A stretch of 64,000 nucleotides of DNA from positions 1 to 64,000 of the forward strand of contig JAOQAG010000005.1 in NCBI GenBank assembly GCA_025963715.1. Direction: 5' to 3'. Below the pieces are notes generated by a model, which was given only the letters and a program-made list of their open reading frames with translations, did no database searches and was not told the origin of the DNA. The position numbers and the translations under genes were made by a program. The stretch's first letter is position 1. Every line of letters starts with the position of its first letter. This DNA is from Bacteroidota bacterium. GTDB lineage: Bacteria > Bacteroidota > Bacteroidia > 2-12-FULL-35-15. Shown here one piece after another: positions 1 through 64,000 of this stretch.

Positions 1-14
1 TATTGTAAGGAATG

Positions 15-90
15 TATTTTATAGAGTTGACCTTTTTGCCAAAAAGTAGTTGTCAACTTTCAACTACATATAACCTTATAGTAAATATAG
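15..90. repeat. Hairpin region downstream of truncated thioredoxin gene
   Basis: GTTGAC and GTCAAC bracket an inner CTTTTTG/CAAAAAG pair (about 27-57). The inner part resembles the ACTTTTTGGC-type hairpin that heads the dispersed A element elsewhere in this window (548, 10453, 63843). It could be a decayed element end or the terminator of the minus-strand gene. Confidence 0.3.
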
Positions 91-122
91 AATAAATAAA
101 ATTGGGTCGAAGTGCGACTGTA

Positions 123-467
123 TTACCTTAATTTATTGATCATTGGCATTTCGGCAATGCAGGTGGCGCAGTTGACGAACCACAGATGGACAAATACAAC
201 ATTTCCTTTTAACTCTTCAATTTTAAATGTGCCGCCATCGAGCTTGTTCAGTTGTACATTTGGAAATGCACAGCCTTTAAGCTGATCGGTGATTTTCTGA
301 TCGCAGCTGAGGGCCGAGTCGGTGGAGGTAATGCCTTTTTTTTGCAGGTTTTCCCATGCGGCGAGGGAGCGTTGTTTGCAATCGCTGAAGCAGGTTTGGG
401 AATTAGCTTTTGTGAAAGCCAACAGCAAAATAAGGACAAATAAAAATTTGTTTTTCATTGTTGTCAA
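123..467 (-). pseudogene. Truncated secreted thioredoxin-like (TlpA/ResA family) protein
   Basis: The 114-residue product starts with a signal peptide (basic MTTMKNK, hydrophobic stretch, NSQ cleavage region) and ends in a TlpA-like segment: a beta-strand of VVFVHLWF type, then a C-x-x-C motif (CATC) and EMPMINKL. In complete TlpA/ResA proteins the CxxC opens a domain that continues about 100 residues. Here the frame stops about 12 residues after the motif, so the helix, cis-Pro loop and remaining strands are missing. The bases downstream, to the window edge, contain a hairpin and no evident continuation. I read it as a gene cut short by a deletion or rearrangement. A secreted mini-protein is less likely. 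Periplasmic disulfide reductase is the ancestral role (family knowledge), and the remnant is unlikely to fold. Confidence 0.6.
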
Positions 468-547
468 AGATCATATTTTTAAATGGCTATTGGGTAATTT
501 TGTCCCAACAGGCACTATTTTTTAATTAGTACAATTATTTATCTTTG

Positions 548-775
548 AACTTTTTGAAGGCAAAAAGTTACAATCCCGCACGTGCGGGACGATCTTGTAA
601 TGTAATTTCTTCTTCCGCTCTCGCTCAGAAGAACCGCGGCTAATGATCGCCAATTAATTCTCAGCATTGATTTGATATATTCAAAAACAATTTTAGTTCT
701 CTTTTTCATTCGTCCGGCGATCATTCCCGCTATTACTGACAAGCTCAAAAAGCGAAGCCCGGAAAATAGTTTCAA
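548..775. repeat. Dispersed repeat A, copy 1
   Basis: Begins with an AACTTTTTG/CAAAAAGTT hairpin (548-556 and 561-569). A CCCGCACGTGCGGG palindrome follows, then about 140 bases closely matching copy 2 at 10453-10660, with shared blocks such as CTCAGAAGAACCGCGGCTAA and CGTCCGGCGATCATTCCCG. A divergent inverted copy lies at 63660-63866. On the minus strand both good copies share an open peptide core (RINxRSLAAVLLSESGRRN). The rest of each frame differs, so a real gene is doubtful. It occupies most of the 449-base gap between the thioredoxin remnant and serC. Confidence 0.75.
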
Positions 776-837
776 ATTATAAATCTATACCTGTTTTTTA
801 ATATCGGCTATCTCCATGATGGTACTTTCCAATCATA

Positions 838-876
838 AAAAAGACTTTAAATCATTTGATCTAAAGTCTTTTTTAA
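838..876 (-). terminator. Terminator after serC (possibly bidirectional)
   Basis: AAAGACTTTA and TAAAGTCTTT form a 10-bp stem with a short loop, flanked by A-tract and T-tract on both sides. It lies 40 bases beyond the serC stop codon. Confidence 0.7.
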
Positions 877-916
877 CACAGCTTCTCAAATCTCATGTCT
901 CACATCTAATATCTCT

Positions 917-1990
917 TTACGCAAATTTTTTCTCGAATGCCTGCATTACTTCCACCAATACATTTACGCTTTCCAGCGGCAAGGCATTGTATAAGGAAGC
1001 GCGGTAACCGCCTACATCGCGGTGTCCGCGCAAGCCGCTTAAATTTGCTTCTTTTGTAAGCTTATCAAATTCGGCTTCCAGCTCGGGTTTTGGCATTACA
1101 AAAGTTACGTTCATGTTGGAGCGGTCTTCTTTTGCTGTAGTTCCTACAAACAGGGAGTTCCGGTCGATCTCGTTATACAATGTATCTGCTTTCTGCTGGT
1201 TGATCTTTTCGATCCAGGCAACGCCACCGTTATCTTTCAGCCATTTCATTGTGAGCATGCTTACATAGATCGGGAATACCGGTGGTGTGTTGTACATGCT
1301 ATCGCCTTTGATGTGTACCTGGTAATCCAGCATCGACAACATTTTGCGGCCGGTTTTTCCTAATTTGGTTTCATCTACGGCAACCATTGTTGCACCTGCC
1401 GGGCCCATGTTTTTTTGTGCACCTGCATAGATCAGTGCAAAATCATTTCCGTTCACCTGGCGGCTGAAAATATCGCTGCTCATATCGCATACCAATGGTA
1501 CCGGTGATTTTGGGAATTGTTTGATCTGTGTTCCGTAAATGGTGTTGTTGGAAGTAATGTGCAGATAATCCAGGTTAGCAGGAATCTCATATCCTTTTGG
1601 GATGTAGTTGAATTTTTTATCTTCGGAAGAAGCAATAACCTGTGTGTTACCGATGATTTTCGCTTCTTTGATTGCTTTGCTCGCCCATACGCCTGTGTTG
1701 ATGTAACCCGCGGTTCCTTCGGTGCGCAGCAGATTGTAAGGCACCATTGCAAATTGTAAACTGGCGCCGCCGCCTAAAAACAATACTTTGTAATTATCGT
1801 TCAATCCCAGTAATTCCTTTACCAGCGCGCGTGCATCATCCATCACTTTTTCGTAGTTTTTGCTCCGGTGAGAGATCTCCAGCAGGGAAAGGTTCAGGTT
1901 GTCAAAATTAATACAGGCTTCTGCAGCTTGTTTTAATACTTCGGCAGGTAAAATTCCGGGACCTGCACTAAAATTGTGGACTTTGGTCAT
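917..1990 (-). CDS. serC: Phosphoserine aminotransferase
   Basis: PLP-dependent class V aminotransferase that converts 3-phosphohydroxypyruvate and glutamate to phosphoserine in cytosolic serine synthesis. It also acts on the equivalent step of pyridoxal phosphate synthesis. The N-terminus KVHNFSAGPGILP is diagnostic of SerC. The schiff-base lysine lies in YAGAQKNMGPAG, and the C-terminal GLRGHRDVGGYRASLYNA block is the usual phosphate-binding end. Length from the chosen ATG is 357 residues, normal for the family. An in-frame ATG at 2047 would add 19 unconserved residues and one at 2005 five, so 1990 is preferred because SerC proteins begin a residue or two before KVHNFSAGP. A SerC/ferredoxin/acyl-CoA reductase neighbourhood is found in other Bacteroidota. 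Confidence 0.95.
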   Translation of the reverse strand: MTKVHNFSAGPGILPAEVLKQAAEACINFDNLNLSLLEISHRSKNYEKVMDDARALVKELLGLNDNYKVLFLGGGASLQFAMVPYNLLRTEGTAGYINTGVWASKAIKEAKIIGNTQVIASSEDKKFNYIPKGYEIPANLDYLHITSNNTIYGTQIKQFPKSPVPLVCDMSSDIFSRQVNGNDFALIYAGAQKNMGPAGATMVAVDETKLGKTGRKMLSMLDYQVHIKGDSMYNTPPVFPIYVSMLTMKWLKDNGGVAWIEKINQQKADTLYNEIDRNSLFVGTTAKEDRSNMNVTFVMPKPELEAEFDKLTKEANLSGLRGHRDVGGYRASLYNALPLESVNVLVEVMQAFEKKFA

Positions 1991-2265
1991 TTCTTTTGTT
2001 AACATGATTTGTTTAGTATTGAAAATAGGTTTGTATGATAATGGCATACTGCAGGAAAGCCGCTTTTCTGAAAGGAAAGGGTAGGAGTAAGAAAGCTGCT
2101 TGGTTTCAGACAGAATGACAAGGAATTCTGATTAAAAATTACTCTACGAAATTAGAAATAATTTGAACGTAAAATCAAAAACAGCGAACAATAATTTCAG
2201 CAAATGCCGGTTGAAAACCTTTTTGACGGGAATTTTAATTGAATGGGCTGATCACAAAAACCGGG

Positions 2266-3264
2266 CTATTTTTCTTTTTTCTTTTTTTTCTTGCGGGTAA
2301 TGATGGTGTTGCTTTCATTATCTGCTATAGGTCTGCGCGGGTCGTGGTAGATCTTGTCTTTTTCGTCTTTATCATTCACTGCATTTACATCCGCGCCGTA
2401 ATTCCATTTGCCTTTTTTAAAGCCGAAACCGTCGCAGCTCATATCACTGCAGTAGTATTGGTATTGTCCTTCCAGCTGCGGCTCGATGGGAGCGAGATGC
2501 CCGAATACGATAGAATCCTTTTGATTGCTGTATTTCAGCGACATGTTGCAGGTGGCCGAATATTCAAAAATAATGCGTTTCGGGTATTTTTTCTGAAAAT
2601 TGAAAATATCAGCACCAAAATGCGGCACGCCGTTATTATCGAATGTTAATACTTCGATGATCTTTTTTTGAGAAAATTTATCGTTACCGTCCCAACCCAA
2701 TAAGGTGTAATAATCTTTATTTTTAGTACTGGTATGGATAATTTTATTGTACAAAGCACCGTACCATTTTTTATTGTCGGTGATGGCATTTTCGGGATTT
2801 TTGATCTCGGCGGATTTATCGATCAGGGGATATAACTGTACCGTTGTGGTTTTTGTTTTGTGAAAAGCGGATGTTTTTTTTATGTCGGTGTGCTTTGATT
2901 GAATAAAGCCAAAATATTGAAATGTACCGTCGCTGTTGCTAATGTTCCAGTGAATGATGCGGAATTTATTATCCGGCGATACCAGGATGCCAATATCGGG
3001 ATGGTTGGTTATGAGTGAATCAAAAGCGTAATCAAATGAATAGGGCATGTTGAGCACTTCTTCAAAGGTTGCGAACAAACGGTCGCTCGTTTTTTCTTTG
3101 AAATCGTCCGCGTTGCCCTTGCTATGATACAATTCCTGTATAAAAGGCATAATGACGCTTTTTGTAACAAGGTCTATTTTTTTCAAGGATTCCTCGCGGG
3201 ATATTTCCTGTGAAAAGCCGGTGATGGAACAAATGAGAAGAAAAAGAATGAGCAGTTTTTTCAT
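2266..3264 (-). CDS. Secreted protein of unknown function
   Basis: About 332 residues from the ATG at 3264, which begins a classical signal peptide (MKKLLILFLLICSITGFSQ). The frame is open ten codons further upstream, but those codons do not improve the signal. The mature part has no domain I recognise. It contains a central region rich in aromatic residues, paired cysteines near the C-terminus (YYCSDMSCDGFGF) and a very basic tail (RKKKKKKEK). The lysine tail is encoded by an A-rich stretch. It is likely exported to the periplasm. No neighbour suggests a pathway. Confidence 0.75.
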   Translation of the reverse strand: MKKLLILFLLICSITGFSQEISREESLKKIDLVTKSVIMPFIQELYHSKGNADDFKEKTSDRLFATFEEVLNMPYSFDYAFDSLITNHPDIGILVSPDNKFRIIHWNISNSDGTFQYFGFIQSKHTDIKKTSAFHKTKTTTVQLYPLIDKSAEIKNPENAITDNKKWYGALYNKIIHTSTKNKDYYTLLGWDGNDKFSQKKIIEVLTFDNNGVPHFGADIFNFQKKYPKRIIFEYSATCNMSLKYSNQKDSIVFGHLAPIEPQLEGQYQYYCSDMSCDGFGFKKGKWNYGADVNAVNDKDEKDKIYHDPRRPIADNESNTIITRKKKKKKEK

Positions 3265-3314
3265 TGATGTAAAGATAATGATTAAAAAACGCAAAGAAAA
3301 ATGCTTTATTGTGG

Positions 3315-3427
3315 GTACAGATAACGCCCGCCTGAACGATTCGGGCAGGAACAGGAACGAAATTACGAATCTGTGGATCTACTAAATACGAATGAATACG
3401 AATATACCAATCCGTACGGATGCTGTG
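3315..3427. repeat. Dispersed repeat E, copy 1
   Basis: About 113 bases starting GTACAGATAACGCCCGCC and containing AGGAACAGGAACGAAA, CGAATCTGTGG and CCAATCCGTACGGATGCTG. A near-complete copy lies in the opposite orientation at 32281-32398, and shorter pieces are at 41477-41520, 41698-41745 and 43125-43210. Together with the palindrome at 3525 and the terminator it fills the 390-base gap between the secreted protein and the ferredoxin. Confidence 0.75.
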
Positions 3428-3524
3428 TTTTATTGAACCACAAAAGAAAACAAAAGAACACAAAGCCGGAGCGTAATCTGTATGGATGCAGTGTTTATTT
3501 CGAAGTCAGATCTTCCTTTATGCG

Positions 3525-3549
3525 GTCATCCCGTGCCTGACACGGGATC
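3525..3549. repeat. GTCATCCCG...CGGGATC palindrome
   Basis: Imperfect palindrome GTCATCCCGTG-CCTGA-CACGGGATC, one of at least eight related palindromes in this window. A flanking arm (TTTATTTCGAAGTCAG) matches the flank of the copies at 41661 and 43277 in reverse. Confidence 0.7.
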
Positions 3550-3598
3550 TGTTAATTAAGAACAGGAATAAAATCTGTGCATGAGCTTTTTTCTGTCA

Positions 3599-3632
3599 TA
3601 AAAAAACGCCATACTTTTCAGTATAGCGTTTT
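3599..3632 (-). terminator. Terminator after ferredoxin gene
   Basis: On the minus strand AAAACGCTATACT, a tetraloop and AGTATGGCGTTTTTTT form a stem with a following T-run, 22 bases after the ferredoxin stop codon. Confidence 0.8.
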
Positions 3633-3653
3633 GTATGATTTACTTGTGGTATA

Positions 3654-4001
3654 TTATACGTGCAAAGTGCCTTTTTTCTCCAATAATTCTTCTTTGGATT
3701 CTCTCCAGTTCTCATCATCCACGCAGCAGTCAACCGGGCAAACGGCAGCACATTGCGGCTCATCGTGAAAACCAACACATTCGGTACATTTATCGGAAAC
3801 AATATAGTACACATCCATTGCTACCGGCGTTTGAGGTACTTCTGCATCAGCTGCAATACCGCTTTTGGAGGTAAACATTCCTTTCAGGCTGGTTCCGTCG
3901 GCAAAGCGCCATTCGTTACCGCCTTCATATATTGCATTATTTGGGCATTCCGGTTCGCAAGCTCCACAATTAATACATTCGTCCGTAATTTTAATTGCCA
4001 T
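3654..4001 (-). CDS. 2[4Fe-4S] ferredoxin, Allochromatium (Alvin) type
   Basis: A 115-residue low-potential electron carrier of the cytosol. The N-terminal half has C9-x2-C12-x2-C15-x3-C19-P. The second site is C72-x2-C75-x8-C84-x3-C88-P with the eight-residue loop that marks Alvin-type ferredoxins, followed by a C-terminal helix. The ATG at 4001 gives the canonical [20 protein letters not shown] start. Twenty-one codons of open frame upstream are rejected. It is divergently transcribed from the acyl-CoA reductase across a 91-base shared promoter region, so the two may be co-regulated, and it could supply electrons to the Rieske oxygenase two genes away (inference). Confidence 0.93.
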
Positions 4002-4092
4002 AATAGTATTCTTGTTTTTAGTAGTTTTGTAAAATATGGCACAAATATAAGACAAAGCCGCCAAAAAATAGTTAAGAATAATTATAAATTAT

Positions 4093-5160
4093 ATGACGAT
4101 AGACAATCGAATAAAAACAATGGTGCTGCTGGGTGGCTTCCTGAAACAGTTTTCGCAGGAAGGAAGGAAAGAGGCTGATCATGCGCTGAACGAATTGTTT
4201 TACAACGATTTTGAAGAGCTGATAAAAACGGTTCACATTTACAATCCATGGTTTACCGAGAATAATGTGCGGAATGCTATTGGCGCCATTGCCAACAGCT
4301 TAACGCAGGAAGAGCTACTGAACTGGCTTTCGCTTTACATTACGCAGCTGGACCGGAAAAAGCCGGTACGCGTGGCTGTGATCATGGCCGGAAATATTCC
4401 GATGGTGGGTTTTCACGATATGCTGTGTGTGCTGTTATCGGGAAATAAATTTGCAGGGAAATTATCTTCTGATGATAAATTATTATTGCCTTTTATTTCA
4501 AAAGTGATCATCGGCATTGAGCCTGATTTTGCCGATTATATTGAATTTACGGAAGAGCGTTTAAAAAACATTGAAGCCGTGATCGCCACCGGCAGCAATA
4601 ATTCGGCGCGTTATTTCGATTATTATTTCGGGAAATATCCGAACATTATCCGCAAGAACAGAAATTCCGTTGCGGTATTGACCGGCAAGGAAAGTGTGAG
4701 CGAGATCCGGTCGCTGGGAGATGATGTTTTTCAGTATTTTGGATTGGGATGCCGCAATGTTTCTAAATTATTTGTACCGCGCGGTTATGATTTTGATGCG
4801 TTTTACAGCCCGATCATTGGTTTCCAGGAAATCGCAAATAACAATAAATACGTAAATAATTACGAGTATAACCGCACGGTGTATCTGATGAGCAGCGACC
4901 CGACGTTGCTGGATAATAATTTTTTATTGTTGCGTGAAGATGAAGGATATTCATCGCCGATAGGTGTGTTGTATTATGAGTTTTATGATGATGTGAATGC
5001 ATTGAATCAGCGATTGGAAAACGACAAAGAATTGATCCAGTGTATTGTATCCAACAGTAAGGAAATAAAAAATGCAGTACCGCTGGGAACTGCACAATGT
5101 CCGGCTTTGACCGATTATGCAGACGGTGTGGACACGATGGCATTTTTAATAAATATTTAA
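4093..5160 (+). CDS. Acyl-CoA reductase, LuxC family
   Basis: 355 residues of the LuxC/aldehyde-dehydrogenase superfamily type found in Bacteroidota. The central GNIPMVGFHDM motif corresponds to the nucleotide-binding entry loop, VIATGSNNSARYFDYYF is typical of the family, and GLGCRNVSKLFVP carries the predicted catalytic Cys220 that forms the acyl-thioester. Family knowledge predicts NADPH-dependent reduction of acyl-CoA to aldehyde in the cytosol. The true substrate is not visible. It is followed 16 bases later by the Rieske oxygenase gene, so the two are probably one transcript. The ATG at 4093 is the first in frame after the divergent promoter region. Confidence 0.88.
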   Translation: MTIDNRIKTMVLLGGFLKQFSQEGRKEADHALNELFYNDFEELIKTVHIYNPWFTENNVRNAIGAIANSLTQEELLNWLSLYITQLDRKKPVRVAVIMAGNIPMVGFHDMLCVLLSGNKFAGKLSSDDKLLLPFISKVIIGIEPDFADYIEFTEERLKNIEAVIATGSNNSARYFDYYFGKYPNIIRKNRNSVAVLTGKESVSEIRSLGDDVFQYFGLGCRNVSKLFVPRGYDFDAFYSPIIGFQEIANNNKYVNNYEYNRTVYLMSSDPTLLDNNFLLLREDEGYSSPIGVLYYEFYDDVNALNQRLENDKELIQCIVSNSKEIKNAVPLGTAQCPALTDYADGVDTMAFLINI

Positions 5161-5176
5161 ATAAATAATAGCATTT

Positions 5177-6178
5177 ATGGAGCAGCTTCCTACACCTGCC
5201 AAACTTTTTCCGTATCCGAACAGCTGGTATGTGATTGAAAATTCCGGGAATTTAAAACCGGGGCAATTGATGAATAAAAAAATTGCAGGGCAGGAATTTG
5301 TTTTGTTTCGTACGGCAAGCGGGGAAGCATGCCTGGCGGATGCGTATTGTCCGCATTTGGGCGGGCATTTCGCTCATGGCGGACATGTGGAAGGAGAAAC
5401 GATCGTGTGTCCCTTCCATTATTTTTGTTTTGATACCAAAGGCACCTGCACCAAAACCGGTTACGGTACCAAACCTCCGCCAAAAGCCATTTTAAAAACA
5501 TACCCGATCCGCGAAAAAAACGGCTTTATCATTTACTGGCATCACCGCGATGGTGTATCGCCTGTATGGGAAGTACCGGATGCCGACAATGAAAACTGGA
5601 CGGAAGTAAAAACGGCAGATTACCTGTTGAATTCACATCCACAGGAAACTACGGAGAACAGTGTGGATGTAGGACATTTTTCGGTGGTGCATAAATACAC
5701 CAACATTACCGATCTGAAAGAATTAAGTACTACCGGCGCTTATCTGAATGCATCGTACGGATTTAACCGTGCGCCGGAAGGCTTTATCGGTAAAGGAACA
5801 CAAGGCATCAAGGCCGAGATCGATATTCATGTGCATGGATTGGGTTATTCGTTTGTGGAAGTGGATCTGCCGGAAATGCAGTTAAAAACACGCCAGTATG
5901 TGTTTCCAACTCCGATCGATGATCACACGATCAATTTGAAGATCGGCATGAGCGTAAATAAAAATTTTAAGGCATCCAAAATTCACCCGGTGCTGAGTAT
6001 TGTACCGCGCAAAATGCTCACGCGTTTTTTACTGAACAAAGCATTTACCGGTTATGCACATGATGTGAACCAGGATTTTAAGATCTGGGAAAATAAAGTG
6101 TACATGGATTCTCCGGCGCTGGCAAAAGGCGATGGGCCGATCGGGAAATACAGGCAATGGGCCAAACAGTTTTATTGA
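5177..6178 (+). CDS. Rieske non-heme iron oxygenase, sterol 7-desaturase-like
   Basis: 333 residues. The Rieske [2Fe-2S] centre is C58-P-H60 and C78-P-F-H81 in a segment (HLGGHFAHGGHVEGE) close to that of DAF-36/Neverland and KshA proteins. The mononuclear iron site is D164-x2-H167-x4-H172 (DVGHFSVVH) with a C-terminal acidic ligand likely in the VNQDFKIWENK segment. Length and order match single-component terminal oxygenases of the Neverland group, which oxidise or desaturate steroid or other hydrophobic rings using an external reductase. No reductase is adjacent, but the Alvin-type ferredoxin is 1.2 kb away. Substrate assignment is inference. A carotenoid, hopanoid or fatty derivative is as possible as a sterol. 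Confidence 0.88.
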   Translation: MEQLPTPAKLFPYPNSWYVIENSGNLKPGQLMNKKIAGQEFVLFRTASGEACLADAYCPHLGGHFAHGGHVEGETIVCPFHYFCFDTKGTCTKTGYGTKPPPKAILKTYPIREKNGFIIYWHHRDGVSPVWEVPDADNENWTEVKTADYLLNSHPQETTENSVDVGHFSVVHKYTNITDLKELSTTGAYLNASYGFNRAPEGFIGKGTQGIKAEIDIHVHGLGYSFVEVDLPEMQLKTRQYVFPTPIDDHTINLKIGMSVNKNFKASKIHPVLSIVPRKMLTRFLLNKAFTGYAHDVNQDFKIWENKVYMDSPALAKGDGPIGKYRQWAKQFY

Positions 6179-6180
6179 TT

Positions 6181-6283
6181 GAGGATTAAGGAATAAAGGA
6201 TTTAGGATTTTGTGAGATGCCTAAAACTTCCAACTGAATTTATAACGCTTAATCCCAATTCCTTAATCCTAATTCCTAAATAT
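6181..6283. repeat. Word-iterated inverted repeat between Rieske and TPR genes
   Basis: The left arm iterates AGGATTAAGGAA-like words, and the right arm iterates TTCCTTAATCCTAATTCCT. The arms can fold into a long imperfect hairpin directly after the Rieske stop codon. Confidence 0.65.
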
Positions 6284-6294
6284 TTAATTGAACA

Positions 6295-7047
6295 ATGCAC
6301 AAATTTATCTTCTTATTATTCATATTCCTTGCTCCGGGCGACGATATCCAAACCGGGATCCAGTATTTTAATAACCGGGCGGTAAATGTAAAAGGTTTGC
6401 AATCCGATGCTACGAATATTGACAAAGCGATCGCGATCTTTGAAAAGGAGCTGGCAAAAAATCCGACATCGGAAACGGCCGGATTTTATTACATGCAATG
6501 TTTGAATTACAAAGGACGTTTTGTGGCGATCAATGAAAATGATAAAAAAGTAATTTTCAATAAAGCGATCAAAAAAGGAAATGAGCTGGTGAAGCTGTAT
6601 CCGAAAAGCGGGGAGATCCGTTTTGCGCTGATCACGTCGATAGGTTTGCTTGCGGAGATCAGCGGAGCGTTAAAAAGTGCGGAGGATGGTGTGGTGCAGC
6701 AAATGCTGGAGCATTCCAGAACGCTGATTCAGATCGATTCGATGTATTTTTATGGTGCAGGCTGGAAAGTATTGGCAATCCTCAATTACAAGACACCGTA
6801 CATTCCGGTGATCATGAGCTGGCCGGATAAGAAGTATGCGCTTAAATTGCTGCAAAAATCTCTGAAATATTTTCCTACCGATCTTTCCAATAATTTTTAC
6901 TATGCCGAAGCATTGTTGGAAAACGATGAAAAAGTACAGGCGAAAATTTATTTTCAGCTGGTGCTCAAACTTCCTACGCGCAAGGATCTGTATCTGGAAG
7001 ATGAATACCTGAAATCCGGAGCACGCAAGTATCTTTCTACTTTGTAG
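6295..7047 (+). CDS. Exported TPR-like protein (TatT-like)
   Basis: 250 residues with a short signal peptide (MHKFIFLLFIFLAPG). The rest is alpha-helical repeat: AIAIFEKELAKNP, a middle GNELVKLYPKSGEIRFAL, then a YGAGWKVLAILNYKTP segment and a last repeat, SLKYFPTDLSNNFYYAEALLEN. The YxGAxxxLAxLxxxxP signature recalls the TatT component associated with TRAP transporters (PF16811). No TRAP permease is nearby, so function is unknown. It probably sits in the periplasm as a scaffold or binding protein. Confidence 0.7.
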   Translation: MHKFIFLLFIFLAPGDDIQTGIQYFNNRAVNVKGLQSDATNIDKAIAIFEKELAKNPTSETAGFYYMQCLNYKGRFVAINENDKKVIFNKAIKKGNELVKLYPKSGEIRFALITSIGLLAEISGALKSAEDGVVQQMLEHSRTLIQIDSMYFYGAGWKVLAILNYKTPYIPVIMSWPDKKYALKLLQKSLKYFPTDLSNNFYYAEALLENDEKVQAKIYFQLVLKLPTRKDLYLEDEYLKSGARKYLSTL

Positions 7048-7190
7048 TTCATTTGTTCAATAGTTTACCGGTTCATTGGTGTGCTGCAATACCCGTGCAG
7101 TGTGCGAAGCGGCTATGTGTGATTTTTTTTCACATAGAACGGACTTTGCTACTAATAAACCAGTGGACAAATGAGCCAGTAAACCAACAC
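7048..7190. repeat. Inverted repeat of GTTCATTGGT / ACCAGTAAACC words
   Basis: The TPR gene's end and the response regulator's end face each other here. The left side reads TTCATTTGTTCAATAGTTTACCGG, split into iterated words, and the right side holds the complement (AATAAACCAGTGGACAAATG). A CACATAG/CTATGTG inner stem (7110-7137) is visible. It may serve both convergent genes as a terminator. Confidence 0.6.
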
Positions 7191-7191
7191 A

Positions 7192-7632
7192 TTACATCGG
7201 GGGAGTCTGGTTGTGCAGCAGCCAGTAAATTCCAAGGTCTTTAACCGCGATCATAAAATTATCGAAACCTACGGGTTTTACAATGTAACTGTTGGCGCCC
7301 AATTCATAGCATCTTTTAATATCGGGATCTTCTTTGGAGGATGTAAGAATGATCACAGGAATTGCTTTTGTGAGCGGATCTGATTTAACTTTCTCCAGCA
7401 CTTCAATACCGTTTACTTTTGGCATTTTGAGATCCAGCAAAATTATTTTTGGCTTATTGTTGACATTTCGACCTTCATACATACCGGTGCCGAAAATAAA
7501 TTCGAGTGCCAGGGCGCCGTCTTGCAGGTGAATAATACTATTACCCATGTTGCTTTTTTTCAAGCCGCGCATGGTCATTTCTGCATCACTTGGATTGTCT
7601 TCGACCAGCAAAATTTCTATTTCCGAGTTCAT
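7192..7632 (-). CDS. Single-domain response regulator, Rcp1 type
   Basis: 146 residues, consisting only of a receiver domain. The acidic pair E11-D12, phosphoacceptor D67 (ILLDLKMP), T97-S98 switch and K119 (IVKP) are all present. The long insertion before the phosphorylation site (FGTGMYEGRNVNNKPK) is typical of the Rcp1/CheY-like regulators paired with phytochrome-like or PAS hybrid kinases. There is no output domain, so it should act by protein contact in a phosphorelay. A small membrane protein gene ends three bases upstream. No kinase is in the neighbourhood. Confidence 0.92.
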   Translation of the reverse strand: MNSEIEILLVEDNPSDAEMTMRGLKKSNMGNSIIHLQDGALALEFIFGTGMYEGRNVNNKPKIILLDLKMPKVNGIEVLEKVKSDPLTKAIPVIILTSSKEDPDIKRCYELGANSYIVKPVGFDNFMIAVKDLGIYWLLHNQTPPM

Positions 7633-7635
7633 AAG

Positions 7636-7821
7636 TTATAGGGTTTTATTGATTATTAACGATGTGGCAATGAGGGAAAAAGTCAAGCCGGAAAAGAATA
7701 AAAAAATGCTGATCATAAAAACAAAGAAGGTTCCTGTATGAATCAACCAGTCGGAAAACAATACAGCTCCCAAAATACTTACGACAAGAAAAAAATACGA
7801 TGTCCATCGTTTAAGCTTCAT
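7636..7821 (-). CDS. Small two-helix membrane protein
   Basis: About 61 residues from the ATG at 7821 (MKLKRWTSYFF...). An in-frame ATG at 7833 would add four residues. There are two hydrophobic segments (about residues 8-27 and 31-55) and a basic N-terminus. It ends three bases before the response regulator start, which suggests translation coupling or at least one transcript. No family is recognised. Confidence 0.55.
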   Translation of the reverse strand: MKLKRWTSYFFLVVSILGAVLFSDWLIHTGTFFVFMISIFLFFSGLTFSLIATSLIINKTL

Positions 7822-7884
7822 GTAAGCTTCCATACATCTTAGTGCTTGATTTTGTAAATATAAAAATAGAACCCACAAAAGCAA

Positions 7885-8208
7885 ACCCTTTTTGCGCTTA
7901 AATCTTACATCGTATATAATTAATCAAATTTAGTCAGGTATTTTATTTGAAAATTTAATATAGAATAATTCCCAATTGTGGAATTATCCTACAAACGATC
8001 GATGGTTTGGTACCAGGTATCGAATGCTTGTAAAAAGGCTTTTAGAGTCGCCGTAAATTTGTATCAGAAAGGAATTCCTTTAACATGATCAAACAAGCGT
8101 AAATGTAGCTTGCTCTTAGAAACCGGCTCAGTGGCCGATGGCAGCCTGCAGATAGATTGGTGTTTAGCACCAGTAGAGTATTAAAAAAAATGATAACCCT
8201 TAAAAAAT
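7885..8208. other. Intergenic region with hairpin; long leader of 56-residue ORF
   Basis: There is no convincing gene on either strand. An AGAATAATTCC/GGAATTATCCT hairpin lies at 7962-7990. The 200 bases before the small ORF at 8209 are relatively GC-rich, with several short complementary segments (e.g. TGGTG...CACCA around 8159-8173). They could be a structured 5' leader, but no known RNA family is recognised. Confidence 0.4.
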
Positions 8209-8379
8209 ATGACCAAAGACACTAATAAATGGATGGAAAAGCTGAAAGAAGAATATGAACACCTGATCAATGAAGACCCATTGCTTGAAACCGAAAAGTG
8301 GGAAGAGCTACTGGAGTTATTGCAAAAGAAAACCGGTAAAAGCCGGGAAGAGATCCTGGCAATGATTGATAAGATGTAG
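8209..8379 (+). CDS. Small charged helical protein
   Basis: 56 residues starting MTKDTNKWMEKLKEEYEHL. Almost every residue favours helix, it is strongly charged, and it ends with a GKSREEILAMIDKM segment that could be a helix-turn-helix-like or stress-protein tail. The ORF is supported by its protein-like composition, an AT-rich start region and a strong terminator 80 bases downstream. No family is recognised. Confidence 0.6.
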   Translation: MTKDTNKWMEKLKEEYEHLINEDPLLETEKWEELLELLQKKTGKSREEILAMIDKM

Positions 8380-8460
8380 TTCTATAAAGCAAAATTCATC
8401 AGCAACAAACGCAGCGGATCTTTTTAGAAATTGTTTGTGCTGAAAAAATCCAATGCTGCA

Positions 8461-8496
8461 AAGAAATTCCGGAGCGATCCGGAATTTCTTGTTTTA
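8461..8496 (+). terminator. Terminator after small helical protein gene
   Basis: AAGAAATTCCGGA, loop GCGA, TCCGGAATTTCTT form a perfect 13-bp stem followed by GTTTTAT. Confidence 0.85.
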
Positions 8497-8504
8497 TGGT
8501 GTTA

Positions 8505-8800
8505 CTATTTTACCACTAAGGCACTAAGCACACCAAGGCTTTTTTTGCCCCGCCCCCTTTAAACCACAAAAGAAACAAAAGAATACAAAAGACGAAGCCC
8601 GTAAATTAACGTGGTAGGTTTGTGATAACGGATGCACGCAGTAATCTTAATTTATCCTATTCAAACAGTAAAATAGAAAACACAGCCATCTTTTTTTGAT
8701 CATAAAAATCCTAATAGATCTGCGTTCCCATTGCATTTAGCATCCTGCAAATAATTACGGGATCCCGCAACAGGTGCGGGATGGGCACTCCTTAAAAGAG
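8505..8800. repeat. Intergenic repeat fragments
   Basis: Tail-to-tail gap. It holds a CCACTAAGGCACTAAG word block (8512-8533), an AACCACAAAAGAAACAAAAG block (8562-8581), a fragment resembling repeat B (GATCATAAAAATCC and GATCTGCGTTCC, about 8698-8728) and a GATCCCGCA/TGCGGGATG palindrome (8760-8783). No gene is seen. Confidence 0.6.
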
Positions 8801-8824
8801 TGATAAATGTAAGATCATTGAAAA

Positions 8825-9412
8825 TTAACCAACAAGAGGTTTATAAACTTTTTTCTTCACAGCTTTTGCCGTAATCTCCGTAATGCCTTTGCTGCGATAC
8901 GAAGGATGCTGTGATTTTAGTTGCAGCAATAAATCAAAAAGTGTGGCAGTGGCCAATGCATCGCCTTCGGCGCGGTGACGGGCTTTATTGCCAATACCGA
9001 GTGATTCGCACAATTTACCGAGACTGTAGGATTTTTTTCCCGGCATTAATTTTCTGCTAAGTTGCACGGTGCATAATTTCGGGCGTTCGAAGGTGTGTCC
9101 CAATGCTGCTAACTCATCACGGATAAAATTATAATCGAAACTTACGTTGTGTGCAATAAAAATATTGCCGCTGGTGAGTTCCAGCACTTTTTTTGAAATG
9201 TCGCGGAAGCGTGGCGCATTTGCGACCATTCCGTTGGTAATCCCGGTAATGTTGGTATACAAAGGCGAAATGTAGCATTCGGGGTTTATCAGCGTGGTAT
9301 AATTTTCCACTACTGATAAACCGTCATGTACCAAAATGCAGATCTCGGTGATCCTTCCGTTATAGGAATTAAATTTGCCGCCGCAGGTTTCTATATCAAT
9401 GATGCAAAACAT
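8825..9412 (-). CDS. DEDDh 3'-5' exonuclease, DnaQ-like
   Basis: 195 residues. ExoI has D6-x-E8 (FCIIDIETCGG), ExoII HNVSFDYNFIRDEL, and ExoIII HRAEGDALATA with the DEDDh histidine, giving all four acidic residues plus the general base. Length matches the exonuclease domain of DNA polymerase III epsilon/PolC. In many Bacteroidota this domain is fused to a GIY-YIG region, but here it stands alone with about 25 extra C-terminal residues (TAKAVKKKVYKPLVG). It starts 16 bases after the stop of the LexA-like regulator and probably shares its transcript, suggesting a damage-responsive or proofreading role (inference). Confidence 0.9.
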   Translation of the reverse strand: MFCIIDIETCGGKFNSYNGRITEICILVHDGLSVVENYTTLINPECYISPLYTNITGITNGMVANAPRFRDISKKVLELTSGNIFIAHNVSFDYNFIRDELAALGHTFERPKLCTVQLSRKLMPGKKSYSLGKLCESLGIGNKARHRAEGDALATATLFDLLLQLKSQHPSYRSKGITEITAKAVKKKVYKPLVG

Positions 9413-9428
9413 GGGGCAAAGATACTTT

Positions 9429-10184
9429 TTATCTTCCCATTTCCACGCGGTACGATTGTAAAAACCGGATCACGTTATCGATATTCAGTTCCTGCGCCTT
9501 AAATTCGCCGATATTGAGGCTGCATACAAAGCTCCATACTTCCAGGATGTTTTCGGTTTGCACGGTGTATGGAACATACGCGGGATTATCCGAATGGAAT
9601 TCAAAAATATTGGCGGCTTTTTTCTTTTCGCGGTACAGGCGTTTATACACCAGCCCATCGTCTTTTGTAAGTACAATATACGTTTGCCCGTCTTTGATCT
9701 CTTCCAGTGATTCTACATAACGGCCTACCACAATGGTTCCGTCTTTTAACGGCGGCATCGAATCTCCTTTTATAGGAAAAGCGCGGTGTTTCCCGATGAT
9801 CTTGAACGGAAGGTTCATTACCGGCAGGTCTTCAATAAATTGCGGATCGGCATACCCGTTGAGATAACCGGCCATGGCTCTTACATTTACCACTTCCACC
9901 AGGTCGTTGTTGTTTTTGTCTACCTGGATCGGCAGCAAGGTGCGGTGTTTCCCGATCTTCATCATGGCTTCCACTGTACTTTTACTAAAATCCGCACGGA
10001 TCAGCGCATCAATTGATACCAGGAAATAATCCGATAAACGGATGAGCATATCGATCGGGGGCTGGTTGCGTGATTCTTCGTAAGCACCCAAACGGGCGCG
10101 TGTAATTCCTAGATCTTCGGCGAGCTGCTCCTGGGATAATCTTTTTTGATCCCTCAAAGCCTTAATGTTTTTAGCTATTTTCAT
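9429..10184 (-). CDS. LexA-like transcriptional repressor, XRE HTH plus S24 peptidase
   Basis: 251 residues. The N-terminal helix-turn-helix of the XRE/Cro type (about residues 5-60, LSQEQLAEDLGITRARLGAYE) is followed by an S24 self-cleavage domain. The nucleophile is Ser142 (IKGDSMPP), the general base Lys181 (LVYKRLY) and the likely scissile bond Ala105-Gly106 (RAMAGYL). These are the elements needed for RecA-stimulated autocleavage in LexA and phage repressors (family knowledge). A perfect 19-bp palindrome 26 bases upstream is a plausible self-operator. Similar XRE-S24 proteins serve as chromosomal LexA substitutes or prophage repressors. No phage genes adjoin it here. Confidence 0.93.
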   Translation of the reverse strand: MKIAKNIKALRDQKRLSQEQLAEDLGITRARLGAYEESRNQPPIDMLIRLSDYFLVSIDALIRADFSKSTVEAMMKIGKHRTLLPIQVDKNNNDLVEVVNVRAMAGYLNGYADPQFIEDLPVMNLPFKIIGKHRAFPIKGDSMPPLKDGTIVVGRYVESLEEIKDGQTYIVLTKDDGLVYKRLYREKKKAANIFEFHSDNPAYVPYTVQTENILEVWSFVCSLNIGEFKAQELNIDNVIRFLQSYRVEMGR

Positions 10185-10209
10185 GATTGCTATGTTTTAT
10201 AGCACAAAG

Positions 10210-10228
10210 ATACTATATTTTATAGTAT
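10210..10228. promoter_or_regulatory. Palindromic operator between two divergent -7 elements
   Basis: ATACTATA-TTT-TATAGTAT is a perfect inverted repeat. Its right half overlaps TATGTTTG (plus strand, 10224-10231) and its left half overlaps TATCTTTG (minus strand, ending at 10207). Both fit the Bacteroidota -7 consensus TAnnTTTG. One dimer bound here would block transcription in both directions, so autoregulation by the XRE-S24 protein is the natural reading. -33 boxes are not clear on either side. Confidence 0.65.
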
Positions 10229-10234
10229 GTTTGT

Positions 10235-10430
10235 ATCCGAAAGCAAAATTTTTTTTGTGAGGTTGAAAATGCAGCCCGGGCCGACCGGATCGATAACATA
10301 AAACTATCGCCGTGGTTATAACATAATTGGTCCGAAAAGTATCCGGGTTGCATGAGTGGAAAAAAGAAAAAATTTGTTTGTGATCAGTATGTGAAAATGC
10401 CGCCCGGGGTAAAACGGGCGGCATTTTTAT
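10235..10430 (+). ncRNA. Candidate short transcript from the regulator's divergent promoter
   Basis: The plus-strand -7 element at 10224-10231 would start a transcript near 10238, and a strong terminator ends at 10430, giving roughly 190 nt. The interval has complementary GC segments (CCCGGGCCGACCGG near 10277-10291, and ATAACATAAAACTATC...GTTATAAC). It also has a 27-codon reading frame (10352-10435), but that frame runs through the terminator stem, so a non-coding RNA is more likely. Expression is untested. Confidence 0.35.
10397..10430 (+). terminator. Strong GC-rich terminator
   Basis: ATGCCGCCCG, loop, CGGGCGGCAT form a 10-bp stem followed by TTTTATTTT. No known gene precedes it on the plus strand, which supports a short divergent transcript. 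Confidence 0.75.
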
Positions 10431-10452
10431 TTTGAGTAATTTAATTTTTGTC

Positions 10453-10660
10453 ACTTTTTGGCGGCCAAAAAGTAACCAAAAAGCCTTTTAATCTTGTAAT
10501 GCAATTTCTTCTTCCGCTTTCGCTCAGAAGAACCGCGGCTAACGATCGCCTATTAATTCTCAGCACTGATCTGATATATCCGAAAAGATTTTTTGTTTCT
10601 GCATCATTCGTCCGGCGATCATTCCCGCTATTGCTGCACAAGATCAAAAGCGTCTACCCG
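10453..10660. repeat. Dispersed repeat A, copy 2
   Basis: Opens with a perfect ACTTTTTGGC-G-GCCAAAAAGT palindrome (10453-10473). It continues with about 150 bases matching copy 1 (548-775) at high identity, and runs directly into the tandem repeat B array. The same A-then-B order recurs, inverted, at 63480-63866. Confidence 0.8.
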
Positions 10661-11232
10661 GGTGAATCGTATTTTTTAATTGTGATTGCAATCCTGTGTT
10701 TAATCAATTATCATTTAATAGCTATTTGATAAATTTATATTCCAATCAAATCATAATTTGATCATAAGCGCCACAGGCGATCTTTTTAACATCATAAAAA
10801 TCATTTTTGATCTGCGTTCCGATACACAGTACTTCGCTATCACTGCACAAGATCAAAAGCGTCTACCCGGGTGAGTAGTATTCTTAATTGTAACGCATTG
10901 CTGTGTGTGGTCATCATTAATAAAACATTTCATAAATTATACTCTAATCAAATCATAATTTGATCATAAGCGCCACAGGCGATCTTTTTTAACATCATAA
11001 AAATCATTTTTGATCTGCGTTCCGATACACAGTACTTCGCTATTGCTGCACAAGATCAAAAGCGTCTACCCGGGTGTGTAGTGTTCTTAATTATAACGCA
11101 TTGCAGTGTGTTGTTATCATTAATAAAACATTTCATCAATTATACTCTAATCAAATCATAATTTGATCATAAGCGCCACAGGCGATCTTTTTAACATCAT
11201 AAAAATCATTTTTGATCTGCGTTCCAATACAC
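10632..11232. repeat. Tandem repeat B, about three 203-bp units
   Basis: Unit landmarks: TGCACAAGATCAAAAGCG at about 10635, 10844 and 11047, and AATCAAATCATAATTTGATC at 10744, 10946 and 11149 (spacings 202-209). Each unit contains a perfect ATCAAATCATAATTTGAT-type palindrome, AAGCGCCACAGGCGAT (a GCC/GGC hairpin), TGATCTGCGTTCC and a CTACCCGGGTG block. The last unit stops just before the beta-barrel gene. No ORF is conserved across the units. Confidence 0.9.
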
Positions 11233-11241
11233 AGCACGCCA

Positions 11242-12153
11242 TTACAGGTTGTAATAAAAGCGCAATCCTACCGCATTCTGCAATTTTAAATGCGCATTGG
11301 TGGTCAGCTTAATGCCTTCGTAAGATGGATTGTAAACAAACTGTACTCTGAATTTAGTATTTGCATTCAGGTTGATCCCCAATCCGCCAAAAGCGCCAAA
11401 ACCTGTGCCGATAGGTTTTTTTACGTAATACGCATTGTAGCCGGGTTCGTAATAATAACTGGTAAGGTCGATCAGCAGGCCATTGATCTGAATCTGGTTT
11501 TTGTAAAATTTGGAGATGGTAACGTTCATCCCGCCTTCAATAAAAAAGTTTGCCTTTTTGGTAATGTCGCCGAGGATCCGCTGGTAAGCAAGCTGGAAGA
11601 TCAGGCGTTGCTCCATTCCTTTGATCGCAAATGTTTTGATGGCCTGGTTTACTTGCGTAGAGCCGGTTGGCGGCGTGGTGGTAATAGTAAAATTTCCGTT
11701 GCTGGTCAGCTGCACGGCGTTTACATTTAAGAGGATCGCATTTTTAGGATCAACGGAATAACGGCATTGCAAGCCAAATAAAAACGCGGGTTGATAACGC
11801 ATATTGGCAGGCATATCGCTTTCATTAAAGGTCCATTCGCCATGCTGCACGCCCAGTGCATCGGCAATCTTATCGGGCTGACCGTAACCGCCGCCGTATT
11901 CCATCACAATTTTATTATACATATAACTGTTTTCAAAACTGTTGCGGTTGCCGTCGAAATCAAAGCCGTAACCATCGTATAAATTGGCGGTGGACTGGTT
12001 GGCGAAATAAGCACCCACGATCATCCCGATGTGGAAACCTTTTTGTTTGCCGGTGTATACAGGATTACCGTCGGCATCGGTACTATCGGCCTGCGCCATT
12101 GCCGTAGTTGAAAACACGAGTAACAGTGCGCTTAATTTCAGAATTTTATTCAT
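11242..12153 (-). CDS. Outer-membrane beta-barrel protein of unknown function
   Basis: 303 residues with a signal peptide (MNKILKLSALLLVFSTTAMAQ). The mature part has alternating polar/aromatic strands and ends in a C-terminal strand LQNAVGLRFYYNL, with the terminal aromatic/leucine pattern of outer-membrane barrels. GFGAFGGLGINLNANTKFRVQFVY resembles PorT/OmpW-like barrels of Bacteroidota, though no named family is certain. The C-terminus adjoins the repeat B array. Confidence 0.75.
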   Translation of the reverse strand: MNKILKLSALLLVFSTTAMAQADSTDADGNPVYTGKQKGFHIGMIVGAYFANQSTANLYDGYGFDFDGNRNSFENSYMYNKIVMEYGGGYGQPDKIADALGVQHGEWTFNESDMPANMRYQPAFLFGLQCRYSVDPKNAILLNVNAVQLTSNGNFTITTTPPTGSTQVNQAIKTFAIKGMEQRLIFQLAYQRILGDITKKANFFIEGGMNVTISKFYKNQIQINGLLIDLTSYYYEPGYNAYYVKKPIGTGFGAFGGLGINLNANTKFRVQFVYNPSYEGIKLTTNAHLKLQNAVGLRFYYNL

Positions 12154-12175
12154 GGGGCGAATAAATTTATAGCAT

Positions 12176-12397
12176 TTATTTTTTCTTTAAAGGCTGGAGC
12201 AAATATTCCAACCCGTTACTTTTTATCTCATACATGGTTTGCAGCAGCATCCCGAGTTTGCCTTCCGGAAAGCCTTTGCGGTTGAACCATTCCAGGTAAG
12301 AAACCGGAAGATCGCACAAAACCGTATTCTCATATTTTCCAAAAGGCATTTTCATTTCTACCAATTGTAATAGCAAAGCGGGATTGGGCATCATCAT
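12176..12397 (-). CDS. DUF3820 family small protein
   Basis: 73 residues. The motif MPFGKYENTVLCDLPVSYL followed by EWFNRKGFPEGKLG is the signature of DUF3820 (PF12843, putative quorum-sensing-regulated virulence factor family), a small soluble domain resembling the tail of exonuclease X. Three methionines open the frame. MPNPALLL (third residue) is an equally good start. It lies 22 bases upstream of the beta-barrel gene on the same strand, but a functional link is not evident. Confidence 0.8.
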   Translation of the reverse strand: MMMPNPALLLQLVEMKMPFGKYENTVLCDLPVSYLEWFNRKGFPEGKLGMLLQTMYEIKSNGLEYLLQPLKKK

Positions 12398-12518
12398 CCG
12401 AAATTACAGATTAATCGTTTAGTAAACGGCGAAATTTCTGTAAAATTTTGTTAAATTTAAAAGAAAAGCTTCCATCCGGCGTTAATTTTAAAAAATTGAA
12501 CGGACATTTGCATTCCTG

Positions 12519-13682
12519 ATGAAAAAAATAATAGTTGTATTTCTTTTACTGCTTCAAAACATATTTCCGGGATCTGCGCAAAGCGATTGCAGCGGAAATT
12601 CCCATTCGTCGTTTTTTGGTGAGCGCGCCAAAATGCTGCTGCCACCCGCCGCAAATGTGGTGCGTGTGTTCATGGATAAATCGGGTTTTTATTACCCCGA
12701 CATGTACATTGCAGATGAAGAGCTGGAGCGCTATTGCAGTTCACTGAAAGAATGGTATGCTGCCAATCCCGAAAAATTGAAAATATTATGCGATCAGTAC
12801 CGGGTGGATCATTCGCTTTCCGCAGATGAAAAAATAAGCCGTTTGAATGATTCCGTTGCAAAAAGTTATGTGCGCGTCATCAATCAAAAAACAAAAGAGT
12901 ATCCCACTGTGGATGTGCTGATCCACGGTTTTCGTAAAAAAGCGTATGGGAATGTAGGTGGCACTTCCTCTTATTCCATCAATGATTATGAGCGTTTTGA
13001 AAATGTGTTGTCGGGAGCCGGAACAAAAAATTTGTATGTGGAGATTTACTGGGATGGTAAATTTATTACACCGGCTCAATCCTATAAATACAGGGGATTT
13101 AAATTATTTGAAAACAGTGCCATTCCCAATGCCGGAAATGCGGGTGTGGAATTGCGCCGGGTTGTTTCGTTTATTGACTGTGAGAACCTGAATGTGATCA
13201 CGCACAGTTTAGGTGCGCGGGTAGGGTGTGAGCTGTTGTTCAACGCATCAAAAGCCGGATTGCCGGATGAAAAAATACTGCAGACACCGGCGCAGAAAAA
13301 CGTGCACTTATGCATGATCGAGCCTGCTATTGGTGCGGATCTGTTTGATGATTATTACTCCAGGAACACCACGCTGGATTACAAAAATAAAGACAATTAC
13401 AAACTGGGAATGGTGTACAATGAAAATGATTTTGTGCTGTTAAAAAATTACCAGTGGAAATTTATTAAAATCGTTTCTTCACCGCTGGAATATGGAAATA
13501 CATCGCTGGGATGCAATTACCAAAAATGCATTCCTGCATTGCAAAAAACATTTGCAGTGCAGTATCCGAATTCGGTTTTTGAAACACCGTTTAATTTTTC
13601 AAATGTTGGAGGCGATCATCGTTTGTTTGCATATAGCCGCGATGCACAGTTTGCAAAAGTGATGGCGTTTTTGAATGATTAG
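12519..13682 (+). CDS. Secreted alpha/beta hydrolase
   Basis: 387 residues with a signal peptide (MKKIIVVFLLLLQNIFPGSAQ). An oxyanion-type VLIHGFRKKAYG strand-loop (about residues 133-144) precedes the nucleophile elbow VITHSLGARVG with Ser230. The likely catalytic histidine is His367 in GGDHRLFAY near the C-terminus. The layout matches DUF900-like/esterase-type hydrolases. The roughly 120 residues before the core are unrecognised. Substrate is unknown, and location is periplasmic or extracellular. It is a single gene, with the repeat-rich region 13683-14000 downstream. Confidence 0.8.
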   Translation: MKKIIVVFLLLLQNIFPGSAQSDCSGNSHSSFFGERAKMLLPPAANVVRVFMDKSGFYYPDMYIADEELERYCSSLKEWYAANPEKLKILCDQYRVDHSLSADEKISRLNDSVAKSYVRVINQKTKEYPTVDVLIHGFRKKAYGNVGGTSSYSINDYERFENVLSGAGTKNLYVEIYWDGKFITPAQSYKYRGFKLFENSAIPNAGNAGVELRRVVSFIDCENLNVITHSLGARVGCELLFNASKAGLPDEKILQTPAQKNVHLCMIEPAIGADLFDDYYSRNTTLDYKNKDNYKLGMVYNENDFVLLKNYQWKFIKIVSSPLEYGNTSLGCNYQKCIPALQKTFAVQYPNSVFETPFNFSNVGGDHRLFAYSRDAQFAKVMAFLND

Positions 13683-13726
13683 ATTTACCACTAAGGGCAC
13701 TAAGATCACTAAGGAAAAAGAAGAAA

Positions 13727-13838
13727 GCCACAGATTCACAGATTTTTAAAAGTAAAATTATTCTTCAGATTAAATCGCAAAGCGATTTTGCCGATCCTTG
13801 TATTCCTTTTTTAATTTTTTAATCTGTGAATCTGTGGC
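13727..13838. repeat. Inverted repeat: GCCACAGATTCACAGATTTTTAA arms
   Basis: The left arm GCCACAGATTCACAGATT and the right arm AATCTGTGAATCTGTGGC are perfect complements about 75 bases apart. An inner ATCGCAAAGCGAT palindrome lies between them. A second copy with the same arms and inner stem lies at 35959-36078. Both follow plus-strand genes. Confidence 0.85.
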
Positions 13839-13858
13839 GGCTTAACTCGCATTTTTTT

Positions 13859-13951
13859 GCCACATAAGGCACAAAATAATGTAACATACCAATGTTATTA
13901 CATGCTTAACGGGTATTGCCTTATGTGTTCCTTTGTGCCTTATGTGGTGGC
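13859..13951. repeat. Inverted repeat: GCCACATAAGGCACA arms
   Basis: GCCACATAAGGCAC and GTGCCTTATGTGG arms enclose GTAACATACCAATGTTATTAC, itself an imperfect palindrome. Single-arm relatives occur at 45015-45045, 53933-53963 and 61616-61646. Confidence 0.8.
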
Positions 13952-13976
13952 CGTTTCTTTTCATTTTTTATCTGTG

Positions 13977-13994
13977 TCCCGATAGCTATCGGGG
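13977..13994. repeat. TCCCGATAGCTATCGGGG palindrome
   Basis: Near-perfect 18-bp palindrome between the inverted repeat and the promoter of the next operon. It is a common intergenic palindrome in Bacteroidota. Confidence 0.7.
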
Positions 13995-14040
13995 CTGTGG
14001 CAACCGCTTTTTAATAATTTGTTAATTCCCCGCATTTAAT

Positions 14041-14070
14041 TTTGATTAAATAAAAATTGGTATATATTTA
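14041..14070 (+). promoter_or_regulatory. Candidate promoter of the ferritin-like/MNIO operon
   Basis: TTTG (14041-14044), an 18-base spacer and TATATTTA (14063-14070) match the Bacteroidota -33/-7 pattern with one deviation at the last base. This predicts a leader of about 180 nt before the ATG at 14258. Confidence 0.45.
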
Positions 14071-14134
14071 CCACATCACTTCCTGCTGTTTCTTATTATA
14101 AGTTATAAGATTAGCAACACATACGCGTTGTAAC

Positions 14135-14221
14135 CTACTCCGTTACTCCGTAAGATAAACCGGCAACATCTCCTGTAAATGGTTTGTATTCTGCAGCAGC
14201 ATTTTTGGCATTTTCAATCAT
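14135..14221 (-). CDS. Possible 28-residue peptide divergent from the MNIO operon
   Basis: On the minus strand, MIENAKNAAAEYKPFTGDVA continues with GLSYGVTE and a stop. The composition is protein-like (no runs, mixed acidic, basic and aromatic residues) although it lies in the leader of the ferritin-like gene. It could be a degenerate gene fragment or a small peptide. There is no cysteine, so it does not resemble a classical MNIO precursor. Confidence 0.25.
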   Translation of the reverse strand: MIENAKNAAAEYKPFTGDVAGLSYGVTE

Positions 14222-14257
14222 ACTATTAATTTAACTAACTAACCCCAAAATCAGTTT

Positions 14258-16333
14258 ATGAAAAAACCAGCACATGACAAGTCCGCGCTTTTTGATCGCG
14301 ACCCCTCTCATTTCGAAACCGACAAAGCTGCGGTAGAAGCCATCGTTCAGGCGGCAGTAAATGTGGAATTGTTTACCATTCCATTGTACATGACCAGCCT
14401 GTACTCCCTGCAGGGTGTTCACCAGATCAACAGCAAAGGAAGCGATATGTATAAAGGCCGCGTATGGCCGGGATTAGCGCCAAGCTTTAAACCGGGCTCG
14501 CTGGGCAATGTTCCTGAAAACGAAAAAGCATTCAATACTATTTTCAGTGTGTTTATTGAAGAGATGCTGCACTTGCAAATTGCATCCAACCTTGCCAATA
14601 TTTTAAAAGTAAAACCGACATTTACACAAATGTCGACCAAGGCTGATCATTACGCATGGTCGTGTTACGGAGATGACAAAACCGAGATCCCGTACATTCT
14701 TGATTTCCGGGATTGCAAACCGCCTTATGATAAAATAAAAGTAAAGCTGGATAAATTATCGCTGGAGCAAAACGAATTGTTCCTTGCTATTGAAGCGCCG
14801 GAAAATGATGAGCCGGGAAAAACATCCGCCATTGAGCGAATCAAAGACAATGCATCGGAACGCATCCACCCGTATTTTCCTTCGGTACCCCTGAAGAACT
14901 GGAAAAAAGGCGATAAGCTGCCGATGTTCGGTTCCATTGGTGCCATGTACCAATGCCTGTGGGATTATTTTGATATGGAATACAAAGCAAAAGATGGAAC
15001 GGTTACCACGCTGTGGGAAAAAATGTATTGTTCCGCTACATTGCAACGCGATCTGTTTAACGTTACTTCTAAAAGCCATCCATACAGGGAATACCAGGGA
15101 TTGGAAACAAAAGTGGAAGGCTGGTTACCGCCTGCAGCAAAAGAAATGGCGTTTAAATTAATTTGCGCGATCACCGATCAGGGCGAAGGAAAAGGAATCA
15201 GTAAAAACATCCGCCCTAGCCCGAACATATTAAAAGCAGTAGCACCGGTAAACCAGGCATCGGACATTGCATTGAAAAAAGATTATCCTTCTTACAATGA
15301 TGAAGGAAAAGAAGTTCCATCTGCAAAAGCACATGCCCGTTTTGGAAACGGAGCAGAAGATCACTACGAGCGTTTCCTTGCGATAAAAACCGATCTGGAA
15401 TCGAACAAAATTGTAACCTGGGACGAGTGGAGAGCCGGTGAAACCAACAAATGGAAAGCAAAAGACCTGGAAGGACATGGGTATGATCCGAAATATAATA
15501 ATTTGCCGACTGCCGAAAAAATTGCAGCAGCATTGAATCGACTTGCTAATCCAACAAAAGCGGACGGCACGCCGGACAAAGAAAAACAAAAAGCGAATTA
15601 TAAACAATTCTGTCAGATTGCTACCGGCGCCATTGCCGGGATTACAACCGTGCTGGATGATTATTGGAAAGATGCAGCAGTTGGTTTTCCGTTCCCATCT
15701 ATGGGCGGTTCCGGCGATCGTTTGATGATGTGCTGGGCGGTATTTGGTAAAGTGCCTGATCTTTCAGTAGGTATACAACCGCGCCTGAAAGATAAATTAT
15801 ACCATGCCTGCCAGGGAATGGATCTCACAAATGATTTAACTACGGTGGATAATATTTGCGGTTCGCCGGAAGTATACCACAATTGCAAAGGCTCCAATTC
15901 CTGTAAAGCCGAAGGCGGCTGCGGATTTGTGCAGCAGGTGGGCCAGTCGCAATCCTGCGGTGGCAGCAGCAGCGTAGCAATATTGCAGGCGCGTGACGGT
16001 GTGGAGTTAACTGCTGCTTACAGCGCTCCTGCGGATAATATCTGCAAAAGCTTTGGTGGCTGTGCGGTTCCTATTTCGGCATCGCAGATCTATCCTGATT
16101 TTGAGAACACGCAAAAAATGGCGAATGTTGGCGCTATGGAATTGAATGATTTTGTAGGTAAAGATCATAAAACGGTAAAAATACCAAATGCAAAACTGGA
16201 ATTTAAATCGGGTGATTATGTATACGATGTTGCCTGGAAAGCGTACACCGAAGTGTTGAAGCACCGTAAAAAAACGGTACCGGCAATGCCGGAACCAAGC
16301 GATATCCGTTTGGCATTTCCTCCATCCACCTAG
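14258..16333 (+). CDS. Ferritin-like protein (VioB/iminophenyl-pyruvate dimer synthase family) with internal Cys-rich segment
   Basis: 691 residues, no signal peptide. The N-terminal ferritin-like domain (PF12902 type, about residues 20-330) shows [18 protein letters not shown] with Glu37 and [14 protein letters not shown] with Glu101/102 and His105, consistent with a diiron-type E...EExxH site. Near the C-terminus (residues 534-602) is a cysteine-rich stretch: C543-K-G-S-N-S-C549-K-A-E-G-G-C555-G, then C567, and later C596-K-S-F-G-G-C602-A-V-P. The C-terminus ends RLAFPPST, as in VioB-like relatives. Fourteen bases later starts a DUF692 iron oxygenase, whose known substrates carry cysteine motifs of the EGKCG kind. 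I infer that this protein is both a diiron enzyme or scaffold and the substrate of the modification enzymes. It is much longer than known MNIO precursors. Confidence 0.85.
15857..16066 (+). other. Cysteine-rich candidate modification segment within the ferritin-like protein
   Basis: Codons 534-602 encode seven cysteines (534, 543, 549, 555, 567, 596, 602) in two clusters with CK..GGC repeats. The first cluster contains E-G-G-C-G, one residue off the EGKCG motif modified in bufferins by MNIO enzymes (family knowledge). Outside this segment the protein has few cysteines. Confidence 0.6.
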
Positions 16334-16347
16334 TTTGCAGAATTGAT

Positions 16348-17271
16348 ATGACTACAACAAATGCACATCGCCTTGGCCTTCCCAATTTAGGGTTAGGCCT
16401 TGGCTTACGCAGTAAACATTATGATTACCTGCTGAAGCACGATCCGATAGTGGATTGGTTTGAGATCATCAGTGAGAATTACATGAACAACTTTGGTTTT
16501 GCAAGGCATGTGCTGGAGCATATCGCCAATGTAAAACCGGTGGTGATGCATGGCGTTTCTATGTCGATCGGCAGCACCGATCCGCTGAACATGGAATATC
16601 TGAAACAACTGAAAGAGCTGGCTGCATTTGTAAAACCGGCCTGGATCTCCGATCATTTATGCTGGACAGGTGTGGCGCATATGAATACGCACGACCTGTT
16701 GCCACTACCGCTTACGCTGGAAAGCCTGAAACATGTGGCTGAACGTGTGAACCGCGTGCAGGATTTTTTAGAGCGTCCTTTAATTTTAGAAAACCCATCC
16801 ACGTACATGGAGTTCGAAGATTCCACCTTGCATGAATGGGAATTTTTATCGGAGCTGGTAAATCAAACCGGCTGTGGCTTGTTGCTGGATGTGAACAACG
16901 TATTTGTATCGGGGCACAACCATGGTTTTGATCCCGAATTTTATATCCGCAACATTCCGCACAAAGCGGTGGTGCAGATCCACATTGCAGGCCCAACCGA
17001 TTGCGGCCCGCTGCTGATCGATACACACGACCAGCCTGTACCAACGGAAGTCTGGAAATTGTATCGCCTGGCGCAGGAGCTTACCGGCGGCGTTTCTACT
17101 TTATTGGAATGGGATGCCAACATTCCGGATTACCCTGAAATGGTGCTGGAAGTAGAGAAAGCAAAAAAAGTAATGCTGGGCGAATTACCCGACGTTGCTA
17201 TTTTTCAATCGCAGCATCCGGAAGTAATTTCCAACCCGATCGATCATCAAATGCAGGCGGCGCATGAATAA
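16348..17271 (+). CDS. DUF692 multinuclear non-heme iron-dependent oxidative enzyme (MNIO)
   Basis: 307 residues with a TIM-barrel of the MbnB/TglH/BufB family. Predicted metal ligands are all in place: E39/E43 region ([10 protein letters not shown]), H68 ([11 protein letters not shown]), D102-H103 (SDHLCW), E148-N149 ([11 protein letters not shown]), D181-N183 ([10 protein letters not shown]), H190/H192, H212 (QIHIAG), D225/H227 (IDTHDQPV) and E254 (LLEWDANIP). Known members use two or three irons and O2 to rearrange cysteine residues in peptides (oxazolone/thioamide, 5-thiooxazole or carbon excision). It lies 14 bases after the ferritin-like gene and overlaps the DUF2063 gene by eight bases, so it is translationally coupled. 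Confidence 0.95.
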
Positions 17272-18103
17272 GCTGGAAACCACGCAGCGCTGGCTCACGT
17301 CCATCATTATCCGGCCCGGCCGTTTGCACGATAAAATTTCTGCAGCCGATAAAACCTATCAACTGGATACGGAAAAAATGATTCGTACTTCCGCGACATT
17401 ATCGCCGGAAAACAGGATCAGCGTATATGCACGCGGATATGTGCTGCGCCTGATGGAATGCATGCGTGCGGATTACCCGGTATTGCTGCATTTGTTGGGA
17501 GAAGAATTGTTCAACAGTTTTGTACAGGCGTATTTGGTAAATGTTCCTTCGCATTCGCCGAGCTTGTATGACCTTGGAGAAAATTTTCCGGCATTTTTAA
17601 AAGCATCGCAACCACAACAAAATGAAGATGCGGAAATGTTTGATCTGCCAGTAGAATTGGCCCAGGTGGAACGCACACGGGTGGAAGTGGAGCGGAGTAA
17701 GGGATTGGAAACAGAACAAACGGCTAATTCAGACGATTCGCTTTTTCATTTTTTAGGAACCTCCAATTATAATGTATCGCCTTGTTTGCGTTTGCTGCAA
17801 TTGCAATACGAGCTACTGGATTTTATAAAAGCCGTAGAACGCGGAAAAGAAGCTGAAACACCGGAGCGAAAAATAAATTATTTAGCGATCAGCCGGAAAA
17901 ATTATGCAGTGAATTTGCAGCAGCTGGAAGCCTGGCAATTCTACTATTTAAAAGCATTGGCAATAACCGGGGATCACAATGCAGCTGTAAAAATAGCGGC
18001 AACTGAAAGCGGGATCCCGGAAGAAAGCATCATGGCGGATCTGCTTTTATGGATCCCGGTAGCAATGGAATACGGTTACGTGTTTTTGGATGACAGATTT
18101 TAG
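17264..18103 (+). CDS. DUF2063 (BufC/TglI-type) partner of the MNIO enzyme
   Basis: 279 residues. The N-terminal half carries the DUF2063 pattern [32 protein letters not shown] and [13 protein letters not shown]. In characterised systems this domain binds the leader or core peptide and presents it to the DUF692 enzyme. The middle (residues 120-160) is a variable acidic insertion, and the C-terminal half ([20 protein letters not shown]) corresponds to the second helical domain. The start codon lies within the end of the MNIO gene. It is the last gene of the operon and is followed immediately by an inverted repeat. Confidence 0.92.
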
Positions 18104-18173
18104 ATGTTGGATGTTAGACTGTGTGTAATTAAAACATTGCAAACACAGTCTAACATCCAATATCTAACATCCA
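18104..18173. repeat. Inverted repeat of TAACATC words after the MNIO operon
   Basis: GATGTTGGATGTTAGACTGTG and its complement CACAGTCTAACATCCAA (then TATCTAACATCC) flank a 20-base loop. The same CAGTCTAACATCTAA words occur at 50158 and 58086. It is the likely terminator structure for the operon, though it lacks a T-run. Confidence 0.75.
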
Positions 18174-18214
18174 ATCGGGATTGTTTCGGGCGAAAAGCCC
18201 CGCACATTTAAATC

Positions 18215-18976
18215 TTACACATTAATCCCACCGCTCACCTCAATGCGTTGCCCGTTGATCCATTTCGCATCTTCGGAACACAGGAATGCAACCACGCTTC
18301 CAATGTCATCGGCCTGACCGATCCTGCCCAGCGGCGACATGTTGCCTAATGCGGCTTTCATTTGTGCATTATTCCGGATGGCTGCATTGTTAAAATCTGT
18401 TTCAATTGGCCCCGGCGCCACAATGTTTGCACGGATGCCTTTTACACCCAGTTCTTTCGCCATGTATTTGGTAAGCACTTCCACAGCGCCTTTCATGGAT
18501 GCGTACACCGAATAACCGGGATTTGCAAAGCGGGTGGTGCCCGATGAAATATTAACAATACCACCGTTGTTGTTCATCAGCGGAAGCGTTTTTTGCGTGA
18601 TAAAATAAACGCCTTTGTAATGCACGTTTAAAAATTCATCGAAAATATTTTCTGTTACCTGCTCAAACGGAACGGTAGCGCCCATTCCTGCGTTGTTTAT
18701 TAAATAATCGAATTTTTCAGTGTCGAACTTTTCTTTTAATGTTTTTGCAAGCACCGTCACAAAAGCATCCAGTTTCGTAAGGTCTTTCAGGTCGAGCTGG
18801 ATAGCTGCGCATTTACCGCCAGCCGCTTCTACAGCTTTTAGTGTTACATCGGCTTCTGTTTGATTACTTGCGTATGTGATGATCACGTTGTTTCCTTTCC
18901 TGGCAAGGCTGATCGCCATGTCACGGCCCAGTCCGCGACTGCCGCCGGTAACCAGTGCTATTTTTTTATTTTCCAT
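18215..18976 (-). CDS. Short-chain dehydrogenase/reductase
   Basis: 253 residues of the classical SDR fold. NAD(P) site TGGSRGLG (residues 10-17), structural NNAG (YLINNAGMG), catalytic Ser in IVNISSGTTR and Tyr-x3-Lys in YSVYASMKG, then the PGPIETDF loop and the C-terminal INGQRIEVSGG. Length is typical. The Arg following TGGS and the N-terminal basic residues suggest NADP. Substrate is not predictable. It is convergent with the MNIO operon and 25 bases downstream of the nucleoid-protein gene, so probably in its transcript. Confidence 0.92.
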   Translation of the reverse strand: MENKKIALVTGGSRGLGRDMAISLARKGNNVIITYASNQTEADVTLKAVEAAGGKCAAIQLDLKDLTKLDAFVTVLAKTLKEKFDTEKFDYLINNAGMGATVPFEQVTENIFDEFLNVHYKGVYFITQKTLPLMNNNGGIVNISSGTTRFANPGYSVYASMKGAVEVLTKYMAKELGVKGIRANIVAPGPIETDFNNAAIRNNAQMKAALGNMSPLGRIGQADDIGSVVAFLCSEDAKWINGQRIEVSGGINV

Positions 18977-19001
18977 TTTTCTGAAATTTTTATATGTAAA
19001 A

Positions 19002-20048
19002 TTATTGTTCTTCCTTGTAAAAGATCTTGTAAAATTTCCGTCCTTCTTCGTCCACGCCTTGCTCGATCAGGCGTGGATCTCCATGAATGTAAATGTGGAA
19101 ATTCTTATCCAGCTTCAACACGCTTTTAAAGATCTTCGCCTGTTTTTTTACCGCTTGTTGTGAAATATCAAATGTGTCTTCGATCTCTAAATTATTATCA
19201 TCGCGGTATTCATTGTCAAAATTCCGGAACGATTTGATCACCGCTTTGTCCTGGAACACTTCGTCTTCAAATTCTTTTTTATCAAACGTATCTTTCTTTT
19301 TAAAATAATCCACGGAGCGGTTTAGCAGATCGATCTGTTCCGCTTTGGTCACTTCAAAATCTTCCACCACTTGTTTAGCGATAAAATTTTTGGCAATGTT
19401 CATGAATTGTTTGGTGTGGTGATACGCATCTTCACACACGCGCAGCAATAAAAACTGGTCTTTCCAGTATTGTGCTTCGGCTGCTTTGTTGGCTTTATCC
19501 ACGATGCATACTTTATAACCTTCTTCCTTATCAGTATTGATGATCAGGCAGCCTTTATCGAGCTTGTCGATGTTGATGCCGTCTTCGTACTGAATGGAAA
19601 AAACATCAGTACCTGCATCCACTTTTAAAAATGATTGTTTGTTTTCCGATTTAAAGATCCCGATCGCATCCACGGCAATATCGTCCATGAGGATGTCTGT
19701 AAAATATACAACAAACAGGTCGCCTGCTTTTATTTGCGGGTGGGTGGATAGTTCATACAACTGTTTGGCAATGTACTGGCTGTTGGTATGAAATTGCCCT
19801 GCGTGCTCAAACATCTCGCTGGCAAAGCGATACATGGGATTAAGAGTTATGTCGTTGTTGGAAAACGTGAACGAATAAAATTCCGGTGCAGCAAAAGGCT
19901 GTAAAAAAAATTTGATCAGCAGCTCTTTTAAGCGACCATCGGAAGTATCCAGCGGTTCGCCGGAAAGGACAAGCTCCTCGTCATTTGTTTTATTTCCAAT
20001 GCGGTGAACGCTTACTTTATCGATGTTGCAATTGATATGATTGAGCAT
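19002..20048 (-). CDS. Nucleoid-associated protein, NdpA/YejK family
   Basis: 348 residues matching the 37-kDa nucleoid-associated protein family (PF04245). The start MLNHINCNIDKVSVHRIGNK is typical of Bacteroidota members. Further family features are the FHTNSQYIAKQLYELSTHPQIKAGDLFVVYF region (quoted in part) and the C-terminal IHGDPRLIEQGVD. The protein is thought to bind nucleoid DNA. It is also encoded in some phage and mobile islands. It is followed by the SDR. Confidence 0.9.
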   Translation of the reverse strand: MLNHINCNIDKVSVHRIGNKTNDEELVLSGEPLDTSDGRLKELLIKFFLQPFAAPEFYSFTFSNNDITLNPMYRFASEMFEHAGQFHTNSQYIAKQLYELSTHPQIKAGDLFVVYFTDILMDDIAVDAIGIFKSENKQSFLKVDAGTDVFSIQYEDGINIDKLDKGCLIINTDKEEGYKVCIVDKANKAAEAQYWKDQFLLLRVCEDAYHHTKQFMNIAKNFIAKQVVEDFEVTKAEQIDLLNRSVDYFKKKDTFDKKEFEDEVFQDKAVIKSFRNFDNEYRDDNNLEIEDTFDISQQAVKKQAKIFKSVLKLDKNFHIYIHGDPRLIEQGVDEEGRKFYKIFYKEEQ

Positions 20049-20102
20049 AATTTTGGTTCAAATTAGGGACTGTAAGATTACGAAATATGCGGGTGTTGTG
20101 CA

Positions 20103-20240
20103 ACAGGTTAAACTTAGTTCAAAGTTTAAAGTTTGCTGTATGCAGATGCTGTGTTAAGTTTGGATTTATTATTCTTTCTGCGGTTAGAATGGGTTTCGCA
20201 ACTTTGAACTTTGAATTTTTAAACTTTGAACTCATAAAAC
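20103..20240. repeat. Repeat D, copy 1 (TTCAAAGTTTAAAG inverted repeat)
   Basis: Arms TTAGTTCAAAGTTTAAAGTTT and AACTTTGAACTTTGAATTTTT enclose a conserved centre (GCAGATGCTGTGTTAAGTTT, TTTCTGCGGTTAGAATGGGTT). The centre is shared with 34171-34331, where it reads GCGGTTAGAGCGGGTTTCGC. Partial copies lie at 46840-46900 and 61361-61410. Confidence 0.8.
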
Positions 20241-20340
20241 TGGGCTTGCGGGTTGTACAAAATTGGCATATATTGCTATTATTATTGATTGATCTTTCCG
20301 TTAAAACGTTTAAAAAAATTACAATAAAAAAAATTTCAAG

Positions 20341-21081
20341 ATGAAAACACCACTCATTCCCATCGATATTCTTTCGATCTATAAAAACAAAGCGGGCAAT
20401 GCATCGCCCTTGCCCTCGCGCATGGCACAATGTACGCCGGATACACATGCGGCTATTTTTAACATCGCGAAAGATCTTGCTAAAAAAGGCGGTAAATTAA
20501 TTTTGAGCGATCTGTTCCGCAGTTACGAGATGCAGGCGCAATCGCACCAGGATTATGTTTCCGGAAAGAAAAAAGCATTTAGTCCGGCTCCCGGAGGAAG
20601 TTTCCACGAAGCAGGCCGTGCATTTGATCTAGACCTGAGTGAGATCAAAGTTTCATTGGCGGATTTCTGGAAAATTGCAGCAAAACATGGTGTGCTGCCA
20701 ATCGTGTCGGAACCAAAGGCAAATCAATCGGAGGCATGGCATTTCGATTGCAGGGGAAGTCACCAGCTCGTTTATCAATATTATGCGGATGGGAAAGGAA
20801 CGAATTTTAAACCGTATACTGCCGCATCTGCCAGTGGTATTTTATCAATTGGTGTGCATGTGGATGCGTTTGGCGCCAATCAAAAGCAGGCAGCGATCCA
20901 ATCGTGCCTGATCCGGCTTGGAAAGGTAATTGGCAATATCGACGGGCAAATAGGGAAGAACACAGGTAAAGCGCTGGATGAGCTGGGAGTAAAATTTGAT
21001 CTGAAAAATGTGGATGGAATGCTTACGGCAGTGGAAAATCTGGTGCAGCAGAAGTTTCCGGGAGAGTTTGTAGCAGCATAG
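20341..21081 (+). CDS. M15-type D-Ala-D-Ala peptidase with C-terminal peptidoglycan-binding-like domain
   Basis: 246 residues without a signal peptide. Zinc-peptidase motifs of the M15 (VanY/endolysin) family: SDLFRSYEMQ (about 56-65), H89-EAGRAF-D96 and EAW-H134-FD. After residue 165 a second domain (SIGVHVDAFGANQKQAAIQ ... GNIDGQIGKNTGKALDELG) looks like a peptidoglycan_binding_1 domain. Cytosolic location with a cell-wall activity suggests a protein released by lysis or by a contractile secretion system, or a captured phage endolysin. The following hydrolase also lacks a signal. Confidence 0.8.
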   Translation: MKTPLIPIDILSIYKNKAGNASPLPSRMAQCTPDTHAAIFNIAKDLAKKGGKLILSDLFRSYEMQAQSHQDYVSGKKKAFSPAPGGSFHEAGRAFDLDLSEIKVSLADFWKIAAKHGVLPIVSEPKANQSEAWHFDCRGSHQLVYQYYADGKGTNFKPYTAASASGILSIGVHVDAFGANQKQAAIQSCLIRLGKVIGNIDGQIGKNTGKALDELGVKFDLKNVDGMLTAVENLVQQKFPGEFVAA

Positions 21082-21144
21082 AAAAAAAATAAAATATATT
21101 TTTTCCTTTGTATTTTTAAAATTATAATCGAATCATTATTTAAT

Positions 21145-21277
21145 AAGGTTATGTTGTAGGAAAATGTTTATTTTACCTGATATTTCATTTCGATTTGTCA
21201 TCCCGGGTCAGGCCCGGGATGACAGCTCAGGAGAGTATTTCTGTTTCCATAGCAACATTGTTCTACAACATAACCTT
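21145..21277. repeat. 133-bp element with 15-bp terminal inverted repeats around a palindrome
   Basis: AAGGTTATGTTGTAG (21145-21159) and CTACAACATAACCTT (21263-21277) are perfect complements. Between them is GTCATCCCGGGTCAGGCCCGGGATGAC (21197-21223, a near-perfect palindrome, given here in two halves around TCA). The right end is eight bases before the hydrolase start codon. The shape is MITE-like, but no target duplication is clear. Confidence 0.6.
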
Positions 21278-21285
21278 TAATCACA

Positions 21286-22887
21286 ATGAAAAAAATAGAA
21301 CTCAAAAAAATAAATATTCTTTCTACGGGGCAAGGTTACCAGTTTATTCCAATAGGAAATCCCGATCATTTATTTGGTGAAGGAGGCATGCTTGATCAAT
21401 TAAAAGATCGCATATTTATGCATCACAATGCACCGGTTGAAGACTTTTGGGCGACAGTAGGCCGCCAGGATGGACAGGCAATTGACTGGAAGGGATATAT
21501 GCTTTGTTCAGGAACGGGAAATGATACTTCTACCGGTATTACCGGTGAAGAAGTAGATTTGTTAAAAAAACTTCATGCCGAAATTTTACTGAACCGGCAA
21601 AGAGCATTGGAAAAAGTGCTTGTGTTCGATAATGTAAACTTTGGCGATAACGATGCAAGCCGCCAGCTTCGGTTATCCGTGATGGTTAACCCGGGACAGG
21701 GCGCACTGGTGTATTATCAGCATACAACAAGCGATGATCCTTTATCGCAAACCGGTGATATTGAGTATATCCAACCACAGGAAAATAAAAATTATACTGA
21801 TAATGGACGTGACAGGCTTGATTATTTTTTCGATGTGCCATCCGATCTGTCTTCTGTAAATCGTTTTATTGTAAAAGTGATTACGTTTTCACGAAACCAA
21901 AATGAAACGTCAGAAGGATTGTTGAAACGGATCGAAAAACCTCATCAGCTTTTACGTTTCAATCCTGATAATAATGGCTTTGATATTATTTCATCTGTTT
22001 CTGATGCGGATCGTAAGCTGAAAACATTATTGCTGATCCACGGAACGGTATCAAGCACAGCAAATTCTTTCAAAGGGATCATCAGCTCGGGTTGGCTGAA
22101 ACAATTAATAAAAGAAGGTACTTACGAACAGATCATTGCACTTGATCACCCAACTATTTTTGCCGGTCCGGCTGAAAATGTTGCTCAGTTAATAAATCTT
22201 ATTGGCGCAGGTGCAAAGTTTACAGAAAAAATTCACATCATAACAACAAGCCGGGGTGGACTGGTTGGAAAAACGATCGTAAATGATACTGGTATTGATA
22301 GTAATTTGTTTACTGTTGAACGGGTTGCAGCCCAGGCATGTGCAAACGGAGTAGAATATTTTAGGACAGCAGCCCATATTTCAAAAGGACTTTCTGTATT
22401 GAAAATGCTCTTCAAAGTCTCAAGCAGAGAGGGACTTGAAATATTTTCGGCCATTGCACAAACAGGAGTTGATTTTTTTCGCAATCAACCGGGTTGTGTA
22501 GCAATGACAATTGATTCAACACCGCTTCAAACGATTCTAAGTGGAATGCCTGCAAACCCGGCTATGCGTTATTTTCCTGTAACCGGAAATTATTCTCCTG
22601 ATAATTTTAAACAACGTGTTTTGAATTTAATGGTAAAAGTTGTTTATAATGACAGACCTAATGATTGGGTTGTGGGAACTACTCAACAGGCGATCATGCC
22701 ACCTGCTAATTATGCATACGGGCAAACAAAAAAATGGGATTACAACTATTATTTAGCAACAACATTTGATAGTATCCATACGCTATACCTTATGATGAAC
22801 GTTCCTCCATCGGTACAGGTTGCCCAGGGGATTCCGCAGGATGCGATTAAGAAATTTTTGAAAGATGAGTATGGGGATATTTTGTAA
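21286..22887 (+). CDS. Large alpha/beta hydrolase (DUF7379-like lipase)
   Basis: 533 residues with no signal peptide. The hydrolase core begins near residue 245 (TLLLIHGTVSSTANSF, oxyanion strand). The nucleophile elbow is ITTSRGGLVG with Ser322. A C-terminal IHTLYLMMNVP may hold the catalytic His. The N-terminal 240 residues contain a beta-rich domain (RQLRLSVMVNPGQGALVYY) of unknown family. DUF7379-type hydrolases occur beside CHAT proteases and other conflict or effector genes, but none of these is present. The codon content is more AT-rich than the MNIO operon. Confidence 0.65.
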   Translation: MKKIELKKINILSTGQGYQFIPIGNPDHLFGEGGMLDQLKDRIFMHHNAPVEDFWATVGRQDGQAIDWKGYMLCSGTGNDTSTGITGEEVDLLKKLHAEILLNRQRALEKVLVFDNVNFGDNDASRQLRLSVMVNPGQGALVYYQHTTSDDPLSQTGDIEYIQPQENKNYTDNGRDRLDYFFDVPSDLSSVNRFIVKVITFSRNQNETSEGLLKRIEKPHQLLRFNPDNNGFDIISSVSDADRKLKTLLLIHGTVSSTANSFKGIISSGWLKQLIKEGTYEQIIALDHPTIFAGPAENVAQLINLIGAGAKFTEKIHIITTSRGGLVGKTIVNDTGIDSNLFTVERVAAQACANGVEYFRTAAHISKGLSVLKMLFKVSSREGLEIFSAIAQTGVDFFRNQPGCVAMTIDSTPLQTILSGMPANPAMRYFPVTGNYSPDNFKQRVLNLMVKVVYNDRPNDWVVGTTQQAIMPPANYAYGQTKKWDYNYYLATTFDSIHTLYLMMNVPPSVQVAQGIPQDAIKKFLKDEYGDIL

Positions 22888-23009
22888 GGTGGGAAATATA
22901 AAAATCAATTTTTTACAGTCAAAAATCCTGTTGATACGAATGTTGATAATTAGTGTGCTTTATAAGACTAAAAGCCATGGTTCTGTTACTATTTTTGAGT
23001 GGCAGTAAA

Positions 23010-23027
23010 AACGTTTAGTTGAACGTT
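23010..23027. promoter_or_regulatory. AACGTT repeats before the methyltransferase
   Basis: AACGTT-TAGTTG-AACGTT lies 22 bases before the ATG at 23050. The spacing could suit autoregulation by the methyltransferase N-terminus, but the arms are only six bases. Confidence 0.25.
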
Positions 23028-23049
23028 ATTTTTATTGTCATTGCAATCA

Positions 23050-23994
23050 ATGGAAAAATTAAGATCATTAGAAATATGTGCGGGAGCGGGTGGTCAGGCC
23101 TTAGGTATTGAGCAGGCCGGATTTGAACATTTGGCATTAGTCGAAATTGAACCTTTGGCATGCGAAACATTACGCATTAATAAGCCTAAATGGAATGTAT
23201 ATCAATGCGATGTAAAAAAATTTAGTGCAACAGCCTATAAAGGAAAAGTTGATCTTTTTGCAGGAGGTGTGCCTTGTCCTCCGTTTTCGAAAGCTGGTAA
23301 GCAATTAGGTCATTTAGATGACCGGGATTTATTTCCGGAAGCGCTTCGCCTGATTAAAGAATGCAATCCCAAAGCAATATTACTGGAAAATGTACGGGGC
23401 TTATTAGACCCTAAATTTTCGGAATACCGTGACGAAATTATTTTTGAATTGCAAAAGTTAGGATATGATAGTACCTGGAAATTATTGAATTCATCTGATT
23501 ATGGTGTATCCCAACTTCGGCCCAGAGCAATTTTAGTAGCATTGAAAAAAAAATATTTCAAAAAATTCGAATGGCCTTTAGCGACGAAAAAAAAACCTGT
23601 ATCAATTGGTGAGCTACTGTATACTGAAATGGCTCAGTTTGGATGGAAAGAAGTGGAACAATGGAAACAAAAAGCAAATAAAATCGGGCCAACACTTGTG
23701 GGAGGATCTAAAAAACACGGCGGTGCAGATTTAGGTCCAACAAGAGCAAAAAAGGCCTGGGCAGAGCTATCAGTGGATGGTAAAGGCCTTGCAGATGCAG
23801 CTCCTTTAAAAAATTTTAAAGGTAATCCAAGATTAACGTTAAAAATGACGGCCCTCGTTCAGGGGTTCCCAAATAATTGGGAGTTTGTAGGAAAAAAAAC
23901 GCCTGCTTACAGGCAAGTTGGAAATGCTTTTCCTCCACCTGTTGCAAAAGCTGTGGGAAAAGCAATATTAAAAGCGCTACATGATGGAAAATAA
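23050..23994 (+). CDS. DNA (cytosine-5) methyltransferase
   Basis: 314 residues from the ATG at 23050. A TTG 15 bases upstream is an alternative start. C5-MTase motifs run in order: I (LEICAGAGGQALG, SAM site), IV (AGGVPCPPFSKAG with nucleophile Cys76), VI (LLENVRGL), VIII (QLRPRAILVAL), a short target-recognition region with VGGSKKHGGADLG, and X (YRQVGNAFPPPVAKAVG). It should methylate a short palindromic or near-palindromic site and protect it from the overlapping HNH endonuclease. The specificity cannot be read from sequence. The final codons overlap the endonuclease by 14 bases. Confidence 0.95.
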   Translation: MEKLRSLEICAGAGGQALGIEQAGFEHLALVEIEPLACETLRINKPKWNVYQCDVKKFSATAYKGKVDLFAGGVPCPPFSKAGKQLGHLDDRDLFPEALRLIKECNPKAILLENVRGLLDPKFSEYRDEIIFELQKLGYDSTWKLLNSSDYGVSQLRPRAILVALKKKYFKKFEWPLATKKKPVSIGELLYTEMAQFGWKEVEQWKQKANKIGPTLVGGSKKHGGADLGPTRAKKAWAELSVDGKGLADAAPLKNFKGNPRLTLKMTALVQGFPNNWEFVGKKTPAYRQVGNAFPPPVAKAVGKAILKALHDGK

Positions 23995-24595
23995 AGAAAA
24001 GGCACCAAAGAGGAAAGGAGCAAGACTTAAGCTTAGAGAATATTTTATCGCAAATGTTGGTAAAGTATTGGATTCTAAAACACTTCAGGGTGTAGCTGAA
24101 GGAAGTAGTGAATGGGGAAGGCGTGTCAGAGAATTAAGAAATGAGGAAGGGATGAATATTGTAACACACAATGATCTCAGTGAGTTAAAGCCCGGGCAAT
24201 ATATGTTAGTGAATTTAAAACCGATGCCTGCTTTTGAAAGAGGCATTTCTAAGGAAACACGGGCTTTTGTTTTGGATCGGAACGGATTCACTTGTCAGAT
24301 GTGTGGAGCCGCCGCCGGTGAGCCCAATCCATTTGATAGTAACAGAAAGACACGATTACATATCGGACATATCATTGATAAGTCGATGGGAGGAACCGAT
24401 ACTGCTAATAATCTGAGAGCTATCTGCTCTGTCTGCAATGAAGGCGCTTCCAACTTAACGCTTAACCGGCCGGATGCAATCAAACTGATCGCTCAGGTTA
24501 GAAGAGCACCTAACAAAGATCAACTGGATGTTTTGGAATGGCTTATTAAAAAATTTCCGGAACAATCACTAAAATTTTCTGCTAAGAAAATTTAA
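23981..24595 (+). CDS. HNH endonuclease, probable type II restriction enzyme
   Basis: 204 residues. An N-terminal winged-helix-like module (LREYFIANVGKVLDSKTLQ ... SSEWGRRVRELRNEEGM) is followed by ELKPGQYML and an HNH domain: C-Q-M-C zinc knuckle, LHIGHIIDKS (catalytic His), DTANNLRAIC and C-S-V-C-N. This arrangement is found in restriction endonucleases encoded beside C5 methyltransferases. It overlaps the methyltransferase by 14 bases (coupled), so the pair forms a complete R-M system. It lies directly outside the left att repeat of the adjoining element. Confidence 0.85.
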   Translation: MMENKEKAPKRKGARLKLREYFIANVGKVLDSKTLQGVAEGSSEWGRRVRELRNEEGMNIVTHNDLSELKPGQYMLVNLKPMPAFERGISKETRAFVLDRNGFTCQMCGAAAGEPNPFDSNRKTRLHIGHIIDKSMGGTDTANNLRAICSVCNEGASNLTLNRPDAIKLIAQVRRAPNKDQLDVLEWLIKKFPEQSLKFSAKKI

Positions 24596-24708
24596 TTTTT
24601 ATTTTAATATTTTCTGTTTTCATCAAATATTTCAGCTGGAATTTTTGCAGTTTATTACAATCAAAAAATTTAACAAACGACCTCCAGCACGACCACGAGT
24701 AAAAACAC

Positions 24709-24745
24709 AAAACCCGGTAAGTCTTTCGACATACCGGGTTTCTTT
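24709..24745. terminator. Terminator after endonuclease; original tRNA-Asp terminator on the other strand
   Basis: AAACCCGGTA and TACCGGGTTT form a 10-bp stem followed by CTTTTATTTT. Read on the minus strand it follows the displaced tRNA 3' end at once, so before integration it was probably the tRNA-Asp terminator. Confidence 0.8.
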
Positions 24746-24768
24746 TATTTTGAGCGGTCTGGACGGGA
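24746..24768. repeat. Left attachment site (copy of tRNA-Asp 3' end)
   Basis: The 23 bases TATTTTGAGCGGTCTGG-ACGGGA are identical to 30240-30262, which contains the 3' part of the intact tRNA-Asp gene. Identity ends at 24769. This is the expected footprint of integration into a tRNA 3' end. Confidence 0.88.
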
Positions 24769-25142
24769 GCCGATTTTTTCGACTGTCTTTGTGCCGCAAA
24801 ATGAGAGTTGTTTTTTGCCCTTAGGACAAATATAACTAAAAATATTTATAGGTTACTATCAATATGATAATAGCCCAAATTAACTTCACAAATGTTGTGA
24901 AATCAATTTCAAAATTGAATCTTATCTTCATTTTGAAAAGTGGGGATTACGAAGATTTCGCTGTTAAATAGGTCGGTCTATCACCTACGAGCAGGATAAA
25001 AAGGTTCTTCAAGCCTTTCCCGCTCCTTCGATTTTAAGGTAATCAAAAAACCTACGATCCGGTTGGTGCTTGTAACACTAACCGGTTATTAAAAATACGA
25101 ATTAGAATTAACAGAATTTAAATTGTCAATAACCCAAAAAAC
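24769..25142. other. Non-coding left end of the element
   Basis: No gene is recognised. A CCGGTTGGTG/CACTAACCGG stem (25059-25085) precedes the first ORF and could be a terminator or a structured leader. Confidence 0.4.
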
Positions 25143-25478
25143 ATGTCAACAAGGTCACATTTTATTTACGGAAATGAAATACAGGGGTTCACTGAGTGCA
25201 GTGAGCCAAGGGAGGTGTTTGGAAAATTTGTTGGTTATGATGCCTATCTGATCATTGGTAAGGAGATCCTAAAATCGATTTCCATCGTCGATCAGTTTTT
25301 AATCGTCAAAATGAAGCATGATTACAAAGAGGTACCGGCTGAATTTAAGATATGGGGCGATGCTATTGTAGAATTTAAATACTGTTTCTTAGACGACGAG
25401 CTGCTTATTCAGCTGGAAGGCGGCCACCACATTACAAAGCAGATTGTAAGTAATGATTATTCAAAACTAAAATTATAA
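25143..25478 (+). CDS. Hypothetical protein of the integrative element
   Basis: 111 residues, no signal peptide or membrane helix. It opens MSTRSHFIYGNEIQGFTECSE and then alternates short beta strands (DAYLIIGKEILKSISIVDQFLIV) ending in QLEGGHHITKQIV. No family is recognised. A 56-residue ORF follows after nine bases, suggesting one transcript. Confidence 0.6.
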   Translation: MSTRSHFIYGNEIQGFTECSEPREVFGKFVGYDAYLIIGKEILKSISIVDQFLIVKMKHDYKEVPAEFKIWGDAIVEFKYCFLDDELLIQLEGGHHITKQIVSNDYSKLKL

Positions 25479-25487
25479 AAAAGCATT

Positions 25488-25658
25488 ATGAGAGAACAAA
25501 AAGAAAGTTTTTTTAGCCGCGAAAAATTAGCTGATATTAGGATTAAAAGCCTTGAATTGGCACACGAGATTAACACCGTTTCCAATGTAAGTTTGGAAAC
25601 GATAATGGCTTCTGCAGAATATATTTACGATTTTATTTTACAAATCCCAGCTGAGTGA
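25488..25658 (+). CDS. Small helical protein of the integrative element
   Basis: 56 residues, MREQKESFFSREKLADIRIK, ending FILQIPAE. Amphipathic helices, no TM segment. It starts nine bases after the 111-residue gene. Its last 34 bases overlap a convergent 42-residue ORF on the other strand. Confidence 0.5.
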   Translation: MREQKESFFSREKLADIRIKSLELAHEINTVSNVSLETIMASAEYIYDFILQIPAE

Positions 25659-25753
25659 TCTGCCGGGAATATCTTAATTGACACAACAACCATTATAGGC
25701 GCTGGTTGGCATTTTACTTTAACCTGATCGCCAGGTTTCAATGTTTTTTCCAT
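25625..25753 (-). CDS. Possible 42-residue basic beta protein
   Basis: MEKTLKPGDQVKVKCQPAPI continues with MVVVSIKIFPADHSAG and ends CKIKS. The GDxVxxxxxxPxMxV pattern recalls DUF2158/YodC-like small beta-barrel proteins. A good -7 element TATATTTG lies about 20 bases upstream on the minus strand, supporting a real gene. It overlaps the end of the plus-strand 56-residue ORF. Confidence 0.4.
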   Translation of the reverse strand: MEKTLKPGDQVKVKCQPAPIMVVVSIKIFPADHSAGICKIKS

Positions 25754-25783
25754 TTGTTTTAGTTTATTTCAAATATAGTTAAA

Positions 25784-27796
25784 ATGTCAACAACTTCACA
25801 ATTCCGTTTTTACCTCGATGGCAACTTGGTTTCTGACCCCTTGAATTGGGACGATTTCACTGAAACCATCGAACGCGACGACACCATTAAAGGCCTTCTT
25901 CCGAAGTATGAGGTGAAACTTAACTTCTCAGGAGGGGGGTATGAATATTTGTATTCCCAATACAAACAAAATGGCTTCTGTAAGCTCGTTGAATTAAAAA
26001 TCGACTACAGGTGTGGTGGCGGTTACAAAACAGCTCTAAATGGCTATATTTTCATTTCGGATTGTAAATTTAATTTAAACAAATGTACGGTTGAATGTGA
26101 TGTGATTGATGATAATTACGGCGCAAGGATTTATAATAACAAAAGCTTAAAAGCAAAATTAGATGTTAAGTATTCAAAGAATGGGGTGGAGATAACCCCA
26201 GCGGCAATAAATATTATGAGTATTTACAGCACAACAAATACGTTTATTGAAAATTGCACAACCTTTCAAATAAAAGAAGTTTTTAGATATTTAATTGATT
26301 TTATGAGTGACGGAAAGGTCGGTTTTGAAAGCGATCTTTTTACAATCCCGGCAGGCATTACTGCGCAAACCGCAGGATGGCTCTATTTGGTTACCGCACT
26401 TGAATTAAGATTAAATAATGGAGATATTCCAAATGTTTCATTTCAAGAAGTTTTTGCTGAAGTAAATAAAAAATATCCGATCGCCTTCACCATCATAAGT
26501 GGATCGGACGGGCGGCCGACAATGAAAATAGAAAGCGAAGACTATTTTTACAAAGAAATTGCAGCGCTTCGATTAAACAGTATTCAAGATTTGCAGCAAT
26601 CTTTTAATAATGAATTACTGTATTCTTCAATTAAATTAGGCGCTCCGGAATCGGATGTGATTGGCAGTTTTCCGCCGATTAGGTTTTTAGCATTTGCCCC
26701 GGAGGAATACCAGGTGCAAGGAGAGTGCAATATTGATAAGGTTTTAGATTTAACGGGCATATACATCGCCGATTCAAACATCATCGAACAACTAACGGCA
26801 ACAGACAGATCAAATGAACAATACGACAAGGAAATATGCTTTATAGAATCAATTTTCGGCGCCGCATCTCAAATAACAAATAGCTTTGTGACACTTACCA
26901 CGCCGATGTATTATAATGCCAATCTAACGAATAATAGGGTGGCAGAGCGATATTTTGTAGCAAACAATATAGCTTACTACTTAGGAAATAATGATCAGGC
27001 ATTTCTAGCTACAAATACAGCAAATCAGGTTATAATATCAGCCGCAAATGCCTATACACAAGATCCGATAACCGGTATTTACTCGCTGTCTGCATCTTCT
27101 TATGTTTCCTTTCAGGATGATTCTACGCCCCCGAATTTTGATACAACCGGAACCTATGATAATACGACTGCAAAATATATATCTCCTGCCGATGGAGTGT
27201 ACGGGTTTGAATCCGTGGTGAAGGTGTCTGTCAGGTTTGTGGCATTTCAAGTTCGATATTTAAATTCAAGAGTTAGGCTCGTTGCTGAGCTATTTGACGC
27301 GTCGGGCACACATGTTAGCGACACGCCATTTTTAGAAAGAAATTACGATGGCATCCAGGGCGGCGATCCGGCCGTAACCGATTCCATTGACTTCGTTACG
27401 CCTGTAATCTATATGCCAGCAACCTGGGGAGTTAAGATAAGAATAGATATTTTCAATGATATTTCGCCACCATCTCAGCCGCCACCAACACTTTACAACA
27501 ACCAAACCACGTTTATAATAACCACGGGTAGCACATTTAAAACAGCTTTTATTCAAAACGGAGGCGGCATTTACGTTTATAAAAATCCGAATAATTATTT
27601 CGTAAGCAGATTTGAGTTTCAGCAACCCCTATCTAATGAAAAATATGAAATATTAAAACTGGATCTTGCAAAAGGCATTGAATTTAACCATGATAAAATA
27701 AATAACAAAAAAGGCTGGATAAGAAAGCTGTCGCGAAAATACGCTACTTCTGAAATGAATTGGGAATTAATTTCACAAATAAATTTTTCATCTTAA
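25784..27796 (+). CDS. 670-residue phage-like structural protein
   Basis: No signal peptide. The N-terminus (FRFYLDGNLVSDPLNWDDF, then RDDTIKGLLPKYEVKL, FSGGGYEYL) and the following GYIFISDCKF / CDVIDDNYGARIYNNKS blocks resemble large proteins of Bacteroidota phages whose role is probably tail or baseplate (from memory, not a search). The middle is beta-rich, with a possible carbohydrate-binding-like region (residues 440-600). The C-terminus GWIRKLSRKYATSEMNWELI is repeated in the 46-residue ORF at 28182. It is the only long gene in the element, so the element is either a phage remnant or has domesticated this protein. Confidence 0.6.
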   Translation: MSTTSQFRFYLDGNLVSDPLNWDDFTETIERDDTIKGLLPKYEVKLNFSGGGYEYLYSQYKQNGFCKLVELKIDYRCGGGYKTALNGYIFISDCKFNLNKCTVECDVIDDNYGARIYNNKSLKAKLDVKYSKNGVEITPAAINIMSIYSTTNTFIENCTTFQIKEVFRYLIDFMSDGKVGFESDLFTIPAGITAQTAGWLYLVTALELRLNNGDIPNVSFQEVFAEVNKKYPIAFTIISGSDGRPTMKIESEDYFYKEIAALRLNSIQDLQQSFNNELLYSSIKLGAPESDVIGSFPPIRFLAFAPEEYQVQGECNIDKVLDLTGIYIADSNIIEQLTATDRSNEQYDKEICFIESIFGAASQITNSFVTLTTPMYYNANLTNNRVAERYFVANNIAYYLGNNDQAFLATNTANQVIISAANAYTQDPITGIYSLSASSYVSFQDDSTPPNFDTTGTYDNTTAKYISPADGVYGFESVVKVSVRFVAFQVRYLNSRVRLVAELFDASGTHVSDTPFLERNYDGIQGGDPAVTDSIDFVTPVIYMPATWGVKIRIDIFNDISPPSQPPPTLYNNQTTFIITTGSTFKTAFIQNGGGIYVYKNPNNYFVSRFEFQQPLSNEKYEILKLDLAKGIEFNHDKINNKKGWIRKLSRKYATSEMNWELISQINFSS

Positions 27797-27811
27797 TAGA
27801 AACGATAATAA

Positions 27812-28150
27812 TCAGAAAGTAAATGTAATCGAAATAATAGTAACGCCGCCTAAAAAATATGAAACAGACGAGATCAAAGAAAGTGTTTTTTGCCGTGATT
27901 CGTAACCGCGCTTGTCGGACTTGTATTGAGAAGCGCTTTTGTAATTGTCAAGACTGGGATATTTTTGATAGCTTTTTATCATTAAAACGGCAGATCCAAT
28001 GAATAAAAACGAACCGCTGACAATTATATCTTGTTTTAGGTTTGGCCGGTTTAGGTGTTGAATTGTGCCGGTTTGAACTGAATCGGTTTGAGAATATGAT
28101 TTACTAACGATCAGAAAACAAACAACAATACATTGGAGTAGTATTTTCAT
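27812..28150 (-). CDS. Signal-peptide/TM protein, paralogue 1
   Basis: 112 residues from the ATG at 28150 (MKILLQCIVVCFLIVSKSYSQ). An earlier ATG at 28183 would add 11 residues and is disfavoured. A first TM segment (IIVSGSFLFIGSAVLMI), a Tyr/Lys-rich linker (SYQKYPSLDNYKSASQYKSDK) and a second TM segment near the end (FLGGVTIISITF). The same layout and spacing recur in the protein at 29564-29902, so the two are diverged paralogues in one element. Confidence 0.65.
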   Translation of the reverse strand: MKILLQCIVVCFLIVSKSYSQTDSVQTGTIQHLNRPNLKQDIIVSGSFLFIGSAVLMIKSYQKYPSLDNYKSASQYKSDKRGYESRQKTLSLISSVSYFLGGVTIISITFTF

Positions 28151-28181
28151 TTGATGTTTTTTTACAAATATAAACAAAAAC

Positions 28182-28322
28182 ATGCTTAAAGATCTTTCAA
28201 AATCACTTCAAGTCAACCCCGATCACCACCACAATAAAACTGCTTGGCTGCGTAAAACATCTCGAAAAATGGCTACTGGGGAATGTACATGGGAATTAAT
28301 TTCTAACTTAAAAAATACTTAA
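28182..28322 (+). pseudogene. Orphan C-terminal fragment related to the 670-residue protein
   Basis: 46 residues. The segment AWLRKTSRKMATGECTWELIS aligns residue for residue with GWIRKLSRKYATSEMNWELIS at the end of the 670-residue protein (shared W-x-R-K-x-S-R-K-x-A-T-x-E-x-x-W-E-L-I-S). It has an ATG but no other domain, so it looks like the residue of a second copy mostly deleted. Confidence 0.6.
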
Positions 28323-28323
28323 A

Positions 28324-28491
28324 ATGAAAAAAGAAGATAAGCTTTTGGTTCTTTTTGTTTCCGCAACAGTAATGGGAACGTTTTCTTTATACGGAGCGGT
28401 TAAATATTATGACTTTCCAAACATATCGCTTGCTGTGTTTTGGTGGCTGCTGTCAATGAAATCAACGTTGGATTTATATGATCAAAGATGA
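28324..28491 (+). CDS. Small two-TM membrane protein of the element
   Basis: 55 residues, MKKEDKLLVLFVSATVMGTF, with a second hydrophobic segment ISLAVFWWLLS. It starts one base after the preceding fragment's stop. In phages, a small TM protein after the tail genes can be a holin, but this is only positional. Confidence 0.45.
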   Translation: MKKEDKLLVLFVSATVMGTFSLYGAVKYYDFPNISLAVFWWLLSMKSTLDLYDQR

Positions 28492-28739
28492 GACTGAAGC
28501 CACGTGGATATTATTTGTAATACCCCTCCACAAATAAGAAAAAGAAGAGCAATTCTTGATAAAATATTATATTTTTTCCATTTTTTTGCTTCGTCTGGAT
28601 CTGCACCGGCCATATTCATACTTTGGATGCCGTCACGAGAAACATCGGCCGGTAGTCCATATTTAAATAGAATCAAAACCCCGATAAGATCAAAGCACAA
28701 CCCAATAACATTAATTAAATAACAAGTTTTCATAATCAA
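28482..28739 (-). CDS. Small two-helix membrane protein
   Basis: 85 residues with TM helices near residues 5-25 (YLINVIGLCFDLIGVLILF) and 62-80 (IALLFLICGGVLQIIST), joined by an acidic linker (NMAGADPDEAKKWKKYN). Its 3' end overlaps the convergent 55-residue ORF by ten bases. No family is recognised. Confidence 0.55.
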   Translation of the reverse strand: MIMKTCYLINVIGLCFDLIGVLILFKYGLPADVSRDGIQSMNMAGADPDEAKKWKKYNILSRIALLFLICGGVLQIISTWLQSHL

Positions 28740-28804
28740 ATATAATTTAAAAAATACTTAATGTTTATTTTTGGATATTACGTAGCTAGGCTTATATGGG
28801 GGTG

Positions 28805-28990
28805 TTAGCATTTAAATTTAAACCATCCGGTTATAACCCCCAAAATAAAACCAAAAACAATTCCAAGCGCCCACCTAATGGTTTCTTTACTTTGAAAAAA
28901 ATTATCACCATACATCCATCTGATTTTTGATTTTTGAGTCCAGTTAATCCTAGCAAAAAATAGCCCGGAATCGTTTTGCACCATTACCAA
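28805..28990 (-). CDS. Small single-TM protein
   Basis: 61 residues. A soluble N-terminal half and one C-terminal TM helix (WALGIVFGFILGVITGWF) with a basic end. Its start overlaps the stop of the DUF4468 gene by seven bases, so it may be coupled to it. Confidence 0.45.
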   Translation of the reverse strand: MVMVQNDSGLFFARINWTQKSKIRWMYGDNFFQSKETIRWALGIVFGFILGVITGWFKFKC

Positions 28991-29532
28991 TCGTTTGAGG
29001 ATTTTGCTGATTTTAAATAATTAGAATAATCGTAAACAGTAGTTTCTAGGTTCGTTTTTAATTTATTCATTATGATAGGCCACTTCTTTGGAGGGCACAC
29101 AATATCCCATCCGCTTGCATCTGGTTCGTTTCCTGGTTCAAAAGGCTGAAGCGCGTAACCGTCGTAAACCCTTCCACCAATTAAATCAGTCGATTTGGCG
29201 CAGTATACATTATCAATGTTCATCTTGTATTTTCCGTCCTTAAATCTAAAAGTAACATTGTACGAGTAATTGTATGTATATAATGCACCCATGAATCCGG
29301 TTTCAGAAACCGAATAAAGCCCTTTAATCATAATTAACCCCGCCTCTTTATCATCATTTTGAATAACATCTTTAGCAGATTTCCATTCTACTGCTATAAA
29401 CATTTTGGTGGCGGAGTACAATTCATCCTTTGTCTTGCCTATAGAATCTATACGTTCCCATTTGTAATCTTTTTGAGAAAACAAAGGCGTCCAGCATAAA
29501 ATTGAAAATACACCTAATAATAGATTTTTCAT
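28984..29532 (-). CDS. Secreted DUF4468 domain protein
   Basis: 182 residues with a signal peptide (MKNLLLGVFSILCWTPLFSQ). The region SKDELYSATKMFIAVEWKSA (first two residues approximate), followed by DKEAGLIMIKGLYSV and YNVTFRFKDGKYKMNIDNV, is the DUF4468 (PF14730) TBP-like fold common in Bacteroidota. Function unknown; periplasmic or outer-membrane associated. Confidence 0.75.
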   Translation of the reverse strand: MKNLLLGVFSILCWTPLFSQKDYKWERIDSIGKTKDELYSATKMFIAVEWKSAKDVIQNDDKEAGLIMIKGLYSVSETGFMGALYTYNYSYNVTFRFKDGKYKMNIDNVYCAKSTDLIGGRVYDGYALQPFEPGNEPDASGWDIVCPPKKWPIIMNKLKTNLETTVYDYSNYLKSAKSSNDW

Positions 29533-29563
29533 ATTAGTTTTTCTTTTAAAACAAATATATAAC

Positions 29564-29902
29564 TTAAAAATTAAAACACAATACTATCAAACCGATTCCC
29601 GCCGCGCCGTAAAACATCCCGGAAACACGCTGTAAATTAATTTGTTTTTCTTTATACCTGCTAGTGGCGGAAAGATAGTCTTTATAGTCACGATAATCCA
29701 ACATCTGAGGCTTTTGCTGATAGGTTCGCACCACGTTAGTAATAGCCCCTATCGCTACCATGCTACCAGAAAAAACAAGGCACTGTTTAACTCCTTTAAT
29801 GTTTGCATTTAAATTTTGAATTGGGTGGTTTTCTTGTGGCTGCGTTTGGGCTGTGGCGCCCGAAAAACAGACCACCATAAAAATAATGAATAATTTTTTC
29901 AT
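29564..29902 (-). CDS. Signal-peptide/TM protein, paralogue 2
   Basis: 112 residues: signal peptide MKKLFIIFMVVCFSGATAQ, TM segment CLVFSGSMVAIGAITNVV, linker RTYQQKPQMLDYRDYKDYLS, and C-terminal TM GMFYGAAGIGLIVLCFNF. It aligns along its length with paralogue 1 (SGS..xIG, YQ..P.LDxY.., S....GG/GAAG, ending FxF). It lies 31 bases upstream of the DUF4468 gene. Confidence 0.65.
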   Translation of the reverse strand: MKKLFIIFMVVCFSGATAQTQPQENHPIQNLNANIKGVKQCLVFSGSMVAIGAITNVVRTYQQKPQMLDYRDYKDYLSATSRYKEKQINLQRVSGMFYGAAGIGLIVLCFNF

Positions 29903-30022
29903 GGAGAGTAGTTTTAAGTTGTATCCGCGTCAAAAATATGAATTATTCTTTCATCTGTAAGATTAATTTATAATCGGGTTTGTGAGATCGAAAAATTGGT
30001 TATACTTTTCCCCAAATTTCAA

Positions 30023-30121
30023 TTATAATGCCTTAACCCTTTTTATTTCACTATGAACAAGCTTAATATTCACCTGGGCGTATGTGCGTTCGGTTGTTTT
30101 GATTGATTTATGGCGGCGCCC
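30023..30121 (-). pseudogene. Tyrosine-recombinase C-terminal remnant
   Basis: The minus strand encodes GRRHKSIKTTERTYAQVNIK and then LVHSEIKRVKAL before the stop. GHKSIKTTxxYAxV is the conserved catalytic His/Tyr block of tyrosine integrases (the Tyr here is the Y of RTYAQV). Upstream the frame breaks within about 30 bases, so the rest of the gene is lost. Its position next to tRNA-Asp fits the integrase of this element. Confidence 0.8.
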
Positions 30122-30200
30122 GGCGATCAACCTTGTTCTTCGCAGTAGAATGGAATTCTATATAGCTGCGGAATATGTTTAAAAATGTGTTTGTTTTCAT

Positions 30201-30230
30201 AAAAAAGAGGGTTGACTTATCGCAACCCTC
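30201..30230 (-). terminator. Element-supplied terminator of tRNA-Asp
   Basis: GAGGGTTG and CAACCCTC form an 8-bp stem followed on the minus strand by TTTTTT, just beyond the tRNA 3' end. It replaces the host terminator at 24709-24745. Confidence 0.75.
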
Positions 30231-30239
30231 TGATCTTCA

Positions 30240-30262
30240 TATTTTGAGCGGTCTGGACGGGA
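30240..30262. repeat. Right attachment site in tRNA-Asp
   Basis: The copy of the 23-bp direct repeat that covers the tRNA acceptor stem 3' strand and part of the T arm. Confidence 0.88.
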
Positions 30263-30322
30263 CTCGAACCCGCGACCTCCTGCGTGACAGGCAGGCATTC
30301 TAACCAGCTGAACTACCAAACC
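30249..30322 (-). tRNA. tRNA-Asp (GTC)
   Basis: 74 nt with acceptor stem GGTTTGG/CCAGACC (one G-U pair), D arm (GTTCAGCTGGTTAGAA), anticodon arm CCTGCCTGTCACGCAGG with anticodon GTC, and T arm with GGTTCGAGTCC. No encoded CCA. Identity element G73 is present. The 3' end serves as the integration site of the neighbouring element. Confidence 0.96.
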
Positions 30323-30566
30323 TCAAAATGTTGTACAATTACTGAACGATGTTCCTCAGAATTGGACTGCAAAAATAGATGAATTTTCCATTCGAGCAAA
30401 CAATATTCTAAAAAATATATTATTTTTTAGTGTTTGCCTTGAAAATCAGGGTATTATTGAATAAAGAAAAGTGTAAATCCCCTCCTAAATTGTGCTTACA
30501 CCGCCAAATCAAGGCATTCAATTTAAAAATTAATGTACTTTTACAAAAATATAACCCCGGATCTCT

Positions 30567-31298
30567 ATGACTTTTCCTGTTATCATTATCGGACTTTTTG
30601 TTGGTGGCATTTTTGTGCTCATCTCACTGATCTTTGGGATCATCTCACTTGCAAACGGTAAAAATAACAATGCCATTGGCTGGGCTATCGGATTGATTAC
30701 TGCACTTGCACTGAGTGTTTTTTCAGGCATAATGCTGGCGCACCATATAAAAGATACGATTGTGGATAATATTGAACAGGCTGAGAAATTCTCTAGTCTG
30801 GAAGCCGAAGCAAATACGCTGGATGGTGAATTTAAGAAGATACAACGCCAGGAATGGCTGGATACATTACAAATGCACATCAATGATAAATACGACGGTA
30901 ATGTCCCTCCAGACTTTTATATCAACAAGAAAGCGGAGGTAGCTGCCGATAAATCGATCACCGTTCCGTTCCTGTATCCTTACCTGATCCGTTACAACCC
31001 ACTTACCTATACCGGGGATCTTATTTTACCGACGAGCGATAGCATTTTTGTAAAAAATGTGTCGGAGCTGGCATTTGACAGCAACTTTGTATTGATCAAG
31101 ATCGATAATACCCAGTCGCCGGAAGCGTTAAAAGAAGGCCATCCTGAAACGGAATATGTGCTGTTTGACCAGCGCACCCGCAATTTTGAGCCTGCACCTA
31201 ATAAAGCCAAGCTCGATGATTTTGCAAACCGCATCGGGTATACCGGTTCTACCGAGCTGAACAACCTTTCGGATGATTATAAAGGCTGGACGGAATAG
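30567..31298 (+). CDS. Membrane-anchored protein of unknown function
   Basis: 243 residues. Two TM helices at the N-terminus (about 4-27 and 37-59), then a short coiled-coil (QAEKFSSLEAEANTLDGEF) and a soluble domain of about 140 residues rich in LPTSDSIFVKNVSELAFD-type beta strands. No family is recognised. It is followed after three bases by the CPBP protease gene, so it may be its partner or regulator (inference). Confidence 0.75.
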   Translation: MTFPVIIIGLFVGGIFVLISLIFGIISLANGKNNNAIGWAIGLITALALSVFSGIMLAHHIKDTIVDNIEQAEKFSSLEAEANTLDGEFKKIQRQEWLDTLQMHINDKYDGNVPPDFYINKKAEVAADKSITVPFLYPYLIRYNPLTYTGDLILPTSDSIFVKNVSELAFDSNFVLIKIDNTQSPEALKEGHPETEYVLFDQRTRNFEPAPNKAKLDDFANRIGYTGSTELNNLSDDYKGWTE

Positions 31299-31301
31299 CA
31301 A

Positions 31302-32108
31302 ATGATCAAACGCATTTTTTCGACTGCCTACACATCTGCAGAAAACGATTCAGAAACCTACCGCCTTCAAAAAGGAACAAAGCCCGATTATAAAGTAATG
31401 CTGATCTGCGTTACCGTGGCTTTTTCACTGACAATGATCAAGTACCTGGGCGATGTACGCTTTATGCTTTCTTTCCTGCAAGGCACACGTTTTACCAACC
31501 TCGCTGCTTCTTTTGATAACATCATGACGGTAAACAAAAATGCCGAACTTTATCGCCTGCTGTATTGGGTGGGAACCATGATCGTTTTTTATTTTATTGT
31601 TCCCGTTGCCCTGATCCGTTTTGTGTTTAAGCAAACCTTATCCGATTACGGACTGCGTTTAAAAGGTGCATTTAAAGATTATCAGCTGTATGTGCTGATG
31701 TTGTGCGTGATGATCCCGCTGGTGTTGTTTTTCTCACGTACGCAAAGTTTCCAGGAGCGTTACCCGTTTTATGACGTACGAAAAGGCGAATCATTCTATC
31801 CCAATTTTGTGATCTGGGAAATTTTTTATTTCCTGCAGTTTTTTGCGCTCGAATTTTTTTTCCGCGGGTTTATGCTGCACGGCACCAAACAACGCTTTGG
31901 ATTTTATTCGGTGTTTGTTATGACCATTCCTTATTGCATGATCCATTACGGAAAACCCTTACCGGAAACCATTGCAGCAATCATTGCCGGAATTGTACTG
32001 GGGACGCTGAGTTTAAAAAGCCGTAGCATCTGGCTGGGCGTTGCCATCCATTACAGCGTAGCTATTACGATGGATCTGTGCTCGATGTATCAGAAAGGGC
32101 TGCTGTAA
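31302..32108 (+). CDS. CPBP family intramembrane metalloprotease
   Basis: 268 residues with about seven TM segments. Abi/CAAX motifs: FFALEFFFRGFML (the E-x3-R, with first catalytic Glu), IPYCMIHYGKPLPE (F/IxxxH) and the C-terminal SIWLGVAIHYSVAITMDL. These families cleave or process prenylated or signal-type peptides in the inner membrane. No bacteriocin genes are close, so the substrate is unknown. Start ATG 31302 lies three bases after the preceding stop. Confidence 0.9.
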   Translation: MIKRIFSTAYTSAENDSETYRLQKGTKPDYKVMLICVTVAFSLTMIKYLGDVRFMLSFLQGTRFTNLAASFDNIMTVNKNAELYRLLYWVGTMIVFYFIVPVALIRFVFKQTLSDYGLRLKGAFKDYQLYVLMLCVMIPLVLFFSRTQSFQERYPFYDVRKGESFYPNFVIWEIFYFLQFFALEFFFRGFMLHGTKQRFGFYSVFVMTIPYCMIHYGKPLPETIAAIIAGIVLGTLSLKSRSIWLGVAIHYSVAITMDLCSMYQKGLL

Positions 32109-32206
32109 GGCAGAATTCGGAAGTTCCAATGCGGAAGTGTACTGGATGTTTTGCTTTGCGCAGATGCTACTATTCTCAAAAAGAAATCAATTCATTATTT
32201 TATACT

Positions 32207-32232
32207 GTCATCCGGGCTTAACCCGGGATGAC
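32207..32232. repeat. GTCATCCGGG/CCCGGGATGAC palindrome
   Basis: Variant of the dispersed palindrome, about 100 bases after the CPBP gene. It is followed by AACTCCGAAGGAAGAG, a flank shared with other copies. Confidence 0.75.
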
Positions 32233-32280
32233 AACTCCGAAGGAAGAGCATTGTAAAACAAACATCCAGTATAAGAAACT

Positions 32281-32398
32281 CATCTACAGCATCCACATAG
32301 ATTGGTATATTAGTAATAATTAGTATTTAGTAGATACACAGATTCGTAGTTTCGTTCCTGTTCCTGCCCGAATCGTTCAGGCGGGCGTTATCTGTACA
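32281..32398. repeat. Dispersed repeat E, inverted copy
   Basis: Reverse complement of 3315-3427. It contains CTACAGCATCCACATAGATTGG and CGAATCGTTCAGGCGGGCG and ends four bases before the stop codon of the PBP4 gene. Confidence 0.8.
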
Positions 32399-32402
32399 AA
32401 TT

Positions 32403-33863
32403 CTAATCTTCCGCAATTGCAATAAGAATCTTCTCCAGTTTTTTTTTCATTTCGGTAGGGGAGCATTCGTAGTTATTGGCGAGTACGGAAAAGCAAAGCA
32501 ATTCGCCTTTCCTGTTTTTTACATAACCGGCATATCCTCTGGCACGCGTGATGTAACCGCTTTTTGCACGGAGGTTGTTCTCTGCAAATGTCCCATCGCA
32601 CAAACCGCCCAGTGAGCCTGATTTTCCGGCAACGGGTAAGGAATTGTAAAAGGCATTGTAATTTTTATCTTTCGATAACAAACGTAAGATCTGTGTTTCT
32701 GTTTTTGTAGTGATCACATTGGCGCGTGCCAGTCCGCAACCATCGTTCATAAAAAATCCACTCACATCCACACTTTTGTTTTTCCAAAAATTGGTAATGA
32801 TCTCGGTTCCCTGTGTTTCGCTGCCGACCCCTGTTTTGGTATAACAAATATATTTCAGCAAATGCTCCGCATACAGGTTGAGGCTTTTTAAATTGGTCCA
32901 GTAAATGATCTTATCTAGTGTAGGCGAATAATTGGTATGCAAGGTTTTCCGGTTAGAGATCACATCCGTTCCGGCTTCCCTTAAAGCTCTTACCGTAGTT
33001 GATTTTTTAACGATCGTTACATCAATATTTTTTAAAGCAGTTTCAAATGCCTGTGCACAAAACAGGGCAGGATCGGGGATGGAACCATCTACTTCATAAT
33101 TATTCTGGTTGGCGGGAATGGTTCCCTGTGCCGTTCGGTAATTGCTGTATTGCGATCCGTAAATAAAAGCATTGTCATCGCTGCCGCCGGATACTACATT
33201 GTTTACCAGTTGCAGATCGGCTACAGCGGGAATGGTTGTTACAAGCGTTGTTTTTGTTCCGGCCGCGCCGGATTTGTAGATCGCCGTGTATTTATTATCG
33301 TGGTAAGTAAGTCCGCAGGCACCGGCCCCAAAGTAATTGCCCATGTCGCCCCAGATCCATTGCGAAGGTGTCATGTTGTCTTCAAAGATAGACGCATCAC
33401 CAATGATAGCGCCTTCAATTTTTTTCACGCCTTTTGCTTTTAAGATCAGCGCCCATTTTTCTACAGTAGTAAGGCTGTCTTTTTTATCCCTGAAATATTC
33501 TGATTCCAGCGTTGGGTCGCCACCGCCAAGAATGTACACATTGCCTTTTATAACGCCGGAAACCGAATCAAATACACCATCGTACTGAATTTTTGTTTGG
33601 AACATAAAATCGCTGCCAAGCATTAGCAATGCTGCGCCGGTTGTAACGATCTTCATCGTGCTTGCAGGCACAACGCTTACATTGCTGTTGTATTCTACGA
33701 TCGCAGAATCTTTTTTTGTATTCATCACGCACACACTCCAGGTGGAATGTTTGAGCGCGTCATCTTTTTTCAGATCCTCAATGGCTGCTTTTAATTTTGC
33801 ATTTTGTGCAACGCAGGCGCATGCAGGAATGAAAAAAAAGAAAAAGACAATTTTTCTGATCAT
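32403..33863 (-). CDS. dacB: D-alanyl-D-alanine carboxypeptidase/endopeptidase (PBP4, S13 family)
   Basis: 486 residues with a signal peptide (MIRKIVFFFFFIPACACVAQ). Catalytic motifs in order: S68-x-x-K71 (VPASTMKIV), S-x-N in LKSLNLYAEHL, and K-S-G in RAKSGYITRARGYAGYV. A long insertion between SxxK and SxN (ILGGGDPTLES, IEGAIIGDASIFED) is characteristic of class C PBP4. It trims peptide crosslinks and pentapeptides in periplasmic peptidoglycan. Confidence 0.95.
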   Translation of the reverse strand: MIRKIVFFFFFIPACACVAQNAKLKAAIEDLKKDDALKHSTWSVCVMNTKKDSAIVEYNSNVSVVPASTMKIVTTGAALLMLGSDFMFQTKIQYDGVFDSVSGVIKGNVYILGGGDPTLESEYFRDKKDSLTTVEKWALILKAKGVKKIEGAIIGDASIFEDNMTPSQWIWGDMGNYFGAGACGLTYHDNKYTAIYKSGAAGTKTTLVTTIPAVADLQLVNNVVSGGSDDNAFIYGSQYSNYRTAQGTIPANQNNYEVDGSIPDPALFCAQAFETALKNIDVTIVKKSTTVRALREAGTDVISNRKTLHTNYSPTLDKIIYWTNLKSLNLYAEHLLKYICYTKTGVGSETQGTEIITNFWKNKSVDVSGFFMNDGCGLARANVITTKTETQILRLLSKDKNYNAFYNSLPVAGKSGSLGGLCDGTFAENNLRAKSGYITRARGYAGYVKNRKGELLCFSVLANNYECSPTEMKKKLEKILIAIAED

Positions 33864-33889
33864 GTTATTTTCCGTAACAGCGTTTTAAT

Positions 33890-34144
33890 TTATCGGTTAA
33901 AAAGCGATGAGCTTCCGTACACCTTATCAATGGCATTTGCCAGCTTCCTGTCTTTTTCGGTAATGGCATCTCCTTCATCGTGTGTGTATAACGAGATGCT
34001 TACTTTGTTGTATACATTGGTCCAGTCGGGATGATGGTTCATTTTTTCAGCAGTCAATGCTACTTTTGTCATGAATGCAAATGCATCCACAAAATTTTTG
34101 AACTCAAATGTCCGGGTAAGTTTATTTTGTTCTTCGATCCACAT
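33890..34144 (-). CDS. phhB: Pterin-4a-carbinolamine dehydratase
   Basis: 84 residues. The active-site signature [16 protein letters not shown] (histidine pair and tryptophan) and the closing LTAEKM...LANAIDKV segment match PCD/DCoH proteins. It dehydrates 4a-hydroxytetrahydrobiopterin formed by aromatic amino acid hydroxylases. No hydroxylase gene is adjacent. It lies 26 bases upstream of the PBP4 gene. Confidence 0.93.
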
Positions 34145-34170
34145 TTTTTATCAGTTTAGAGTTATAAAGT

Positions 34171-34331
34171 TAGTTTAAGGTTCAAAGTTTTGCTGGGCGC
34201 AGATGCTAAATTAGTTCAAGGTTCAAAGTTCAAGGTTTGCTATGTGCAGATGCTATGTTAAGTTTGAATTTAACAATCTGTTTCTGCGGTTAGAGCGGGT
34301 TTCGCAACTTTGAACCTTGAACTTTGAACCC
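34171..34331. repeat. Repeat D, copy 2
   Basis: Arms of GGTTCAAAGTTCAAGG words and AACTTTGAACCTTGAACTTTG enclose a core matching 20103-20240 (GCAGATGCTATGTTAAGTTTG, CTGCGGTTAGAGCGGGTTTC). It occupies the whole gap between the thioesterase stop and the PCD start. Confidence 0.82.
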
Positions 34332-34332
34332 C

Positions 34333-34761
34333 TTATAGAGTGACGCTGATCACCGCCATCGTCAACCTGCTGATACACACCAGTTGTTCCTTTTCATTTT
34401 TTATTTCGATGCTCCACACATGCGTTTTTTTGCCAATGTGAATAGGTTTTGCTTCGGCATATACATAGCCGCTGCTGGCCGGGCGCAGGTGGTTGGCATT
34501 GATGTCGAGCCCCACGCAGGCAAATTTGCTATTGTCCACAATTAAGTTGGATGCAATGCTGCCAAGGGATTCCGCTAAAGCGACGGAAGCGCCGCCGTGT
34601 AAAATTTTCATCGGCTGCACCGTACGGTGATCTACGGGCATTCTTCCTTTTATAGCATCAGGCATTAGTTCCGTGATCTCGATCCCGATGGTTTCGCACA
34701 TATTGTCCTTCAGCATCCACTGTATATCTTCTACTTTATAGGGTTTGAACCAGATATTCAT
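34333..34761 (-). CDS. Hotdog-fold thioesterase, MenI/YbdB type
   Basis: 142 residues from MNIWFKPYK (ATG at 34761; an ATG two codons earlier also exists). The hotdog signature QPMKILHGGASVALAESLGS, with the catalytic Glu in the helix, and the VGLDINANHLRPA strand match the 4HBT family closest to 1,4-dihydroxy-2-naphthoyl-CoA/EntH thioesterases. A menaquinone role is plausible in this respiring phylum, but no men genes are nearby. Confidence 0.85.
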   Translation of the reverse strand: MNIWFKPYKVEDIQWMLKDNMCETIGIEITELMPDAIKGRMPVDHRTVQPMKILHGGASVALAESLGSIASNLIVDNSKFACVGLDINANHLRPASSGYVYAEAKPIHIGKKTHVWSIEIKNEKEQLVCISRLTMAVISVTL

Positions 34762-34935
34762 AAGCATTTATTTTTCATCTAAATTAATAAGAATAATCGA
34801 ATGGATTTGCAATCTGCGGGAACTATAAATAAGTTTTTTAACGGATTAAAAATGGAAAAATTTAATTTTAGTAGTAATTTTAGGTTTCGAATTATTGAAA
34901 AAAAATTCATACATAAACCATTAAAATATACCATT

Positions 34936-35787
34936 ATGATCAGCACAAAAAACATCATCGCAGGATTAGCCATTACGGCTTTTAGCTTTGCGGGCTTCGA
35001 AACAGAAGCACAAAAATTAAATATTCCGGCAGCCAGTCCGGCCAGCAGCATTAAACAAAGCGTTGGATTATCCGAGATCAGCATCGATTATTCCCGTCCG
35101 GGTGTAAAAGGCCGCGTCATTTATGGCGATCTGGTGCCTTACGGAAAAACATGGCGCACGGGTGCAAATTCTTCTACGAAAATTACATTCGGCGAAGACA
35201 GCAAGCTGGAAGGAACTGCCGTTCCGGCCGGTACGTATGCATTGTACACCATTCCTGATAAAGAGGAATGGACGATCATCCTGAGCAAAAACACCACGCT
35301 GTGGGGAGATTACGGTTACAAACAGGAAGAAGATCTGCTGCGTGTGAAAGTAAAACCAACGGCATTGAATTACAAAGTAGAAACATTTACCATCAATTTT
35401 GCGGATGTGACTTCTAACTCCAGCAACATTGAATTACTGTGGGACCAAACGCGTGTGGCATTTAAAGTAACGGTGGATGTGGATACTAAAGTGATGAAAA
35501 GCATTGAATCAACAATGGCGAAAGATCAGCGCCCGTACACGCAGGCTGCCAATTATTATTATGATAATGATAAAGATCTGAAACAGGCATTAACATGGGT
35601 GAACAAAGACATTGAACAAAATCCGAAATCGTTTTCTTCTTATTTATTGCAGGCGAAGATCAATTACAAATTGAAAGATAAAGTGGCGGGAAAAGCAAGC
35701 GCGGATAAAACGATCCAGCTGGCTACGGATGCGAAGAATGATGATTATGTGAAGATGGCGCAGAAGCTGATCGCGGATAACAAGTAA
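34936..35787 (+). CDS. Exported DUF2911 domain protein
   Basis: 283 residues from the ATG at 34936, which starts a signal peptide (MISTKNIIAGLAITAFSFAG). Upstream in-frame codons back to 34801 are not conserved-looking. The DUF2911 core reads SVGLSEISIDYSRPGVKGR, DLVPYGKTWRTGANSSTKI, and later VPAGTYALYTIP and EWTIILSKNTTLWG. The C-terminal 90 residues form a TPR-like helical tail (ALTWVNKDIEQNPKSFSSYL). Function unknown; periplasmic. Confidence 0.88.
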   Translation: MISTKNIIAGLAITAFSFAGFETEAQKLNIPAASPASSIKQSVGLSEISIDYSRPGVKGRVIYGDLVPYGKTWRTGANSSTKITFGEDSKLEGTAVPAGTYALYTIPDKEEWTIILSKNTTLWGDYGYKQEEDLLRVKVKPTALNYKVETFTINFADVTSNSSNIELLWDQTRVAFKVTVDVDTKVMKSIESTMAKDQRPYTQAANYYYDNDKDLKQALTWVNKDIEQNPKSFSSYLLQAKINYKLKDKVAGKASADKTIQLATDAKNDDYVKMAQKLIADNK

Positions 35788-35931
35788 TAATTTACCACTA
35801 AGGTTTATTTACCACTAAGGCAAGGGGGCACTGAGGCTTTTTTGCTGCGTGTTTTTTGAACTACAAAAGAAAACAAAAGAATCAAAAGAGCGTAATGTAA
35901 TACGCTGTGTTTTAGTATAAATGATTTAAGG

Positions 35932-35958
35932 AAGCTCCGTTAACGCGGGGCTTTTTTT
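35932..35958 (+). terminator. Terminator after DUF2911 gene
   Basis: AAGCTCCG-TTAA-CGCGGGGCTT, an imperfect stem, followed by a run of seven T. Confidence 0.65.
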
Positions 35959-36078
35959 GCCACAGATTCACAGATTTTTTAATGGAAAAATAATTTGCTC
36001 AGATCATAAAATCGCTTTGCGATTTTTTAGGTTCGTGTAATTTCTTTTTATAATTTTTTTAATCTGTGAATCTGTGGC
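35959..36078. repeat. Inverted repeat: GCCACAGATTCACAGATTTTTT arms, second copy
   Basis: Same arms and inner ATCGC...GCGAT palindrome as 13727-13838. It ends nine bases before the SSS transporter stop codon. Confidence 0.85.
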
Positions 36079-36086
36079 TTCCTTTT

Positions 36087-37787
36087 TTATTCTGCAATCA
36101 TTTTTCTTTTAAAGAAAAACACCTGCAGCAGCCACGCGATCAGCATCACGAGCAGGCAGCCAACCACATTCAGCCATAGGAATGCCATTACATTTGCTAA
36201 CCATACAATTATTACAAATACTTCTGCGATAAGCGTTGCATAAAAAACCGCTTGCCCGTTTATTTTTTTCATGTAAAACGCTACGAGAAAAACACCGAGT
36301 ATGGTTCCGTAAAACAAGGATCCCAATACATTTACAGCTTCCACTAAATTGCCCAGCTTACTGGCGTAAAAAGCGGTAAGCATACAAAATACACCCCATG
36401 CAACCGTTGCCCAGCGCGATGCCGATAAATAGGTTTTGTCGCTCCCTTCTTTGTTAAAAATGCGTTTGTAAAAATCAACTACGGTGGTAGATGCCAGTGA
36501 ATTTAAACCGCTGGCAGTAGCGCCCATCGCCGCGAGGAAAATAATAGCAATGATCAAACCGATGATGCCTACCGGTAATTGCTGTGTGACAAATCCTAAA
36601 AAAATATAATTGGTGTCATTAATATCGGCTGCCGGATTATTTTTTTGCATCAGCGTGGTTACTTTTTTGCGGATGTCAAGCGTGTTTTTATCGCTTTGCT
36701 GTAGCTCGGTGCGCACTTTATCAATGGCTTGTTCATCGTTTGCATGCAGCGCCGTTACCAGTTCATTTACCTTTTGCTGTTTCTGCACAAAGGCAGTTTG
36801 GTAATCGGCTTCCAGGCTTTTGTATTCGCTTTTGTACGGACTGTTCTCAATGCGGTTGACTTCCACTTTATTGAAAAAAACAGGCGGCTGATAAAACTGG
36901 TAAAACGTGAATACAAGCGTACCAATGAGCAGGATCAAAAACATCATGGGTACTTTTACCAATCCGTTCATAATTAATCCCAGCCTGCTGGCGGTAATGG
37001 ACTTGCCTGTTAAATAGCGGCCCACCTGCGATTGGTCGGTTCCAAAATACGAGAGCTGGAGAAAAAAACCACCGATCACGCCCGACCAGATATTGTATTT
37101 ATTGTTGAGATCGAATTTGGTATCAATGGCATTGAGGCGCTTCATTTTTCCGGCAATGTTGAGCGCATCTACAAAACCAACGTTGGCAGGCAACAGGTGA
37201 ATGACCATGTATGCTGCTAAAAATAATCCGAAAAAGATCATTCCCATCTGGAACATCTGCGTGTAGGAAACCGCTTTGGTGCCGCCGTAAACCGTATATA
37301 AAATAACAATAAGCCCTGTAAATAAAATAGTGTAGTTGATGCTGATGCTTAAAATATCGGATAAAATAATAGCGGGCGCATAAATGGTGATTCCCGTTGA
37401 TAATCCGCGTTGCAGCAAAAATAAAAATGCGGTGAGTGATCTTGTTTTGTTATCAAAGCGCTGCTCTAAATATTCGTAGGCAGTGTATACATTCAATCGC
37501 TGAAAAATGGGAATGAATGTGATGCACAGCACGACCATGGCGAGCGGTAAGCCGAAATAAAATTGAATGAAGCGCAATCCATCGCTGTATGCCTGTCCGG
37601 GCACGGATAAAAACGTAATGGCGCTTACCTGCGTGGCAATTACGGATAAGCCCACATTGTACCAGGGCAATTGTTTATCGGCCAGTAAAAATCCCTGGAT
37701 ATTGGTAGTGCCGCGGCTTTTCCACACGCCGTAAAATACGATGGAGAAGAGGGTGAGGCAGAGTACAAACCAATCGATGCGGCTCAT
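36087..37787 (-). CDS. Sodium:solute symporter (SSS family)
   Basis: 566 residues with about 13 TM helices. SSS signatures: the opening ADKQLPWYNVGLSVIATQVSA, GLPLAMVVLCITFIPIF, the YTVYGGTKAVSYTQMFQMG sodium-site helix and the late AMGATASGLNSLASTTVVDFY. A charged 80-residue insertion (about 315-380) is variable in the family. It is translated from an ATG overlapping the stop of a 38-residue membrane protein and belongs to the PIG-L operon, so it may import a product of that hydrolase (inference). Confidence 0.93.
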   Translation of the reverse strand: MSRIDWFVLCLTLFSIVFYGVWKSRGTTNIQGFLLADKQLPWYNVGLSVIATQVSAITFLSVPGQAYSDGLRFIQFYFGLPLAMVVLCITFIPIFQRLNVYTAYEYLEQRFDNKTRSLTAFLFLLQRGLSTGITIYAPAIILSDILSISINYTILFTGLIVILYTVYGGTKAVSYTQMFQMGMIFFGLFLAAYMVIHLLPANVGFVDALNIAGKMKRLNAIDTKFDLNNKYNIWSGVIGGFFLQLSYFGTDQSQVGRYLTGKSITASRLGLIMNGLVKVPMMFLILLIGTLVFTFYQFYQPPVFFNKVEVNRIENSPYKSEYKSLEADYQTAFVQKQQKVNELVTALHANDEQAIDKVRTELQQSDKNTLDIRKKVTTLMQKNNPAADINDTNYIFLGFVTQQLPVGIIGLIIAIIFLAAMGATASGLNSLASTTVVDFYKRIFNKEGSDKTYLSASRWATVAWGVFCMLTAFYASKLGNLVEAVNVLGSLFYGTILGVFLVAFYMKKINGQAVFYATLIAEVFVIIVWLANVMAFLWLNVVGCLLVMLIAWLLQVFFFKRKMIAE

Positions 37788-37900
37788 GAAAAATGCTTAG
37801 TGAAAAAATAAAGCAGCACCACGATCACGATCAACGTGACCGTAACAAGGATGTATAAATTTTTCCAGGTTTTTAGTATGGGTGGTTTTTCTTCTTCCAT
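37784..37900 (-). CDS. 38-residue single-TM protein between PIG-L and SSS genes
   Basis: MEEEKPPILKTWKNLYILVT, then an all-hydrophobic stretch and FFTKHFS. Its ATG overlaps the PIG-L stop by one base (TAATG) and its TGA overlaps the SSS ATG (ATGA), so it is translationally coupled on both sides. This strongly supports a real micro-protein, perhaps a transporter subunit. Confidence 0.8.
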   Translation of the reverse strand: MEEEKPPILKTWKNLYILVTVTLIVIVVLLYFFTKHFS

Positions 37901-40389
37901 TATTTATTGGTCGGCAGGCTGATCAGGTTTACAAACAAACGGTAAGCACCCGGAACGCCTGCTGGCAATTCACGGAAAAAATCGAGGCCGGTGTACACAA
38001 AATTTCCTTTGCCGTATTTACCGATGATCAGGCTTCCGTCGGCAGGTTTTTCTTTTGGATCATTCATCGCAAAAACGGTTTCGTAACTTTTATCAATGTC
38101 GGTTGCAAAATAAATTCCGCGTTCCTGGATCCAATTCTCAAAATCTTTTTGCGTGATGATGTTCGGAAAATTCAATGCAGCATGTTTCGGATTTGTAAAT
38201 GTAACCGCTGCATTTTCATCCGTTACCCGGTCTTTTGAAACGGTAAAAGGATAAGGCCCGATCTTGCTGCCAACCGGGCCAAGGGAAGTATTTGTGTTAT
38301 ATTGTACTACTAAATTTCCGCCGTTTTTCACATAATCCATTAGTTTGGTATAATAGATCTGCAAACGCTCGTTGGTATTGTAAGCACGTACGCCGGTAAT
38401 GATGCTGCTGTATTTTGAAAGATTATCTTTCGCCAGCATTTCATCTGTTAAGATAGTAACGTTGTAGCCGATCTGTTTTAAACAGGCAGCCACATCATCA
38501 CCAGCGCCGGGAATGTAGCCGATAGTGGTACCGGTAGTTTTTAAATTCACGTTCACCAGTTTTGCTTCGGCATCGCTCAAAATAAACTGGTAAGGAATGT
38601 GATCGTACTCAATGCGGCGGATGCTTTTTGTATACGTAACGCCATCGATCACAACAGATACCTGTAAATTTCCGTCCACGCTGTTTTTGTTTGGATTAAT
38701 GGTGACTTCAATGGTGGCTTCCTCTTTTTTTGCAGCCAGCACAAATCTATCGTTGTGAGTATGTGCCGTCCAGCCTTCCGGAACAGTTATTTGAAGATCG
38801 CCGGTTACGTTTGCCTTATTGGCTTTTACGGTGATCAAAATGGTTTTCGGTTCGTTTGAATTAAACACCAAAACCTTATCGGGAATGTTGATCGTGGCCG
38901 GTGGCAGTACTTCCAGCGGTCGGTAGGTTTCACCTTTTACGGGATCGGTGTATTTGTAAACAAGTCCGCGCTCTATTTTTAAATTCAGGTCGTTGATAGT
39001 AATATCAAACGTAACGCTTGCTGCTGCATCGTTTTCGGGCTTGCCGATCAGCTGGCGGTTGTTAACGGTGTAAATGCTTACCGGGTGTTTTTCGATGAGC
39101 CAGTAAGGCGTTGAGAATGGAGTAGTGGCCGGTAATTGTTGTTTGTTGCTAAACGTGTAAAATTTGTCGGTTTCCAGTGCTTTCGCGATGCTGGTGTCGG
39201 CCTGGTTTAAAAACGAAATTTTGTTCAGTTTTACATCGCATTTATTTTTTGCAATGATCTGCGATGTGATGGAAATATCGTTGCCCGGAACGGTGATATA
39301 ATCGCCTGCGTATGCTTCCATCCACAAACCTGCACAATTTAATAGAAGCGTTTCAGTTTCTTTTAATTTTAATTTTTTCCAATAGCTGATGCTGGCATCA
39401 CTGTCATCCAGTTGCTGCAATTGTTTGTAAATAGCAATTAAATCCGGAATACTTTTTTCCGGTGCCTGCGGATCGTATTTTTTGATGCAATCGGTAGTTA
39501 ATTTATCCAAACCTGTAGTAGAAGCAAAGCGCGTCCAGCTTTGGTTAATGCCTTCAAACACATCTTCTTTAGCAGGATCGCCTTTCAGTAATTTAAAAAA
39601 CTCGATGGCTTCGCCTCTTGATTTTGCAGAACCAAATCCCTGGCTCTTGTGCATGGAGCGGCTTTCGGCAGCAATCTCGCCGTAGCTTTTTCCTAGTAAT
39701 GGATTAAAAACACCCACATCCAGTTTCATCTGATCGGGTGAAGTAGTATTAACGCCACCAAAATTAAAAGTGTTCCAGAAAATACGTTTTGCCTGCCATA
39801 CCTGTGTGTATGCCAGTTGTTCGGGAAAGCGCTTTGGGTCTGCAGCAGCGTCAAATGCTTCGAGCGCTAAAATCGCGGAAGCGGTATGGTGCCCGTGACC
39901 GCCTTCGCCTGTGGTTGGGAACCGGCACATGATCACATCCGGCTTGAACCTGCGGATGGCCAGCACCACATCGGCAAGGATGCTGTCTTTATTCCAGATC
40001 GAAAATGTTTCTTCCGGATTTTTGGAAAAGCCAAAATCATTGGCACGTGTAAAAAATTGTTCGGCGCCATCAATGCGGCGTGCAGCCAGTAATTCCTGTG
40101 TACGTACAAGTCCCATTGCTTCGCCCTGCTCTTTCCCGATCAGGTTTTGTCCGCCATCACCACGGGTAAGCGAAAGATAACCGGTTCGCAGATTTTTCTG
40201 TTTTGCCAGGTACGCGAGCAGGCGCGTGTTCTCATCATCGGGATGCGCGGCAATGTATAACACGGAGCCAACGGTGTTCAGTTTTTTTAAAGATTGGAGA
40301 ATGTCGGCAGAATTTAATTGCAGCGACGTTTGTGCGCTTATAGTATGGCTGAAAAAATAGAGGCTGAATAATAGTAGGAATCGTTTCAT
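37900..40389 (-). CDS. Secreted PIG-L family deacetylase, large form
   Basis: 829 residues with a signal peptide (MKRFLLLFSLYFFSHTISAQ). The LmbE/PIG-L zinc site is AAH49-P-D51-D52-E and the downstream GGHGHHTASA gives the H-x-x-H ligand. The deacetylase domain covers about 40-330. The C-terminal 450 residues contain beta-sandwich modules (PATINIPDKVLVFNSNEP, VTVPEGW-like) and a ThuA/glutamine-amidotransferase-like tail (SSIITGVRAYNTNERLQIYY ... GNLVVQYN). It likely removes N-acetyl groups from amino sugars outside the cytoplasm. First gene of the coupled operon with the SSS transporter. Confidence 0.9.
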   Translation of the reverse strand: MKRFLLLFSLYFFSHTISAQTSLQLNSADILQSLKKLNTVGSVLYIAAHPDDENTRLLAYLAKQKNLRTGYLSLTRGDGGQNLIGKEQGEAMGLVRTQELLAARRIDGAEQFFTRANDFGFSKNPEETFSIWNKDSILADVVLAIRRFKPDVIMCRFPTTGEGGHGHHTASAILALEAFDAAADPKRFPEQLAYTQVWQAKRIFWNTFNFGGVNTTSPDQMKLDVGVFNPLLGKSYGEIAAESRSMHKSQGFGSAKSRGEAIEFFKLLKGDPAKEDVFEGINQSWTRFASTTGLDKLTTDCIKKYDPQAPEKSIPDLIAIYKQLQQLDDSDASISYWKKLKLKETETLLLNCAGLWMEAYAGDYITVPGNDISITSQIIAKNKCDVKLNKISFLNQADTSIAKALETDKFYTFSNKQQLPATTPFSTPYWLIEKHPVSIYTVNNRQLIGKPENDAAASVTFDITINDLNLKIERGLVYKYTDPVKGETYRPLEVLPPATINIPDKVLVFNSNEPKTILITVKANKANVTGDLQITVPEGWTAHTHNDRFVLAAKKEEATIEVTINPNKNSVDGNLQVSVVIDGVTYTKSIRRIEYDHIPYQFILSDAEAKLVNVNLKTTGTTIGYIPGAGDDVAACLKQIGYNVTILTDEMLAKDNLSKYSSIITGVRAYNTNERLQIYYTKLMDYVKNGGNLVVQYNTNTSLGPVGSKIGPYPFTVSKDRVTDENAAVTFTNPKHAALNFPNIITQKDFENWIQERGIYFATDIDKSYETVFAMNDPKEKPADGSLIIGKYGKGNFVYTGLDFFRELPAGVPGAYRLFVNLISLPTNK

Positions 40390-40528
40390 AAATACGGTGG
40401 TTTATTACAAAAATACGATGGAAAAGTTACCGAAAATCAAAAAGTTTTATGGAATCCGTAAGTTGCTGCATCTGTGGGATGTACTTTATTTCAACAAATC
40501 CCGTTCTAACCCAAAAAAAACCTACCCC

Positions 40529-41476
40529 ATGAAACCAAATCCTTTTCTTTTTAAAACATTAATTGCAGCCACGGTGCTGCTTACAGCCTGTAACGGCTCT
40601 TTCGGTCCTTCGGCCGAAGAAAAAAGCAAAGACGTATTAAAGGAAACTGTTGATAAGGAAGTATCGCTGGCATCTACGACCAACGGTACTTTTTCTGTGA
40701 ATAAAGTAATTGCCGGTACCGCTGCTCCTGTAATGGATGAAGCCGAAAAATCGAATGGGAACGCACCGGCAACAGAGCAGCAACCGGTTTTGCAATCATC
40801 GGCCGCGACCGAAAAAATCCCGGAAAAAATAAAAAAGACGGCGGACATTGACCTGACGGTGGATGATTACAAAGCGGCGCGGGAAGCGATCGGGAAGATC
40901 ATTGCATCCGGACACGGGTATATTGGCGGGGAAAATGAGCAAAATTCCACGTACAACATTACTAACCGGATGCTGATCCGGGTAACGAATAAAGATTTTG
41001 ATGCGATGGTGGGAAATCTTTCGGGGATTGCAGCGCATGTAAATTCGAAAAATATTTATACCGAAGATGTGACCGCGCAGTTTGTGGATCTTACGGCGCG
41101 TTTAAAAAGCAAAAAGGAAGTGGAAAACCGTTACCTGGATCTGCTTAAAAAAGCGGGGAAAGTGGATGAAATATTAGAAGTGGAAGAACAGCTGCGGGTG
41201 ATCCAGGAAGAAATTGAATCGAAAGAAGGCGAATTAAAATACCTGAAGGACCAGGTGGATTACAGCACGATCAACTTAAATTTTCACCAGGATTTTGAAT
41301 ACAAACCGGCTGACAGCCCGGGATTTTTCGGCAGGATCGGGAATGCATTCGGGAATGGCTGGAATGGCTTTTTGAGTTTTTTGGTTGGTTTGGTGTATGC
41401 GTGGCCAATGGTGTTGGTGCTGGTGATTGGCGGATGGTTTTTGTATCGATTCATCAGGAAACAGGTTAAAAAGTAA
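40529..41476 (+). CDS. DUF4349 lipoprotein
   Basis: 315 residues from the ATG at 40529. An upstream in-frame ATG at 40397 would place 44 non-signal residues before it. A lipoprotein signal with lipobox LLTACNG is followed by a Ser/Lys-rich linker. The DUF4349 domain runs from KTADIDLTVDDYKAAREAI, through TNRMLIRVTNKDFDAM and a coiled coil (LKSKKEVENRYLDLLKKAGK), to DQVDYSTINLNF. A C-terminal TM helix (WPMVLVLVIGGWFLYRFI) ends it. Envelope-anchored; function unknown. Confidence 0.88.
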   Translation: MKPNPFLFKTLIAATVLLTACNGSFGPSAEEKSKDVLKETVDKEVSLASTTNGTFSVNKVIAGTAAPVMDEAEKSNGNAPATEQQPVLQSSAATEKIPEKIKKTADIDLTVDDYKAAREAIGKIIASGHGYIGGENEQNSTYNITNRMLIRVTNKDFDAMVGNLSGIAAHVNSKNIYTEDVTAQFVDLTARLKSKKEVENRYLDLLKKAGKVDEILEVEEQLRVIQEEIESKEGELKYLKDQVDYSTINLNFHQDFEYKPADSPGFFGRIGNAFGNGWNGFLSFLVGLVYAWPMVLVLVIGGWFLYRFIRKQVKK

Positions 41477-41745
41477 TTGGTACGGATAGCGAACAGAAAC
41501 GAAACTACGAATCTGTGTTTTTTCTGTGTGTCAAATGCTCATTTGAACTATTATCACACTACGAAGATGTCATCCCGGGCCTGACCCGGGATCTCATGAA
41601 TGTTTGCAGGATGTTGATTCCGGTTTTTAACTGGCAGATCCCGGGTCAGGCCCGGGATGACAATATGGAGGAAGAATTTTACTCCGAAATAAACACAGCA
41701 CCACACAGATTCGTAGTTTCGTTTCTGTTCGTTATCCGTACTAAA
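41477..41745. repeat. Repeat cluster: E fragments and two GATCCCGGG palindromes
   Basis: Two E-type pieces (41477-41520 and 41698-41745) flank two copies of the palindrome (41569-41593 and 41637-41661). The second is followed by ATATGGAGGAAGAATTTTAC and TCCGAAATAAACACAGCA, identical to 43275-43314. No gene is seen. Confidence 0.8.
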
Positions 41746-43093
41746 TAATATCGGGGAATTTCGTTAAAAAATCCGTCCTCACTTTTTCAAATTCAGAAAT
41801 AATACTTTCGCGTTCTGCGATGAGATTGGCGATGCCGGTGCTGCGTTTGTAAAACAGCATAATCAGGAACCATTTGGCACGGATCTTATCAAAGGTATGC
41901 CAGTAATAATACGTGAAAAATCCGCTGAGCGGCAAGCTGATCGCGTAAGCGAGTGTGAGCAGCGGACGGTGGAAAAAATGATGCACAAGCAGGATCTGCA
42001 CGGTGTCAAAGATCAAAAATGTGAACATACCCAACACCATGCCGATGGCGCCACGGAAATCTTTTGTTTTCCTGGAAAGCAATCCGGGGATCTCAAACGG
42101 TAAATAATTATTGATGAGTCCGTAGAGATAAAATGGAAACCCGATGATCAAAAACAGGAATGATTTGGTGTTGCTTCTGAAAAACGAATCGTTGCTGCGG
42201 TTGCGGCTGATGTCTTCATCCTCGATATTAAATGCATGCAGCTGGTCAAAATAATTTTTAATGCGCAGCCGCATTGCTTCTACAAATGAAGGATCGTTTT
42301 CAGAATAATAATCCACTGCTTTTACAATGTTTTGCGTAATGGAAAATTCGGTTGCTGTATCGTGGCCGGAAACGCCGCGCGCCTGTTTTAACTGGTGTTT
42401 GTAAAGTGTTTCAATATCTTTTACCAAATTATCCACGCGTTTATCCTGGATGGAGATCACCAGGCTTTCCATTTGTTTGCGGATCTCTTCGGTAATTTCT
42501 TCTGCGGCACTGAACTCATCTTTTTTAAATTCATCTGCGAAAGCAGTAACCGGAATGGCATTGTGTACGTTGATAAACAGATCGCGGTTAAATTTGTGCT
42601 GATCGGCGTAATTTAATCCGATGTTGACGATCTGCACGCCCAGCTTAAAATCATTCCGGGCTTCTGCACCCAGTGCAATGCGTGCAGCACCGGTTTTGAT
42701 CGGTTTTAATTTTCGCTCGGTAATGCTCACACCTTCCGGGAAAATAAGAATGGCGCCGCCTTTTTCCAAATGCTCATAACACTTGTTAAACGTATCCGCA
42801 TTTTTGTTCATTTGTGTTGGATCGTCCTGTTTGCGGTATACCGGGATGATGTTGAGTTTTGGTAACAGCCATTTTGCAAAAGCGCCTTTGAACAATTCGC
42901 CTTTGCCTAAAAAAAATACTTCGCGGTTTACAATGCTGGCAATTACGATGGGATCCATAAATGTGCCTGGATGATTTGCCAGGATGATCACCGGGCCTTT
43001 ATCCGGAATGGCTTCCTTATTTTTAATGGTAATGGAACGGAAAAACACACGTGTGGTTCCCTGCATTAATAATTTAAGGATCTTATACAGCAT
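41741..43093 (-). CDS. Glycerol-phosphate acyltransferase-like protein (PlsC superfamily)
   Basis: 450 residues, longer than PlsC (about 240). The acyltransferase domain has NH41-x4-D47 (ANHPGTFMDP), a GKGELFKG block and FPEGVS (block III). The C-terminal 200 residues include two or more TM helices (FLFLIIGFPFYLYGLINNYL, IFDTVQILLVHHFF). This long form is common in Bacteroidota and probably acylates lyso-phosphatidate at the membrane. Confidence 0.9.
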   Translation of the reverse strand: MLYKILKLLMQGTTRVFFRSITIKNKEAIPDKGPVIILANHPGTFMDPIVIASIVNREVFFLGKGELFKGAFAKWLLPKLNIIPVYRKQDDPTQMNKNADTFNKCYEHLEKGGAILIFPEGVSITERKLKPIKTGAARIALGAEARNDFKLGVQIVNIGLNYADQHKFNRDLFINVHNAIPVTAFADEFKKDEFSAAEEITEEIRKQMESLVISIQDKRVDNLVKDIETLYKHQLKQARGVSGHDTATEFSITQNIVKAVDYYSENDPSFVEAMRLRIKNYFDQLHAFNIEDEDISRNRSNDSFFRSNTKSFLFLIIGFPFYLYGLINNYLPFEIPGLLSRKTKDFRGAIGMVLGMFTFLIFDTVQILLVHHFFHRPLLTLAYAISLPLSGFFTYYYWHTFDKIRAKWFLIMLFYKRSTGIANLIAERESIISEFEKVRTDFLTKFPDII

Positions 43094-43124
43094 AGAGTGG
43101 TTAGGTTACGTTACTAAATTAGTA

Positions 43125-43425
43125 ATTATTTATGTACAGATAGCGAACAGAAACGAAAAACGAATCTGGGTACGGATAACGAACAGGAACGAATTTTGCG
43201 AATCTGTGTGTGTGCTGTATGTCAAATGTTTATTTGAGAGAATCACACAATGAAACGGTCAGGCCCGGGATGACAATATGGAGGAAGAATTTTACTCCGA
43301 AATAAACACAGCATCCACACAGATTCGGGTTTCGTCTTTTGTTTCTTTTGTTTTCTTTTGTGGTTCAAATCAACGCAGCATCCACACAGATTGGTATATT
43401 GGTACAAATTGGTATTTGGTAGATT
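43125..43425. repeat. Repeat cluster upstream of the class III aminotransferase
   Basis: E-type fragments, a half palindrome (GGTCAGGCCCGGGATGAC, 43259-43276), the 45-base block shared with 41656-41701, an AGAAAACAAAAGAA-type block in reverse (43337-43362) and CCACACAGATTGGTATATTGG. The aminotransferase frame stays open through it, but the translation is repeat-derived. Confidence 0.75.
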
Positions 43426-43439
43426 CTTATCTTTACAGC

Positions 43440-44627
43440 ATGTTAACAAACCGGCAATTATTTTACAATCACGTAGCGCAAACAAGTGAAACACCATTGG
43501 CATTGGAAATTGAAAAGGCAGAAGGAATTTATTTGTACGACGCTGATGGTAAAAAATACATGGACCTGATCTCCGGGATCTCGGTAAGCAATGTAGGACA
43601 CCGGCATCCGAAAGTTTTAAAAGCAATCCATGACCAGCTGGATAAATACATGCATTTAATGGTGTACGGCGAATTTATTCAAAGTCCGCAAACCCAATTT
43701 GCAAAAGCATTATCGGATCAGTTACCTGAAAATTTAAGCGCTGTTTATTTTGTGAATTCAGGAAGCGAGGCCATTGAAGGCGCTATGAAATTAGCGAAAC
43801 GTTTTACAGGCAGAACAGAAATTATTTCTTTTAAAAATGCATATCACGGCAGTACGCAAGGCAGCCTGAGCATTATGGGCAGCGAAGAATTTAAGAATGC
43901 TTACCGTCCGCTGTTGCCCGATACTAAACAACTTGCGTATAATAATTTAGATGAACTGGAATACATTACGGAGCGTACGGCTTGTGTGATCGTGGAAACG
44001 GTGCAGGGCGAAGCCGGTGCTGTGGTGCCGGATGCTGGCTATTTAAAAGCATTGCGCGAACGTTGTAGTGATGTAGGTGCGTTACTGGTGGCAGATGAGA
44101 TCCAGTGCGGGTTTGGCCGGACGGGAACCCTGTTTGCATTTGAACAGTATGGTTTTATTCCGGATATGATCTGCCTTGCAAAAGGCATGGGCGGCGGGAT
44201 GCCGGTGGGCGCCTTTATTGCTTCCGCAGAAATTATGCATACGCTCACAAATAACCCGATCCTGGGGCACATTACTACGTTTGGCGGGCATCCGGTTTGT
44301 TGCGCTGCAGGACTTGCAACGCTGAATATTTTACTGGAGGAAAAACTGGTAGAGCAGGTAGCTGCAAAAGAAAAATTATTCCGTTCTTTATTAATACATC
44401 CGAAAATAAAATCCATCCATGGGAAAGGTTTGTTGCTGGCGCTTGAGTTTGAAAGCTACGAGCAAAATAAACAGATCATTGATACCTGTATTAAAAACGG
44501 TGTGGTCAGCGATTGGTTTTTATTTAATTCCCATTCCATGCGCATTGCGCCGCCGCTGGTGATCACTACAGCAGAAATAGAAAAAGCCTGCGCGATCATT
44601 CTTCAAAGCATCAATGAAATTCTTTAA
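43440..44627 (+). CDS. Class III PLP-dependent aminotransferase (acetylornithine/ornithine type)
   Basis: 395 residues from MLTNRQLFYNHVAQTSETP (ATG 43440). The 54 codons upstream are repeat-derived. Fold-type I motifs: VYFVNSGSEAIEGAMKLAK, LLVADEIQCGFGRTGTLF and the PLP lysine K248 in ICLAKGMGGGMPVGAF. Probably transfers an omega-amino group between acetylornithine, ornithine or a similar diamine and 2-oxoglutarate. Substrate is not decided by sequence. A TATCTTTA -7-like element lies about 15 bases before the ATG. Confidence 0.9.
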   Translation: MLTNRQLFYNHVAQTSETPLALEIEKAEGIYLYDADGKKYMDLISGISVSNVGHRHPKVLKAIHDQLDKYMHLMVYGEFIQSPQTQFAKALSDQLPENLSAVYFVNSGSEAIEGAMKLAKRFTGRTEIISFKNAYHGSTQGSLSIMGSEEFKNAYRPLLPDTKQLAYNNLDELEYITERTACVIVETVQGEAGAVVPDAGYLKALRERCSDVGALLVADEIQCGFGRTGTLFAFEQYGFIPDMICLAKGMGGGMPVGAFIASAEIMHTLTNNPILGHITTFGGHPVCCAAGLATLNILLEEKLVEQVAAKEKLFRSLLIHPKIKSIHGKGLLLALEFESYEQNKQIIDTCIKNGVVSDWFLFNSHSMRIAPPLVITTAEIEKACAIILQSINEIL

Positions 44628-44713
44628 CATCGTTTAACATCTATTGGCGAAATTCAAAAAGTTGTGGCATTGCTATTGCTTCTTTCCGTGTATAATCTAA
44701 AACACATAAAGTC

Positions 44714-44917
44714 ATGAAAAAATTAAGTTTAGTTTTAGCATGTGTGGGAATGTTCTCAGCAGCTACGTTTGCAACCAATTCATTTACAATTCATCACCAA
44801 ACACCAAAAACGGAAACTAAATCGGAGAACAAAACTACTCCTAAGAAAAAGAAACCGGTGAAAAAAGCGAAAGCTGAGAAAAAAGAAAAAGCACCGGCTG
44901 CCGATACTAAAAAATAG
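44714..44917 (+). CDS. Small lysine-rich secreted protein
   Basis: 67 residues: signal peptide MKKLSLVLACVGMFSAATFA, then a short spacer and a lysine/alanine/threonine-rich tail (TPKKKKPVKKAKAEKKEKAP). No domain. It could bind anionic surface polymer or be a nucleic-acid-binding basic peptide. It has its own terminator. Confidence 0.7.
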   Translation: MKKLSLVLACVGMFSAATFATNSFTIHHQTPKTETKSENKTTPKKKKPVKKAKAEKKEKAPAADTKK

Positions 44918-44947
44918 TTTGTTTGTTGTTTGTAGTTTGTTTGTGAA

Positions 44948-44978
44948 GGCTCCCGGGAAACCGGGGGCTTTTTTTGTT
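44948..44978 (+). terminator. Terminator after lysine-rich protein
   Basis: GGCTCCCGG-GAAA-CCGGGGGCT stem followed by seven T. Confidence 0.85.
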
Positions 44979-45245
44979 GTGGCATGTTGCATTGGTTCAA
45001 ACACCTATTTTCTACCACATAAGGCACAAAGAAACACATAAGGGTAGGTGTAACATACCGATGTGCAATTGAACCACAAAAGAAAACAAAAGAATCAAAA
45101 GAAGCTGTGTGAAGTTAGCTTGTTAAAAAACAAGAGAAAAATTACAGAACAAAATTGTTTTTCTTTTGGAAGAAAAAAATAATATATACACCCGCTTTTG
45201 TACACAGTACTTGATACTTAATACTAACGACCTGATACTTTTTCG
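44979..45245. repeat. Intergenic word repeats
   Basis: Contains the CCACATAAGGCACAAAGAAAC block and the GAACCACAAAAGAAAACAAAAG block, single arms of families seen at 13859 and 54103, and DACTTAATAC-type words (GTACTTGATACTTAATAC) near the CoA-binding gene. No gene is seen. Confidence 0.6.
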
Positions 45246-45605
45246 CTAATACGTACCGATCGAAAGCATCACCAACGTACACGCTTCCAGCGGCTCGATG
45301 TTTTGTTTTTGCAGCATGCTTTCAAACTCCGGGTTTTCGGTGCCGGGATTAAATACCACGCGCTTTGGCTTTAAGGAAATTATGTAATCATACCAGGATG
45401 GCTGATTTTGCGGGCCTACGTAAAGCGTAACTGTATCTACATTTTCGATGACAGGTTTTCCTTTGATGATTTGAATGCCGTTTATTTCTCCTTCGCGAAT
45501 GCCAACGGGGATCACTTCGTGCTTGTGTTGCTGCAGCGCTATGGTTGCTTTGTAAGCATACCGGTCCGGTTTATCGGATGCGCCTATTACGACTGTTTTT
45601 TTCAT
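45246..45605 (-). CDS. CoA-binding domain protein (YccU-like)
   Basis: 119 residues of the CoA_binding_2 Rossmann fold: KKTVVIGASDKPDRYAYKA (nucleotide loop), HEVIPVGIREGEINGI and KRVVFNPGTENPEFES. Cytosolic. The family binds CoA, but its reaction is unclear. It starts one base after the MFS stop, so it is in the same transcript. Confidence 0.9.
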   Translation of the reverse strand: MKKTVVIGASDKPDRYAYKATIALQQHKHEVIPVGIREGEINGIQIIKGKPVIENVDTVTLYVGPQNQPSWYDYIISLKPKRVVFNPGTENPEFESMLQKQNIEPLEACTLVMLSIGTY

Positions 45606-45606
45606 G

Positions 45607-46830
45607 TTATTCTGTTTCTAAATAATCCAAATCCTTATCATGGCTTTCTTCCAGCAGGGCAGTGGCAATGATGGCAATGGGGATCACGATCAGGCCAATT
45701 ATTCCGGCCGACTTAATGATGCCCATGCCCGGTGTCATTGATTTCCAGCAAAGCGCCATGATCACCAATGTTCCGCGTACAAAATTCGGCACCGTGGTGG
45801 TAACTGTAGAACGTATATTGGTACCAAATTGTTCAGATGCAACGGTAACAAATAATGCCCAGTAACCCATGGTAATTCCCAGCATAAAAATGAGCACATA
45901 AAATGCAGTTGGCGAAAGTCCGCTTATAAGTAAGAAAATACCGGTAAGCATACCCATTCCTACAATGAATATGATCAGCGCTTTTTTACGGGATTTTAAC
46001 TGCTGACTCAGGATCCCGATCAAAAAGCTTCCGATGGCTGCCCCGATGTAATGGAACATGATGGATTTTCCCGGATCGATATCGCCGGTTACACCGAGCG
46101 CTTTGCCAAATTCTTTTGAAAAAAAGATCAGAATCCCAACTGCAAACCAGATCGGTACACCGACTAAAATGCAATAAATATATTTTGCAAATTTTTTACG
46201 ATCGGTAAACAGGCTTAAAAAATTGCCGCGTTTAGCAGTGCTTGTTTTTATTTTATCAAACATGCCCGATTCGTGAATGTATACGCGTAATCCTAATAAC
46301 AATAATCCAAATCCGCCACCGATCCAATACGCCTGCTGCCATCCTAATTTTGCTACAAAATAAGCCAGTACGGCGCCCAATACGCCAAATCCGGCTACAA
46401 TGGTGGTTCCCATGGCGCGTGTTTCTTTGGTCATTACTTCCGACACTAAAGTGATGCCAACACCCAATTCGCCCGCAAGTCCAAAGCCCGCAATAATGCG
46501 CAGTACGGCATACTGATCGAGTGTGTGTACAAATCCGTTGGCAATGTTGGCCAGCGAATACAATAAAATAGTTAAAAATAAAACGGATAATCTTCCACGT
46601 TTATCACCCAGCATTCCCCACACAATTCCACCGATCATCATGCCGATCATTTGCATATTACCCAGGTAAATGCCTGCATCCTTGATCCCTTCGGGCGGGA
46701 TACCGATCGCCTGCAGGCTGGGAATGCGGACAATGCCAAATAAGATAAGATCGTAGATGTCGACAAAATAACCGAGTGCCGCAACGATCACAACAATGTT
46801 GAGTGGGTTGGTGGTATTAAGTTTATTCAT
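45607..46830 (-). CDS. MFS transporter
   Basis: 407 residues, 12 TM helices. The first half holds GYFVDIYDLILFGIVR (helix 1), the loop motif GMLGDKRGRLSVLF between TM2 and TM3, and the RIIAGFGLAGELGVG helix 4 motif typical of the metabolite:H+ symporter/sugar-porter branch. Substrate unknown. It is co-transcribed with the CoA-binding protein gene. Confidence 0.92.
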   Translation of the reverse strand: MNKLNTTNPLNIVVIVAALGYFVDIYDLILFGIVRIPSLQAIGIPPEGIKDAGIYLGNMQMIGMMIGGIVWGMLGDKRGRLSVLFLTILLYSLANIANGFVHTLDQYAVLRIIAGFGLAGELGVGITLVSEVMTKETRAMGTTIVAGFGVLGAVLAYFVAKLGWQQAYWIGGGFGLLLLGLRVYIHESGMFDKIKTSTAKRGNFLSLFTDRKKFAKYIYCILVGVPIWFAVGILIFFSKEFGKALGVTGDIDPGKSIMFHYIGAAIGSFLIGILSQQLKSRKKALIIFIVGMGMLTGIFLLISGLSPTAFYVLIFMLGITMGYWALFVTVASEQFGTNIRSTVTTTVPNFVRGTLVIMALCWKSMTPGMGIIKSAGIIGLIVIPIAIIATALLEESHDKDLDYLETE

Positions 46831-46839
46831 GTTTTTTTA

Positions 46840-46960
46840 GTTCAAAGTTTAAAGTTTGCTGGGTTTGCTAAAAATGGTTCAAAGTTCAAGGTTCAAAGTT
46901 TCTGTGTGTTATCTACTAAATACCAATCTGTACCAATATACTAATCTGTGTGTGCTAAAA
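46840..46960. repeat. Repeat D fragment and CCAATCTGTACCAATATAC words
   Basis: TTCAAAGTTTAAAGTTTGCTG and GGTTCAAAGTTCAAGGTTC word runs immediately upstream of the MFS start, then ACTAAATACCAATCTGTACC. These are single arms of repeats D and E. Confidence 0.7.
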
Positions 46961-47007
46961 AAGTTACTGCATATCTATGTAAAATAAATTTATTGTTTTA
47001 ATAAACA

Positions 47008-47032
47008 GATCCCCTGTCAAGCACGGGATGAC
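47008..47032. repeat. GATCCCCTG/CACGGGATGAC palindrome
   Basis: Diverged member of the GATCCCGGG palindrome family (arms GATCCC and GGGATGAC). Confidence 0.6.
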
Positions 47033-47090
47033 GTACGAATTTGAGCTTGTTCTTTTTTTTATGGCTTTTTTAAATACACTATATATTATA

Positions 47091-47320
47091 AATTCGTGTG
47101 ACCAGAGCTTTATTAAAAATAAATCTTTTTATTTTTTCTTCGCGCCTTTGCGTCTTCGTGGTAAAATGCTCCGAAGGAGCCACCCGGCAAAAACTCTTTT
47201 TCTCCTTTTCCTTCTTAGTGCTTTCTTTTGCCTTCGTGGTAAAAACGCTCCGAAGGAGCCACCCCGGCATCTGCGCACAGCAAACTTTGAATCTTGAACT
47301 TTTGAACTTTAAACTTAGAT
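47091..47320. repeat. Repeat F, copy 1
   Basis: About 230 bases: AATTCGTGTGACCAGAGC, TCTTCGTGGTAAAATGC, two GCTCCGAAGGAGCC palindromes and AACTTTGAATCTTGAAC words. It is the reverse complement of 56795-57007 with moderate divergence. It ends just before the promoter of the riboswitch. Confidence 0.78.
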
Positions 47321-47343
47321 AACGAATGTAAAAATAAAAATGA

Positions 47344-47351
47344 TATATTTG
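47344..47351 (+). promoter_or_regulatory. -7 promoter element before the cobalamin riboswitch
   Basis: TATATTTG, a perfect match to TAnnTTTG, about 15 bases before the riboswitch. No clear -33 TTTG. Confidence 0.5.
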
Positions 47352-47360
47352 CAGCGCATT

Positions 47361-47560
47361 TTGGTTTTCGACTGCGGTCGGAATTAAAAGGGAATCAGGT
47401 GTAAATCCTGAGCATTTCCCGATGCTGTAAGTTCTAAAACACTCTTAACAATCATTGCCACTGTACGGATAGCGTACGGGAAGGCGTTAAGGGAGAACGA
47501 GCCAGAAGACCTGCCATATTGCGATAAATTCAAGGCTTTCGGGTAAAAAGCGGTGAAAAG
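47361..47560 (+). ncRNA. Cobalamin (B12) riboswitch
   Basis: Contains in order the conserved AdoCbl-type elements: GGGAATCAGGTGTAAATCC, GCTGTAA, GCCACTG, GGGAAGGCG and the B12 box GAGCCAGAAGACCTGCC. An AAAAACAAT/ATTGTTTTTTTC hairpin-plus-T-run at 47558-47592 could be the terminator of the expression platform. It controls the receptor gene that follows: B12 binding should lower expression. Confidence 0.95.
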
Positions 47561-47641
47561 AAAAACAATTTCTGATTGTTTTTTTCTTCTCTATTCTATT
47601 TCCCTATTGCCATATAATTGATTCGGGTAAAATCATTACAG

Positions 47642-49585
47642 GTGAAAAACGTTGGTGTTATTTTAGGGATTTTTCTTTTTCAATCGTTGCTGTTGCATTC
47701 GCAAACGGATACAACCAAACAATTGAAGGAGGTTACGGTGGACGCTCCGCGCAGCAGCCTGTTCAGTCCCGGCACCAAAACGGTAACGCTCGACTCGGCC
47801 TATATGGCCCAGTTTTCCGGAAGCAATCTCGCGGAAGCACTCACATTTGACGGTTCCATTGCATTAAAATTATACGGCAGCGGCGGCTTAACTTCTACTT
47901 CTTTCCGCGGTGCATCGGCAGCGCAAACGCCGGTAATGTGGAACGGCTTTAACATTCAAAACCCCATGTACGGGCAGGTGGATCTTGCTTTGTTTCCGGT
48001 GAACGGAAGCGATAAAATAAGCCTGCAATACGGCGCCGGTGCAGCACAGATCGGGAGCGGCGCGGTTTCTGGCGCTATTGTACTGGAAAATAATCCACAT
48101 TTCAATAACGGTTTGAACATCGGCGCAAGCTCAGTCACAGGCAGTTTTGGCACGTATAATAATTTGCTGTATACGGATTACGGTTCTGATAAAATTTCGC
48201 TTTCCGCAAAAGTGTATTACAATACGGCGGAAAATAATTTCCCTTTTAACAATACGGCTTTGGCCGATGCGCCGCGCGTACAGCAACAACATGCGGCATT
48301 GTATAATTATGGCGCTATGTCGCGTTTAGACTGGAAGATCAGCAAAAATCAATTGCTGGGGATCAATGTGTGGTACCAGTATTCCGACAGGCAAATTCCT
48401 ACGCTGATGACGCAATCGCACAGTGCTGCGGAACAAATTGACATTGGTACAAAAATAAGTGCGGAATGGAAACGGATGTTTGAGCATGCGGTGCTGAAGA
48501 TCCGCTCGGGCGTATTTAATGACCAGTTGAATTACAATGATTCACTGAGTGCGCTGTATTCGAAATCGCATTCCATCGCTTCCATTTCGGAAATAGAATA
48601 CACGTATGAAAAACGGAGGAATGTGGTGCAGGCGGGTGTAAATGCGACGTACAATCAGGCTTCTTCGGACGGTTACCCGAATGGATTTGAGCAATGGCGC
48701 TATTCGTTATTTGCGTTGTATAAATGGAGCACGGTCAATGAGCGGTTACAATTGCAGGCATCGGTAAGGAAAGAGCTGATCGGTGGAAAAATTATTTCTC
48801 CGGGAATTGTGAGCGGTGCTGAGCGCAAGTATTACGATGCTATTCCGGAAGCAACGCTGGGACTGGATGGCGAAATTTTTAAATGGTTGAAAGTAAAAGG
48901 AAATATTTCTACGCTGTACCGTGTGCCTACATTAAATGATTTGTATTGGAACCCGGGGGGCAACCCGGATTTAAAGCCGGAGGAAGGGCTTTCGGAAGAA
49001 GGAACGTTGGCGGCAGCTTTTAAGATCCGGCATTTAAAATTGTCGTACGATGTAACTTATTTTAACCGGAATGTAACCAACTGGATCATTTGGCTGCCGG
49101 GCGATTATTACTGGTCGCCGGTAAATGCCTTAAAAGTATGGAGCAGGGGATTTGAGCATGTGGTGACGGTTGGGTATTCGAAAAATAAATTTTCTGCAAA
49201 GTTAAGTGCAAATTATACGTACACGCTTTCCACGAATCAGAAAGCAAAAACGGAAAACGATGAATCGCTGAACAAGCAATTGATCTATTGTCCGGTGCAC
49301 CAGGGCGCACTGAAAATAAACCTGACGTACGCCAGCTGGTATGTTACTTACCTGCAATCGTACACGGGTTACCGTTATACGAGCACGGATAACCTGGAAT
49401 ATTTGCCGGATTATTCGATCACAAAAATAAATGCGGGGAAGAATTTCGAACTCAAAAAAATGACGGCATCTGTGGGACTTTCCTGTAATAATGTGTTTGA
49501 TATTGCGTATCAATCGGTATTGTGGAATGCCATGCCGGGGCGGAGTTATGCAGTGACGTTGAAAATAAATTTTAAAGCGAAATGA
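47642..49585 (+). CDS. btuB: TonB-dependent receptor, BtuB-like cobalamin transporter
   Basis: 647 residues from a GTG at 47642, which gives a signal peptide (VKNVGVILGIFLFQSLLLHS). A TTG at 47618 is the other option. There is no ATG, unusual for this set. The plug domain (LKEVTVDAPRSS ... LTSTSFRGASAAQTPVMWNG ... YGAGAAQIGSGAVSGAIVLEN) is followed by a 22-strand barrel ending with an aromatic C-terminal strand (SYAVTLKINFKAK). Downstream of a B12 riboswitch, so the substrate is most likely cobalamin across the outer membrane. It overlaps the next gene by four bases. Confidence 0.9.
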   Translation: MKNVGVILGIFLFQSLLLHSQTDTTKQLKEVTVDAPRSSLFSPGTKTVTLDSAYMAQFSGSNLAEALTFDGSIALKLYGSGGLTSTSFRGASAAQTPVMWNGFNIQNPMYGQVDLALFPVNGSDKISLQYGAGAAQIGSGAVSGAIVLENNPHFNNGLNIGASSVTGSFGTYNNLLYTDYGSDKISLSAKVYYNTAENNFPFNNTALADAPRVQQQHAALYNYGAMSRLDWKISKNQLLGINVWYQYSDRQIPTLMTQSHSAAEQIDIGTKISAEWKRMFEHAVLKIRSGVFNDQLNYNDSLSALYSKSHSIASISEIEYTYEKRRNVVQAGVNATYNQASSDGYPNGFEQWRYSLFALYKWSTVNERLQLQASVRKELIGGKIISPGIVSGAERKYYDAIPEATLGLDGEIFKWLKVKGNISTLYRVPTLNDLYWNPGGNPDLKPEEGLSEEGTLAAAFKIRHLKLSYDVTYFNRNVTNWIIWLPGDYYWSPVNALKVWSRGFEHVVTVGYSKNKFSAKLSANYTYTLSTNQKAKTENDESLNKQLIYCPVHQGALKINLTYASWYVTYLQSYTGYRYTSTDNLEYLPDYSITKINAGKNFELKKMTASVGLSCNNVFDIAYQSVLWNAMPGRSYAVTLKINFKAK

Positions 49586-49977
49586 ATTTAGAAGAAAGAA
49601 TCCAGGAATCGGAGACGCATATTTTTAAAGCGGTATTCCCCAACACAACCAATCATTATGATACGTTGTTTGGCGGAACGGCGATGCACCTGATGGATGA
49701 AGTGGCATTTATCACGGCAACGCGTTTTACACGCAAGCGTTGTGTAACGGTGTCTTCCGACAGAATCGATTTTAAACAACCGATCCCTGCGGGGACGATC
49801 ATTGAGTTGATCGGGAAAGTATCGAAGATAGGGAATACAAGCCTGGATGTGAAAGTGGAGATCTTTATTGAAGAAATGTATACGGATAAACGGCAAAAAG
49901 CGATCACCGGAAATTTTACGTTTGTGGCGCTGGATGAGAATAAAAAGCCGGTAAAGATTTTAAATTCTAATACCTAA
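49582..49977 (+). CDS. Acyl-CoA thioesterase, YciA-type hotdog
   Basis: 131 residues: TNHYDTLFGGTAMHLMDEVAF, with the catalytic Asp in a hotdog helix, then TVSSDRIDFKQPIPAGTIIEL and VKVEIFIEEM. YciA-like enzymes hydrolyse broad acyl-CoAs in the cytosol. Its ATG overlaps the receptor TGA (ATGA), so translation is coupled although the functional link with B12 uptake is unclear. Confidence 0.88.
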   Translation: MNLEERIQESETHIFKAVFPNTTNHYDTLFGGTAMHLMDEVAFITATRFTRKRCVTVSSDRIDFKQPIPAGTIIELIGKVSKIGNTSLDVKVEIFIEEMYTDKRQKAITGNFTFVALDENKKPVKILNSNT

Positions 49978-50038
49978 AACTAAATTCTAAAATTAAATTG
50001 AAATCAGAAAAGTATATAAAAGGATCTGTAGAACAGCG

Positions 50039-50116
50039 CGTCATTGCGAGCGGTAGCGAAGCAATCTCATTTATGGGATAAGCTGGAGTGAGATTGCTTC
50101 GTTCCTCGCAATGACG
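50039..50116. repeat. Long hairpin CGTCATTGCGAG.../CTCGCAATGACG
   Basis: Arms CGTCATTGCGAGCGGTAGCG and the reverse complement of AGATTGCTTCGTTCCTCGCA (not exact) enclose GAAGCAATCTCA/TGAGATTGCTTC, giving about 30 bp of stem. This type of dispersed hairpin occurs in many bacterial phyla. It lies in the 229-base gap within the B12 locus. Confidence 0.85.
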
Positions 50117-50206
50117 TACTAAGTTAAATTATAAATTATAAATTATAAAACACTAAATCACACACAGTCTAATATCTAACATCTAATATCTAACATCTGA
50201 AAAAAA

Positions 50207-50773
50207 ATGAAAACTAAAAACATAAAAATTCGATTCAGTTTATTAGCATTGCTGATCCTGCTTGCAGCATTCTCGCGGATGATTCCGCACATGCCAAACT
50301 TTTCGCCGCTGGGCGCGATCGGATTATTTGGTGCGGCACATTTTTCAAAAAAATGGCAGGCATTTCTGATCCCGATCGCGGCAACATGGCTGAGTGATCT
50401 GTTTATCAATAATGTAATTTATGCGCAATATTATCCAACGTTCACCTGGTTTTATGAAGGATTTTACTGGCAGTACGGAAGTTATTTACTGATCACGCTT
50501 GTTGGGATCTTTATTTTCAAAAAAGTAAATGCACCGCGTGTTGTTGGCGGCGCGCTGGTTTCATCCGTTCTCTTTTTTATCGTTACCAATTTTGCCTGCT
50601 GGCCGGGATATCCGCAAACGGCAAGCGGATTGGCAACTTGTTATGCCGCCGGAATTCCTTATTTAAAAGGAACATTGCTGGGCGATCTTTTTTATTCCGG
50701 TGCTTTGTTCGGCTCGTTCGCGCTTTTGCAAAGTCGTTTTCCGGTGCTTCAATACCGTACGTATCAATCGTAA
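50207..50773 (+). CDS. DUF6580 membrane protein, putative vitamin/metal transport component
   Basis: 188 residues with about five or six TM helices: LLALLILLAAFSRMIPHMPN, FSPLGAIGLFGAAHF, AFLIPIAATWLSDLFINN and a Phe/Trp-rich tail. The family is found in Bacteroidota and resembles ECF-type substrate-binding membrane proteins. Placed next to a riboswitch-controlled BtuB, a role in corrinoid or cobalt passage is possible, but no ATPase is here. Confidence 0.75.
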   Translation: MKTKNIKIRFSLLALLILLAAFSRMIPHMPNFSPLGAIGLFGAAHFSKKWQAFLIPIAATWLSDLFINNVIYAQYYPTFTWFYEGFYWQYGSYLLITLVGIFIFKKVNAPRVVGGALVSSVLFFIVTNFACWPGYPQTASGLATCYAAGIPYLKGTLLGDLFYSGALFGSFALLQSRFPVLQYRTYQS

Positions 50774-50810
50774 TCTAAACCAATCAATTATATATAATAT
50801 CAAAAACAAA

Positions 50811-51815
50811 ATGAAAAATTCTTACACACAAAAAATTAAATTAACAGTTGCTGCTGTTGTGGTCTCTATCAGCGGAGCATGTGCCCAGGTAGATACATCC
50901 AGCTTTGACGACTTGACGTTGTCGCCGAACTTTTACAATGACAATACGCCTTTTATAAGCGGGCAAGCAAACTTTAATAATGATTATCCGGGCTATTGGG
51001 CTGGCGGATTTGCTTACTCCAACATGGGTGATACAACTACGTCGCCATCGGATTACCTGACGCAGCTTTACCAAACAAAAGCAGGCGCTGCACACAGGGG
51101 GCAAAATTTCGGGATCGGAACAATGTATGCGGGAGTGAGATTAGGGTTTGATGACTCTAACTATAGTACTTTCGGGATTTACATTACCAATACCACGTAT
51201 GCGTATAACAGCATGGCTTTGGGAGATGCATTCGGAAAAAAATTCGGGGACACGAGTACGACGGTCCATTCTGCTGCAGGAATAAATGAAGGTGCGCCGG
51301 ATTGGTTTAAATTAAGCATTATTGGATATAATGATGGCGTTGCAGGGATAGATACTATTAACTTTTACCTGGCGGATTTCCGTTTTTCGGATAACTCACA
51401 GGATTATATTGTGAAAAATTGGCAGTATATTAATTTGCTTCCATTAGGAGGGATTGATAGTATTGCATTCGTAATGAGCTCCAGCGATAACGGGTCGTTT
51501 GGAATGAATACACCGGCATATTTTTGTGTAGATGATTTGGCAATAAGTGAGATTGTTACAGGTATTACAAATCCTGCTATTCCAAGTGATGTAAATGTTT
51601 ATCCGAATCCGTTTGTAAATAGTGTAGCGGTAGATTTTAAAAATGCAAACAAGCGCATTGTTAATGTATACAATGCATTTGGCGCTGTTGTATTAAGATC
51701 AGAATCAAATGAACAAAAGGTGAATTTGAATTTAGAAAGATTTGATGCCGGAATTTATTTTGTGAATGTGATCGAAAATGGAAAATCATCCACGATCCGG
51801 GTAATTAAAAAATAA
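50811..51815 (+). CDS. T9SS-exported DUF4465 surface protein
   Basis: 334 residues from MKNSYTQKIKLTVAAVVVSI (ATG 50811). A signal peptide, then the DUF4465 domain (SSFDDLTLSPNFY, SGQANFNNDYPGYWAGGFAYSN, quoted in part, and the closing FCVDDLAI). After residue 250, a T9SS type A sorting domain (VYPNPFVNSVAVDF ... GIYFVNVIENGKSSTIRVIKK). DUF4465 proteins recur in riboswitch-linked cobalamin loci of this phylum, so corrinoid capture at the cell surface is likely (inference). Confidence 0.85.
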   Translation: MKNSYTQKIKLTVAAVVVSISGACAQVDTSSFDDLTLSPNFYNDNTPFISGQANFNNDYPGYWAGGFAYSNMGDTTTSPSDYLTQLYQTKAGAAHRGQNFGIGTMYAGVRLGFDDSNYSTFGIYITNTTYAYNSMALGDAFGKKFGDTSTTVHSAAGINEGAPDWFKLSIIGYNDGVAGIDTINFYLADFRFSDNSQDYIVKNWQYINLLPLGGIDSIAFVMSSSDNGSFGMNTPAYFCVDDLAISEIVTGITNPAIPSDVNVYPNPFVNSVAVDFKNANKRIVNVYNAFGAVVLRSESNEQKVNLNLERFDAGIYFVNVIENGKSSTIRVIKK

Positions 51816-51823
51816 GTAATTTT

Positions 51824-51857
51824 AAAGCAACACTGCGAACACAGTGTTGCTTTTTTT
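51824..51857 (+). terminator. Terminator after DUF4465 gene
   Basis: AAAGCAACACTG-CGAA-CACAGTGTTGCTTTTTTT is a strong stem and T-run 9 bases downstream of the stop. Confidence 0.88.
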
Positions 51858-51867
51858 AATTTTTAAT

Positions 51868-52842
51868 ATGAAACAATTTTTCTTTTTTATTTTACTTTCC
51901 AATGCTGCACTGGCGCAATATGCACCAGCTGTGGGGCAGCCGGGCACTAGTGCTATGGGTAAGGATAGTAGCGCGTTTGTGGCATGGGCTACGGGAAGTA
52001 TTATACAACGCGGTTATGAGGATCTTTCAAATACATCGCTGGGATTTACAACGGTTGGCGACAGTACTTCCGTAATTGGGATTGCCGATGGTAGCATTGT
52101 AAGCCTTGGCGACGGTGGCAGCGCCATTATTTCGTTTGCACACCCGGTTATCAACGGACCGTCCTGGGATTTTGCGGTTTTTGAAAATTCATTTAATGAT
52201 ACTTTTTTGGAACTGGCATTTGTGGAAGCAAGTTCGGACGGGATTCATTTTTACCGTTTTCCGGCCAGCTCGCTTACAGATACAGCTACGCAAACAGGTA
52301 GTTTCGGCCCAACCGATCCAACCAAAATAAATAATTTTGCCGGAAAATACCGCGGTTTATATGGAATACCATTTGATTTAAATGAATTAGCGGGCGTTGC
52401 AGGTTTGGATGTAAACAACATTCATTACATAAAAATTGTGGATGTGGTAGGAAGCATTCAGCCGCAATATGCCAGCTATGATACAGCCGGTCGCGCTGTG
52501 AATGATCCATGGCCAACGGGCTTTGCCAGCGGTGGTTTTGACCTGGATGCTGTGGGTGTGATCCACCAGAATGCAACGGTTGGGACCAACGAATTAACAG
52601 AAAATAATTCGTTTGAAATGTACCCCAATCCCTGCAGCAATTCCGAAATGCTTTCTGTTTATACAAACGACGGCACGCGTATAAAAACAATTTCCATTTA
52701 TTCCATGCAGGGAAAAAATGTAGTGAATACAGGTAATTCCGCTGCCGCGATAAATGTTTCTGCTTTAGCAAAAGGAATGTATCTCGTGGAAGCGATCACT
52801 GAAAAAAATGAAGTTATTCGTAAAAAATTAATGATCCGGTAA
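51868..52842 (+). CDS. T9SS-exported surface protein
   Basis: 324 residues from the ATG at 51868, with signal MKQFFFFILLSNAALAQ. The N-terminal region is beta-sandwich-like (DGSIVSLGDGGSAIISFAHP, WDFAVFENSF, LAFVEASSDGIHFYRFP), a pattern also seen in surface proteins of B12 loci. A type A sorting domain follows (MYPNPCSNSEMLSVY ... KGMYLVEAITE). It ends with a stop overlapping the BtuG-like start (TAATG), so the two are coupled. Confidence 0.8.
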   Translation: MKQFFFFILLSNAALAQYAPAVGQPGTSAMGKDSSAFVAWATGSIIQRGYEDLSNTSLGFTTVGDSTSVIGIADGSIVSLGDGGSAIISFAHPVINGPSWDFAVFENSFNDTFLELAFVEASSDGIHFYRFPASSLTDTATQTGSFGPTDPTKINNFAGKYRGLYGIPFDLNELAGVAGLDVNNIHYIKIVDVVGSIQPQYASYDTAGRAVNDPWPTGFASGGFDLDAVGVIHQNATVGTNELTENNSFEMYPNPCSNSEMLSVYTNDGTRIKTISIYSMQGKNVVNTGNSAAAINVSALAKGMYLVEAITEKNEVIRKKLMIR

Positions 52843-53879
52843 TGAAAAAATGCATTCCTTTTTTAGCTGTAATTATTGCTTTTGCTTCGTGTAAAAAAGA
52901 CCCTGTGCCTGATAAGCCTGCAACGGTGCAGCAATCGGGATTTACGCAAGGACAGGGCATGTTTATTACCAATGAAGGAAATTATGGTTTCAGCAATTCG
53001 AAAGTGAGCTACTATAATTTTTCAAACGGAACGGTAACTACGGATGTGTTTCAGCCAACGAACGGCCGTCCGCTTGGTGATGTATGCCAAAGCATGACGA
53101 TCGTTGGGAGCAAAGGCTACGTGGTGGTAAACAATTCTAATAAAGTGGAAGTGGTGAACATAGGTGATTTTCACTCCGTTGCCACGATCACCGGATTTAA
53201 TTCACCGCGTTATTTTTTGCCGGTATCGGCTACCAAAGCGTATGTAACGGATCTGTATTCAAATGCGATCACGATTGTTAACCTGAACACGAATACGATC
53301 AGCGGACGCATTCCCTGTATCGGCTGGACGGAACAGCTGGTGAAATCAGGAAATAATGTGTATGTGACCAATCATGTAAATGGAAAAGTATACGTGATCA
53401 ATAGCATGACGGATGTGATAAGCGATAGCATTGCAGTAGCGAAAGGCGCCAACAGTTTGCAGTTTGATGCTGCAAATAAATTATGGGTGCTTTGCAGCGG
53501 CGAGTCTACAACGTCTGCAGCAGGCGGATTATACAGGATCAACACCACTACTAATGCAGTGGAACAATCTTTTTCTTTTGCTGTTGCGGATAGCCCGTGG
53601 CGCTTAAAAATAAACAATACGGGCGATACGCTGTATTATTTAAATAACGGAGTGGATAAAATGTGGACCGGTGCCGGTGTTTTGCCATCCTCGGTTTTTA
53701 TCACACAAGGCACGCGGAATTTTTATGCATTGGGGATCAATCCGGCTAACAACCAACTGTACGTTGCGGATGCCATTGATTATACACAGGCAGGAAAAAT
53801 TTATTTGTATTCTGCTGTTGGAGCGGAGCAATCGCATTTTAATGCCGGAACTATTCCGGGAGATTTTATATTTTACTAA
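52842..53879 (+). CDS. BtuG-like beta-propeller lipoprotein
   Basis: 345 residues. Lipobox IIAFASC, then seven YncE-type blades (QGMFITNEGNYGFSNSKVSYY, YVVVNNSNKVEVVNI, AYVTDLYSNAITIVNLNTN, NVYVTNHVNGKVYVINS and so on, each quoted in part). The same architecture and context as BtuG, the surface lipoprotein that binds corrinoids with very high affinity and hands them to BtuB (family knowledge). It starts on the last base of the previous stop. Confidence 0.85.
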   Translation: MKKCIPFLAVIIAFASCKKDPVPDKPATVQQSGFTQGQGMFITNEGNYGFSNSKVSYYNFSNGTVTTDVFQPTNGRPLGDVCQSMTIVGSKGYVVVNNSNKVEVVNIGDFHSVATITGFNSPRYFLPVSATKAYVTDLYSNAITIVNLNTNTISGRIPCIGWTEQLVKSGNNVYVTNHVNGKVYVINSMTDVISDSIAVAKGANSLQFDAANKLWVLCSGESTTSAAGGLYRINTTTNAVEQSFSFAVADSPWRLKINNTGDTLYYLNNGVDKMWTGAGVLPSSVFITQGTRNFYALGINPANNQLYVADAIDYTQAGKIYLYSAVGAEQSHFNAGTIPGDFIFY

Positions 53880-54196
53880 GAATAATTCTACTGATTGCAG
53901 GCAATCTTATTAAAGAAAAATCCAGTTTTTTTTCTACCACATACCGCACAAAGAAACACATAAGGAGTAGCGCGAAAAAAGATTCACCACAAAAGGAACA
54001 AAAGAAAGCAAAAGACCGGATTGTTAAACTGTGTGTAAAAACACATGCCGGAATTAGATTGCTTCGCTACACGTTGGTATGTTACACCTACTTCTTTTGA
54101 TTCTTTTGTTTTCTTTTGTGGTTCAAAAAGGGGCGGTGCACACGTTGGCATTCACAAGATCTTTATGTTCGCAGGACTCCTCTGGAGTTGTTGATT
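53880..54196. repeat. Intergenic word repeats
   Basis: Contains the ACCACATACCGCACAAAG block, an AAAAGGAACAAAAGAAAGC block and its inverse TTTTGATTCTTTTGTTTTC near 54096. These make an inverted repeat with an inner TTGCTTCGC/ACACGTTGG region. No gene is seen. Confidence 0.6.
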
Positions 54197-56674
54197 TTAT
54201 CGCAGCAGCGTTAACGAGCTTAACCAGGTTTTGGGATCAAGGTAACCGCTTTCGGATTTTGCAGTGTAGCTGATGTGCACCACGTAAACGCCCAATTCGG
54301 CAGGTCTTCCCATGTAATTACCATCCCAGCCTTCCAGCGGATCTTTTGTTTCAAATATTTTTTCGCCCCAGCGATCATAGATCGTCATGTCGTAGGTGCC
54401 GAATACACAATCGTGTTTTGGACGGAACAGATCGTTGGTGGCATTTCCGTTGGGTGTAAAGGCATTCGGAATATAAAAATAACAATGACAATCTTCAAAT
54501 ACCAGTGCAACCGAATCGGTGGTGCTGCCGCAGTTATTGGAAGCTGTAAGCACATACATCCCGGTTGCCGTTGCTGTATAAGGCGAAACGGTGGAACCAT
54601 CGCGCCACAAATAATACCAGTCCGGATTTACCGGTCCGATCGTTTTTGTTTTTTGCGAACATTCGGGTTGTGCGGGATCCAGCGCAAATACAGGCGGACC
54701 GGCAAGGATCTCTACATGGATTGTTGCTGTATCGCTTTCGCAACCATCTATTGTTTGTGTTGCATAAAAAGATTGCAGCCCTGCTGTGGTGGAAACGGGC
54801 GTTGGTGCAGTGGCACTTCCGGCAACACTTCCCGGGCTGTTATACCAAAGGATGTTTGTACCGGTTGCCTGCAATGGTTGTGTAGCGCCGCCTTCGCAAA
54901 TAGCGGTATCGGTGGTAACGGGCATGGGTGGCGGTGGATTGATCCCGATGGTAACGGTATCCGTTGCAACACAGGAAGAGTTGGTGTTAAATGCAAAATC
55001 ATCCAGTCCGAAATCATTGCCGTAACCGTTCAACTCCAGGTTGATGATCTTGATAGTAACGCTGCTGTTGGCTCCGGAATTCCATACGGGTGCAACATTC
55101 TGACTCCAGATCCAGTAAGAAGCTGGCGGCGGCGCTCCGTATGCACCGGTAATGGTAGCTACCACCACATCGCCGGTAACGTTGCCGATAAAGTGAATTT
55201 CGAACTGCGGTGCATTTACGCTTGATAAGGTACCCCAAAATGTAAAATTATAATTGGTAAATGGTGTAATGGCCGGAATGGTTTGCTGCCATAAAGTAAG
55301 CATGGAATAAGCACCGTCAACAGACATGAACATTTGATCGGTGGTAGGTGTGTGATCGCCGAGGGAATAGCTTGTGGTGAAGAATGTGGGAGCTACATCA
55401 TAATTACCGGGACTGTACGAGCTTGTATAATTTAAGCCGCATGTAAAACCTGTATTTCCAAGGCTAAAATCGCCATTGGTAATAAGGTTGCTGCTGCTGC
55501 CGCTTGCGCCTGTTACTACATAGGTTGTGGCATCTACAACAGTAGCAACAGGATTGGCAATGGTAGAATCTGATAATCCAGCACCCGGCGACCATGAATA
55601 GGTTGTAAAACCTGCTGTCGCAGTGAGCTGAACGATGGAGCCTGCACAAACGGAAGTATCGGGACCGGCAGTAATAGGGCAGGTTCCGGGAGGCGGACAG
55701 GAAGGATCTATCTGTACGGTAAAATACTGTGTAAAGGAAGCGCATCCGGAAGTGACAAGCACCGAATAATTATCCGTTCCGCTTGCAGATACGGGCACAA
55801 TAGCTGATGAACAGCCGCTACAGGCTGTTGTGGCCGGTGTCCAGGTGTAAGTGGCAGAAGGAACATTTGCCGCCTGCAGTGTAACACTGTTTCCGTAGCA
55901 GCCTGTAATAACAGTAGTATCGGAAGGCCTGCTGAGGCAAACGTTCAGGTTATCGATCTTAGCCGACATTACCCGTGAATAACCGCTCCAGGTGATCATA
56001 CCCTGGTGAATGGTATTGAGGCCGGTAATGGTAGGATCGATACAATAATAAACGGGAGAACCGGGCAGGTCTGTTGTCATGGTGCTATTGGAATATGCAT
56101 GCATGGCTACCAAACCTGCAGAAACGCGTTCCAGTCGTACGTATGTATACTGATTCAACGAAGTAACGGTAATACCGGCAGAAGGTGCGGCCAGCACTGT
56201 TCCTTTTTTACTGCGTGCTACCAGCTGCCATGGGCCAACAGAGGGATTGGGGCAGCAGCCAGATGAAGGAGTAGGGCCCTGGTAGAGGTAGTATACCATG
56301 ATCGCATCTTCATTGGTAGTAACATAACCCGAAGCTCCGTCGTAAGAAATAGGATCAAGGGTTCCGGCTGCAAATGCCATTACATAATGTCCGGGTGCAT
56401 TCCCGGAAATGGGCATAAAATCGCAGGTGGCATTCCAGTAGGTATCCGGGAGAACCGATGGCAGTGCGCGGTACACGCGGTCGTATGCGGCTCCTTCCAG
56501 GTTGGTATAGTTTAATGTTCCGCCGGAAATATCGATCTCACCGGGATAAGTGATAATGGAATTCCAGAGGGAAGCATTGGAATAATCGTCGTACAGCACC
56601 TGTGTGGTGCACTGTGCCTGGCTAGAGCAGGTAACAATGACAAGCAGGCCGGTGATTAACTTCTTTAAGTTCAT
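54197..56674 (-). CDS. Large secreted adhesin-like protein with T9SS type B (CHU_C) domain
   Basis: 825 residues: signal peptide MNLKKLITGLLVIVTCSSQAQ, Cys-poor beta-sandwich modules with Ser/Thr-rich linkers (PGHYVMAFAAGTLDPISYDG region, SPGAGLSDSTIANPVATVV and PKD/Ig-like repeats), and a C-terminal CHU_C/gliding-motility-associated domain: FYIPNAFTPNGNATNDLFRP, MTIYDRWGEKIFETKDP, WDGNYMGRPAELGVYV. Exported by T9SS and displayed on the surface, probably as an adhesin or for polymer binding. Confidence 0.9.
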   Translation of the reverse strand: MNLKKLITGLLVIVTCSSQAQCTTQVLYDDYSNASLWNSIITYPGEIDISGGTLNYTNLEGAAYDRVYRALPSVLPDTYWNATCDFMPISGNAPGHYVMAFAAGTLDPISYDGASGYVTTNEDAIMVYYLYQGPTPSSGCCPNPSVGPWQLVARSKKGTVLAAPSAGITVTSLNQYTYVRLERVSAGLVAMHAYSNSTMTTDLPGSPVYYCIDPTITGLNTIHQGMITWSGYSRVMSAKIDNLNVCLSRPSDTTVITGCYGNSVTLQAANVPSATYTWTPATTACSGCSSAIVPVSASGTDNYSVLVTSGCASFTQYFTVQIDPSCPPPGTCPITAGPDTSVCAGSIVQLTATAGFTTYSWSPGAGLSDSTIANPVATVVDATTYVVTGASGSSSNLITNGDFSLGNTGFTCGLNYTSSYSPGNYDVAPTFFTTSYSLGDHTPTTDQMFMSVDGAYSMLTLWQQTIPAITPFTNYNFTFWGTLSSVNAPQFEIHFIGNVTGDVVVATITGAYGAPPPASYWIWSQNVAPVWNSGANSSVTIKIINLELNGYGNDFGLDDFAFNTNSSCVATDTVTIGINPPPPMPVTTDTAICEGGATQPLQATGTNILWYNSPGSVAGSATAPTPVSTTAGLQSFYATQTIDGCESDTATIHVEILAGPPVFALDPAQPECSQKTKTIGPVNPDWYYLWRDGSTVSPYTATATGMYVLTASNNCGSTTDSVALVFEDCHCYFYIPNAFTPNGNATNDLFRPKHDCVFGTYDMTIYDRWGEKIFETKDPLEGWDGNYMGRPAELGVYVVHISYTAKSESGYLDPKTWLSSLTLLR

Positions 56675-57068
56675 GTAATGAGAGAGAGCGTTTTAATCAG
56701 AGAGTCGTTTTACGGGGACTTGGTTGCTTTTGCACAAAAATATAATACCGTTAGGCGGATAATTGACCGTTGGATAGGTTTTTTGCACAGAAAAAGGAAG
56801 TTTAAAGTTTGAAAGTTCAATTTTGCTGTGTGTGCTCCTTCGGAGCGTTTTTTTACCACTAAGGCACTCAGGGCACTGAGAAAAAAAAGAAGAAAAAGAG
56901 TTTTGCTGTGTGGCTCCTTCGGGGTGGTTTTTACCACGAAGGAGCAAAGGCACAAAGAAAAAATAAAAGAGCTGATCTTTTTATCTGACCCTGGTCACAC
57001 GAATTTATGTTTTAGTGCAGGTATTAAGTTTAATGTTTGCGGATGCTGTATGTGATTCGGAGCACAAT
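56675..57068. repeat. Repeat F, inverted copy, and flanks
   Basis: 56795-57007 is the reverse complement of 47091-47320: GTGTGCTCCTTCGGAGCG, CACTAAGGCACTCAGGGCAC, GGCTCCTTCGGGGTGG, TACCACGAAGGAGCAAAGG and CTGGTCACACGAATTTATG. No gene is seen. Confidence 0.75.
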
Positions 57069-57551
57069 TTATTTTTGTTTTTTATACAGTCCCACCAATT
57101 CACCATCTGCAAGAATATGCCCTTTCATGGCTTTTATAAGTGCTTGTTTATCTGAATTTGCCGGAAGGTCCAGTTCGGTATCCAGTGCATATATTTTAAA
57201 ATGGTAATGGTGTATTCCGTTGGGCGGACAGGGACCGGTGTATTTATTTTCTTTCCTCCCGTTGAGTCCCTGCGTACCCGGAGCGGTATTTTCTTCAATA
57301 TTTTCCGTTACCGGGATGTTCCACATGATCCAGTGATCGAAGGTGCCGTTGGGTGCATCCGGATCATCCATGATCAGCGCCAGTGTTTTTGTGTTTTCCG
57401 GAATTTTTTTAATAGTTAGTGGCGGACTGATGCTTTGTCCTTCGCAGGTGTATTTCATGGGAATACTGCTGCTGCTTTCAAATGCCGGGCTCATTACATT
57501 TAATGTATTGCTGGCAATAAACGGTAAGGTCATAAGTATGAATATTTTCAT
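57069..57551 (-). CDS. YbhB/YbcL family (PEBP-like) protein
   Basis: 160 residues from the ATG at 57551. An open frame upstream is AT-rich and not conserved. PEBP/YbhB motifs: SPPLTIKKIPENTKTLAL, DDPDAPNGTFDHWIMWNIP (ligand pocket) and GPCPPNGIHHYHFKIYALD. The first 17 residues (MKIFILMTLPFIASNTL) may be a weak signal peptide. Ligand unknown. Confidence 0.93.
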   Translation of the reverse strand: MKIFILMTLPFIASNTLNVMSPAFESSSSIPMKYTCEGQSISPPLTIKKIPENTKTLALIMDDPDAPNGTFDHWIMWNIPVTENIEENTAPGTQGLNGRKENKYTGPCPPNGIHHYHFKIYALDTELDLPANSDKQALIKAMKGHILADGELVGLYKKQK

Positions 57552-57723
57552 GGCGGTTTGTTTAAAGGATTTGCTAAAAAAATATGCCATTGAGGGGAAG
57601 GTGCAAGAGAAAAAGTAAGCAATAGACAATAGACAGTAGACAATAAAAAAAGGAAAAAGACAATTTGCAGTAGACAAAGTCAAAAAAGAAAAGAAAAAAA
57701 GGAAATACTGCAAGCATTAATGG

Positions 57724-57748
57724 GATCCCGGGTCAGGCCCGGGATGAC
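57724..57748. repeat. GATCCCGGGTCAGGCCCGGGATGAC palindrome heading the tandem array
   Basis: Near-perfect palindrome (split here: GATCCCGGG, TCAGG, CCCGGGATGAC) whose right half starts the 69-bp tandem repeats. Confidence 0.85.
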
Positions 57749-58035
57749 AGCAACGAAGGAGGATTTTAGGTAAAGTAAACATTCAGTAATAAAGATCCGG
57801 TAATATTGGAGGATGACAGCAGCGAAGGAGAATTTTAGATGAAATAAACATTCAGTAATAAAGATCCGGTAATATTGGAGGATGACAGCAACGAAGGAGG
57901 ATTTTAGATGAAATAAGCGTTCAGTAATAAAGATCTGGTAATATTGGAAGATGACAGCAGCGAAGGAGGATTTTAGATGAAATAAGCATTCAGTAATAAA
58001 GATCCTGCAATGGTTGCAGAATGACGGCAATGCAG
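57743..58035. repeat. 69-bp tandem repeat, four full copies and a partial
   Basis: GATGACAGCAACGAAGGAGG, ATTTTAGATGAAATAAGCAT and TCAGTAATAAAGATCCGG recur with a 69-base period (GATGACAG at 57743, 57812, 57881, 57950). As the period is 23 codons, both strands show open frames across the array. The low-complexity sequence argues against a gene. It appears to be an expansion of the palindrome half plus its usual flank. Confidence 0.88.
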
Positions 58036-58090
58036 GGAGATCACAGATAAAGGAAATATCCGGTAACTATTACGTCGCTCACACACAGTC

Positions 58091-58142
58091 TAACATCTAA
58101 CATCTAACATCTAACATCTAACATCTAACATCTAACATCTAA
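58091..58142. repeat. Heptanucleotide AACATCT repeat running into the DUF2252 stop codon
   Basis: About seven perfect copies of AACATCT after CACACAGTCT. The last copy contains the CTA (complement of TAG) stop codon of the DUF2252 gene at 58139-58141. The same words occur at 18150 and 50158. Confidence 0.88.
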
Positions 58143-59335
58143 TACTTCCCTTCCTTGTATCCTTTGCAAAATTCCCGGTAATCCTGTTTGGTTTTAGCAA
58201 CCAGTTTTAATGCGCAATCAATGATGGGTTGTTGCCAGTTTTCGTTTTTTCCAAATTCGATAAATTCGTCTGCATTGGCTGCGCCTTGCCTGCCTGCGCT
58301 GCGCAACTGAGCAGAAGCGGTGAGTATTGCCATGTCGTTGATCACCTGGTAAATATCGCGGTAACGCTGCTTTATAAGGTCCAGGTTAATACTATCTTCA
58401 GTAGGCTGCATTTCCTGGATCACATACGATTCTTTTTTAAATTCTGTGACACTGAGCAAAGCCGGTGCAATGTTCTGCATGCGCTGCTGTATGGAGATCA
58501 CGCGCTCTGCCTGCATTTTCCAGGCGGGCTGCTGAATATTGATGCAGGGGCTTAAGGATGATTTGCGTGCCTGTTTCATATCCACCAATAGATATTTTTC
58601 TTTTTCGTTGGTGCTTTTCAGCAGGAAACAATATCTTTTTAAACCAAGACTGCCAAGTCCGGCCTGGCGGAAAACCACATCTGCTACTTCGTAATTATAA
58701 GGACGGCCGCTGTTGTGGGTGATCCATTCCTGGAGATGTCCGCACAATTCGTTTTTTAATGTGAGAGGCAATGCGGTGTATTTTTTATTTAATGTAATGA
58801 GGCGTTTTCCTTTTTTGAGGTAGCAGCGTTTTTTGACCAGGTCTTTTTGTTTACGCTTGCATACGGCGGTTAAAAAAGTTTCTACAATGCCTTTTGCTGT
58901 TTTCCGCTCAATGTAATATGATTTTCCATCAGCCAGTGTTTGTGAATATACTTTCAGGAAGATCTTTGCCATGTTCATGGCTTTTTTCTTTTCGATCTTC
59001 ATCGTTTCAAATGCGATAAAAATGCTGCTCACAAAACGCAGCAGATCCCAGGATGCAGGCACAAGGACTGCTTCGTCAAAATCATTCAGATCAAAATACA
59101 CAAGGCGGTTATCGCCTTTGTAAGTACCGAAATTTTCCATGTGCAGATCGCCGCAGATCCAGGAAGCAGGGGAGAATGGAATGTTTTTTTCTTTGCATAA
59201 CTCCTGGTAATATAAATGGCAGGTACCGCGAAAAAAACGGTACACATTTTTACTCATCAGTGCATATTTTTTCTGCACCATTTTCGGCAGTAAATCGCTG
59301 TTGAAGCCGATAATCTTTCCCTGAAGCGTTTTCAT
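58139..59335 (-). CDS. DUF2252 family protein (kinase-like fold)
   Basis: 398 residues. Family motifs: FRGTCHLYYQEL, WICGDLHMENFGTYKG (catalytic-loop-like HxxN), YFDLNDFDEAVLVPASWDL, LRSAGRQGAANADEF and the C-terminal DYREFCKGYKEGKY. DUF2252 proteins have an APH/protein-kinase-like core, but their substrate is unknown. Length is typical. The stop codon lies inside a heptanucleotide repeat. Confidence 0.9.
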   Translation of the reverse strand: MKTLQGKIIGFNSDLLPKMVQKKYALMSKNVYRFFRGTCHLYYQELCKEKNIPFSPASWICGDLHMENFGTYKGDNRLVYFDLNDFDEAVLVPASWDLLRFVSSIFIAFETMKIEKKKAMNMAKIFLKVYSQTLADGKSYYIERKTAKGIVETFLTAVCKRKQKDLVKKRCYLKKGKRLITLNKKYTALPLTLKNELCGHLQEWITHNSGRPYNYEVADVVFRQAGLGSLGLKRYCFLLKSTNEKEKYLLVDMKQARKSSLSPCINIQQPAWKMQAERVISIQQRMQNIAPALLSVTEFKKESYVIQEMQPTEDSINLDLIKQRYRDIYQVINDMAILTASAQLRSAGRQGAANADEFIEFGKNENWQQPIIDCALKLVAKTKQDYREFCKGYKEGKY

Positions 59336-59883
59336 ACAATTTGTTTTTATGAAGGTAATAAAAAAATAAGCCGGTTCAATGTGTTCATTGGTTCAATGGT
59401 TCATCTGTTCATTGGTCTGCTATGCGTGACTGTGTATTGGTAACGCAGATATAGCGGGTTTGTTAAGATCAAAAAGAATGTGTGTCGGAAGAATAAAAAA
59501 TAAAATTACGGGTAAAAAATGTAATGAACGGTAGTGTAAAATCCGATGTGCAAAAAACGTTTTTTACGGTAGGGCGCAGGTTGTAATGATCAACTACTTT
59601 AGCAGCGTTTTCAATTAAAGAAATAATTATTTAAAAAAGCGCTTTATACTTTCCTACCCCAATTGTATCGTTTTTTTTAATTGTTTTTTTAATCTGCAAA
59701 TCCTTTCCTCAGGGAAGTGGATTTGTTATATCCCCGGGAAACAGTTGTATCACGTAAACGGTTAAATGAGTCTGAACGAATATTGTTGAAGGCAGCTGCA
59801 TGAAAATGTACTGTTAAAACATTTCAATAATTTTAAAAGCGGATGCCAAAAAGCTTAAACAGAGTAGGCGCACATTATACTAT
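59336..59883. other. 548-base intergenic region
   Basis: A TTCATTGGTTCAATGGTTC word run (59385-59420) resembles one arm of the repeats at 7048 and 61675. The rest is AT-rich with T-runs (59670-59700). No gene or known RNA is recognised. It separates two divergent genes. Confidence 0.5.
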
Positions 59884-59889
59884 ATGATT

Positions 59890-61359
59890 ATGAAAAAAAT
59901 CTTTGTCACAGGACTTTTATCGCTTTGCGGATTAATGACATTCGGTCAAACGCTTAGGAAGCCCATCAGTTACCTGCCGCAGCAGGCCAATCATTTTCTT
60001 GTTTTGAACAGTGTTGATTTCAGAACAGTAACCACCTGGAAAATTAATATTCAAACACGGGCGCTCAATGCAACGCACGATGGGTATAATTACACCACTG
60101 TAAAATCATTTGACCTGTCCACCTATTACACAAAAATAGACGATGCGTATTTGAAAGATGAGTACTATTTGACCATACAAGGCATGGATGCAAGAGGAAC
60201 AACACTTACTTCGCAAGGTCCGCTTGCAATGAATGGCGATTCACATAGCACTGCATGTCATTGGGATTGCATCGGCCGAACATATGCTTACCGTTTAAAT
60301 TTATGGGTAAGCGCCAACGGCGGAAGCTCGCATGTTAAGATGGCAGAAATCCGTGATCCATTTGAGTTCCAATGGGTGGGCGACGATAACTGGATCCATT
60401 TTATAAATGAGGCCGATCCGTATTATTATGGTTTGAGCAGCTTTTCCATGACAGATCCCGGAAACCCGGGCACCGTCATTCACGTGGTGCTTCCCGTTGG
60501 CGAAACACATGAAGATGAAATGGGGACTTCCATTGCCGGATCAATGTATGGCGTGCGTAAATATTTTGGGCCATGGGCAGGTGATTACAATATGATGGAA
60601 TCAACGGAACATGCGGCTGGCGACAGTTATTGCGATATGGATATCAACGCAGCAATTGCAATGATCAATGATAATCCGGCTGTACCTGAGCACATTGTTT
60701 GTACTGGTGTTGGTCAGGAAGGTGGAGAACCTCCTGAGCCTGTAGAGTATTGTCAGTTCAGCAATATTGAATCGTATGTGGAATTTGCAAATTGCATGTA
60801 CGCTCAAAGTGAAGCGTTAAGCGGTCTGGCCGGTATTACAAATAATCCCGGCGGCTTTCACTGGCCATCAGGCGTAGTTGCCATTACGCTTCAAACATAT
60901 AACAGCCCAGGCGGAGTAAATAACCCGATCGTGCTGAGCGAAAAAACACTGTTTGATGATGCGGGAAATTACATCGGCTCACCGATCAATTTTGAAACCG
61001 GTTTATATACCATCGGCGTTCAATATCTGCATGGAAAATACAGGACCAGCTTTTTTGAATCAAAAGCACCATCCACCTACCGCTTGCAGCAAAAGGATTT
61101 CCTGGATGTGGTGGCATTCCCAAATCCAATCACAGGCAATACATTCAGCCTGCGTTTTGTAGCACAATCGAAATTAAAATTTACGTATTCCCTGAAAGAT
61201 GAAAGAGGGCATGAGTATTTTTCGAAAACGTATGAGTTAACAAAAGGACAGGATCTGACTGACCTGATCGATGTAAGAAGCGGACTTCCATCCGGATTTT
61301 TATTCAATAAAATCACATTTGAGGATGGCTCGGAAATTAATTTTAAAACTATAAAATAG
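59890..61359 (+). CDS. T9SS-exported protein of unknown function
   Basis: 489 residues from the ATG at 59890 (MKKIFVTGLLSLCGLMTFGQ, signal). An ATG two codons earlier is possible. The middle contains a Cys/His cluster (NGDSHSTACHWDCIGRTYAY), an aromatic-rich region (GDDNWIHFINEADPYYYG) and an HEDE/GTSIAG region. The C-terminus (FLDVVAFPNPITGNTFSLRF ... DVRSGLPSGFLFNKITFEDG) is a type A-like sorting domain. The catalytic or binding role is not recognised. Confidence 0.8.
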   Translation: MKKIFVTGLLSLCGLMTFGQTLRKPISYLPQQANHFLVLNSVDFRTVTTWKINIQTRALNATHDGYNYTTVKSFDLSTYYTKIDDAYLKDEYYLTIQGMDARGTTLTSQGPLAMNGDSHSTACHWDCIGRTYAYRLNLWVSANGGSSHVKMAEIRDPFEFQWVGDDNWIHFINEADPYYYGLSSFSMTDPGNPGTVIHVVLPVGETHEDEMGTSIAGSMYGVRKYFGPWAGDYNMMESTEHAAGDSYCDMDINAAIAMINDNPAVPEHIVCTGVGQEGGEPPEPVEYCQFSNIESYVEFANCMYAQSEALSGLAGITNNPGGFHWPSGVVAITLQTYNSPGGVNNPIVLSEKTLFDDAGNYIGSPINFETGLYTIGVQYLHGKYRTSFFESKAPSTYRLQQKDFLDVVAFPNPITGNTFSLRFVAQSKLKFTYSLKDERGHEYFSKTYELTKGQDLTDLIDVRSGLPSGFLFNKITFEDGSEINFKTIK

Positions 61360-61463
61360 TTCAAAGTTGGAAAGTTCAAAGTTTGCTTTGTGCAGATGCA
61401 ATGTATACAAAGTTAACTGCATGTGAAAGGCTAAACTAGAAACCAATCTGTTAGTGAAAAAAA

Positions 61464-61500
61464 ATAAATCCCGTTACGATAACGGGATTTATTTTTTTAT
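61464..61500 (+). terminator. Terminator after T9SS protein gene
   Basis: AAATCCCGTTA-CGA-TAACGGGATTT followed by ATTTTTTTAT. Confidence 0.85.
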
Positions 61501-61539
61501 AGAAACTAAAAAGCAAAACAAAAATTAAAATGAATAACC

Positions 61540-61862
61540 GTCTACTAACAACTAACTACAAACAACTAACAACTAAGGCACTTAGGACACTGAGTTTATT
61601 TTCTGTGTGCTTTTTTCTACCACATAAGACACAAAGAAACACATAAGGCGTGGTGTAATGTACTGTATAGAAAATTCATTGGTTTACTCGTTCATTAGTT
61701 CATTGGTGCGCTACGGGTGAAATACTATGGGGATTGCCTTTTGTTTTTCTTTTGTTTCTTTGTGGTTTAAATTTTAACATTGGTTCATACACAGCTCACA
61801 CAAAGCATACACAGTAAACTAATGAACCAATGAACAAGTAAACTAATGAACCAATAAATTTC
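61540..61862. repeat. Word repeats and inverted repeat before the TPR gene
   Basis: AACAACTAAC words (61549-61575), CACTTAGGACACTGAG and ACCACATAAGACACAAAG blocks, then an inverted repeat: TTCATTGGTTTACTCGTTCA at 61676 and AACTAATGAACCAATGAAC with TAAACTAATGAACCAATAAA at 61817-61858, enclosing TTTGTTTTTCTTTTGTTTC. Confidence 0.75.
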
Positions 61863-62043
61863 ACCTCTTTCTGTCCTTGTTTCACCTCCAAAAGTGCTGT
61901 TTACACCCTGTCGCCTATAATTTTATTGCCGCAATGCAGTTAGTAAACAAAAACAGCTTATTTAACACTGTTATTTTTATCTTCCGGCAGGCTTTGTTAT
62001 ATTTACAGTTCATCGCAGAAAAATTAATTTTTAAAAATTGTAT

Positions 62044-62643
62044 ATGAAAAAAATCATTCCTGTTCTGTCATTCATCTTCTTGTTTTCGGTTGCCCCGAAA
62101 GCACAAAATGCCGAAGCTGCCTTTACAAAAAGTTATGCATTTGAATACGATACGCAGTATGCGAAAGCGATCACAGCATTACTGGAAGCGGGAGAAGATA
62201 CCTACGAAATTAATTTGCGCCTCGGCTGGCTGTATTACAGCAGCAAGGATTATGTAAAATCCGAAACATATTATAAAAAAGCCATCAGTATGGAATCCGG
62301 TTCCATTGAAGCGCGCTTTGGACTTGCATTGCCGCTTTCGGCGCAGGGAAACTGGAATGATGTATTGGCAACCTACCTGGAGATCCTGAAGCAGGATCCC
62401 AATAATTCAATTGCCAATTACCGCATTGCCAGCATTTATTACAACCGAAAGGATTATGCAAATGCCAGCACCTCCATTTTAAAAGTAATTAAAATGTATC
62501 CTTTTGATTACGACAGTAATTTATTGTACGGGAAAATACTGATGGCGCAGAATAAAAATGCGGATGCAAAAAAATTCCTGATCAAAGCGGTGGAATACAA
62601 TCCGCAATCCGACGACGCAAAAGCCTTACTTAAGAAGCTGTAA
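62044..62643 (+). CDS. Exported TPR protein
   Basis: 199 residues from the ATG at 62044. A TTG at 62038 is less likely. Signal peptide MKKIIPVLSFIFLFSVAPKAQ, then four or five TPR units (YAKAITALLEAGEDTYEINL, VKSETYYKKAISMESGSIEA, LATYLEILKQDPNNSIANYR and following). It is followed after six bases by the LytTR response regulator, so the pair is probably co-transcribed. A periplasmic scaffold is the likely role. Confidence 0.85.
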   Translation: MKKIIPVLSFIFLFSVAPKAQNAEAAFTKSYAFEYDTQYAKAITALLEAGEDTYEINLRLGWLYYSSKDYVKSETYYKKAISMESGSIEARFGLALPLSAQGNWNDVLATYLEILKQDPNNSIANYRIASIYYNRKDYANASTSILKVIKMYPFDYDSNLLYGKILMAQNKNADAKKFLIKAVEYNPQSDDAKALLKKL

Positions 62644-62649
62644 ATTCCT

Positions 62650-63339
62650 ATGAATTGTTTGATCATTGATGATAATCCGATCGCCCGTAAAGTGCTTTCA
62701 CACTTTATTGACGACCTTGATTTTTTAACGGTTGCCGGTGCTTGTGAAAGCATTATGGAAGCAACCAATATCCTGAATTCGAAAAAGATCGATTTGCTGC
62801 TGCTGGATATTGAATTGCCGCGTATGTCGGGACTGGATATGCTGCGTACCATTCCGGATCTTCCGCTGGTGATCCTCATTACTTCCAATGCCGAATATGC
62901 TGTGGCTGCTTTCGAATACAACGTGGTGGATTTTTTACTGAAACCCATCAAGGAAGATCGCTTTTTAAAAGCCATTTACCGTGCGAAAGATATTTTTGAG
63001 AACAATACAAAAGAGCTGGAAGCCGGGAAAGAATATTTTTTTATCAAGGAAAAAGGCGCATCTGCGAAAGTGATGATGGACGATATTTTGTACATCCAGG
63101 CATTAGGCGATTATGTGAACATTCATACGGCCAGCCGCAAATACACGATCCATTATTCCATCAGTGCCATCGAAAAAAAACTGCCTGCATCGCTGTTCAT
63201 GCGTGTTCACCGCTCATACATCATTGCCATCGATAAGATCGACTCGGTGGAAGAAGGCACCGCTTTTATTTATCAAACGCCCGTTCCGGTGGGTGATAGT
63301 CAGCGCGCCGCTTTAATGAAGCGAATTAATATGCTGTAA
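62650..63339 (+). CDS. LytTR-type response regulator
   Basis: 229 residues. Receiver domain 1-120 with D7-D8, phosphoacceptor D53 (LLLLDIELPRM), T78 (LITSNAEYA) and K98 (FLLKPIKE), then a LytTR DNA-binding domain (about 130-229) with FFIKEKGASAKVMMDDILYI, ALGDYVNIHT and FMRVHRSYIIAID. The partner kinase is not in the window, although the membrane protein gene starting at 63906 could be one. Confidence 0.95.
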   Translation: MNCLIIDDNPIARKVLSHFIDDLDFLTVAGACESIMEATNILNSKKIDLLLLDIELPRMSGLDMLRTIPDLPLVILITSNAEYAVAAFEYNVVDFLLKPIKEDRFLKAIYRAKDIFENNTKELEAGKEYFFIKEKGASAKVMMDDILYIQALGDYVNIHTASRKYTIHYSISAIEKKLPASLFMRVHRSYIIAIDKIDSVEEGTAFIYQTPVPVGDSQRAALMKRINML

Positions 63340-63479
63340 ATCAATTGTTTGTGATTTCGTTCTACATTCAGGGGATTTCAAGCCCGGTTTCTTCCTTTTC
63401 ATCAAACAATTGAATAAAGCGCTGTTTACCATTGTAATTTTGATTCAGAATAAAAAGAACAAAGATTTTTAAACAAGCA

Positions 63480-63866
63480 GCGCTGTGGATCGGAACGCAG
63501 ATCAAAAATGATTTTTATGACGTTAAAAAGATCGCCTGTGGCGAATTATGATTTTTTTATGATTTGATTTTAGTGCAAATTTATCAAAATGCTCTGTAAG
63601 CCACCAACACACAGTAAACACAAAGCACTACAATCACAATTTAAAACTATAATTACCCGGGTAGACTCTTTCGGCCTGTTCAGTAATAGCGGTAAAAAAT
63701 CGCCCCGGGATTGACAATAGAAAAAATAGCATTTCGTTGAATCAAATGAAAGGAAAAGGTGTACTGGCGATTATTTATCCGTGGTTTTCCTGCAGCGCCA
63801 GCGGAAGGAAAAATTACCTTACAGGCCAGAAAAGGTTTTTGTAACTTTTTGCCTTCAAAAAGTTAG
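63480..63866. repeat. Composite repeat A/B, inverted copy 3
   Basis: The reverse complement of a B unit (63480-63660: TGGATCGGAACGCAGATCAAA, then AAAGATCGCCTGTGGCG, TTATGATTTTTTTATGATTTG) is followed by A (63660-63866: TACCCGGGTAGACTC ... TTGTAACTTTTTGCCTTCAAAAAGTT, split by the hairpin AACTTTTTG/CAAAAAGTT at 63843-63864). The order is the same as at 10453-11232, with more substitutions in A. Confidence 0.8.
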
Positions 63867-63905
63867 AACAAAATTAATTGCAAAATTAAAAACTGCAAAT
63901 TCGCC

Positions 63906-64000
63906 ATGAGCGCAAAATTTAAGATCCATACAAAATCACTCATCATTATCAGCTCCTTGCTGAGCATTGGCTTGGTGCTGTTTATAGCCATGAATGCCAA
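63906..64000 (+). CDS. Membrane protein N-terminus (partial), probable signalling protein
   Basis: The 31 codons before the window edge encode MSAKFKIHTKSLIIISSLLS followed by IGLVLFIAMNA. They form a positively charged N-terminus and one TM helix, as in sensor kinases and methyl-accepting chemotaxis proteins. The remainder is outside the window. Confidence 0.6.
   Translation, partial: MSAKFKIHTKSLIIISSLLSIGLVLFIAMNA

Follow-up and report, generated by a model that had tools for sequence, protein, structure and literature searches.

Organization of the operon and its domains

MNIO (DUF692) enzymes are known for their action on short precursors, and the maturation of folded enzymes by them has so far been a suggestion; the locus analyzed here raises the question of whether such an enzyme may act on a large metalloprotein. 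The window, i.e., the whole stretch of 64,000 nucleotides analyzed (contig JAOQAG010000005.1 of the Bacteroidota assembly GCA_025963715.1), contains at positions 14258-18103 a tight three-gene operon encoding a PF12902 ferritin-like protein with a Cys-rich segment (gene A), an MNIO (gene B), and a DUF2063 partner (gene C), with 14 bp between genes A and B and an 8-bp overlap of genes B and C. The three ORFs, the gap, and the overlap given in the original prediction proved exact on rechecking, and its domain calls (PF12902, DUF692, and DUF2063) all scored above the Pfam cutoffs.

14258..16333, + strand: gene A, 691-aa ferritin-like protein with a C-terminal Cys-rich bufferin-like domain (PF12902, GTDB homologues)
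16348..17271, + strand: gene B, 307-aa MNIO (DUF692) of the BufB class (PF05114, NF050167)
17264..18103, + strand: gene C, 279-aa DUF2063 partner, PME-type 1 (PF09836)
14345..15199, + strand: PF12902 ferritin-like domain of gene A, with candidate diiron ligands E37, E102, H105, and E310
15797..16090, + strand: Cys-rich core of gene A, residues 514 to 611, presumed MNIO target (profile match to the free-standing Cys-rich protein of relatives)
15884..15922, + strand: Buf2-like 13-residue motif, residues 543 to 555 (conservation of C-x3-N-x-C-x3-GGC)
16091..16330, + strand: conserved C-terminal tail, residues 612 to 691, ending SDIRLxFPPST (alignment)

Gene A matched PF12902 with 78.6 bits (cutoff, 22.3). 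Seven of its residues (E37, E102, H105, E179, Y231, E310, and H369) were identical in all 19 PF12902 proteins aligned, a set that included proteins both with and without an MNIO, and five of them (E37, E102, H105, E310, and H369, the last situated just downstream of the PF12902 domain) are putative metal ligands, arranged as E, ExxH, E, H like those of diiron sites. This ligand set is common to gene A and the PF12902 proteins, and the ferritin-like fold is likewise found in VioB and other members of the family (PDB 3hl1, Caulobacter CC_0557); PDB 3hl1 was the sole significant PDB match of the AlphaFold model of gene A, which was of moderate quality (pLDDT 60). The label "VioB-type" used previously held for the shared PF12902 domain only: the VioB equivalog model TIGR04492 did not match gene A, the unfused ferritin-like protein described below reached 17.5 bits against a cutoff of 1250, and a VioB orthologue was ruled out by this model.

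The Cys-rich segment of gene A contained eight cysteines (C518, C534, C543, C549, C555, C567, C596, and C602), and those at positions 518, 543, 549, 555, 567, 596, and 602 were conserved in the alignments. The C-x3-N-x-C-x3-GGC motif was present in 19/19 fused proteins and 6/6 separate Cys-rich proteins, with a second element, N-x-C-x3-GGC, likewise in 19/19 proteins. In the AlphaFold model the Cys region had a pLDDT below 50, so that its geometry is uninformative there, and the core is possibly disordered. Judged by hydropathy only, gene A had no N-terminal hydrophobic stretch like those of two signal-bearing precursors.

Gene B, the single MNIO gene found in the window genome, scored 352.9 bits against PF05114 (cutoff, 25) and passed the NCBIfam bufferin-maturase equivalog NF050167 (354.6 bits; cutoff, 310). 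Its scores against the MbnB, ApyH, ChrH, and HvfB models of NCBIfam were each below the cutoff, and for MbnB, ApyH, and ChrH far below (e.g., 51.2 bits against the MbnB equivalog TIGR04159, with a cutoff of 325); a TglH-like or MbnB-like MNIO was ruled out by these cutoffs and the class of the enzyme. The iron ligands of TglH are H71, H107, E151, D184, N187, H216, D229, H231, and E258 (PMC10880893), and the presence of metal ligands claimed previously was borne out by counterparts in gene B for all nine of them (H68, H103, E148, D181, N184, H212, D225, H227, and E254), although H68 lay beyond the pairwise alignment with TglH and was placed via the conserved VMHGVS motif. Gene B therefore has the tri-iron ligand set of the MNIO superfamily together with PF05114. 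Gene C matched PF09836 with 70.5 bits (cutoff, 27.2), and its match to the HvfC partner model NF050145 was weak (54 bits, under the cutoff of 142).

Conservation of the fused operon

With protein A as the query, 15 homologues with 55 to 74% identity were retrieved from GTDB genomes, and in 15/15 loci the MNIO and DUF2063 genes lay directly behind the gene A homologue in the same order, with flanking genes that were unrelated in most lineages. The same three genes occurred in two further Bacteroidota (51% identity) and on a Pseudoalteromonas megaplasmid (36% identity), and a second Pseudoalteromonas record also has gene A. An artifact or a chance neighborhood was ruled out by the 15/15 conservation of the operon and the Pseudoalteromonas copy. 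Phylogenetic analysis of the MNIO revealed that all enzymes of the fused form grouped in one clade (support 99/93), neighbored by those of the separate form described below and Buf2-like enzymes and apart from the EGKCG/oxazolin type, a topology that is compatible with either fusion or separation having come first.

One operon, with 65% identity, came from a record titled Ignavibacteria (L003) and was placed inside the Bacteroidota clade of the tree, reflecting either a transfer or a misbinned contig. In three related loci (L008, L009, and L010:2667-5801), an AcrB/CusA-type efflux gene preceded the fused operon at a distance of ∼200 bp; as these three loci are closely related, the link to copper from the operon neighborhood is weak.

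The two halves as separate genes and their association with MNIO

In six Bacteroidota genomes, the two halves of gene A were encoded by separate genes in the order ferritin-like protein, Cys-rich protein of ∼200 aa, MNIO, and DUF2063 protein. In one of them (G166), for instance, a ferritin-like protein of 462 aa and a Cys-rich protein of 216 aa directly preceded the MNIO and DUF2063 genes, and the same four-gene layout was found in G174, G202, G099, G320, and G343. Profile comparison with hhalign, covering four of these six genomes, matched the fused C terminus to the separate Cys-rich proteins (E value of 4.3e-10) and the fused N terminus to the separate ferritin-like proteins (E value of 1.5e-16), and cross-comparisons of unlike halves gave 0.2 to 0.3% probability and no match. 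Because each half matched its own counterpart only, the Cys-rich half is, as judged from these profiles, a genuine module that also exists as a free-standing precursor-like gene. Searches of plasmids by tblastn with the unfused Cys protein and with a Buf2 precursor led nowhere.

To see how closely the Cys part follows the MNIO, as had been proposed, 395 Bacteroidota genomes were surveyed, in which 15 PF12902 places were found and a place was counted as beside an MNIO when no more than about 3 kb separated the two. The Cys part with its motif was present in all nine places beside an MNIO (three fused and six separate) and in none of the six places away from one (Fisher's exact test, P = 2e-4), with the reservation that the nine MNIO-adjacent loci are not all independent and amount to about six versus six once close relatives are merged. 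None of the six had a Cys-rich neighbor, so that a conserved Cys segment lacking a nearby DUF692 gene, which would have spoken against the original prediction, was not encountered. In this Bacteroidota sample, 9 of the 19 MNIO genes scoring >300 bits against PF05114 belonged to the ferritin-linked group, which is thus a sizeable uncharacterized branch.

Two further arrangements were observed in the survey. Some MNIO genes (L108 to L111 and L113) were accompanied by signal-bearing-like precursors with repeated KCG/EGKCG elements and by DoxX-like genes, representing another MNIO type in Bacteroidota. Moreover, PF12902 proteins and GMC oxidoreductases formed a recurring cassette without an MNIO (L101:5561-9151, L102:6689-10666, and L103:420-3364), which in L101 and L102 also included a small gene of ∼145 aa.

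Relation to bufferins and other MNIO systems

The original prediction of an undescribed MNIO system was only partly upheld, since the system is not wholly separate and lies close to the bufferin/captophorin type by its BufB-class MNIO and Buf2-like motif. The bufferins Buf2/BufA2, with a BufB MNIO and a BufC DUF2063 partner, are part of the proposed captophorin class, and the operon resembles them in its BufB-class MNIO above the cutoff, its DUF2063 partner, the order substrate-MNIO-partner, and the CKGxNxCKxxGGC motif, which is similar to the CKGxNxCKGxGGC motif of Buf2. It differs from them in that the substrate domain is fused to a 500-aa ferritin-like enzyme, lacks a signal peptide, has about eight core cysteines with another spacing (six in bufferin), and falls under the BufA2 model cutoff, and in that the operon has no DoxX gene.

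Against the NCBIfam BufA2 model, three separate Cys-rich proteins gave weak matches (E values of 1e-4 to 7e-4, 20 to 22 bits; cutoff, 60), and the isolated Cys segment of gene A gave none in the NCBIfam scan. A Buf2-type precursor with a signal-like N terminus (L081, from G192), which scored 42.9 bits with that model, reads CKGMNECKGKGGC...CKGKNACKGKGGC and contains C-x3-N-x-C-x3-GGC twice; a profile built from the fused and separate cores, with this precursor left out, scored it at 28.0 bits, compared with ≤9.1 bits for 2000 shuffles. At the level of sequence, the resemblance of the Cys core to a Buf2 bufferin is real. The best reading is that the Cys domain of gene A would work like a bufferin without being classed as one, because it fails the tests of the BufA2 model cutoff and the signal peptide.

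Fusions of bufferins are known, including MerC-Buf1, MerC-Buf2, and Buf1-cytochrome c-FGE-sulfatase (PMC12452194), in which, as in gene A, a bufferin-type domain is joined to a metal-related protein; the MerC fusions, unlike gene A, are membrane proteins with a periplasmic bufferin part. That study makes the case for proteins being among the substrates of MNIOs, and its text makes no mention of a ferritin or PF12902 fusion; in the other MNIO literature searched, ferritin was not mentioned either and no description of the fused system was found.

Two other groups invite comparison. The putative precursors of adjamnio-I have 122 to 293 aa and 8 to 21 cysteines and are encoded before the MNIO (PMC12452194, Table 2), so that the Cys-rich gene of the split form, which is alike in length, Cys number, and gene position, may belong to this family; adjamnio-I is, however, reported with PME-type 2 partners (PMC12452194), whereas the partner here matches DUF2063. 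The TIGR04222 proteins with their Cys-rich C termini (PMC12452194) are, like gene A, large and thought to be MNIO substrates via a C-proximal Cys segment, but they are membrane proteins, mostly actinobacterial, and have PME-type 2 partners. DUF2063-type partners usually go with signal-bearing precursors (PMC12452194), a rule from which the gene A system departs, having a DUF2063 partner and no signal-like N terminus. Unlike gene A, PF12902 proteins encoded elsewhere than beside an MNIO have no Cys domain.

Probable substrate, mechanism, and alternatives

Gene A is likely to be the substrate of the MNIO; its product would combine a ferritin-like, diiron-type metalloenzyme of the cytoplasm with a bufferin-like substrate domain in one chain. 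Since in relatives the same Cys-rich stretch is a small protein of its own, made for the neighboring MNIO and partner, the modifying enzymes would very probably act on the whole metalloenzyme rather than on a small peptide, and the earlier proposal of a large protein as the substrate gains support from the six genomes in which the Cys part is a free-standing precursor-like gene.

According to the mechanism proposed here, the DUF2063 protein and the BufB-type MNIO would bind protein A, the former bringing it to the latter, and the MNIO would oxidize cysteines within the C-x3-N-x-C-x3-GGC core; the most likely products are 5-thiooxazoles, each formed with a loss of 4 Da. Characterized MNIO-DUF2063 (PME1) pairs produce 5-thiooxazoles with a loss of 4 Da per Cys and copper binding (PMC13097082), and by this analogy thiooxazole chemistry on gene A is somewhat favored; carbon excision, also considered previously, would be less likely because the pairs characterized so far gave thiooxazoles. 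The modified segment might then take up copper (or a different soft metal), which would place this metal and the ferritin-like site on one polypeptide, although a copper role is put at somewhat less than an even chance. The product would be a soluble ferritin-like enzyme with a copper-binding heterocyclic segment, which would either serve in intracellular metal handling or supply the enzyme with an additional metal/redox site. Still more tentatively, the MNIO-made heterocycles could be a built-in, protein-derived metal/redox cofactor of the ferritin-like enzyme, with copper next to the diiron site. If true, RiPP-type chemistry would mature an enzyme and not a peptide product, with both fused and two-protein versions in existence. 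Whether MNIO enzymes mature folded enzymes can be examined with the ferritin-linked family, which is soluble, comprises three genes, and has its own control in the naturally occurring two-piece form.

PF12902 proteins often adjoin flavin oxidases, namely, amine oxidases in the split form and GMC oxidoreductases in three loci without an MNIO (L101, L102, and L103), and these neighbors point to an alternative that is mainly about function and overlaps the substrate reading. In this pathway, the keto acid or aldehyde produced by a ThDP decarboxylase together with a flavin amine oxidase would be oxidized by the ferritin-like protein, much as VioB follows VioA, and the modified Cys domain would serve this reaction as a carrier, cofactor, or metal site. 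Genes resembling those of FAD amine oxidases and indolepyruvate decarboxylases are in line with the split form in three loci and lie a short way downstream of the fused operon in a fourth (L009).

L046:22-3594, L078:7383-11139, L079:52-3821, and L009:10326-14076: amine-oxidase-like and indolepyruvate-decarboxylase-like genes adjoining the ferritin/Cys/MNIO operon

At the sensitivity of the search, however, the FAD gene was missing in the window genome and in the majority of fused-form genomes, and in G343 the amine oxidase was reduced to a C-terminal fragment preceding an intact operon. Thus, amine oxidase chemistry appears to be optional or nonessential, an obligatory amine oxidase/decarboxylase pathway is ruled out by the absence from the window genome, and the small-molecule pathway as a whole is considered unlikely.

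The eight spaced cysteines could also bind metal as they are (Zn, Fe-S, or Cu thiolate), the MNIO and its partner modifying a substrate elsewhere; in some genomes, a single MNIO is noted as possibly acting on more than one precursor (PMC12452194). This is improbable in view of the single MNIO in the genome, the association of the Cys part with the MNIO, and the position of the unfused Cys gene directly before the MNIO, as a precursor would be. No separate small precursor gene was detected in the operon, in agreement with the original prediction, or in the window genome, where the Cys-precursor profile matched gene A only, and so weakly that this absence is not a strong argument. Least probable is another MNIO reaction on protein A, either β-carbon excision (TglH-like) or oxazolone/thioamide formation (MbnB-like), as MNIO chemistry is diverse (PMC12257519) but gene B passes the BufB model only and the characterized MNIO-DUF2063 pairs give 5-thiooxazole (PMC13097082).

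Surroundings of the operon

A scan for a promoter of the operon gave nothing above chance. Directly behind gene C, a perfect inverted repeat was located between this gene and a convergent SDR gene, with a predicted fold of -44.8 kcal/mol (z score of -11).

18107..18160, no strand: perfect inverted repeat with 18-bp arms starting at 18107 and 18143

The repeat is probably either a two-way terminator, marking a transcription end common to the operon and the convergent SDR gene, or a small repeat element. Further downstream in the window (23035-24595), a C5 cytosine DNA methylase gene overlaps an HNH-nuclease gene, and the two likely constitute a restriction-modification pair.

Follow-up and report, generated by a model that had tools for sequence, protein, structure and literature searches.

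BufA2 bufferins are a known family of MNIO precursors, which carry the motif CKGxNxCKGxGGC; the Buf_EGKCG/oxazolin (captophorin) group has EGKCG as its Lys-Cys motif. In known systems with a PME-type 1 partner the product is 5-thiooxazole, which binds copper (PMC13097082, PMC12452194); as stated in PMC12452194, precursors with signal peptides accompany PME-type 1 partners, while precursors lacking them do not. Besides short precursors, Antoine et al. 2025 (PMC12452194) predicted in silico long precursors as well as fusions with bufferin domains: Buf1/cytochrome c/FGE-sulfatase, MerC/Buf1 and MerC/Buf2.

The window (the whole stretch of 64,000 nucleotides analyzed here) encodes a 691-aa protein in which a ferritin-like part is joined to a Cys-rich segment, our candidate for an internal MNIO substrate; genes for an MNIO and a DUF2063 protein follow (Table 1). 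With BufA2/Buf2 (Cys-Lys captophorins, NF050166) this locus shares the CKGxNxCKGxG motif, the Cx5Cx5C spacing (C543/C549/C555 in the window), the gene order precursor-MNIO-DUF2063 and, through a protein encoded separately in other genomes (see below), profile similarity. Unlike BufA2, the window segment has no apparent Sec signal peptide, is internal to a 691-aa ferritin-like protein and falls below the NCBIfam cut-off; also, the cassette contains no DoxX gene. As in the bufferin-domain fusions of PMC12452194, a bufferin-like domain is joined to a larger protein; however, the partner domain in the fusions described there is not ferritin-like, and in the MerC fusions the bufferin domain is C-terminal and on the periplasmic side, unlike the internal segment of the window. 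The Buf_EGKCG/oxazolin group (Lys-Cys captophorins) has in common with the window an MNIO with a PME-type 1 partner and Cys residues in short Gly-rich motifs, but the window has no EGKCG repeat and the conserved motif is CKGxNxCK.

An earlier note on this DNA had compared the EGGCG string of the segment with the EGKCG motif of bufferins, one residue away. This parallel has to be dropped: Glu is replaced by Gln in five of the 15 listed homologues (L008-L012), EGKCG is absent from the 691-aa protein and paired EGKCG from the genome; the real relative is BufA2. The same note placed the MNIO targets known to date in short peptides, a statement to be narrowed given the long precursors and bufferin-domain fusions already predicted in silico (PMC12452194). 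What appears to be new, judging by sequence and by the fusions described in that paper, is the joining of a ferritin-like and a bufferin-like part. The words ‘ferritin’ and ‘VioB’ are absent from its main text. A full-text literature search, with supplementary tables outside its reach, found no MNIO together with a ferritin-like protein; DUF692 and ferritin-like were co-mentioned only through a reference title, none of the matches listed combined VioB or iminophenyl with DUF692/MNIO, and, for PF12902, the passages of one paper were unrelated to MNIO.

Table 1. Coordinates in the window of the fused gene, its parts and the two genes downstream
Feature	Position	Strand	Description
Fused protein, 691 aa	14258..16333	+	Ferritin-like PF12902 N-terminal part, BufA2-like Cys-rich segment, conserved C-terminal region
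Ferritin-like domain, residues 30-314	14345..15199	+	Pfam PF12902
Cys-rich segment, residues 518-602, proposed internal BufA2-like MNIO substrate	15809..16063	+	
Core motif, Cx5Cx5C, residues 540-558	15875..15931	+	
Second conserved block, residues 588-612	16019..16093	+	16/25 positions invariant (19 sequences)
C-terminal tail, residues 681-691	16298..16330	+	Nearly invariant (fused proteins)
MNIO (PF05114)	16348..17271	+	NCBIfam BufB bufferin maturase (NF050167): 354.6 bits vs cut-off 310
DUF2063 (PF09836) partner, PME-type 1	17264..18103	+	Pfam 70.5 bits vs cut-off 27.2

Fused protein and conservation of its cysteines

Nucleotides 15857-16066 correspond to residues 534-603 of ORF 14258-16333, and the CKGxNxCKxxGGCG string of the earlier note to residues 543-556 of the 691-aa protein. 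The localized Cys-rich segment that was placed there, about 90 residues before the C-terminus, is real: it ends 88 residues before it, and seven of its cysteines are kept in all 19 fused homologues. Its description as clusters of cysteine pairs did not hold: the Cys of the segment are at least six positions apart, spaced Cx5Cx5C at 543/549/555 and Cx5C at 596/602, and CxC or CxxC knuckles are absent from it.

Seven of the protein’s 15 Cys are located within 69 residues (534-602). When the residues of the protein were shuffled 20,000 times, 234 shuffles reached this density in any stretch of the same size; by itself, the Cys density is only moderately unusual. The Cys segment is more than chance because its cysteines are conserved across the fused homologues: C518, C543, C549, C555, C567, C596 and C602 are kept in 19/19 (window included; the rows are not independent, several being near-identical), C534 in 18/19 and C580 in 15/19, the last being lost in the window protein. 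Two further cysteines, C136 and C492, lie outside the segment and are likewise kept in 19/19. The 19 rows comprised the window, 15 relatives from a genome collection, G452, G468 and one (L028) of two Pseudoalteromonas records; L002 and L003 are one locus in two collections, and L003 alone was counted. An alignment of this kind had been suggested in the earlier note as a check, with non-conserved cysteines as the refuting outcome; among the 19 fused homologues this outcome was not found.

The conserved unit begins upstream of residue 534, at C518 (LYHACQG). The Pseudoalteromonas homologue is 36-37% identical to the window protein overall; by region, residues 534-569 and 588-612 reach 64% and 72%, versus 39% for 1-314 and 36% for 315-504, which sets two conserved blocks apart. 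In the 4.9-Mb genome, this gene is the only place with the DNA pattern for CKGxNxCK. The segment alone matches no Pfam or NCBIfam model.

The PF12902 match of the 691-aa protein scored 78.6 bits (Pfam cut-off 22.3), and a whole-genome search found no second PF12902 gene. The solved structure closest to the ferritin-like part is Caulobacter CC_0557 (PDB 3hl1); the PF12902 proteins CC_0557 and VioB share the ferritin-like domain with the window protein but have no Cys-rich segment aligned. E37, E102, H105, E179, E310 and H369 are conserved in all 15 aligned PF12902 proteins, including those with no MNIO nearby; with this putative ligand set looking intact, the ferritin-like part may be an active di-iron enzyme.

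No signal peptide was apparent in a rough hydropathy analysis of the first 45 residues, and the product of the fused gene is probably cytoplasmic on this ground; the hydropathy peak in these residues was at most 1.97 in the 19 fused proteins and at most 1.12 in six separate proteins, as against 2.21-2.43 in four BufA2 proteins.

The AlphaFold model of the whole 691-aa protein (14 sequences in the alignment) had a mean pLDDT of 61.7, and the model of the C-terminal 192 residues alone (13 sequences) 43.4. Residues 507-609 were under pLDDT 50 in the model, with no confident fold for the segment; this is compatible with an accessible loop, with an alignment so shallow as to say little on true disorder.

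The fused proteins end exactly in SDIRL or SDVRM followed by xFPPST; the Pseudoalteromonas homologue ends in SDIRLALPPST. It is unusual for a tail to be fixed up to the very last residue; this one may be a recognition element or an active-site element.

MNIO, DUF2063 and distribution of the cassette

Only 14 bases separate the stop of the fused gene from the MNIO gene, and the DUF2063 gene overlaps the MNIO gene by 8 bases. As for an RRE domain in the DUF2063 protein, the HvfC model matched residues 48-256 at 54 bits, under its cut-off of 142. The MNIO of Table 1 is the one MNIO of the genome (whole-genome search).

One genome-collection scan gave 15 loci of relatives, and in 15/15 the fused gene is followed by MNIO and then DUF2063 (in L008 the DUF2063 match is spread over two frames). 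The two genes are also downstream of the fused gene in G452 and G468, which belong to the same phylum, and in both records of Pseudoalteromonas (Gammaproteobacteria). By eye, no further genes common to the surroundings of the cassette were seen in ten of the 15 loci. The cassette (14258-18103) is patchy: it is present in 2 of 99 close relatives and recurs in Chitinophaga, Mucilaginibacter, Adhaeribacter, an Ignavibacteria MAG and Pseudoalteromonas records of megaplasmid size, looking as if it had moved between lineages. Elsewhere in the window, at 23035-24595, a probable DNA cytosine methyltransferase gene precedes one with an HNH-like motif (both assigned by eye); the two resemble a restriction-modification pair.

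Residues H68, H103, E148, D181, H212, D225, H227, E254 and D256 of the MNIO are conserved in 32/32 aligned MNIOs, and in our own alignment D256 of the window MNIO is matched to the catalytic base of FonB, named in PMC13097082. In a tree of these 32 sequences the MNIOs of the fused family form one clade (99/96), with the position of Pseudoalteromonas within it weakly supported (81/62); a wider clade (92/94) holds the fused family, the split family described below and two Bacteroidota BufA2 neighbours. The residue adjoining the catalytic Asp is reported as Phe in Lys-Cys and Asp in Cys-Lys enzymes (PMC13097082). At this position the fused family has Ala, the split family Ser/Gly/Asn and the BufA2 neighbours Asp/Glu/Gly; as a sequence guide to the MNIO type this residue does not decide.

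We also looked for a precursor other than the segment. A hidden small gene between the fused gene and the MNIO gene was rejected, the gap being only 14 bases; upstream, 13683-14257 has no listed ORF of at least 60 aa except the antisense 14231-14422. No unlinked bufferin was found elsewhere in the genome by the BufA2 model, the DUF2282 model or paired EGKCG.

Separate homologues and the link to BufA2

In six Bacteroidota loci (L030-L034 found with a profile in 395 genomes of the phylum, L063 by a PF12902 search) the order is ferritin-like gene, separate Cys-rich gene, MNIO, DUF2063. The separate protein has about 190-230 aa, with at least 13 Cys in those counted; the one of L030 carries HVCMGLNACKG, HNCQTLNDCHGQGGCG and GANECGWQGSCAVPI and reads like the window segment. 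In hhalign, residues 510-625 of the fused form matched the separate protein over 92 columns, at a probability of 97% and a score of 55.4 to 56.7. Column shuffling (100 shuffles) reached no more than 14.5, and 100 further shuffles in which the Cys columns stayed fixed no more than 13.4; as even the latter is far below the real score, the likeness exceeds shared Cys spacing. The N-terminal parts of the fused and split forms align at 98% (hhalign). For the last 79 residues the match between fused and separate proteins was not significant (4 of 60 shuffles reached the real score), so homology is claimed for the Cys-rich part only.

This gene split is, in our reading of the sequences, the strongest evidence for the segment being an MNIO substrate. 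The 395 genomes contain 17 PF12902 matches in 15 genomes, 15 of them over the cut-off, and all 17 neighbourhoods were inspected. Each of the nine PF12902 genes located beside MNIO and DUF2063 genes has the Cys element, fused in three (G000, G452, G468) and split in six; the element accompanies 0/8 of those with no adjacent MNIO (two of the eight, in G356 and G474, being under the PF12902 cut-off, and one, in G480, lying at a contig end). In L064, cut by its contig end, absence of MNIO is uncertain on one side. G256 and G409 have both kinds of PF12902 gene, one of either. When the same 395 genomes were searched with a profile of the separate protein, six strong matches resulted, exactly the six split loci; in this sample, therefore, the separate protein always comes with the ferritin-like and MNIO genes. 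The profile also gave weak matches in G472, G463, G349 and G267 (E 0.0026-0.0066).

The NCBIfam BufA2 model (NF050166) matched two separate proteins with E-values of 7e-4 and 2.3e-4 (19.8 and 21.3 bits), far under its cut-off of 60 bits, and gave no match in the window protein or the segment. The search with this model matched three of the split genomes and a G282 gene, L037 (49.4 bits, under the cut-off), which is BufA2-like and adjoins an MNIO; its matches in G103 and G180 were weak. For comparison we used four BufA2 precursors situated beside MNIO genes, drawn from the neighbours of MNIO matches: L037, L069 (Pseudomonas putida), L070 (Asticcacaulis) and L071 (Paraburkholderia). They carry CKGMNECKGKGGC, CFGVNGCKGQNDC, CYGINTCKGTADC and CYGVNACKGQALC, respectively, with Cx5Cx5C as in the window. 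The separate protein aligned with the four at 95.5% and a score of 48.7 (hhalign; shuffle maxima 10.9 and 20.5), and its profile detected the G282 gene at E 5.3e-6. The fused segment compared with BufA2 directly gave 25-29% and a score of 23.9 (shuffle maxima 11.7 and 12.5). As this direct match is weak, the link runs from the fused segment to the separate protein and from there to BufA2; the HMMER profile of the separate proteins misses the fused segment in G000.

DUF2282 was rejected as a relative, since neither the fused segment nor the separate protein showed similarity to it by hhalign; BufA2 and DUF2282 align to each other at 83%. With the proteins of L037 and L030 as queries, tblastn found no BufA2 relatives in a plasmid collection. 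Compared by published description (Table 2 of PMC12452194) rather than by sequence, adjamnio-I resembles the separate protein, whose length and Cys number lie within the ranges given for that family (122-293 and 8-21) and which likewise has no signal peptide; the partners listed there for adjamnio-I are PME-type 2, whereas those of L030 and L033 pass Pfam DUF2063.

Proposed modification and competing explanations

Taken together, the conserved cysteines, the gene order, the split genes and the association with MNIO make it most likely that the segment is an internal BufA2-like MNIO substrate. We hold it probable, with real room for doubt, that residues ~515-605 serve as a BufA2-type (Cys-Lys) substrate of the adjacent MNIO, with the proposed modification and metal binding. 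The MNIO with its DUF2063 partner would take the Cys segment as substrate in the cytoplasm and oxidize Cys of the Cx5Cx5C motif, most likely to 5-thiooxazole-type groups; the modified segment would then bind a soft metal such as copper, and the ferritin-like carrier would hold it in place or use the bound metal. Thus, the idea of an internal MNIO target, put forward in the earlier note, finds good support on the genomic side (conserved Cys, gene order, split homologues, association with MNIO); we infer the modification, the Cys and the chemistry involved, the binding of a metal and what the ferritin-like domain is for. Several sequence features count against it: the Ala beside the catalytic Asp in the fused-family MNIO, where Asp is reported for Cys-Lys enzymes; no signal peptide, unlike published bufferins; no Pfam or NCBIfam match of the segment alone; and C136 and C492, as conserved as the cysteines inside it.

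The ferritin-like part could instead be a second maturation enzyme acting on the Cys peptide, fused here with its substrate, with the MNIO acting in trans. It is indeed a separate gene of the same cluster in six loci, and its putative metal ligands, present in 15/15 proteins whether or not an MNIO is nearby, look like those of an active enzyme. Fusion of an enzyme with its core peptide is known in borosins. We still regard this as rather improbable: MNIO-less relatives adjoin other oxidoreductases, so the domain has other roles too, and simple bufferin clusters, as described in PMC12452194, need no second enzyme.

Could the segment be no more than a structural or metal-binding cluster of Cys, or form disulfides, with the MNIO modifying something else? 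A metal site too would need conserved Cys, C136 and C492 are equally conserved, and residues 507-609, having no confident AlphaFold fold, offer no geometry against such a site. A cytoplasmic protein, however, is unlikely to need stable disulfides, and the segment lacks CxC or CxxC knuckles. Moreover, the Cys element tracks the MNIO gene and not the ferritin-like domain (9/9 versus 0/8), the segment is related to a precursor family (BufA2), and the genome yielded no other precursor among the three known kinds searched; we consider a plain site unlikely.

The segment might also stay unmodified throughout and serve as an adaptor, passing iron or copper on to the ferritin-like domain or the MNIO. 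This would agree with the metal needed by both enzyme parts and with the strict association, but is very improbable, as it leaves unexplained both the relation of the separate protein to BufA2 and the DUF2063 partner, a protein described as handling precursors (PMC12452194, PMC13097082).

If the segment is indeed an internal MNIO substrate, then MNIO enzymes would not be limited to short or exported copper-binding peptides; their groups would be installed on a segment inside a large cytoplasmic protein, which suggests a route to protein cofactors. The locus would be an exception to the correlation between PME-type 1 partners and signal peptides described in PMC12452194, and a system for asking how the MNIO complex recognizes a substrate devoid of a signal peptide; the split and fused forms offer a natural comparison for expression tests. 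One could speculate, tentatively, on a cytoplasmic enzyme-substrate fusion in which a di-iron ferritin-like protein carries its own MNIO-made thiooxazole metal centre as an internal loop. In that case a peptide-modification system would build a new metal cofactor inside a folded enzyme and not in a secreted peptide.

Some neighbours of PF12902 genes deserve mention. The MNIO-less PF12902 gene of L061 (6779-8713) lies beside a GMC oxidoreductase, and genes with a similar start adjoin the MNIO-less PF12902 genes of L062 and L064, as if a different partner system were present. A thiamine-pyrophosphate decarboxylase-like gene is situated upstream in three of the six split loci (L031 1803-5594, L033 52-1797, L032 10921-12639; assigned by Pfam in L031 and L033 and from the sequence start alone in L032), and L031 also has a flavin amine oxidase. 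Combined with a VioB-like ferritin protein, these genes recall amino-acid oxidizing pathways and hint at a larger cluster.
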